This document shows, one piece after another, positions 1 through 20,855 of a stretch of 20,855 bases of DNA. The notes under the pieces are model-generated. The model was given only the letters and a program-made list of their open reading frames with translations, did no database searches and was not told where the DNA came from. Each line of letters starts with the position of its first letter. Positions within the stretch are counted from its first letter, which is position 1. This DNA is from a virus. The stretch is from IMG/VR virus record IMGVR_UViG_3300020459_000086, positions 1 to 20,855 of that record. One strand, 5' to 3'. A program made the translations under genes and the position numbers.

Positions 1-1
1 T

Positions 2-253
2 ACTACCGTACAAGCTTTTAGGGACGCCGGGCTTGAATATCATAATGAAATTGTTTTACTAAACGCGTTAGGTACCGCGCCGTTTAGAGCGGGCGGGTAC
101 TTTGATAACGACCGTAAGGTAGCTAAAACCCACCAAAACGTTTTAGTATTTTATAAAGGGGATAGCATAAAGGCCACCGAGTATTGCGGTAAGGTAGTAG
201 GCGTAGATTTAAAAAATTACGACGATCGTCCCGATTTTGATGAAACCAAGTAA
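2..253 (+). CDS. DNA methyltransferase, C-terminal part (5' end outside window)
   Basis: An open frame enters from the window edge and stops with TAA at 251-253, giving 83 residues of C-terminus. The stretch around GLEYHNEIVLLNALGTAPFR, followed by an FDNDRKVAKTHQNVLVF segment and a KGD motif, is typical of the last third of phage DNA-modification methylases, in which the end of the catalytic domain carries a THQ.VLVF strand. Such proteins often carry an N-terminal ParB-like domain, but that part lies outside the window. The family role is transfer of a methyl group from S-adenosylmethionine to phage DNA; the target is unknown. The 3' end overlaps the next methyltransferase by 14 nt. A palindrome GACGATCGTC lies inside it at 221-230. 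I recognise the family from memory of its sequence pattern; the catalytic motifs are not in view. Confidence 0.7.
   Translation, partial: TTVQAFRDAGLEYHNEIVLLNALGTAPFRAGGYFDNDRKVAKTHQNVLVFYKGDSIKATEYCGKVVGVDLKNYDDRPDFDETK
221..230. repeat. Palindrome GACGATCGTC, copy 1 (coding)
   Basis: Exact copy in the 3' end of the first methylase gene, read as Asp-Asp-Arg, and 10 nt before the next start codon. Confidence 0.85.
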
Positions 254-869
254 AAAATTTATAAAAGCCGACGCTTGTAAATGGTTATTTAAAAATAAAG
301 GATTAGGAGCGGTAATAACAAGCCCACCAGACGCGGAAGAAATAAATAAAAGTATAGATGATTGGCGCAACTGGTTTTTAATGGCCGTAGAATTATGTTT
401 TAAAGCTACTAAAAAAGATACGCCTACAATATTTTACGTAACCGACCGTAAACATAATAACGAGTTAATTAGTAAAACTAATTTAATTTTTCAAGGAGCA
501 AATAATCTTAATCGTAAATTAATGTTTCATAAAATAGCTTTACGTAAACCGGTTAATAGTATTGAACTTCATAGGCCTAGCTACTCGCATTTACTAGCTT
601 TTAATAATATTAATAAAGCTTACCCAACAACCATACAAGGAGCCGACGTATTTGAGCGTGGTAAAGTACTTTATAATAACGGTATGGGGTTAAGCGCAGC
701 AATTTTAAGCGTTAAGTATGCCGGGTTATTTACCGATACAATAGTAAACCCGTTTAGCGGGCAAGGTACCATTTGTACAATAGCCGAAACTTACGGCCTT
801 AACTCTATAGGTATAGAATTATTAGATGAGCAAATAGAAAAAAGTAAAGGTATAACAATAAGCAAATGA
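240..869 (+). CDS. Small DNA methyltransferase with TSPPD motif (beta-type motif order)
   Basis: 209 residues from ATG 240; a TTG directly upstream at 237 would add one residue, but ATG is preferred. Residues 27-31 are TSPPD, at the position of catalytic motif IV ([DNS]PP[YFW]). Residues 170-177 are NPFSGQGT, the FxGxGT S-adenosylmethionine-binding motif I, followed by a strand ending in GIEL. Motif IV before motif I is the beta-class order used by many N4-cytosine and N6-adenine methylases. Tyr/Phe/Trp after PP is replaced by Asp, which is unusual for an amino-methyltransferase; activity or target may differ. The gene overlaps the preceding methylase by 14 nt and shares ATGA with the small terminase gene, so it is probably co-translated. 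Function as a phage DNA methylase is likely; specificity cannot be read from the sequence. Confidence 0.72.
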   Translation: MKPSKKFIKADACKWLFKNKGLGAVITSPPDAEEINKSIDDWRNWFLMAVELCFKATKKDTPTIFYVTDRKHNNELISKTNLIFQGANNLNRKLMFHKIALRKPVNSIELHRPSYSHLLAFNNINKAYPTTIQGADVFERGKVLYNNGMGLSAAILSVKYAGLFTDTIVNPFSGQGTICTIAETYGLNSIGIELLDEQIEKSKGITISK

Positions 870-1393
870 GCAAAAGAGGGCGCATACCAAAAAAAGCCAA
901 TTTAAAAACCGGCCATAGAGATAATAGTTTACAAGTTTTAAAAGGCGGTAGTGAATTTACAAAACCAAAAGCACGCGCCCAATGGTTAACCGCTACCCGG
1001 CGATATTGGAAAAAATACTGGGATAGCGAGCTAAGTAGTACGGCTCAAGCGGTAGATCTCCCGGCTTTTTACAGATTGTTTCAATTTTACGACCAAGTAG
1101 AGCGCGCTAACCGTATGATTTTAAAACTAGGTAACAAAGGTTTGTTAAGCGTAGGTAGTCAAGGCCAACCTAAAGTAAACCCGTTAATAGATTTATCTAT
1201 AAAATTAGAGCCAAGCATTTTAAAATTAGAACAAGAATTAGGCCTAACCCCTTTAGCCCGTCAACGTTTAGGTATTGCTTTTGGCGAAGCCCAAATAGGA
1301 TTTAAACAACTACAAGATTATTTAAAAGATGATGAACTAGAAACGGTAGACCCGCGTTTGCTATTAGATGAGCTAGATAATGAAGAAGAATAA
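866..1393 (+). CDS. terS: Terminase small subunit (P27-like)
   Basis: 175 residues, starting in an ATGA overlap with the methyltransferase and ending 14 nt inside the large terminase gene. The basic N-terminus (SKRGRIPKKANLKTG), the central aromatic ARAQWLTATRRYWKKYWD region, the helical segment containing FYRLFQFYDQVERANRM, and the QGQPKVNPL stretch followed by LTPLARQRLGI are the recognisable layout of P27-family small terminases. The C-terminus is acidic (LLLDELDNEEE). It binds phage DNA and delivers it to the large subunit for packaging. Position immediately upstream of terL supports the assignment. It contains a GATCTCC-type site at 1055 within a Val-Asp-Leu-Pro codon run that uses the rare CTC leucine codon. 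Confidence 0.85.
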   Translation: MSKRGRIPKKANLKTGHRDNSLQVLKGGSEFTKPKARAQWLTATRRYWKKYWDSELSSTAQAVDLPAFYRLFQFYDQVERANRMILKLGNKGLLSVGSQGQPKVNPLIDLSIKLEPSILKLEQELGLTPLARQRLGIAFGEAQIGFKQLQDYLKDDELETVDPRLLLDELDNEEE

Positions 1394-2831
1394 TTTACCA
1401 GCTAGTAGGGGCGGTAGGGTTGTTAAGTTTATTGAAAAGTTTTGCGTACACGGTGAGGGAGATTTTTTTGGCGAGCCATTAATCCTTGATGACTGGCAAA
1501 GAAAAATAATATATGAACTTTACGAACTTAATCCGGATAAAAGCCGTAAGTATAGAGAGGGATTAATCGGCCTACCAAAAGGAAACGGTAAAACCCAGTT
1601 GGCTGCAGCAATAGGGCTTTACGAATTATTAGGCGCGGGTGTAACAAGCCCTTTAGTTGCCGTCGCTGCCGCGAGTTACGAACAAGCTAACCTAGTTTTT
1701 GGAACTATGAAAATTATGTGCGAGGAAAGTTTGTTTTTAAAAGATATGGTAGAAACATTTGAAAACGAAATACAAGTAAAAAATAGTCCGGGTAGGGCTT
1801 ATAGAGTTGCAGCAAAAGCAGGTACGGCCGACGGCGGGCGTAATAGTTGTTTGATAGCCGATGAAATACACGAATGGTCAAACATAAACCAAGAGCGGGT
1901 ACATTATGTACTTAGTAACAATACGGCAAAAAGAAAAGACGGTTTAGTTTTAAATATTACAACCGCCGGGTATAACTTAGATAGTTTAGCCGGGCGTATG
2001 TATCAAAGGGGATTAAAAAAGGAAACGGGCGAAAGCGATGACCCGGAATTTTATTTTAAATGGATAGGAGCCAAAGAAAATGACGATCGTCCCGAAGACA
2101 AAGATATTTGGATTAAATACAACCCGGCAATACAAAATAATTGGTGGCCTTTAGAAAATCTTAACCGTAGATTTAAAAGCTTACCATTACACGAATTCCA
2201 ACGATACCATTTAAACCAATGGACGCGTACAGAAGAAGAAAGTTGGTTACCCGGTAGCGCTTGGGATAATTGCACCGGCGATGTTGTTTTTAATCCGGAC
2301 GCCGAAACATTTGTAGGGGTTGATATGGCGTTACACCACGATAGCGTTGCTATAGTACACGGCCAAAAAAATAAAGAGGGTAAAGTAATTTTAGACAGTA
2401 AAATATGGCACCCCGACGATTACGATGTAATAGATATACAAGCGGTTGAGGGTTATATTTTAGAGTTAGTAAAATCTTTTAACGTAAAAGAAGTAGCTTA
2501 TGACCCGGCATTTTTTGAACGTAGCGCGCAAGTTTTATTAGATAACGGCGTAAATATGGTTAACTTTCCGCAAAGCCACGCCCGTATGGTACCGGCTTGC
2601 GGTAACGCTTACGATATGATTGTTAATAAAAAAGTAATACATAACGCAACGGCTACATTTACCGACCAAGTTTTAAGCGCGGCACAAAAAGTAACCGATA
2701 GCGGGTGGCGGTTATCAAAAGGTAGAAGTAAAAGAAAAATTGACGGGGCAATAGCTATGGTAATTATGCTAGATAGAATAACCGCGCCGGTAGTTGATGA
2801 TAACCCGCCGGTGAGTATAATAAATTTATGA
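1380..2831 (+). CDS. terL: Terminase large subunit (ATPase and nuclease)
   Basis: 483 residues. Walker A is GLPKGNGKT at about residues 64-72. Walker B is LIADE at about 158-162, with the acidic pair D161/E162. The C-terminal RNase H-like nuclease domain begins near VGVDMALHHDS; the probable metal-binding acids are D315, D375 (AYDPAFF) and D455 (DGAIAMVIML). Length and motif order fit the HK97-like/Terminase_1 group. The enzyme pumps DNA into the prohead through the portal and cuts the concatemer. It starts inside the 3' end of terS and ends in an ATGA overlap with the small membrane-protein gene, then portal. A GACGATCGTC palindrome is at 2082-2091, encoding part of a DDRP run. Confidence 0.95.
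   Translation: MKKNNLPASRGGRVVKFIEKFCVHGEGDFFGEPLILDDWQRKIIYELYELNPDKSRKYREGLIGLPKGNGKTQLAAAIGLYELLGAGVTSPLVAVAAASYEQANLVFGTMKIMCEESLFLKDMVETFENEIQVKNSPGRAYRVAAKAGTADGGRNSCLIADEIHEWSNINQERVHYVLSNNTAKRKDGLVLNITTAGYNLDSLAGRMYQRGLKKETGESDDPEFYFKWIGAKENDDRPEDKDIWIKYNPAIQNNWWPLENLNRRFKSLPLHEFQRYHLNQWTRTEEESWLPGSAWDNCTGDVVFNPDAETFVGVDMALHHDSVAIVHGQKNKEGKVILDSKIWHPDDYDVIDIQAVEGYILELVKSFNVKEVAYDPAFFERSAQVLLDNGVNMVNFPQSHARMVPACGNAYDMIVNKKVIHNATATFTDQVLSAAQKVTDSGWRLSKGRSKRKIDGAIAMVIMLDRITAPVVDDNPPVSIINL
2082..2091. repeat. Palindrome GACGATCGTC, copy 2 (coding)
   Basis: Exact copy within terL, read as Asp-Asp-Arg followed by Pro; the flank CCGA after the palindrome matches copy 1. Confidence 0.85.
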
Positions 2832-2974
2832 TAAGTAAAAACATTATGACAACGCTAGCCGAAGTAATAGGCGCCGGCCTTATAATTTACGGTGTATATA
2901 CATTTAGTACCGGGTTAGCTATGGTAGTAGCCGGTATATTTTTTATAGTAGGAAGTTATTTATTAAGTAGATGA
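2828..2974 (+). CDS. Small membrane protein between terminase and portal
   Basis: 48 residues, ATG 2828 to TGA 2974. The start lies in an ATGA overlap with the terL stop and the stop lies in an ATGA overlap with the portal start, so the frame is flanked by perfect translational coupling on both sides; this is the main evidence that it is real. After a short polar start (MISKNIMTTLAEV) most of the protein is hydrophobic, with two short hydrophobic stretches (about residues 11-22 and 30-46) joined by YGVYTFSTG. It could span the membrane once or as a short hairpin. I do not recognise a family. Small membrane proteins at this position occur in other HK97-type phages, without a known role. A holin-like role is conceivable but unsupported. 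Confidence 0.75.
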   Translation: MISKNIMTTLAEVIGAGLIIYGVYTFSTGLAMVVAGIFFIVGSYLLSR

Positions 2975-4185
2975 GTTTTTTTAACCGACAAAAAAGGGAC
3001 GCAAGTTTAGGCAACCTAGCCGATTTATTACAACTTAGAGAGGGCGGGTTGTTAAATTATACGGGCGAAAAAGTAAACGAAAAATCGGCTTTAGGCATTA
3101 GCGCGGTATTAAGCGCTATTAGTTTAATAGCGGATAGTATAAGCTTGTTACCTATAAAAACTTTAAGGTACGAGGGAGATAAAAAGGTATTTACCGATAA
3201 ACCTAGATTTTTAGAAAAGCCAAACCTAAACCAAACAATATTTGAAGTTATACACCAAATAATTACTAGCTTACTTATGCACGGCAATTCATTTTCATTA
3301 ATTGACAGAGATCGTCAAGGTAGGCCTATAGCTATAACACCGATACATAGCGAAAACGTAACCGTATCATTAAAAGGCGGTATAAAGATTTATACAGTTG
3401 GTACAAAAGAAAACAAACGTAGCTTAACCGACGAAAATATACTTCATTTAAAATGGTTTAGTTATCCCGGCCAACTTATGGGTATATCTCCTTTAAGGGT
3501 TAACGGCAATACTTATGGCCTAGCCCTAGCTATGGAAAGACATATAGCGCAATTTTACGGGCAAGGCGGAACGCCAAGTAGCATTTTAGAAACCGATAGA
3601 GATTTAACAAGCGAGCAAGCTAAATATTTACAAGAAAATTGGACTTTATCTCATAATCGTAACCGTAAGCCGGCCGTTTTAACTGGCGGGTTAAAATGGA
3701 AAAGTATTAGCGCCGGCGCTGGAGATGAATTGATACAAGCGCGGGAGCAAATAGTAAATGAAGTAGCCCGCATATTTAGGGTACCGGCTCATTTAATCCA
3801 TAGTAAAGACGGTAGTAACGTTTATAGCAATATAGAAAGTAACGGATTAGCTTTTATTAGGCATACTTTGTTACCTTACATAAGGCGCATAGAAGACGCT
3901 TTAACTACTTTGTTACCCGGTAGGCAATTAGTAAAACTTGATACCGAAGAATATGCACGCGGAGATTTATTTAGTAGGGTACGTACTTACCAAGTTGCAA
4001 TATCAAGCGGATTAATGACGCCAAACGAAGCCCGGCATAAATTAGATATGGAAAGTTATGAGGGCGGAGATAATTTTTATTTAGGATTACAAGGGGCAGC
4101 GATTGACCCGTCTATACCGCCTATAGGTAGCGACGAACATAACCCTAAAGCGGAAATAGAAGATATAAATAAAGAAATAAAATAA
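2971..4185 (+). CDS. Portal protein (HK97 family)
   Basis: 404 residues. The N-terminal part (GISAVLSAISLIADSISLLP, near residue 43) and the stem/clip region with EQIVNEVARIFRVPAHLI (near residue 257) followed by SNVYSNIESN and FIRHTLLPYIRRIEDALTTL are the standard signature of HK97-type portals. The dodecameric ring at one head vertex is the channel for DNA entry and exit, the docking point for terminase and the nucleation point for head assembly. Length is normal for the family (about 400). The start is in an ATGA overlap with the small membrane-protein gene and the end shares one base with the protease gene. A GAGATCGTC site is at 3308-3316. Confidence 0.93.
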   Translation: MSFFNRQKRDASLGNLADLLQLREGGLLNYTGEKVNEKSALGISAVLSAISLIADSISLLPIKTLRYEGDKKVFTDKPRFLEKPNLNQTIFEVIHQIITSLLMHGNSFSLIDRDRQGRPIAITPIHSENVTVSLKGGIKIYTVGTKENKRSLTDENILHLKWFSYPGQLMGISPLRVNGNTYGLALAMERHIAQFYGQGGTPSSILETDRDLTSEQAKYLQENWTLSHNRNRKPAVLTGGLKWKSISAGAGDELIQAREQIVNEVARIFRVPAHLIHSKDGSNVYSNIESNGLAFIRHTLLPYIRRIEDALTTLLPGRQLVKLDTEEYARGDLFSRVRTYQVAISSGLMTPNEARHKLDMESYEGGDNFYLGLQGAAIDPSIPPIGSDEHNPKAEIEDINKEIK

Positions 4186-5921
4186 TGGCGGTAGATTTAA
4201 CGGCGCCCAGCTTTATAAAAAAAAATATGCAACGGGGATTAGATAACCTTGATAAAGCCGGTAGCGGGCTTACCGCTAAAACAATTAGGGACGCTAGAAA
4301 TATTATAAGTAGCGGTAAAGTTACAGAACAAAAAGTTAGAAAAATGTACAGTTGGCACCGACGACATTTAAGCGATTTAGATAGAACGCCAAGCAACCCA
4401 AACGATAAAGATACTTGGAGGGGTAGCGATGTAGCTTTTTTATTATGGGGTAGTAATCCATTTACTAAACCTATGCAAGCCGGCGATTGGGCAAAGCGTA
4501 AAGTTGAACAACTTGATAAAGAAGAAAAAAGAGCGGTAGATCTCCCCGAACAAGATTTATATTTAAAAGAAAAAGACGCAATAGATAAAGCTAAAGCTTT
4601 AGGTTGCGACGGAGCGCATAAGCACGAAATAAACGGAGATACTTTTTATATGCCTTGTAAAAGTATGGAGGATTATACAAAACTTACGGGTAAAAAACAT
4701 ACCGATAAAGATGACCCTACTTTGATAAGTTACAACGATAAAAGAGCGCCAAGCGAACCAGCACCAAAAAAAGACCAAATAGAGGGTAGCAAAAAAAACC
4801 CTAAAGGTAGCGCTACCGGTAAAAGTAATAATATAAAATTTAACGAAAAAACTTTAAAGGCAATTAAAACTATCGTAGATAATCATAACGAAGATGTAAA
4901 AGATATGGCTAGTTGGCGTAAATTACGTATGCCGGTAGCTAAAGCGGTAGTACGTAGGGGTTTTGGTGCCTATAGCACTTCGCATAGGCCGGGCGTAAGT
5001 AGGCAAGCTTGGGGTTTAGCTAGATTAAAAGCTTTTAGTTATTTACTTAAAAATAACCGCCCTAAAAATTCTAAATATATAACCGATAACGATTTATTAC
5101 CAGAAAAACACCCACGATATAGCGGTAAGGAAGAAAAAAGTAATATCTTTTATGACACGGTTGTTGACGCTATAACATTAACCACTAAAATACTTGATAA
5201 GCGAAGTAGGATTAATTCATATATGAAAGAAAAAGAAAATCGTAGCTTTAGTTTAGCTAACGTTGAAATAAGAGAAGATAACGATAACGACGATTTAAGT
5301 TATACATTTAGCGGGTACGCTAGCGTATTTAATAAACCTTACGGGGTAAGAGATAGCAAAGGGGCATATACCGAAACAATTAAACCCGGCGCATTTAAAA
5401 AGACTTTAAACGAGCAAGATGATGTACGTTTTTTAATTAACCACGACGGTATACCTTTAGCCCGTAGTAGTAGCGGTACTTTAAAATTAGAAGAAGATGA
5501 TTACGGTTTATTTGTACAAGCGGATTTAGACCCAAACAATCCTAAAGTTGCAGAAGTTGCGAGCGCTATGAAACGCGGGGATTTAAACGAAATGTCTTTT
5601 GCTTTTAGCCCAATTAGAGATGATTTTGACGGCGATAAAAGGGACGTACAAGAAGTACGTTTGTTTGATGTAAGCGTGGTAACTTACCCGGCTAACAGTT
5701 GGGCGGGCGCTACATTAAGGGGCGTAGATATAAGCGATATACAAAAAGAATTAGTACAAGCCCGCAACGGGGAAAAAGCCGTAGAAGTTTTAGAAGAACT
5801 TATTACAAAGTTAGAAAATGACGATCGTGATAATAATTCTAAAAATAATACCGACTTGGAAATCTTAAAAGTAAAGATGAAAAGAGACGGATTATTAAAA
5901 GACGTAACGCCGGGTAAATAA
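4185..5921 (+). CDS. Multidomain prohead protease (S78) with about 350-residue N-terminal extension
   Basis: 578 residues, far longer than the roughly 200 of a simple HK97 gp4-type protease. Residues about 10-110 form a small helical domain (RGL..GSGLTAKTIRDAR, VRKMYSWHRRH, VAFLLWGSNP). Residues about 125-185 contain LGCDGAHKHEINGD and YMPCKSMEDY. Residues about 220-312 contain VVRRGFGAYSTSHRPGVSRQ and LLPEKHP, a module also found in other phage head-gene clusters. The S78 protease domain spans about 355-515: GYASVFNKPYGV, H420 in INHDG, S471 in EMSFAF and DVSVVTYPAN. H420 and S471 match the catalytic His/Ser spacing of HK97 gp4. The role is cleavage of the capsid delta domain during maturation. 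ATG 5223 (residue 347) could start a short protease-only form but has no clear ribosome site. A one-mismatch palindrome is at 5820. Confidence 0.9.
   Translation: MAVDLTAPSFIKKNMQRGLDNLDKAGSGLTAKTIRDARNIISSGKVTEQKVRKMYSWHRRHLSDLDRTPSNPNDKDTWRGSDVAFLLWGSNPFTKPMQAGDWAKRKVEQLDKEEKRAVDLPEQDLYLKEKDAIDKAKALGCDGAHKHEINGDTFYMPCKSMEDYTKLTGKKHTDKDDPTLISYNDKRAPSEPAPKKDQIEGSKKNPKGSATGKSNNIKFNEKTLKAIKTIVDNHNEDVKDMASWRKLRMPVAKAVVRRGFGAYSTSHRPGVSRQAWGLARLKAFSYLLKNNRPKNSKYITDNDLLPEKHPRYSGKEEKSNIFYDTVVDAITLTTKILDKRSRINSYMKEKENRSFSLANVEIREDNDNDDLSYTFSGYASVFNKPYGVRDSKGAYTETIKPGAFKKTLNEQDDVRFLINHDGIPLARSSSGTLKLEEDDYGLFVQADLDPNNPKVAEVASAMKRGDLNEMSFAFSPIRDDFDGDKRDVQEVRLFDVSVVTYPANSWAGATLRGVDISDIQKELVQARNGEKAVEVLEELITKLENDDRDNNSKNNTDLEILKVKMKRDGLLKDVTPGK
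5820..5829. repeat. Palindrome variant GACGATCGTG (coding)
   Basis: One-mismatch copy near the 3' end of the protease gene, read as Asp-Asp-Arg. Confidence 0.6.
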
Positions 5922-5957
5922 CCCACCTTACGCAAATAGTATAAAAACTTTATTTAA

Positions 5958-5962
5958 AAGGA
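5958..5962 (+). promoter_or_regulatory. Ribosome binding site that decides the TTG start of the capsid gene
   Basis: AAGGA lies 6 nt upstream of TTG 5969. No in-frame ATG with a better ribosome site occurs nearby, and the predicted protein begins directly with the charged coiled-coil delta domain. This supports TTG as the true start. Confidence 0.7.
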
Positions 5963-5968
5963 ATAAAA

Positions 5969-7300
5969 TTGAAAAAACTAATAGAAGAAAGGGACGCAAA
6001 ATCTCTTGAACTAAATTCTTTAGTTGCTGAAATGGACGATATGGATAAGGGCGAAGAACTAGACGCAAAGCTAGTTAGGTCAAACGAAATCCTAGATGAT
6101 ATTAAAGCGCTAGATGAAAAAATAGAGCAAGCTGAAGATATGCGTAAAACCCTAAACGAAGTTGAGGAAAGTAGAAAAGCTTTGGATATCAAAGATGAAG
6201 ACGTTTCCGAAACTGAACAACGTATGGAAGTTAACGAGCCGGATATGTACGAAAAAGGCGGAAAAAATTCTTTTTTCTCCGATATGTACCAAGCCCGATT
6301 TAATAACGACTATAACGCTAATAAAAGATTAGCCGAGCACCAAGAAGTTTCTAAAAGAGATGTTGGTACGGGCGCTTTTGCTGGATTAGTAGTTCCTCAA
6401 TACCTAGTAGATGATTATGCTCCGCTTGCAAGAGCCGGCGCTAATTTTTACAACGCGGTACCTAAAAGAGAATTACCAGCATACGGAAACAAAGTAGAAA
6501 TTTCAAGAATTACTACTGGCTCCGAAGCTGAACAACAAGCGAGCGAAAACGCAGCCGTAAAAGAAACAAATATGGACGATACATTATTAACGGTTAACGT
6601 TGATACTATAGCCGGCCAACAAGATGTTTCTAAACAAGCACTTGAAAGAGGAGGGCAACCGGGCTTTAATCTAGAAGATATTATTTTCCAAGATTTAGCT
6701 AGCGCCTACTTTACTAAGTTAGATAACTTACTAATTAACGGAAGTGGTAGCTCCGGGCAACCTAAAGGTATATCACAAGTAAGCGGAATTAATACCGTAA
6801 CTTATACCGACGCAAGCCCAACCGTTGGCGAACTTTATCCAAAGCTTGCCGACGCTTTACAAAAAATTAATAGCGAAAGATTTGCTCCGGCAACCGCAAT
6901 TATTATGCACCCTAGACGTTGGGGCTTTTTAACTGCGGGAGTTGATAGTTCAAATAGACCATTAATTGTACCTAACGGTAACGCACCGCAAAACGCGGTA
7001 GGTACCGGCGATGTCAACAAGTATGGCGCCGTAGGACAAATATTGGGCGTACCGGTTATTACCGACGCAAATATTAGAACCGATCTCGGTGCTGGAACTG
7101 AAGACGCTATTTATGTAGTTAGAGCCGAAGACCATATTTTGTTTGAGCAAGATGTGTTTACCGCTAAGTTTGAAGAAACAAACGCGGGTAGCTTAACTAC
7201 TAAGTTAGTAGTTTACGGTTATGTAGCATTTGCTAGCGGTAGATATCCTAAAGGTATATCTGCTATTAGCGGTACTGGATTAGCTGCACCTACTTTCTAA
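5969..7300 (+). CDS. Major capsid protein (HK97 fold) with N-terminal delta domain
   Basis: 443 residues from a TTG start. Residues about 1-85 are highly charged and coiled-coil-like (KKLIEERDAKSLELNSL and onward), the usual delta/scaffold domain removed by the S78 protease encoded just upstream. The mature shell region contains FAGLVVPQYLVDDY, RELPAYGNKVEISR, AKETN-like and QQDVSKQALERG segments, LDNLLINGSGSSGQPKGI, TAIIMHPRRWGFL and a C-terminal GRYPKGISAISG, all typical of HK97-type capsids. The gene uses more ATC, AGA and CTT-type codons than its neighbours, as expected for a highly expressed gene. It is separated from the protease by 47 nt and followed by a strong stem-loop. The exact cleavage site cannot be read; somewhere between about residues 80 and 110 is likely. 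Confidence 0.93.
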   Translation: MKKLIEERDAKSLELNSLVAEMDDMDKGEELDAKLVRSNEILDDIKALDEKIEQAEDMRKTLNEVEESRKALDIKDEDVSETEQRMEVNEPDMYEKGGKNSFFSDMYQARFNNDYNANKRLAEHQEVSKRDVGTGAFAGLVVPQYLVDDYAPLARAGANFYNAVPKRELPAYGNKVEISRITTGSEAEQQASENAAVKETNMDDTLLTVNVDTIAGQQDVSKQALERGGQPGFNLEDIIFQDLASAYFTKLDNLLINGSGSSGQPKGISQVSGINTVTYTDASPTVGELYPKLADALQKINSERFAPATAIIMHPRRWGFLTAGVDSSNRPLIVPNGNAPQNAVGTGDVNKYGAVGQILGVPVITDANIRTDLGAGTEDAIYVVRAEDHILFEQDVFTAKFEETNAGSLTTKLVVYGYVAFASGRYPKGISAISGTGLAAPTF

Positions 7301-7320
7301 TAAAGTAGATAATTAAAATT

Positions 7321-7357
7321 GGTTTATGGGGTACCGGGCAACCGATACCCCTAAACC
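7321..7357 (+). terminator. Stem-loop downstream of capsid gene (partial terminator or mRNA-stability hairpin)
   Basis: GGTTTATGGGGTA (7321-7333) pairs with TACCCCTAAACC (7346-7357): 12 base pairs with one bulged T and a 12-nt loop. Only TT follows, not a T-run, so it is not a classical rho-independent terminator. Its position right after the capsid gene suggests protection or processing of the capsid mRNA, or partial termination that lowers downstream expression. The pairing is seen; the role is inferred. Confidence 0.6.
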
Positions 7358-7370
7358 TTAAAAGGAAAAT

Positions 7371-7541
7371 ATGAGCAAAAAAGATTTAGTAAAAGCTTTA
7401 AAGGAAGAATTAAAGCATTATGAAAATTACGGAAAGGCAAAACGTGCTGAACAAGTTAAAAAAGAAATTAAAAAGCTTGGTGGAAAAATTGAAGATAAAA
7501 GCGCTAAACCTAAAGCTGAAAAGAAAACCGTAAAGAAGTAA
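7371..7541 (+). CDS. Small lysine/glutamate-rich head-region protein
   Basis: 56 residues, ATG 7371, with a good ribosome site AAAAGGA 8 nt upstream. The N-terminal half (KKDLVKALKEELKHYENYGKAKRAEQVKKEIKKL) is one predicted amphipathic helix; the C-terminal third is a Lys/Ala/Pro tail. Small proteins of the form 'E-L-x-x-Y-x-x-x-G-K-x-x-R-A-x-x-V-x-x-E-I' are common just after the capsid gene in siphophages, where they are usually annotated as hypothetical. The function is unknown; a head-associated role is only suggested by position. Confidence 0.75.
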   Translation: MSKKDLVKALKEELKHYENYGKAKRAEQVKKEIKKLGGKIEDKSAKPKAEKKTVKK

Positions 7542-7543
7542 CT

Positions 7544-7615
7544 ATGCCCAAAGGAATAGGTTACGGAAAAAAGAAAATGAAAGGCGGAAAAGGTAAAGGC
7601 CGTAAGGGTAAATAA
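7544..7615 (+). CDS. Tiny basic glycine/lysine-rich protein (23 aa)
   Basis: ATG 7544 to TAA 7613-7615 encodes 23 residues made almost only of Gly and Lys (MPKGIGYGKKKMKGG then GKGKGRKGK). It begins 2 nt after the preceding stop and ends 3 nt before the next start, filling the gap exactly. Tiny proteins starting MP.G.GYG.K with a basic tail recur in the head regions of marine phages, which makes translation plausible. The strong positive charge suggests DNA or capsid-interior binding, but that is inference. It is too short for confident homology. Confidence 0.55.
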   Translation: MPKGIGYGKKKMKGGKGKGRKGK

Positions 7616-7618
7616 CCT

Positions 7619-8251
7619 ATGGCGATTACCAACGGGTATATAACCCAAAACGATTTAAAAGCTTTTGTAGGTATACCTACAGACGATACCGCCGACGACG
7701 ATCTCCTAGATAACGCCATTAACGGCGCTAGTAGACAAATAGACGCGTTTTGCGGGCGTAAGTTTTACGCCGATACTAACGCAAGCGCAAGAGAATTTTA
7801 TACAAGAGATTTTTATAGGTTGTTTGTAGATGATATAAGTACTACAACTAGCTTAGTTGTTAAATATGACGATGATGATGACGGTACTTATGAAGTAACC
7901 GTACCAAGTAGCGATTATAAATTATTACCCATAAACCAAGTAGTAGGCGGTATAGAGGGTAGCCCATATTACGTAATAGAATTACAAAGCAACGGCGAAT
8001 ATGAATGGCCTTTAAGCGATACTTCAAACCGACCATTTGCGCAAATAACCGCTAAATGGGGATATGCTACAACACCCGAACCAATTAAATACGCTTGTAA
8101 AATGTTAGCAAGCGAATTATTTGCTATGCGTAACGCTCCTTTAGGGGTAGCTGGCGTAGGAGATTTTGGCGTGGTAAACGTACAACAAAATAGGGAGGTT
8201 ACCCGGTTGTTACTACCGTTTAGAAAAGCAAGCGTAATAGGTATTGCTTAA
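7619..8251 (+). CDS. Head-tail connector protein (HK97 gp6-like)
   Basis: 210 residues. The N-terminal pattern ITQNDLKAFVGI, then DDDLLDNAINGASRQIDAFCGRKFY, is the helical start of gp6/gp15-type head-completion adaptors that sit under the portal. It is followed by a beta-rich insertion and a C-terminal helix (PIKYACKMLASELFAMRNAPLG). The ring extends the portal and provides the attachment surface for the stopper or tail. It lies after the capsid cluster and shares one base with the next neck gene, as expected for head-tail connector operons. A GACGATCTCC half-palindrome lies at 7697-7706 within an Asp-Asp-Leu run. Confidence 0.8.
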   Translation: MAITNGYITQNDLKAFVGIPTDDTADDDLLDNAINGASRQIDAFCGRKFYADTNASAREFYTRDFYRLFVDDISTTTSLVVKYDDDDDGTYEVTVPSSDYKLLPINQVVGGIEGSPYYVIELQSNGEYEWPLSDTSNRPFAQITAKWGYATTPEPIKYACKMLASELFAMRNAPLGVAGVGDFGVVNVQQNREVTRLLLPFRKASVIGIA

Positions 8252-8673
8252 TGGCTAGCTTGCAAGAAATAAGGGACGGTATAAAAACTACTTTAGAGGG
8301 TAATATATCCGGTTTAAGGGTTTACGATGTAGTACCCGATTACAGTATTAACTTTCCGGTAGCTATCGTACTACCTACCAATATAGAGTTTAATATAGCT
8401 ATGCAACGCGGAACAGATTTATACAACTTTGACATTTTAGTAGCGGTTGAGCGGGGTAATAGCCGTACCGCTCAAGATAAATTAGACGCGTTTATAACAG
8501 GCGCGGGTGGTAGTAGTTTAAGACAGACTATATTTAATAATAGAACGTTAGGTTTAACCGATACGGACGCAACTATAACAAGCGTAGGCAACTATGCTGC
8601 CGATGTAAATTTAAACGGCATAGACGCGGTTGGAGCAAACCTAAGTTTAGAAGTTTATACAAAAGGAACTTAA
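8251..8673 (+). CDS. Neck / tail-terminator-like protein
   Basis: 140 residues. The opening LQEIRDGIKTTLEGNISGLRVYDVVPDYSINFPVAIVLP is the recurring pattern of small phage neck proteins: a helix, then 'glrvyd..pd.v..P.a.v'. The middle part (YNFDILVAVERGNSRTAQDKLDAFI) alternates a strand and a helix as in tail-terminator (gpU/gp17-like) proteins. This class caps the tail tube and joins it to the head. The gene starts on the last base of the connector gene and is followed after 1 nt by a small TTG-start gene. Assignment between tail terminator and stopper is uncertain. Confidence 0.65.
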   Translation: MASLQEIRDGIKTTLEGNISGLRVYDVVPDYSINFPVAIVLPTNIEFNIAMQRGTDLYNFDILVAVERGNSRTAQDKLDAFITGAGGSSLRQTIFNNRTLGLTDTDATITSVGNYAADVNLNGIDAVGANLSLEVYTKGT

Positions 8674-8674
8674 A

Positions 8675-8830
8675 TTGAAATTTAAAATTATAGGAACAAA
8701 AAAAATAGATGATAAAGAGCCGGGCGAAATAATAGATCTCCAAGATTTAGACCAAATATTAACCCTTACCCAAGCCGGCCATATAGAAAAGATTAAAAAA
8801 GTTAAAAAGATTAAAAAGGAAAATAAATAA
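8675..8830 (+). CDS. Small connector-region protein with Lys-rich tail (TTG start)
   Basis: 51 residues from TTG 8675, 1 nt after the previous stop, with AAAAGGA at 8661-8667 as ribosome site. The TAA shares its last base with the ATG of the tail gene (TAATG). The core (PGEIIDLQDLDQILTLTQAGHIEKI) resembles a family of very small phage proteins with 'GDxVDL.xxxAxxLxxxGxxE' found among head-tail genes. The C-terminus is a run of lysines and isoleucine/valine (KIKKVKKIKKENK). The coupling at both ends and the ribosome site make it credible although it has no ATG. Its role is unknown. Confidence 0.65.
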   Translation: MKFKIIGTKKIDDKEPGEIIDLQDLDQILTLTQAGHIEKIKKVKKIKKENK

Positions 8831-9555
8831 TGGCTAAGTATGTATTTACAGACGGTAAAGTTTTTTTAGACGGTTATGATTTAAGCTCAAACATTAACGC
8901 GGTAACTTTAGATATTACCGCCGATGAAGTTGAAGTAACAACTTTACAAAGCGGGGGATTTAAAGAAAGATTAGGCGGTCTTAAAGACAGTACAATCTCT
9001 ATGGACGGTTTTTTTGAAAGCGGGGCTAATAAACCCGACGCTTTACTAGGGGCTAGCGTTGGAAACGAAATAATTACGACGATCGTCCCGGACGCCGGCG
9101 TAGGCAATATTGCTTACTTTTTAAAATCTAAATTATTTAGTTATAACATTTTTGGAGCCGTTGGCGAAGTAGCGCCATTTAATATTAGTAAAAGTCAAAG
9201 TAGCGACATAGTTGTAAGGGGTACTATTGCTATAGACGGTAGTATTACGGCTAGCGGAAATACTAGCGGGGCGCAACTGGGTGCCGTATCATCGACCCAA
9301 AACGTTTATGCCGTTGTACATTGTTACGGCGTAAGCGGAACTAGTACCCCTACTATTACTTTTAAATTACAATCGGACGATAATAGCGGATTTACTAGCC
9401 CTACAGATAGAGCAACCTTTACAGATATAACCGCAATAGCTAGCGAAATTAAAAAAGTAAGCGGGGCAATTACCGACGATTATTGGCGTTTAAATTATAC
9501 CGTTACCGGTACTAATCCAAGTTTTGATATTCACGCAACAATAGGCATAGGATAA
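8830..9555 (+). CDS. Tail tube-type protein, long paralog with C-terminal extra domain
   Basis: 241 residues. Residues 1-130 align with the 135-residue protein at 10966 (MAK[YF]V, DLSxxxxxVTLDITADEVE, FKxRLGGLKDxTxSxD, PDAG). These features belong to major tail proteins of siphophages. Residues about 135-241 form an extra beta-rich domain (QLGAVSSTQNVYAVVHCYG, KLQSDDNSGFTSPTDRATF, ITDDYWRLNYTVTG) of a type often attached to phage tail-tube or decoration proteins. The codons for residues 26-36 are almost identical to those of the shorter paralog. It could be the real tube protein with the short form as a minor component, or the reverse. It ends 10 nt before a cassette promoter region with a different gene content. 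A palindrome is at 9078-9087. Confidence 0.8.
   Translation: MAKYVFTDGKVFLDGYDLSSNINAVTLDITADEVEVTTLQSGGFKERLGGLKDSTISMDGFFESGANKPDALLGASVGNEIITTIVPDAGVGNIAYFLKSKLFSYNIFGAVGEVAPFNISKSQSSDIVVRGTIAIDGSITASGNTSGAQLGAVSSTQNVYAVVHCYGVSGTSTPTITFKLQSDDNSGFTSPTDRATFTDITAIASEIKKVSGAITDDYWRLNYTVTGTNPSFDIHATIGIG
9078..9087. repeat. Palindrome GACGATCGTC, copy 3 (coding, other frame)
   Basis: Exact copy in the long tail-tube paralog, read in a different frame as Thr-Ile-Val, so the conservation is of DNA and not of protein. Confidence 0.85.
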
Positions 9556-9732
9556 GCGAGAAAATAGGCCATTGTGCGCCCGTGTGCGCCGTTTGTTTTT
9601 AAGGCCTTAACAAGTTACCGTAACTAAAAAAAAGTACGTTTTTTTTAGAAAATCCAAGAAAAACCTTACAAAACCTAGCTTTTGCTTATATAATGTACCT
9701 ATATAAACAATTACTTAGGGAGGTAATACAAA
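9556..9732 (+). promoter_or_regulatory. Promoter/operator region of the accessory cassette
   Basis: 177 nt without a gene. An 8-bp direct repeat TGTGCGCC occurs at 9573-9580 and 9583-9590, one helical turn apart. TTAAGGCCTTAA (9599-9610) is a perfect palindrome. GTTAC-C-GTAAC (9614-9624) is an inverted repeat. CTAAAAAAAA (9624-9633) and TTTTTTTTAG (9639-9648) form a perfect 10-bp inverted repeat with a 5-nt loop. The promoter itself follows. The density of symmetric sites suggests binding of one or more regulators; none is identified. Confidence 0.6.
9666..9694 (+). promoter_or_regulatory. Sigma70-like promoter for the cassette
   Basis: A perfect -10 box TATAAT lies at 9689-9694, 17 bp after a weak -35 box TTACAA (9666-9671). 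Transcription would start near 9701, leaving a 30-nt leader with the strong ribosome site AGGGAGG (9717-9723) before ATG 9733. It is the best canonical promoter in the window. Confidence 0.7.
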
Positions 9733-10056
9733 ATGGAAGAGCAATTACAAATACTAGAAATGTTAATAGTTAATTGTAATAAAGCCGTAAGCGATTTTAT
9801 GGCTAGTACAAAAAAACAAGATAAAGTTGAAAGCGCAAGTAGGGTTAGGGAGTACCAAAACTTATTTTGCGAATTAGCTAACAAACAATTAGGGGTTGAA
9901 GTTGTAGATGATAGTTTTAACTTTTTATTTAATGAAGTTGGTATAAATGATTTTGAATTTTATACCGCTATAGATTATTTAAGCCAAGTTGAGCAAAAAG
10001 AAAGACAAAAACAACAAGCTAAAGATTACGCTAAATGGTGTAAGGAAAATTTATAA
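9733..10056 (+). CDS. Cassette protein 1, unknown function
   Basis: 107 residues with the strongest ribosome site in the window (AGGGAGG about 9 nt before ATG). The protein is mainly helical: an N-terminal helix (EEQLQILEMLIVNCNKAVSDFM), a second helix (RVREYQNLFCELANKQLG), an acidic/aromatic middle (VVDDSFNFLFNEVGINDFEFYTAIDYL) and a charged C-terminal helix rich in Lys/Gln. There is no signal peptide, membrane segment or recognised motif. It is the first gene of a four-gene unit with its own promoter, inserted between two tail genes. Small size and composition recall early or host-takeover genes rather than virion proteins; that is inference. Confidence 0.75.
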   Translation: MEEQLQILEMLIVNCNKAVSDFMASTKKQDKVESASRVREYQNLFCELANKQLGVEVVDDSFNFLFNEVGINDFEFYTAIDYLSQVEQKERQKQQAKDYAKWCKENL

Positions 10057-10256
10057 TGGATTTTCTAAACGCAACAGAAACTAAGTTAGTTAGGTATATC
10101 GTAAAAAATACGAGCGTACTAGCTAACTTAGATGAAGTAGATACAAACGTAATTTTAACCGCCGGTAATTTAGCTAAGGTAGATACCGATACTATAAGTA
10201 CCGTTAAGGTTAGGGTTGCTTTAATGCAAGTTAAAAAAAACTTAGGGGGTAAGTAA
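10056..10256 (+). CDS. Cassette protein 2, unknown function
   Basis: 66 residues; the ATG overlaps the previous stop (TAATG) and its own TAA overlaps the next ATG, so it is translationally coupled on both sides. Sequence: an N-terminal helix (LNATETKLVRYIVKN), then SVLANLDEVDTNVILTAGNL and a basic C-terminal helix (TVKVRVALMQVKKNLGGK). This could be a small helix-turn-helix-like or protein-binding domain, but no known motif is clear. I do not recognise a family. Confidence 0.65.
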   Translation: MDFLNATETKLVRYIVKNTSVLANLDEVDTNVILTAGNLAKVDTDTISTVKVRVALMQVKKNLGGK

Positions 10257-10600
10257 TGAACGTATTTAATGATATTGCAAAATTAATGGATAATACAACT
10301 ACGGTTTATGAAGTAAAAGTAACTACGGAATTTATCGTAGAAGTATCGGCCGATAATCCAACTAAAGCAAAAGAAAAGATAGATAACTATTTAAACGGTA
10401 AATATGAAACCGACGGAGATCGTGATAAAGACGCTTACAACGATTGGTTACATTTTATAAACCCGGACGAACTATTAGAAAAAAAAGATAGCTATAAAAT
10501 CTTTAGGCCTAAATATATAACAAAAGGAGATAAAAGTAGGGTTATGTATAAACGCGAACAACAATTAGAAAAGGAAAGGGAAGATAATGGCTTTAAGTAG
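10256..10600 (+). CDS. Cassette protein 3, unknown function
   Basis: 114 residues. The segment TVYEVKVTTEFIVEVSADNPTKAKEKIDNYL resembles the small alpha/beta unit found in many phage proteins in which 'Y.V.V...f.VeV.A.n..eA...a.' forms two strands and a helix. The rest is strongly charged (ETDGDRDKDAYNDWLHF, MYKREQQLEKEREDNGFK). It overlaps the next gene by 14 nt. A GGAGATCGTG site is at 10415-10424. Cytoplasmic and soluble; function unknown. Confidence 0.65.
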   Translation: MNVFNDIAKLMDNTTTVYEVKVTTEFIVEVSADNPTKAKEKIDNYLNGKYETDGDRDKDAYNDWLHFINPDELLEKKDSYKIFRPKYITKGDKSRVMYKREQQLEKEREDNGFK

Positions 10601-10796
10601 AAAATATTATCAATTATTAGCAAAAGAAATAAACGAATTATATTTAGAGGTTGCGTACGTTCCAAACCAAGCGCTAAGCGAACTATTAGATAAATTAATA
10701 AATAATTTAGCTATAAAGTTTAAAGAGGATAACGCAAACTTTAACCACGAGCTATTTTTAAAAGCTTGTTTAAAAGACGTAACTAATACTCCCTAA
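10587..10796 (+). CDS. Cassette protein 4, small conserved phage-type protein
   Basis: 69 residues. The layout 'MALSRKYYQLLAKEI....', a middle helix and a C-terminal 'FKEDNANFNHELFLKACL' matches a widespread family of small phage proteins that end in 'F..DNP.FD...F..AC', usually found among early genes and of unknown function. It starts inside the 3' end of the previous gene, preceded by AAGGAAAGGGA. It ends 18 nt before a strong terminator stem. Presence of an early-type gene in the tail operon supports the view that this is an inserted accessory unit. Confidence 0.7.
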   Translation: MALSRKYYQLLAKEINELYLEVAYVPNQALSELLDKLINNLAIKFKEDNANFNHELFLKACLKDVTNTP

Positions 10797-10813
10797 GTAT
10801 AGGTACGATAAAT

Positions 10814-10846
10814 AAAAACCCGGCGCGCTTAACCGCCGGGTTTTTT
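10814..10846 (+). terminator. Strong rho-independent terminator closing the cassette
   Basis: Left arm 10814-10825 (AAAAACCCGGCG) pairs perfectly with 10834-10845 (CGCCGGGTTTTT) around an 8-nt loop, with a run of six T at 10841-10846. This is a textbook intrinsic terminator and the only one of this strength in the window. It would stop cassette transcription, and also read-through from the upstream structural operon, before the short tail gene. Confidence 0.93.
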
Positions 10847-10855
10847 CTTTCCTTG

Positions 10856-10898
10856 AAATGACGATCTCCGTAAAAAACTGGACGATCGTCATTTTTTT
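10856..10898 (+). terminator. Second hairpin with T-run built from the palindrome half-sites
   Basis: AAATGACGATC (10856-10866) is the perfect reverse complement of GATCGTCATTT (10884-10894); the loop is 17 nt and the right arm merges into seven T (10892-10898). The right arm is also part of the exact palindrome GACGATCGTC at 10881-10890. It may act as a second, weaker terminator or as an operator with two spaced half-sites. The structure is seen; the role is inferred. Confidence 0.5.
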
Positions 10899-10911
10899 AA
10901 TGTCATACTAC
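10881..10911 (+). promoter_or_regulatory. Intergenic palindrome element upstream of the short tail gene
   Basis: GACGATCGTC (10881-10890), then 7 nt, then TAATGT (10898-10903) where the related elements at 15832 and 20099 carry TTTAAT and TATAAT. The 15-mer TTAATGTCATACTAC at 10897-10911 recurs exactly at 15806-15820. A promoter here would restart transcription after the cassette terminator, with a leader reaching the AAGGAG ribosome site at 10954-10959. Promoter function is inferred. Confidence 0.5.
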
Positions 10912-10965
10912 CGTTAGCTTATCTAATCCTACTTAAAATTTAATTAGTAAGAAAAGGAGAAAACA

Positions 10966-11373
10966 TTGGCTAAGTTTGTTTTAACAAACGCTATGGTAAA
11001 AATTAATAGCGTTGATTTAAGTGACCACGTAAGTAGCGTTACTTTAGATATTACGGCCGATGAAGTTGAAGATACTCCGTTCGGTCAAACTTTTAAAAGT
11101 AGATTAGGCGGACTTAAAGACGGTACATTAAGTATAGATTTCCAACAAGACTTTGCTGCAAGCGAAGTGGACGCTACTTTATTTCCGTTATTAGGTACGG
11201 TTACTACTTTTGAAATTAGGCCAGACGCGGGCGCGGTTGCGTCTACCAATCCAAAATATACTGGGTCGGTATTAGTAAACCAGCACCAACCCGTAGCTAA
11301 CGGCGTCGGTGAATTGGCGACTATGAGCGTATCATTTCCAACTTCGGGGACGATTACAAGGGCTACTTCTTAG
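10966..11373 (+). CDS. Tail tube-type protein, short paralog (TTG start)
   Basis: 135 residues from TTG 10966 with AAAAGGAG 7 nt upstream. The whole protein matches the N-terminal domain of the 241-residue protein at 8830: MAKFVLTN, VDLSDHVSSVTLDITADEVE, FKSRLGGLKDGTLSID, RPDAGA, and a beta-rich C-terminus ending in GTITRATS. The pattern is that of siphophage major tail proteins, which polymerise into the tube around the tape measure. It stands directly before the tail-assembly chaperones, the normal site of the major tail protein. It has its own upstream regulatory region, separate from the other tail copy. Confidence 0.8.
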   Translation: MAKFVLTNAMVKINSVDLSDHVSSVTLDITADEVEDTPFGQTFKSRLGGLKDGTLSIDFQQDFAASEVDATLFPLLGTVTTFEIRPDAGAVASTNPKYTGSVLVNQHQPVANGVGELATMSVSFPTSGTITRATS

Positions 11374-11374
11374 T

Positions 11375-11641
11375 ATGGATAAATTACAAGGGTTACACCA
11401 ACTCACGCTTGTACTTGATGACGGAACTAAAAAAGAAGTAACTTTAAGGCCTATAGATTTTGTTGCGCTAGAACGTAAGTTTGGTCAAAGGCCAGCTAGC
11501 GAGTTAGAAAATTTAGGTTTTGAGGAATTAATGTATTTATGTTGGAACGCTAGTAAGCGTACCGGCGTAACTGACGATTTTGATAAATGGCTAAATACCG
11601 TAGCAACTATAGACGGTTTAGGTGGCGAAGACCCCAAATAA
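11375..11641 (+). CDS. Tail assembly chaperone, short form (gpG-like)
   Basis: 88 residues; ATG 11375, 1 nt after the tail-protein stop. The sequence LTLVLDDGTKKEVTLRPIDFVALERKFGQ followed by a helical region (ELENLGFEELMYLCWNASKR) is the usual 'T.rp.D...fEr.fg......E.l.yLaW.a..R' pattern of siphophage tail-assembly chaperones. They bind the tape measure before tube polymerisation and are not in the virion. Position between major tail protein and tape measure fits. The stop is placed directly after a slippery run. Confidence 0.85.
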   Translation: MDKLQGLHQLTLVLDDGTKKEVTLRPIDFVALERKFGQRPASELENLGFEELMYLCWNASKRTGVTDDFDKWLNTVATIDGLGGEDPK

Positions 11642-11787
11642 CCGGTAGCTACTATTTAGATTTAATAGCAGATATAAGTTTAGCTGCCGGGCTAAACCCT
11701 AAAGATGTAGCGGAACTACCGCTACCTATGTTTATAGCTTTACAAAATGCCTTAAATAAAAGAGCGGAAAATAATAAAAATGGCTAA
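11375..11787 (+). CDS. Tail assembly chaperone, -1 frameshift form (gpGT-like)
   Basis: A second open frame, -1 relative to the chaperone, continues past its stop to TAA 11785-11787. Slippage of the Pro codon CCC (11633-11635) back by one on the four-C run gives a fused product of about 137 residues joining ...GGEDP to QITGSYYLDLIADISLAAG and ending ALNKRAENNKNG. The downstream part has the 'Yy.dliadislaaGl....v..lpl.m..al..a' pattern of the T half of chaperones. The same arrangement exists in lambda G/GT and most siphophages. An ATG at 11587 opens the second frame but has no ribosome site and would encode an unlikely Arg-rich start. The last 8 nt overlap the next gene. Confidence 0.75.
11632..11641 (+). 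other. Putative -1 frameshift site CCCCAAATAA
   Basis: The 0-frame reads GAC CCC AAA TAA. Four consecutive C let the P-site prolyl-tRNA re-pair perfectly after a -1 step, after which CAA ATA ACC is read. It is not a full X XXY YYZ heptamer because the A-site Lys codon AAA would face CAA. The zero-frame stop directly follows and may pause the ribosome. Confidence 0.6.
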
Positions 11788-12376
11788 AGGAATAACTAAA
11801 AGGACAAGCCAAAGCGGTATTGCCGTTAGCGGGTTAAACGATACCATTTTTGGTTTAAGAGAATTAGAGCAAGGTAAAGAAGTTAAAAAAGCTTTACGGG
11901 GTTTACATAAGGAGATCTCAAAAGAAGTAGAAACCCAAGCCCGTACAAGCGCTTTAAGACAATCGGTAAGCGGACGCCCGGCGCCTAAAAGAACACAAGG
12001 GGCGAAAGGTTTTGTAGGGGGCGGTACCGACCGTAGCGCTTTTTTAGATATTAGAAAAACTAACAAGTTTGTACGTAACTTAGAGTTTGGTCGTGATTTT
12101 CAATTTTTAAATTTTTATAATAGACAACAAGGTAAAGGTAATAACGTAAGCGCAAACGCTACGGGTATATTTTTTCCAGCTAACCAACTTAAAAGGCGAG
12201 TTTATAAAAAATGGATTGGTAATAAATGGAGATCTACTGGAGTTTTTCCGGAGGGGGCAAAAATACACGGTTACGTTGCCGAGCCTACTATAGCTAAGGC
12301 CGTACCGGGTATAACCGAAGATTATAGCGACCGTATGTTTGATACAGTTAAAAAAGCAATTAAGGAAAATAAATAA
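11780..12376 (+). CDS. HK97 gp10-like / minor tail-completion protein
   Basis: 198 residues. A basic N-terminal half with 'GLNDTIFGLRELEQGKEVKKALRGLHKEISKEVETQAR' followed by RPAPKRTQGAKGF and GFVGGGTDRSAFLDIR, then an 'NLEFGRDF' motif and a C-terminal helix (DRMFDTVKKAIKENK), resembles HK97_gp10-type proteins, which usually act in neck or tail completion. Such genes normally sit with the connector genes; here it lies between the tail-assembly chaperone and the tape measure. It overlaps the frameshifted chaperone by 8 nt and the tape measure by one base. Family assignment is moderate. Confidence 0.6.
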   Translation: MAKGITKRTSQSGIAVSGLNDTIFGLRELEQGKEVKKALRGLHKEISKEVETQARTSALRQSVSGRPAPKRTQGAKGFVGGGTDRSAFLDIRKTNKFVRNLEFGRDFQFLNFYNRQQGKGNNVSANATGIFFPANQLKRRVYKKWIGNKWRSTGVFPEGAKIHGYVAEPTIAKAVPGITEDYSDRMFDTVKKAIKENK

Positions 12377-14577
12377 TGGCGGGTACACCAACTAAAACGT
12401 TAAGGTTTGAGTTTTTAGCCGATACTAAAAAGTTTTTAGGTAACGTAGGTAAAGTAGGTAAAAAGTTTAAAGACGTTGGCGATAGTATGAAAAGCGCCGG
12501 CGATAATATTAATAAAGTTTTTGCGGGTATAGGCGTTGCTGCGGGCGCGGTAGCTGGAAAATCCTTATCGGCTTTTAGAGATTTTGAAACCGGTATGAAC
12601 GAGGTATTTACCCTTATGCCGGGTACAAGCCAAGCTGCTTTTGATAGTATGAACAAAGATGTTTTGGCTTTATCTAAACAAATAGGTAAGTTGCCCGAAG
12701 ATGTAATACCAGCTTTATACGACAGTTTGTCCGCCGGCATACCGCCCGATAATGTTTTTGACTTTTTAGAAACCGCTAATAAATTAGCCGTAGGCGGGGC
12801 TACCGACTTAGGTATAGCGGTAGACGGATTAACTACAGTTGTAAACGCTTTTGGAGCCGATACGATTAGCGTAGGCCAAGCAAGTGATATGATTTTTACC
12901 GCCGTAAAGGGTGGTAAAACTACCGTAGAACAATTATCTAAAGCTATGTTTAACGTTGCCCCGATTGCTGCGTCTATGGGTATAGAATTCGGTAACGTTA
13001 CGGCTGCGGTAGCAACCCTTACCGCGTCGGGTACGCCTACTAGCGTAGCTATGACGCAAATACGTGCTGCTTTATCCGAACTAGCGAAACCAACTTCTAA
13101 AGTATCAAAACTATTTTCATCTTTAACCGGGCAAAGCTTTGAAGAATTTATTGAAAGCGGGGGAGATCTCAAAGAGGGTTTTGATATTATTAAAAAGGGT
13201 GCCGAGCAAAACGGTAAACCTTTAGCGGAATATATTGGCTCCGTTGAAGCTTTAGGAGCAATACAAACCCTTACGGGTAAAGGCGCCGAAAAGTTTGCGA
13301 GCGAAATAGACGCTGCCGCGAATTCGGTTGGGGCTACCGATACGGCTTTTGAACAAGGGTCGCAAGGTATAGGTTTAGTTTTAGAAAAATTACAATCGGC
13401 TTTTAAAGTTTTACAAATAGAGATTGGCCAAAAGTTAGCTCCGATATTAATAGACGCAATAGATAATATACAAAGTAAATTTAACGAAATACTTCCGCGT
13501 ATACAATCTTTTGTTGATAACGTTAAAAGTTTTTTTGCTAGCGACCAAGTTGCGACGACGATCGTCCGAATTAAAGACGGTTTTGCTAAATTACAAGAAA
13601 AAGTAAAACCAGTAGTAGACAAGATTATAGAATTTTTTAGGGCAAACCCTAAAGTTGCGTTTACGGGCTTAGGCGTTGTTATAGGCGGTATATTGTTAGC
13701 TAGCGTAGTATCTTTAGCTACGGCTTTCGCTGCTCTATTTAGTCCCTTTACGCTCGTTTTAGGGCTAATTGCTGGATTATCCGCCGGGTTTAGGTTTGCT
13801 TTTGATAACTTTGAGGGTTTTAGAAATGGGGTAACTAACGGTATAGCTTTTATAAAAGATTTATTTAATAGGTTTATAACTTTTTTTCAAAGCGACGGTT
13901 TTGTAGGTACGTTTAATAAAGGTTTAGATTTTGTTAAATTACAATTTAAACTTTTAGAAACGGTTTTTGACGGCGTAGTTAAATTTATAAAAGCTTTATT
14001 TAGTGGCGATGTAAAAGGCGCGGTAAACGGACTTAAACTTATTTTTAAAGGATTATTAGGATTTTTTAAAAATAATTTTAAATTATTTCAAGTATTAAAA
14101 GAAGTATTTTTAGGGGCTTTAACTAAAGCAAAAGAATTTTTAACGCCAAAGCTCAAAGAGTTTGGTAAAGGTTTTATAGAAACAATAACTACGGTTTTAA
14201 AAACTAGCGGGGGCGTAGTTTTAGAGGGCGTTAAGTTTGTATTTAATAAAGTTATAAACAAAATAAATGGATTTATAAACGACTTAAATAATGGTTTAGC
14301 TTTTAGTTTTTTTGGTATAGATATAAACCCGCCCGATATACCTAATATACCACAATTGGCCAAAGGCGGTATAGTAACGCAACCTACTTTAGCTATGATT
14401 GGCGAAAGTGGACCCGAAGCCGTACTGCCGTTACCCTCGGGAGTTGGCGGGGGTATAGGCCAACCTAATATAAATATTGTTGTAAATGCTGGATTAGGAA
14501 CAAACGGCGATGAAGTAGGCCGTATAATCGTAGAGCAAATAGAAAAATATAATAGACGTAATATAAGGTTTGCATAA
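12376..14577 (+). CDS. Tape measure protein (TP901 type)
   Basis: 733 residues. The N-terminus (FEFLADTKKFLGNVGKVGKKFKDVGDSMKSAG) and the region from FRDFETGMNEVFTLMPG through IPALYDSLSAGIPPDNVFDFLETANKLAVGG to TPTSVAMTQIRAALSELAKP match the TP901 core domain of phage tape measures. Residues about 426-476 are strongly hydrophobic (two or three membrane-type helices with GLGVVIGGILLASVVSLATA). The C-terminus has the common LAKGGIVTQP...GESGPEAVLPL motif at about 659-687. It sets tail length and is ejected at infection; the family rule of about 1.5 angstrom per residue would give a tail near 110 nm. A palindrome is at 13557-13566. Confidence 0.93.
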   Translation: MAGTPTKTLRFEFLADTKKFLGNVGKVGKKFKDVGDSMKSAGDNINKVFAGIGVAAGAVAGKSLSAFRDFETGMNEVFTLMPGTSQAAFDSMNKDVLALSKQIGKLPEDVIPALYDSLSAGIPPDNVFDFLETANKLAVGGATDLGIAVDGLTTVVNAFGADTISVGQASDMIFTAVKGGKTTVEQLSKAMFNVAPIAASMGIEFGNVTAAVATLTASGTPTSVAMTQIRAALSELAKPTSKVSKLFSSLTGQSFEEFIESGGDLKEGFDIIKKGAEQNGKPLAEYIGSVEALGAIQTLTGKGAEKFASEIDAAANSVGATDTAFEQGSQGIGLVLEKLQSAFKVLQIEIGQKLAPILIDAIDNIQSKFNEILPRIQSFVDNVKSFFASDQVATTIVRIKDGFAKLQEKVKPVVDKIIEFFRANPKVAFTGLGVVIGGILLASVVSLATAFAALFSPFTLVLGLIAGLSAGFRFAFDNFEGFRNGVTNGIAFIKDLFNRFITFFQSDGFVGTFNKGLDFVKLQFKLLETVFDGVVKFIKALFSGDVKGAVNGLKLIFKGLLGFFKNNFKLFQVLKEVFLGALTKAKEFLTPKLKEFGKGFIETITTVLKTSGGVVLEGVKFVFNKVINKINGFINDLNNGLAFSFFGIDINPPDIPNIPQLAKGGIVTQPTLAMIGESGPEAVLPLPSGVGGGIGQPNINIVVNAGLGTNGDEVGRIIVEQIEKYNRRNIRFA
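13557..13566. repeat. Palindrome GACGATCGTC, copy 5 (coding, other frame)
   Basis: Exact copy in the tape measure gene, read as Thr-Ile-Val like the copy at 9078. Confidence 0.85.
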
Positions 14578-15809
14578 TGGCGCAACCTACGGTAAGGGTA
14601 CGCTTAGGATTTACGCCCGATACGTTTACTTTAGATGATTTAGTAAGGGGCGTTTTAGATACCGGTAAATTAGGCGGGGCTACTACCTTAACCGATGTAA
14701 CAAGCGACGTACAAAATATAGCTATCAATAGAGGGAGATCCAAAGATTTAGATAGCTTTTTTACTGGTAGCGCGTCGGTTAAATTAAATAATAACGCTCG
14801 TAAATATGAAAATACAAATACAAGTAGCCCTTACTATCCCGGTATAGAGCCGTTTATAATTTTACATATAGACGCAACTACGGACGGCGGTAGTAGTTAC
14901 GAAGACTTATTTGTAGGATTTATAGCCGATATAAATTTAAGTTACCCGGATAATATTAACTCGTTTGCAACCTTTACCGGGTTTGACGCTTTTATGAAAA
15001 TAAACAATACGGAACTTATTAACCAAAGCTTTAGTAGTACCGATAGCGGTACCTTAATAGGTAACGTATTAGATAACGCTAGCGTTAAATTTAGTACGGC
15101 AGATAGAGATATAGAAACGGGGGTTTCTACTATGCAAGCTATAAGCGGTTTGTCAACTAATACCCTTAACTTATTACAAACTATAGAGCGTAGCGAAAAC
15201 GGTTTACTTTTTATAAGTAAAAGCGGTAAGTTAACTTTTAAAAATAGACATACAACTTTTCCAAGTACGGCAACAATTACTTTTAGCGACGACGGTAGTG
15301 ATGTACCTTATACAAGTTTGCAATATATAAACGATGATAGCGAAATTTATAATATTATAAACCTTACGCGTACGGGTGGTACTACCCAAACTAAAGAAGA
15401 TAAAGGGAGCCAATTAAAATATTTAATTAGAACTTTAACGCGTACCGGGTTACTAAACGATAACGATAGCGAAGTTTCTAGTGCTGCTTTATTTTTATTA
15501 GGTAAATTTAAAGACGCTTTGTTAAGGTTTGATACTTTAGAAGTAAACCTAGTAGATTTAAGTACCGCCAACCAAGATAAAATACTAGAAAGCGAAGTAG
15601 GAAATATAGTAAGCGTTGAATTAACACCGCCCGGCGGTGGCTCGCCTGCCCAAATATCCAGCTTAGAAATTTTAGATAGTATAGCTTATAGTATTACGCC
15701 CGATACTTTTAAAGTATCTTATAAATTAAGCAACGCCGACCAGCAAGCTTTTTTAAGATTAGATAATACTTTATTTGGCGTACTAGATACCGATAAGTTG
15801 GGTTATTAA
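14577..15809 (+). CDS. Distal/minor tail protein
   Basis: 410 residues, beginning in a TAATG overlap with the tape measure. It opens with FTPDTFTLDDLVRGVLDTGKLGG and contains segments typical of siphophage minor tail proteins after the tape measure: 'dvqni.i.RGRS..Ld.f..g.asv.lnN..r.y.p', 'FVGFIADINLSYPDN', 'T.fDafm.l', 'TLNLLQTIERSENGLLFI'. The final residues, FGVLDTDKLGY, repeat the N-terminal GVLDTGKLG motif. It probably forms part of the tail-tip hub to which fibres attach. No enzymatic motif is visible. It is the last gene before a regulatory gap. Confidence 0.75.
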   Translation: MAQPTVRVRLGFTPDTFTLDDLVRGVLDTGKLGGATTLTDVTSDVQNIAINRGRSKDLDSFFTGSASVKLNNNARKYENTNTSSPYYPGIEPFIILHIDATTDGGSSYEDLFVGFIADINLSYPDNINSFATFTGFDAFMKINNTELINQSFSSTDSGTLIGNVLDNASVKFSTADRDIETGVSTMQAISGLSTNTLNLLQTIERSENGLLFISKSGKLTFKNRHTTFPSTATITFSDDGSDVPYTSLQYINDDSEIYNIINLTRTGGTTQTKEDKGSQLKYLIRTLTRTGLLNDNDSEVSSAALFLLGKFKDALLRFDTLEVNLVDLSTANQDKILESEVGNIVSVELTPPGGGSPAQISSLEILDSIAYSITPDTFKVSYKLSNADQQAFLRLDNTLFGVLDTDKLGY

Positions 15810-15854
15810 TGTCATACTACGTAAAAATAATGACGATCGTCTTACAATTTTAAT
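15806..15854 (+). promoter_or_regulatory. Palindrome-containing regulatory element before the fibre genes
   Basis: ATGTCATACTACGTAAAAA (15809-15827), 4 nt, GACGATCGTC (15832-15841), TACAAT (15843-15848), TTTAAT (15849-15854), directly followed by ATG 15855. The upstream 19-mer matches 18 of 19 bases at 20077-20095. TACAAT placed 6 nt before the ATG would give a leaderless mRNA. There is no Shine-Dalgarno sequence. No consensus -35 box is present, so an activator or phage factor may bind the palindrome. Function is inferred from conservation. Confidence 0.6.
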
Positions 15855-16328
15855 ATGCCTAGTGGATTTAAAGTTTTTAGTACGGGCGAAGTTTTAACCG
15901 CGTCCGATGTAAATAATTATTTAATGGAGCAAACAATAACCGTTTTTGCTAATGCTACCGCGCGTAATAGCGCAATTACTTCACCGGAAAATGGTATGGC
16001 TTGTTTTTTATTAGATAGTAGTACTTTACAATTTTATTTTTCATCGGCTTGGAACGATTTTGTAGGGGCGGGAGATATTACCGGCGTAACGATAACTACT
16101 TCTTCTACTTCGGGATTAAACGGGGGCGCTGCCGCGACTTCCGGTGCTTTTGCGTCTACCTTAGTACAAGCACCCGATAGGGCAACTTCCGGTACGGTAG
16201 CTAGCGCGGATATAATAACTTTTGCCGACGCCGATGATAGTAATAATTTAAAAAAGACAACCGCAGGCGATATAGCAAATTTAGCACCGGCGGGTGTATC
16301 TTTAGGTTTAGTTTTAGCTTTAAGTTAA
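15855..16328 (+). CDS. Fibre-associated tail protein
   Basis: 157 residues. The N-terminus GFKVFSTGEVLTASDVNNYLMEQTITVFANATARN is a frequent start of phage tail-fibre-type proteins ('F..GevLtAaDvN.ylm.Q'), followed by GMACFLLDSSTLQFYFSSAW, a short strand pattern for display of parameters on the fibre, and a Ser/Thr/Ala-rich low-complexity tail ending in AGVSLGLVLALS. It starts directly after a TTTAAT/TACAAT-like box without ribosome site. It is probably part of the adhesion apparatus; the receptor is unknown. Confidence 0.65.
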   Translation: MPSGFKVFSTGEVLTASDVNNYLMEQTITVFANATARNSAITSPENGMACFLLDSSTLQFYFSSAWNDFVGAGDITGVTITTSSTSGLNGGAAATSGAFASTLVQAPDRATSGTVASADIITFADADDSNNLKKTTAGDIANLAPAGVSLGLVLALS

Positions 16329-16343
16329 GGAAAGGAATAAAAA

Positions 16344-16670
16344 ATGGCGGACACTTTACACTCGGTACAAGGGGTACTTGGTACTTCGGCCGGCGATATA
16401 GTAGACGCGGTACCTAGCTCTACAACCGAAACGGTTATAGGTATTTTAGTTTCTAACGTTAGTGGTACTAGCGCCGACGTAACGATAGATTTAAGCGTTA
16501 CTAAAAGCGGTGGCTCATTAAGACATATTTTAAATGACGTATCTTTACCGTTTGGTACAACTATAGAAATTACTACAAAAGTAACTTTAGAAACAGGCGA
16601 TAAGTTGCAGGGGTTATGCTCGGCAGCGTCAAGTGCGGAATATAACGTATCATTTCTTAGACAAACCTAA
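16344..16670 (+). CDS. Small beta-rich virion protein
   Basis: 108 residues with a strong ribosome site (AAGGAAAGGA, 16328-16337). The strand pattern SVQGVLGTSAGDIVDAVPSSTTETVIGILVSNVSG, then TSADVTIDLSV, ILNDVSLPFGTTIEIT, KVTLETGDKLQGLCSA and YNVSFLRQT is that of small beta-sandwich proteins common near tail fibres in environmental phages ('..lytvPa.tt.vv..l.v.N.....v.v.v......l......i..g..l.i.....l..Gd.i.v...'). These may decorate tail or fibre. No motif gives a specific role. Confidence 0.65.
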   Translation: MADTLHSVQGVLGTSAGDIVDAVPSSTTETVIGILVSNVSGTSADVTIDLSVTKSGGSLRHILNDVSLPFGTTIEITTKVTLETGDKLQGLCSAASSAEYNVSFLRQT

Positions 16671-16681
16671 AGGGGTATTTT

Positions 16682-17299
16682 ATGGCCTACTTAGGTACGC
16701 AACCAAACGACGTAAAAGAAAATATAGGATTATATACGCCTAAAAAAATTTTAGAACTTACTAAAGCTGGTAGTTGGGGCGGTAGTTACGAATTAATAGA
16801 AACTCAAACCGTATCTAGCGCTAGCGCGGTAGATTTTACAACTATTAAAGGTAATATTTATAACGTTCATAAATTAGAAATTATTAACGCGCATAATGTA
16901 GACGATAATAAAGCTTATGTAACAACGCTATCAAACGACGGGGGGTCGTCATTTGAAACAAGTAATTACCGTTGGGCTTTTGAATATATGAAATCAAACG
17001 GTACTTTTCAAGAAAAAAATTCAAATAGCGATAGCTCTATTTCTTTAATACATAACGTAGGTAATAGTACGGGCGAAGCCGTTAATGGTTATATTTATTA
17101 CTACAACCTTAACGATAGCGCTAAATTTTCTAATACTACCCACCATTTTACGGCTATAACCCAAGACCCGGATTATATCTCGACTTATGGGGGTGGGCTT
17201 TATATGGTAGCCGAAACTATAAACGCTATAAGGTTATCTATTACTTCAAGTACTTTTGCAAGCGCTACGGTTAATTTATACGGGTATAAAATGTTATGA
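16682..17299 (+). CDS. Receptor-binding-type beta protein, module 1 member A
   Basis: 205 residues. After a linker (GTQPNDVKENIGLYTPKKILELTKAG) comes YELIETQTVSSASAVDFTTIKGNIYNVHKLEI, LSNDGGSSFETSNYRWAFEYM and a C-terminal AETINAIRLS...ATVNLYGYK. This is the pattern of a very common phage family ('yelIstqtvsss.ssv.Ftsi...Y..l.i', 'l.gs...YGik') thought to be beta-sandwich domains at fibre tips. It is homologous to the 216-residue protein at 18347. It ends in ATGA overlap with the next family member. Role in host binding is inferred. Confidence 0.72.
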   Translation: MAYLGTQPNDVKENIGLYTPKKILELTKAGSWGGSYELIETQTVSSASAVDFTTIKGNIYNVHKLEIINAHNVDDNKAYVTTLSNDGGSSFETSNYRWAFEYMKSNGTFQEKNSNSDSSISLIHNVGNSTGEAVNGYIYYYNLNDSAKFSNTTHHFTAITQDPDYISTYGGGLYMVAETINAIRLSITSSTFASATVNLYGYKML

Positions 17300-17826
17300 G
17301 CAATTTAAGATTGATAAACGAAACTACCACGATCTCCGGTGTTAGAACAATGAACGTAACCGATGTATTTACCGACGATTTTTTAATTTATAAAATAGTA
17401 GGAGCAAATATGTTAGGAAACAACTCTACCTCTAGCGGTAATAATTTAAGATTTATAAACGCAAGCGGGTCGGTTATTGCTACCGGTTATAGATACGCGC
17501 AACAAGTTTTAAAAGCGGAAACTTCTTTTAGCGAAAATAAAGGAAACGAAGTAAGATTATTTAATTATTTTAATTCCGTAGATGATACCGGGCAAGCTGC
17601 AAGTAACGCCGGTTGGGTTTTTAACCCTACTAATTCTTCAGCATTTACTTTCGCTATGTGGCAAAGCATAGGTAGGCCTAGTGGTAATTTAAGAAATTAT
17701 AAAGGTATTGGCGTTTACCCAGTATTGGAAAGTATTACGGGTTTTCAAATAGAGTTAAATGAAACCGCAAGCGAATTCGCAGGGGGCGGTAAAGTACAAG
17801 TTTACGGACTACGAGTTGGTAGCTAA
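17296..17826 (+). CDS. Receptor-binding-type beta protein, module 1 member B
   Basis: 176 residues. It begins LRLINETTTISGVRTMNVTDVF and FLIYKIVGANM, then LRFINASGSVIATGYRYAQQVLKAETSF and ends in ITGFQIEL...GKVQVYGLRVGS. The same motif order as the neighbouring proteins is kept (LI, S.V, YKIV, YG at the end), but there is no N-terminal linker. Its closest relative in the window is the 176-residue protein at 18997 (shared pattern GSVI, KAE[TS]S, YNPNDSS-like NPTNSS, ITG.). It is coupled to both neighbours by short overlaps. Confidence 0.7.
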   Translation: MSNLRLINETTTISGVRTMNVTDVFTDDFLIYKIVGANMLGNNSTSSGNNLRFINASGSVIATGYRYAQQVLKAETSFSENKGNEVRLFNYFNSVDDTGQAASNAGWVFNPTNSSAFTFAMWQSIGRPSGNLRNYKGIGVYPVLESITGFQIELNETASEFAGGGKVQVYGLRVGS

Positions 17827-18350
17827 TGGCGGGTAAATTATTAGAGATCAATAGTTCCGTTTTAACCGGCGCCGTATCTAGCGTTAAATTAACCGGCATA
17901 GATACCGATAACGTTTATAAATTAGTAATGACAAATATAACGCCCTCTACAATTAACGCCGATGTAATTTTAAGATTAACGGAAGGCGGTACCGCTAGTA
18001 CCGACACCGATTATGACGAAAGCGCTAAACAACCTAGAAGTGATACAACTTTTTCCGATTTAGCCGATACTAATAGAAGTATTTTTGTTTTATCGGGTAG
18101 TTTAAATAATACCGTAGGTAAAGGTTTTAACGCCGTAGTAAATATTTTTAACGCTAACAATAGCGCCCAATATACATACATAACAATAGAAACTTGTTAT
18201 ATAGCTGAAGACGGCTCTACACTTTTAGGAATACAAGGCGGGGGCGTTTATACCCAAACTACCGCCGTTGACGGAATAGAAATTACTTTAGAGGGACCCG
18301 TTTCCAATATAGCGTCGGGTAGTATAGCTTTATACGAGGTACTAGCGTGA
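17826..18350 (+). CDS. Receptor-binding-type beta protein, module 1 member C
   Basis: 174 residues. Starts MAGKLLEINSSVLTGAVSSVKLTGIDTDNVYKLVMTNI and has a central SDTTFSDLADTNRSIFVLSGSL segment and a C-terminal GGGVYTQTTAVDGIEITLEGP...SIALYEVLA. The relative at 19527 shares MAG.L..I, the FDFLADSNQ/FSDLADTNR segment and the GGAVHTVNQVAKGLQFSL/GGGVYTQTTAVDGIEITL segment. The start overlaps the previous stop by one base. Together with A and B it closes the first three-gene module. Confidence 0.7.
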   Translation: MAGKLLEINSSVLTGAVSSVKLTGIDTDNVYKLVMTNITPSTINADVILRLTEGGTASTDTDYDESAKQPRSDTTFSDLADTNRSIFVLSGSLNNTVGKGFNAVVNIFNANNSAQYTYITIETCYIAEDGSTLLGIQGGGVYTQTTAVDGIEITLEGPVSNIASGSIALYEVLA

Positions 18351-18997
18351 GCGACTACGGTTATATACCCAATCCACCCGAACAAAGTTTTGGTCAAAAT
18401 TTAGGAATATTTACGCCTAAAGATATTTATGACTTAACAAGAGCGGATAAATATACAAACTATGGACAATTAGAATTAATACAAACACAAGAAATATCTA
18501 GTGCGGTTGCGCAAGTAGATTTTACCGCAATACAAGAAGATAAATACAACGTACATTTTGTAACTTGGAACGGAATAGAAGTTGCAAGTAATAATAATTA
18601 TATTGGGGCAAGGTTATCTAATGACGGTGGTAGTTCATACGAAAGTTCAAATTACCAATACGCTTTACAGTATTTAGGAACGGCAGGAATTACGGGGTCA
18701 TTAGCTAATACAAGTGATAGCGCTTTAGAATATTTTAGTTGGGGTGATAGTGGAGATACTAAAAGCGGATTTATTTATTTTTATAATTTAGGTAATCCAG
18801 CAAAAATGTCGCATACAACCCAACTTAGTACAGTAAATATTGAAGCTAGTTATGGAAGTGGTTTTTGTTATTACGGATCTCAAGTTTATACACAAAAAGA
18901 AAAAATTAATGCTATAAGATTTTTAAACTACAATACAAGTGGTAATTTTGAAAACAAAGGTACGTTTAGCTTGTACGGAATTCGAGAGTACGCATAA
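18347..18997 (+). CDS. Receptor-binding-type beta protein, module 2 member A (GTG start)
   Basis: 216 residues from GTG 18347 in a GTGA overlap with the previous stop. The linker (GYIPNPPEQSFGQNLGIFTPKDIYDLTRAD) and the core (LELIQTQEISSAVAQVDFTAI, YNVHFV, RLSNDGGSSYESSNYQYAL, SGFIYFYNLGNPAKMSHTTQ, KEKINAIRF, FSLYGIREYA) align along the whole length with the 205-residue protein at 16682, including the shared FTPK / YTPK linker motif. Base use changes in this gene: more GGA, AGT, GTT, ACA and fewer GTA, AGC, GCG than module 1. Confidence 0.72.
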   Translation: MSDYGYIPNPPEQSFGQNLGIFTPKDIYDLTRADKYTNYGQLELIQTQEISSAVAQVDFTAIQEDKYNVHFVTWNGIEVASNNNYIGARLSNDGGSSYESSNYQYALQYLGTAGITGSLANTSDSALEYFSWGDSGDTKSGFIYFYNLGNPAKMSHTTQLSTVNIEASYGSGFCYYGSQVYTQKEKINAIRFLNYNTSGNFENKGTFSLYGIREYA

Positions 18998-19527
18998 TGG
19001 CGACAAACTTACAGTTAATTAAAACAATATCGGCTTATAGCGTAAATACTTTAAGTATTACAAATTGCTTTTCTTCTACTTATGATGTTTATAAAATTGT
19101 TGGAAGTTTACCTAGATATAATGCAACCGATAATAATGTTATTGATTTTAGAATACAATTTATTGATAGTGCGGGTAGCGTAATTAGTGGAAGTGAATAT
19201 GGAACGGCACGCCACACAATGAAAGCTGAAAGTAGTTATGATGACGATAAACAAGCTAGTTCAACTTATATGTATGGTGCTTTATTAGTTGGTAACTATG
19301 ATAGCGGGGGTATGGTAGGTTATGTTTATAATCCAAATGACAGTTCTTGTTATACGCAAATGGTAAGTGCGGGTGCTGGCGGATATGATACGGGCGGTAA
19401 TAGATTTAGGGGTGCTAGACAAATAGGCGTTCATAAAAACGCGGAACAAATAACAGGCATACATTTTTTAAGTTCAAGTGGAAGTTTAAATTTTGATGTA
19501 CGATTTTCTATATATGGGGTCAAATAA
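18997..19527 (+). CDS. Receptor-binding-type beta protein, module 2 member B
   Basis: 176 residues, the same length as its module 1 partner at 17296. Starts ATNLQLIKTISAYSVNTLSITNCFSSTYDVYKIVG and has FIDSAGSVISGSEYGTARHTMKAESSYDDDK, GYVYNPNDSSCYTQ, EQITGIHFL and FSIYGVK. It begins with TAATG overlap and ends with TAATG overlap. Codon choice is clearly different from module 1 (frequent GTT, GGA, AGT, GAT). Confidence 0.7.
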   Translation: MATNLQLIKTISAYSVNTLSITNCFSSTYDVYKIVGSLPRYNATDNNVIDFRIQFIDSAGSVISGSEYGTARHTMKAESSYDDDKQASSTYMYGALLVGNYDSGGMVGYVYNPNDSSCYTQMVSAGAGGYDTGGNRFRGARQIGVHKNAEQITGIHFLSSSGSLNFDVRFSIYGVK

Positions 19528-20063
19528 TGGCGGGTAGTTTAATTAAAATTGCTAGTGCAAGTACAAGTTCTAACGTATCAACTATTGATATAGGTGGCTC
19601 TAGTTGGGATAATTCTTATAATGTTTATGTTGTTAATGTTTACAATTTAAAACAAAGCGGAACAGATGAAGTAAGATTAAAAACAAGAATTTTAAAAAGT
19701 GATAATTCCGCCGATACAACTTCAAACTACGACTTAGCTTATGAGGGTTTACGTACTGGTGCCGGTTTTGATTTTTTAGCAGATAGTAACCAAGACGCTT
19801 GGAGTAATTCAACTTATTTATTTAAAGGTAATGCAAGCTATGGGGCAAGCGTAACTTTTTACCTTTTCCAATTTAATGACGCTAATGAGCATAATCAAAT
19901 AACTACGGAGGGAGTTGGTTATGGTTATGACGGTACGGAAACTATGGGGACGGTTGGCGGAGCCGTTCATACGGTAAACCAAGTTGCTAAAGGATTACAA
20001 TTTTCACTAACAACCGATAGTATTGCAAGCGTAAATATTGACTTGTTTGGTTTAAAAAAATAA
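19527..20063 (+). CDS. Receptor-binding-type beta protein, module 2 member C
   Basis: 178 residues. Starts MAGSLIKIASASTSSNVSTIDIGG and contains YNVYVVNVYNLKQSG, YDLAYEGLRTGAGFDFLADSNQD, STYLFKGNASYGASVTFYLFQF, MGTVGGAVHTVNQVAKGLQFSL and the final VNIDLFGLKK. It is a relative of the 174-residue protein at 17826. It is the last gene of the fibre block and is followed by a palindrome element. Confidence 0.7.
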   Translation: MAGSLIKIASASTSSNVSTIDIGGSSWDNSYNVYVVNVYNLKQSGTDEVRLKTRILKSDNSADTTSNYDLAYEGLRTGAGFDFLADSNQDAWSNSTYLFKGNASYGASVTFYLFQFNDANEHNQITTEGVGYGYDGTETMGTVGGAVHTVNQVAKGLQFSLTTDSIASVNIDLFGLKK

Positions 20064-20076
20064 AAATAAGAAATAA

Positions 20077-20122
20077 ATGTCATATTACGTAAAAAGTTGA
20101 CGATCGTCGTAAAATTATAATT
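20077..20122 (+). promoter_or_regulatory. Palindrome-containing regulatory element before the post-fibre gene
   Basis: ATGTCATATTACGTAAAAA (20077-20095), 3 nt, GACGATCGTC (20099-20108), TAAAAT (20110-20115), TATAAT (20116-20121), one base, ATG 20123. No Shine-Dalgarno sequence. TTGACG at 20097-20102 resembles a -35 box but is only 13 nt from TATAAT. With TAAAAT as -10 box the transcript would start at the ATG. Very similar to 15809-15854. Confidence 0.62.

Positions 20123-20855: not shown

Follow-up and report, generated by a model that had tools for sequence, protein, structure and literature searches.

Phage morons are extra transcription units that sit between conserved genes of a phage, and they are usually characterised through the genes that they carry. 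The moron gp15 of HK97, which lies in the tail region, encodes a single membrane exclusion protein. In the late region of SPP1, a segment with three moron genes is bracketed by transcription signals (PMC6316719). Pairing of a 3' element with the ribosome entry site of the same mRNA is reported in other settings. In the icaR mRNA of Staphylococcus aureus, a C-rich motif of the 3'UTR pairs with the Shine-Dalgarno (SD) sequence and interferes with translation initiation (PMC3868564). Long-distance anti-SD pairing is likewise reported for the aapA3 and hok mRNAs (PMC6733600), and one of the works which that article cites refers in its title, for hok, to joint changes of both ends across relatives.

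Like phage morons, the cassette analysed here has a promoter and a terminator of its own, a lower G+C content and small genes that are non-structural, and it is present in some relatives and absent from others. It is unlike them in that its contents are swapped inside a kept frame (promoter and leader on one side, tail and terminator on the other) and in that its mRNA ends are complementary. With HK97 gp15 it shares a position among tail genes, but its proteins are several and look soluble. As reported for icaR, a 3' element is predicted to pair with the SD of the same mRNA; icaR, however, is a regulator gene of the host and has a long 3'UTR, whereas the cassette is an accessory operon of a phage, in which the element sits at the last stop codon, immediately 5' of the terminator. 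As in the published accounts of hok and aapA, the full-length mRNA would be closed through a 3' anti-SD, with ends that change jointly; unlike them, the cassette is a multi-gene operon of soluble proteins with no hydrophobic toxin peptide, and the terminating ribosome would abut the element. The ingredients are each known; joined together and kept across an exchangeable slot, they appear to be new. A literature search at the level of paper listings, with most subscription journals outside its reach, showed no description of end-to-end anti-SD pairing for a phage moron.

The DNA studied (the window) is a 20,855-base virus fragment from IMG/VR, and cassette coordinates are given on that record. 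A first-pass annotation had described four small overlapping genes between two tail genes. This observation is confirmed: c1 (9733-10056, 107 aa), c2 (10056-10256, 66 aa), c3 (10256-10600, 114 aa) and c4 (10587-10796, 69 aa) all lie on the + strand, with overlaps of 1, 1 and 14 nt. The flanks can be specified further, both being tail-tube paralogs: MTP1, the major tail protein (8830-9555, +; phrog_9522, E 5.6e-44), on the left, and MTP2 (10966-11373, +; phrog_4574, E 2.9e-35) on the right. MTP1 has an extra C-terminal domain that matches phrog_427.

The candidate promoter, CTTACA-18-TATAAT (9665-9694, +), had been called canonical. By its consensus alone it is at chance level (a consensus scan found 6 promoter-like sites, against 7.5 expected in shuffles); what holds is the conservation, as TATAAT or TATACT followed by the same leader is found in relatives. 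The ribosome site, GGGAGG at 9718-9723, is as strong as claimed and belongs to a predicted leader hairpin, ATTAC-TTAGGGAG-GTAAT (9710-9727, +), with the same sequence in the relative L002. At the other end, and as a correction to the annotation, the c4 stop codon falls within a functional-looking 3' element, a predicted hairpin (10778-10807, +; same sequence in L002) with an anti-SD in and beside its loop. The terminator proposed earlier is borne out by a 12-pair stem with 7 G-C pairs at 10814-10845, within an intrinsic terminator at 10814-10848 (+). The cassette, which on these predicted signals has its own promoter and terminator, stops there; a second inverted repeat (10857-10893, unstranded) with the palindrome GACGATCGTC at 10881, and a late-type motif, ATGTCATACTAC (10900-10911, +), occupy 10857-10911 ahead of MTP2. 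Its G+C content is 31.5%, against 37.1% in the rest of the record. Between the window and L002, the four ORFs are under purifying selection (dN/dS 0.40, 0.14, 0.27 and 0.45 for c1 to c4) and evolve faster than the flanking structural genes (0.056-0.074, n = 5).

To place the locus among relatives, a scan with MTP1 yielded 191 sequences, of which the best 80 were kept; both MTP genes are present in 72 of the 80 and in the window (n = 73). The gap between MTP1 and MTP2 is only 56-63 bp in 38 of the 73 loci, while in the other 35 it measures 264-1518 bp and has varied content, with no + strand ORF of at least 35 aa in four of them (L006-L009). The same genes are therefore not present in all relatives, and the moron layout proposed in the annotation, for which such a comparison had been suggested, is supported: the site is an exchangeable moron slot. 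We found 24 protein families in it, in combinatorial arrangements (c2 and c4 families together, the c2 family with other genes, the c3 family with others, or none of these). Among the relatives compared, c1 is present in the window and L002 only. The c2 family is the commonest in cassettes (FAM0), and all nine of its matching loci are in the MTP1-MTP2 slot, on contigs already in the set. The c3 family was found at eight loci; in L203 and L204 it again lies between MTP1 and MTP2, and in a distant phage, L202, a c3 relative lies between two head-tail genes. Similarly FAM2, first met in the slots, is also present at the head-tail junction of a distant phage group (L209-L213). These genes are accessory and mobile. 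No match was obtained when the 'phages' collection was searched with slot DNA and with MTP1. A second cassette architecture, with an extended -10 (TGTGGTATAAT or similar) and one or two genes, was seen in the sister phages L041, L063, L182, L203 and L204; no terminator was seen in it, and an inverted repeat like CCAC..GTGG overlaps the promoter in several.

The soluble, non-structural look attributed to the four proteins agrees with our searches. A hydropathy scan predicted no membrane span (highest 19-residue means 0.53-0.96), and c1 to c4 gave no match above cut-off, structural families included, in Pfam, PHROGs or NCBIfam; ten further cassette proteins had none above cut-off in Pfam. A weak, under-cut-off match of c1 (0.0078) to the RIG-I C-terminal domain was dropped. 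The three-helix model of c4 (pLDDT 79) has no PDB match with E of at most 0.001 (best 1.7), and the c3 model (pLDDT 55.8) was too poor for a structure search. The annotation had likened c4 to a widespread early-gene family. In part this stands, as unrelated phages (L143, L144) have c4 relatives within arrays of small genes; the mycobacteriophage matches, all hypothetical proteins, reach only E = 0.4. A WhiB-looking ORF was recognised by eye near the c4 relative of L144. For the candidate roles named in the annotation (exclusion of other phages, counter-defence, host takeover), the family searches gave c1 to c4 no match above cut-off. The likeliest class for c1 to c4 would be small early proteins that act on the host or on host defences.

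Side-by-side reading of the gaps brought out a feature absent from the annotation: the two transcript ends complement each other. In the window, the SD leader of c1 (9712-9722, +) is predicted to pair with 10789-10799 (+), at the last stop codon before the terminator. There were 33 distinct gaps of at least 100 bp, and the 26 with a terminator and genes were counted (L041, L035, L061, L063, L147, L064 and L162 were left out because no terminator was found, they were truncated or they lacked cassette genes; the terminator of L074 was placed by hand). With G-U pairs allowed, 22 of the 26 distinct cassettes have the leader core in reverse complement in their tail, three (L131, L163, L036) pair with one bulge and one (L150) does not pair; as the leader cores were taken from the same data, these counts are a description and not a blind test. 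The window and L002 have the same leader core and agree letter for letter from the end of c4 into the terminator, while sequence close by differs. A scan for the pattern in DNA returned 30 stretches, four of which (L165, L166, L167, L171) were discarded as chance matches in unrelated sequences. In Rfam there was no match at the gathering score, and sub-threshold matches were almost all on the terminator hairpins.

Leaders and tails fall into four haplotypes, ACTTAGGGAG/CTCCCTAAGT, ACTTGGGAG/CTCCCAAGT, ACTAGGGAG/CTCCCTAGT and AAACGGAG/CTCCGTTT, which track related phages, so that the independent joint changes number about three. In a pairing matrix, every leader type pairs best with its own tail and every tail with its own leader. 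Two of the differences amount to the loss of a complete base pair, and one is a wholly different sequence (L074). The 3' element is thus complementary to the SD of its own transcript and conserved with joint change of both ends. In 23 of 26 cassettes, no 58-nt stretch of the body pairs as well as the own tail, and in 21 of 26 at most 5 of 500 dinucleotide shuffles equal it. The pairing of L074 is moderate (-11.9 kcal/mol, with a body minimum of -12.7 and 18 of 500 shuffles as good); L150, L131, L163 and L036 are the other weak or failing cases, joined by L002 for the shuffles. As a control, the leaders of SD-bearing ORFs, the cassette's included, were paired with random downstream 58-mers in four genomes: the cassette value was reached in 1/35, 0/70, 0/90 and 2/55 cases, the single case in the window equalling the cassette's own value and possibly being its own tail. 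Where the genes are gone, the pairing is gone too. In L162, which has lost genes and leader, the tail keeps its terminator without an anti-SD, and L147 has a terminator-like hairpin with no ORF, SD or anti-SD; leader and anti-SD are lost together, as a partnership predicts.

Folding predictions agree with this pairing. In the unconstrained fold of the 1,148-nt window transcript, leader and tail pair with a probability of 0.88-0.95 over the core, and GGGAG is occluded. For the 26 full transcripts (314-1224 nt, with the start assumed 28 nt before the start codon), the probability of pairing between SD and tail was 0.88-1.00 in 25 and 0.03 in L150; once the tail was removed, total SD pairing was 0.15-0.76. 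In a non-redundant set (clustering at 90% identity), 19 of 20 are predicted to close. In 21 of 25 cassettes, the distance between the anti-SD and the last annotated stop codon is -8 to +10 nt (with the ORF ends of L030, L160, L170 and L004 taken from separate ORF listings). Going by the general footprint of a ribosome, the element should thus lie under one that is finishing the last gene, and the distances of 75 nt in L168 and L178 and 28 nt in L177 and L023 are a misfit with such gating.

Taking together slot variability, end complementarity, joint change and joint loss of the two halves, and predicted closure, we consider it probable that this is a moron operon of early type, the finished mRNA of which folds end to end and thereby keeps ribosomes from entering. 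The slot would be a transcription boundary between the two tail-tube genes, and the cassette an exchangeable accessory operon set there. Its build would be of the early type, with its own promoter and terminator, small genes that are coupled in translation, and a leader that relatives also use in their early units. We infer that transcription starts just ahead of the leader and that the leader would stay open during RNA synthesis, or as long as ribosomes finishing the last gene sit over the anti-SD, which lies at the last stop codon just 5' of the terminator. Once the RNA is complete and the ribosomes have left, the ends would pair in the cell, entry on the first gene would be blocked, and the remaining genes would be silenced through coupling. 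A late mRNA that reads through the cassette would be locked likewise, which, if the lock works, would explain how foreign gene sets can reside in a late operon without mistimed production. The conserved part of the cassette is the frame, promoter and leader plus tail and terminator, with matching RNA ends, and the genes in between vary; if the lock works, matching leader and tail would also be a marker for accessory cassettes in environmental phages. The sister-lineage cassettes (L041/L043, L063, L182, L203, L204) run into MTP2, with no hairpin terminator and no long anti-SD seen, and a lock is thus dispensable for a moron at this slot.

Other explanations fit part of these data. The complementarity and folding would look the same if the cassette were an ordinary moron in which the closed ends affect mRNA stability only, by nuclease protection or as an RNase III site, and the icaR pairing is indeed reported to make an RNase III substrate as well (PMC3868564). 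Yet the paired half is centred on the SD and not elsewhere in the leader, and the pairing half is lost in gene-less slots; we therefore regard control of stability without control of translation as unlikely. A role at the DNA level, with the inverted pair as recombination sites for swapping or inverting gene sets, is suggested by the way the halves bracket variable genes and by their arm-spacer-arm symmetry, seen by eye in both. However, cassette genes are readable in the + direction in the distinct filled gaps inspected (for which only + ORFs were listed), a recombinase was not noticed, the 5' half falls on an SD at normal spacing, and some partners pair through G-U, as only RNA would (L029, L030, L177, L023), all of which makes recombination sites very improbable. 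Since each half can also fold locally, the two could be independent regulatory hairpins, complementary by descent or chance, but this sits badly with the haplotype-matched changes, the joint loss and the preference for end-to-end pairing in full-length folding, and we give it hardly any weight. By the tests made, the cassette is not a type I toxin-antitoxin system, as the hydropathy maxima show no hydrophobic peptide in c1 to c4; for an antisense RNA, the minus-strand promoter-like sites of the consensus scan were at chance level only.

Action in trans is the remaining alternative. The core of the cassette leader also precedes genes of the early region, as haplotype A in G002 and G014 and as haplotype B in G008 and G016; the sole leader-like match in G017 and one of the two in G016 were set aside as chance occurrences within coding sequence, with no promoter. 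The released 3'UTR might act as a small RNA and, through the shared leader, switch off early mRNAs of its own phage. Of 14 SD-bearing leaders, the G002 tail pairs best with that of an early unit (-23.4), ahead of its own leader (-19.7), so that a trans effect is possible, and the corresponding early unit of G014 gives the same -23.4; the early leaders of G008 reach -15.9 and -17.0 with the cassette tail, and in both G002 and G008 they share the haplotype of the tail. On the other hand, in the window, G008 and G010 the tail has its best target, out of the ATG-started ORFs, in its own leader; the early region of the window phage lies outside the record, and shared leaders may just reflect copying of early units. 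Such a small RNA seems improbable to us. A combined version, in which the 3' end is a phage-wide riboregulator that closes its own mRNA and also pairs in trans with the shared early leader, is doubtful; if true, completion of the accessory transcript, or late read-through, would turn off early translation, and the leader/anti-leader haplotypes would be phage-specific address tags.

Beyond these readings and the self-closing mRNA that we favour, the early units hold some further observations. A zinc-ribbon-like early gene of G008 and a cassette gene of L181 share 100% identity over 58 residues; this small protein, common to an early operon (L152:8554-8739) and the L181 tail cassette, has a weak, below-cut-off likeness to Lar restriction alleviation proteins (E 0.011). 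In G004 (L148, around 8575), CCTAAGTAA lies in a hairpin that immediately precedes a terminator; it is complementary to part of the early leader about 150 bp further on, and the two may form a second leader/anti-leader pair.

A collection of bacterial and archaeal genomes yielded one relative, with 75% identity in MTP1; it is a contig of 29.7 kb from AG-919-G14, a single-cell genome of 'Candidatus Actinomarina'. A 29-kb viral sequence from this cell is reported among the first bona fide phages of that order (PMC7771536). In addition, G008 carries a WhiB gene (PF02467, E 3.5e-10). From the AG-919-G14 relative and this WhiB gene, we infer that the host of the window phage is 'Candidatus Actinomarina', which would link the accessory slots to an abundant, uncultured group of marine actinobacterial hosts.

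Several other sequence features accompany the cassette. The motif ATGTCATAYTAC is intergenic in the late region (10900, 15809 and 20077; ATGTCATACTAC of 10900 recurs at 15809 and, as ATGTCATATTAC, at 20077), has an A+T-rich box some 20-40 nt downstream and is kept in relatives. It is possibly a late promoter or a regulator site; a late promoter at 10900 would account for transcription of MTP2 beyond the cassette terminator. The 10-bp GATC-centred palindrome GACGATCGTC occurs seven times in the window (221, 2082, 9078, 10881, 13557, 15832 and 20099; 0.008 expected), with some copies intergenic and others within genes. It differs by phage, TCTGATCAGA being present 13 times in G007 (the contig of L149 and L150) and GCTGATCAGC or TTTGATCAAA three times in others. 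By their distribution, these palindromes look like dispersed operators (stoperators) or partition sites, with a recognition that differs between phages. Finally, a gene of the N6/N4 DNA methylase family (PF01555, E 1.6e-08) lies at 237-869 of the window, upstream of the terminase.
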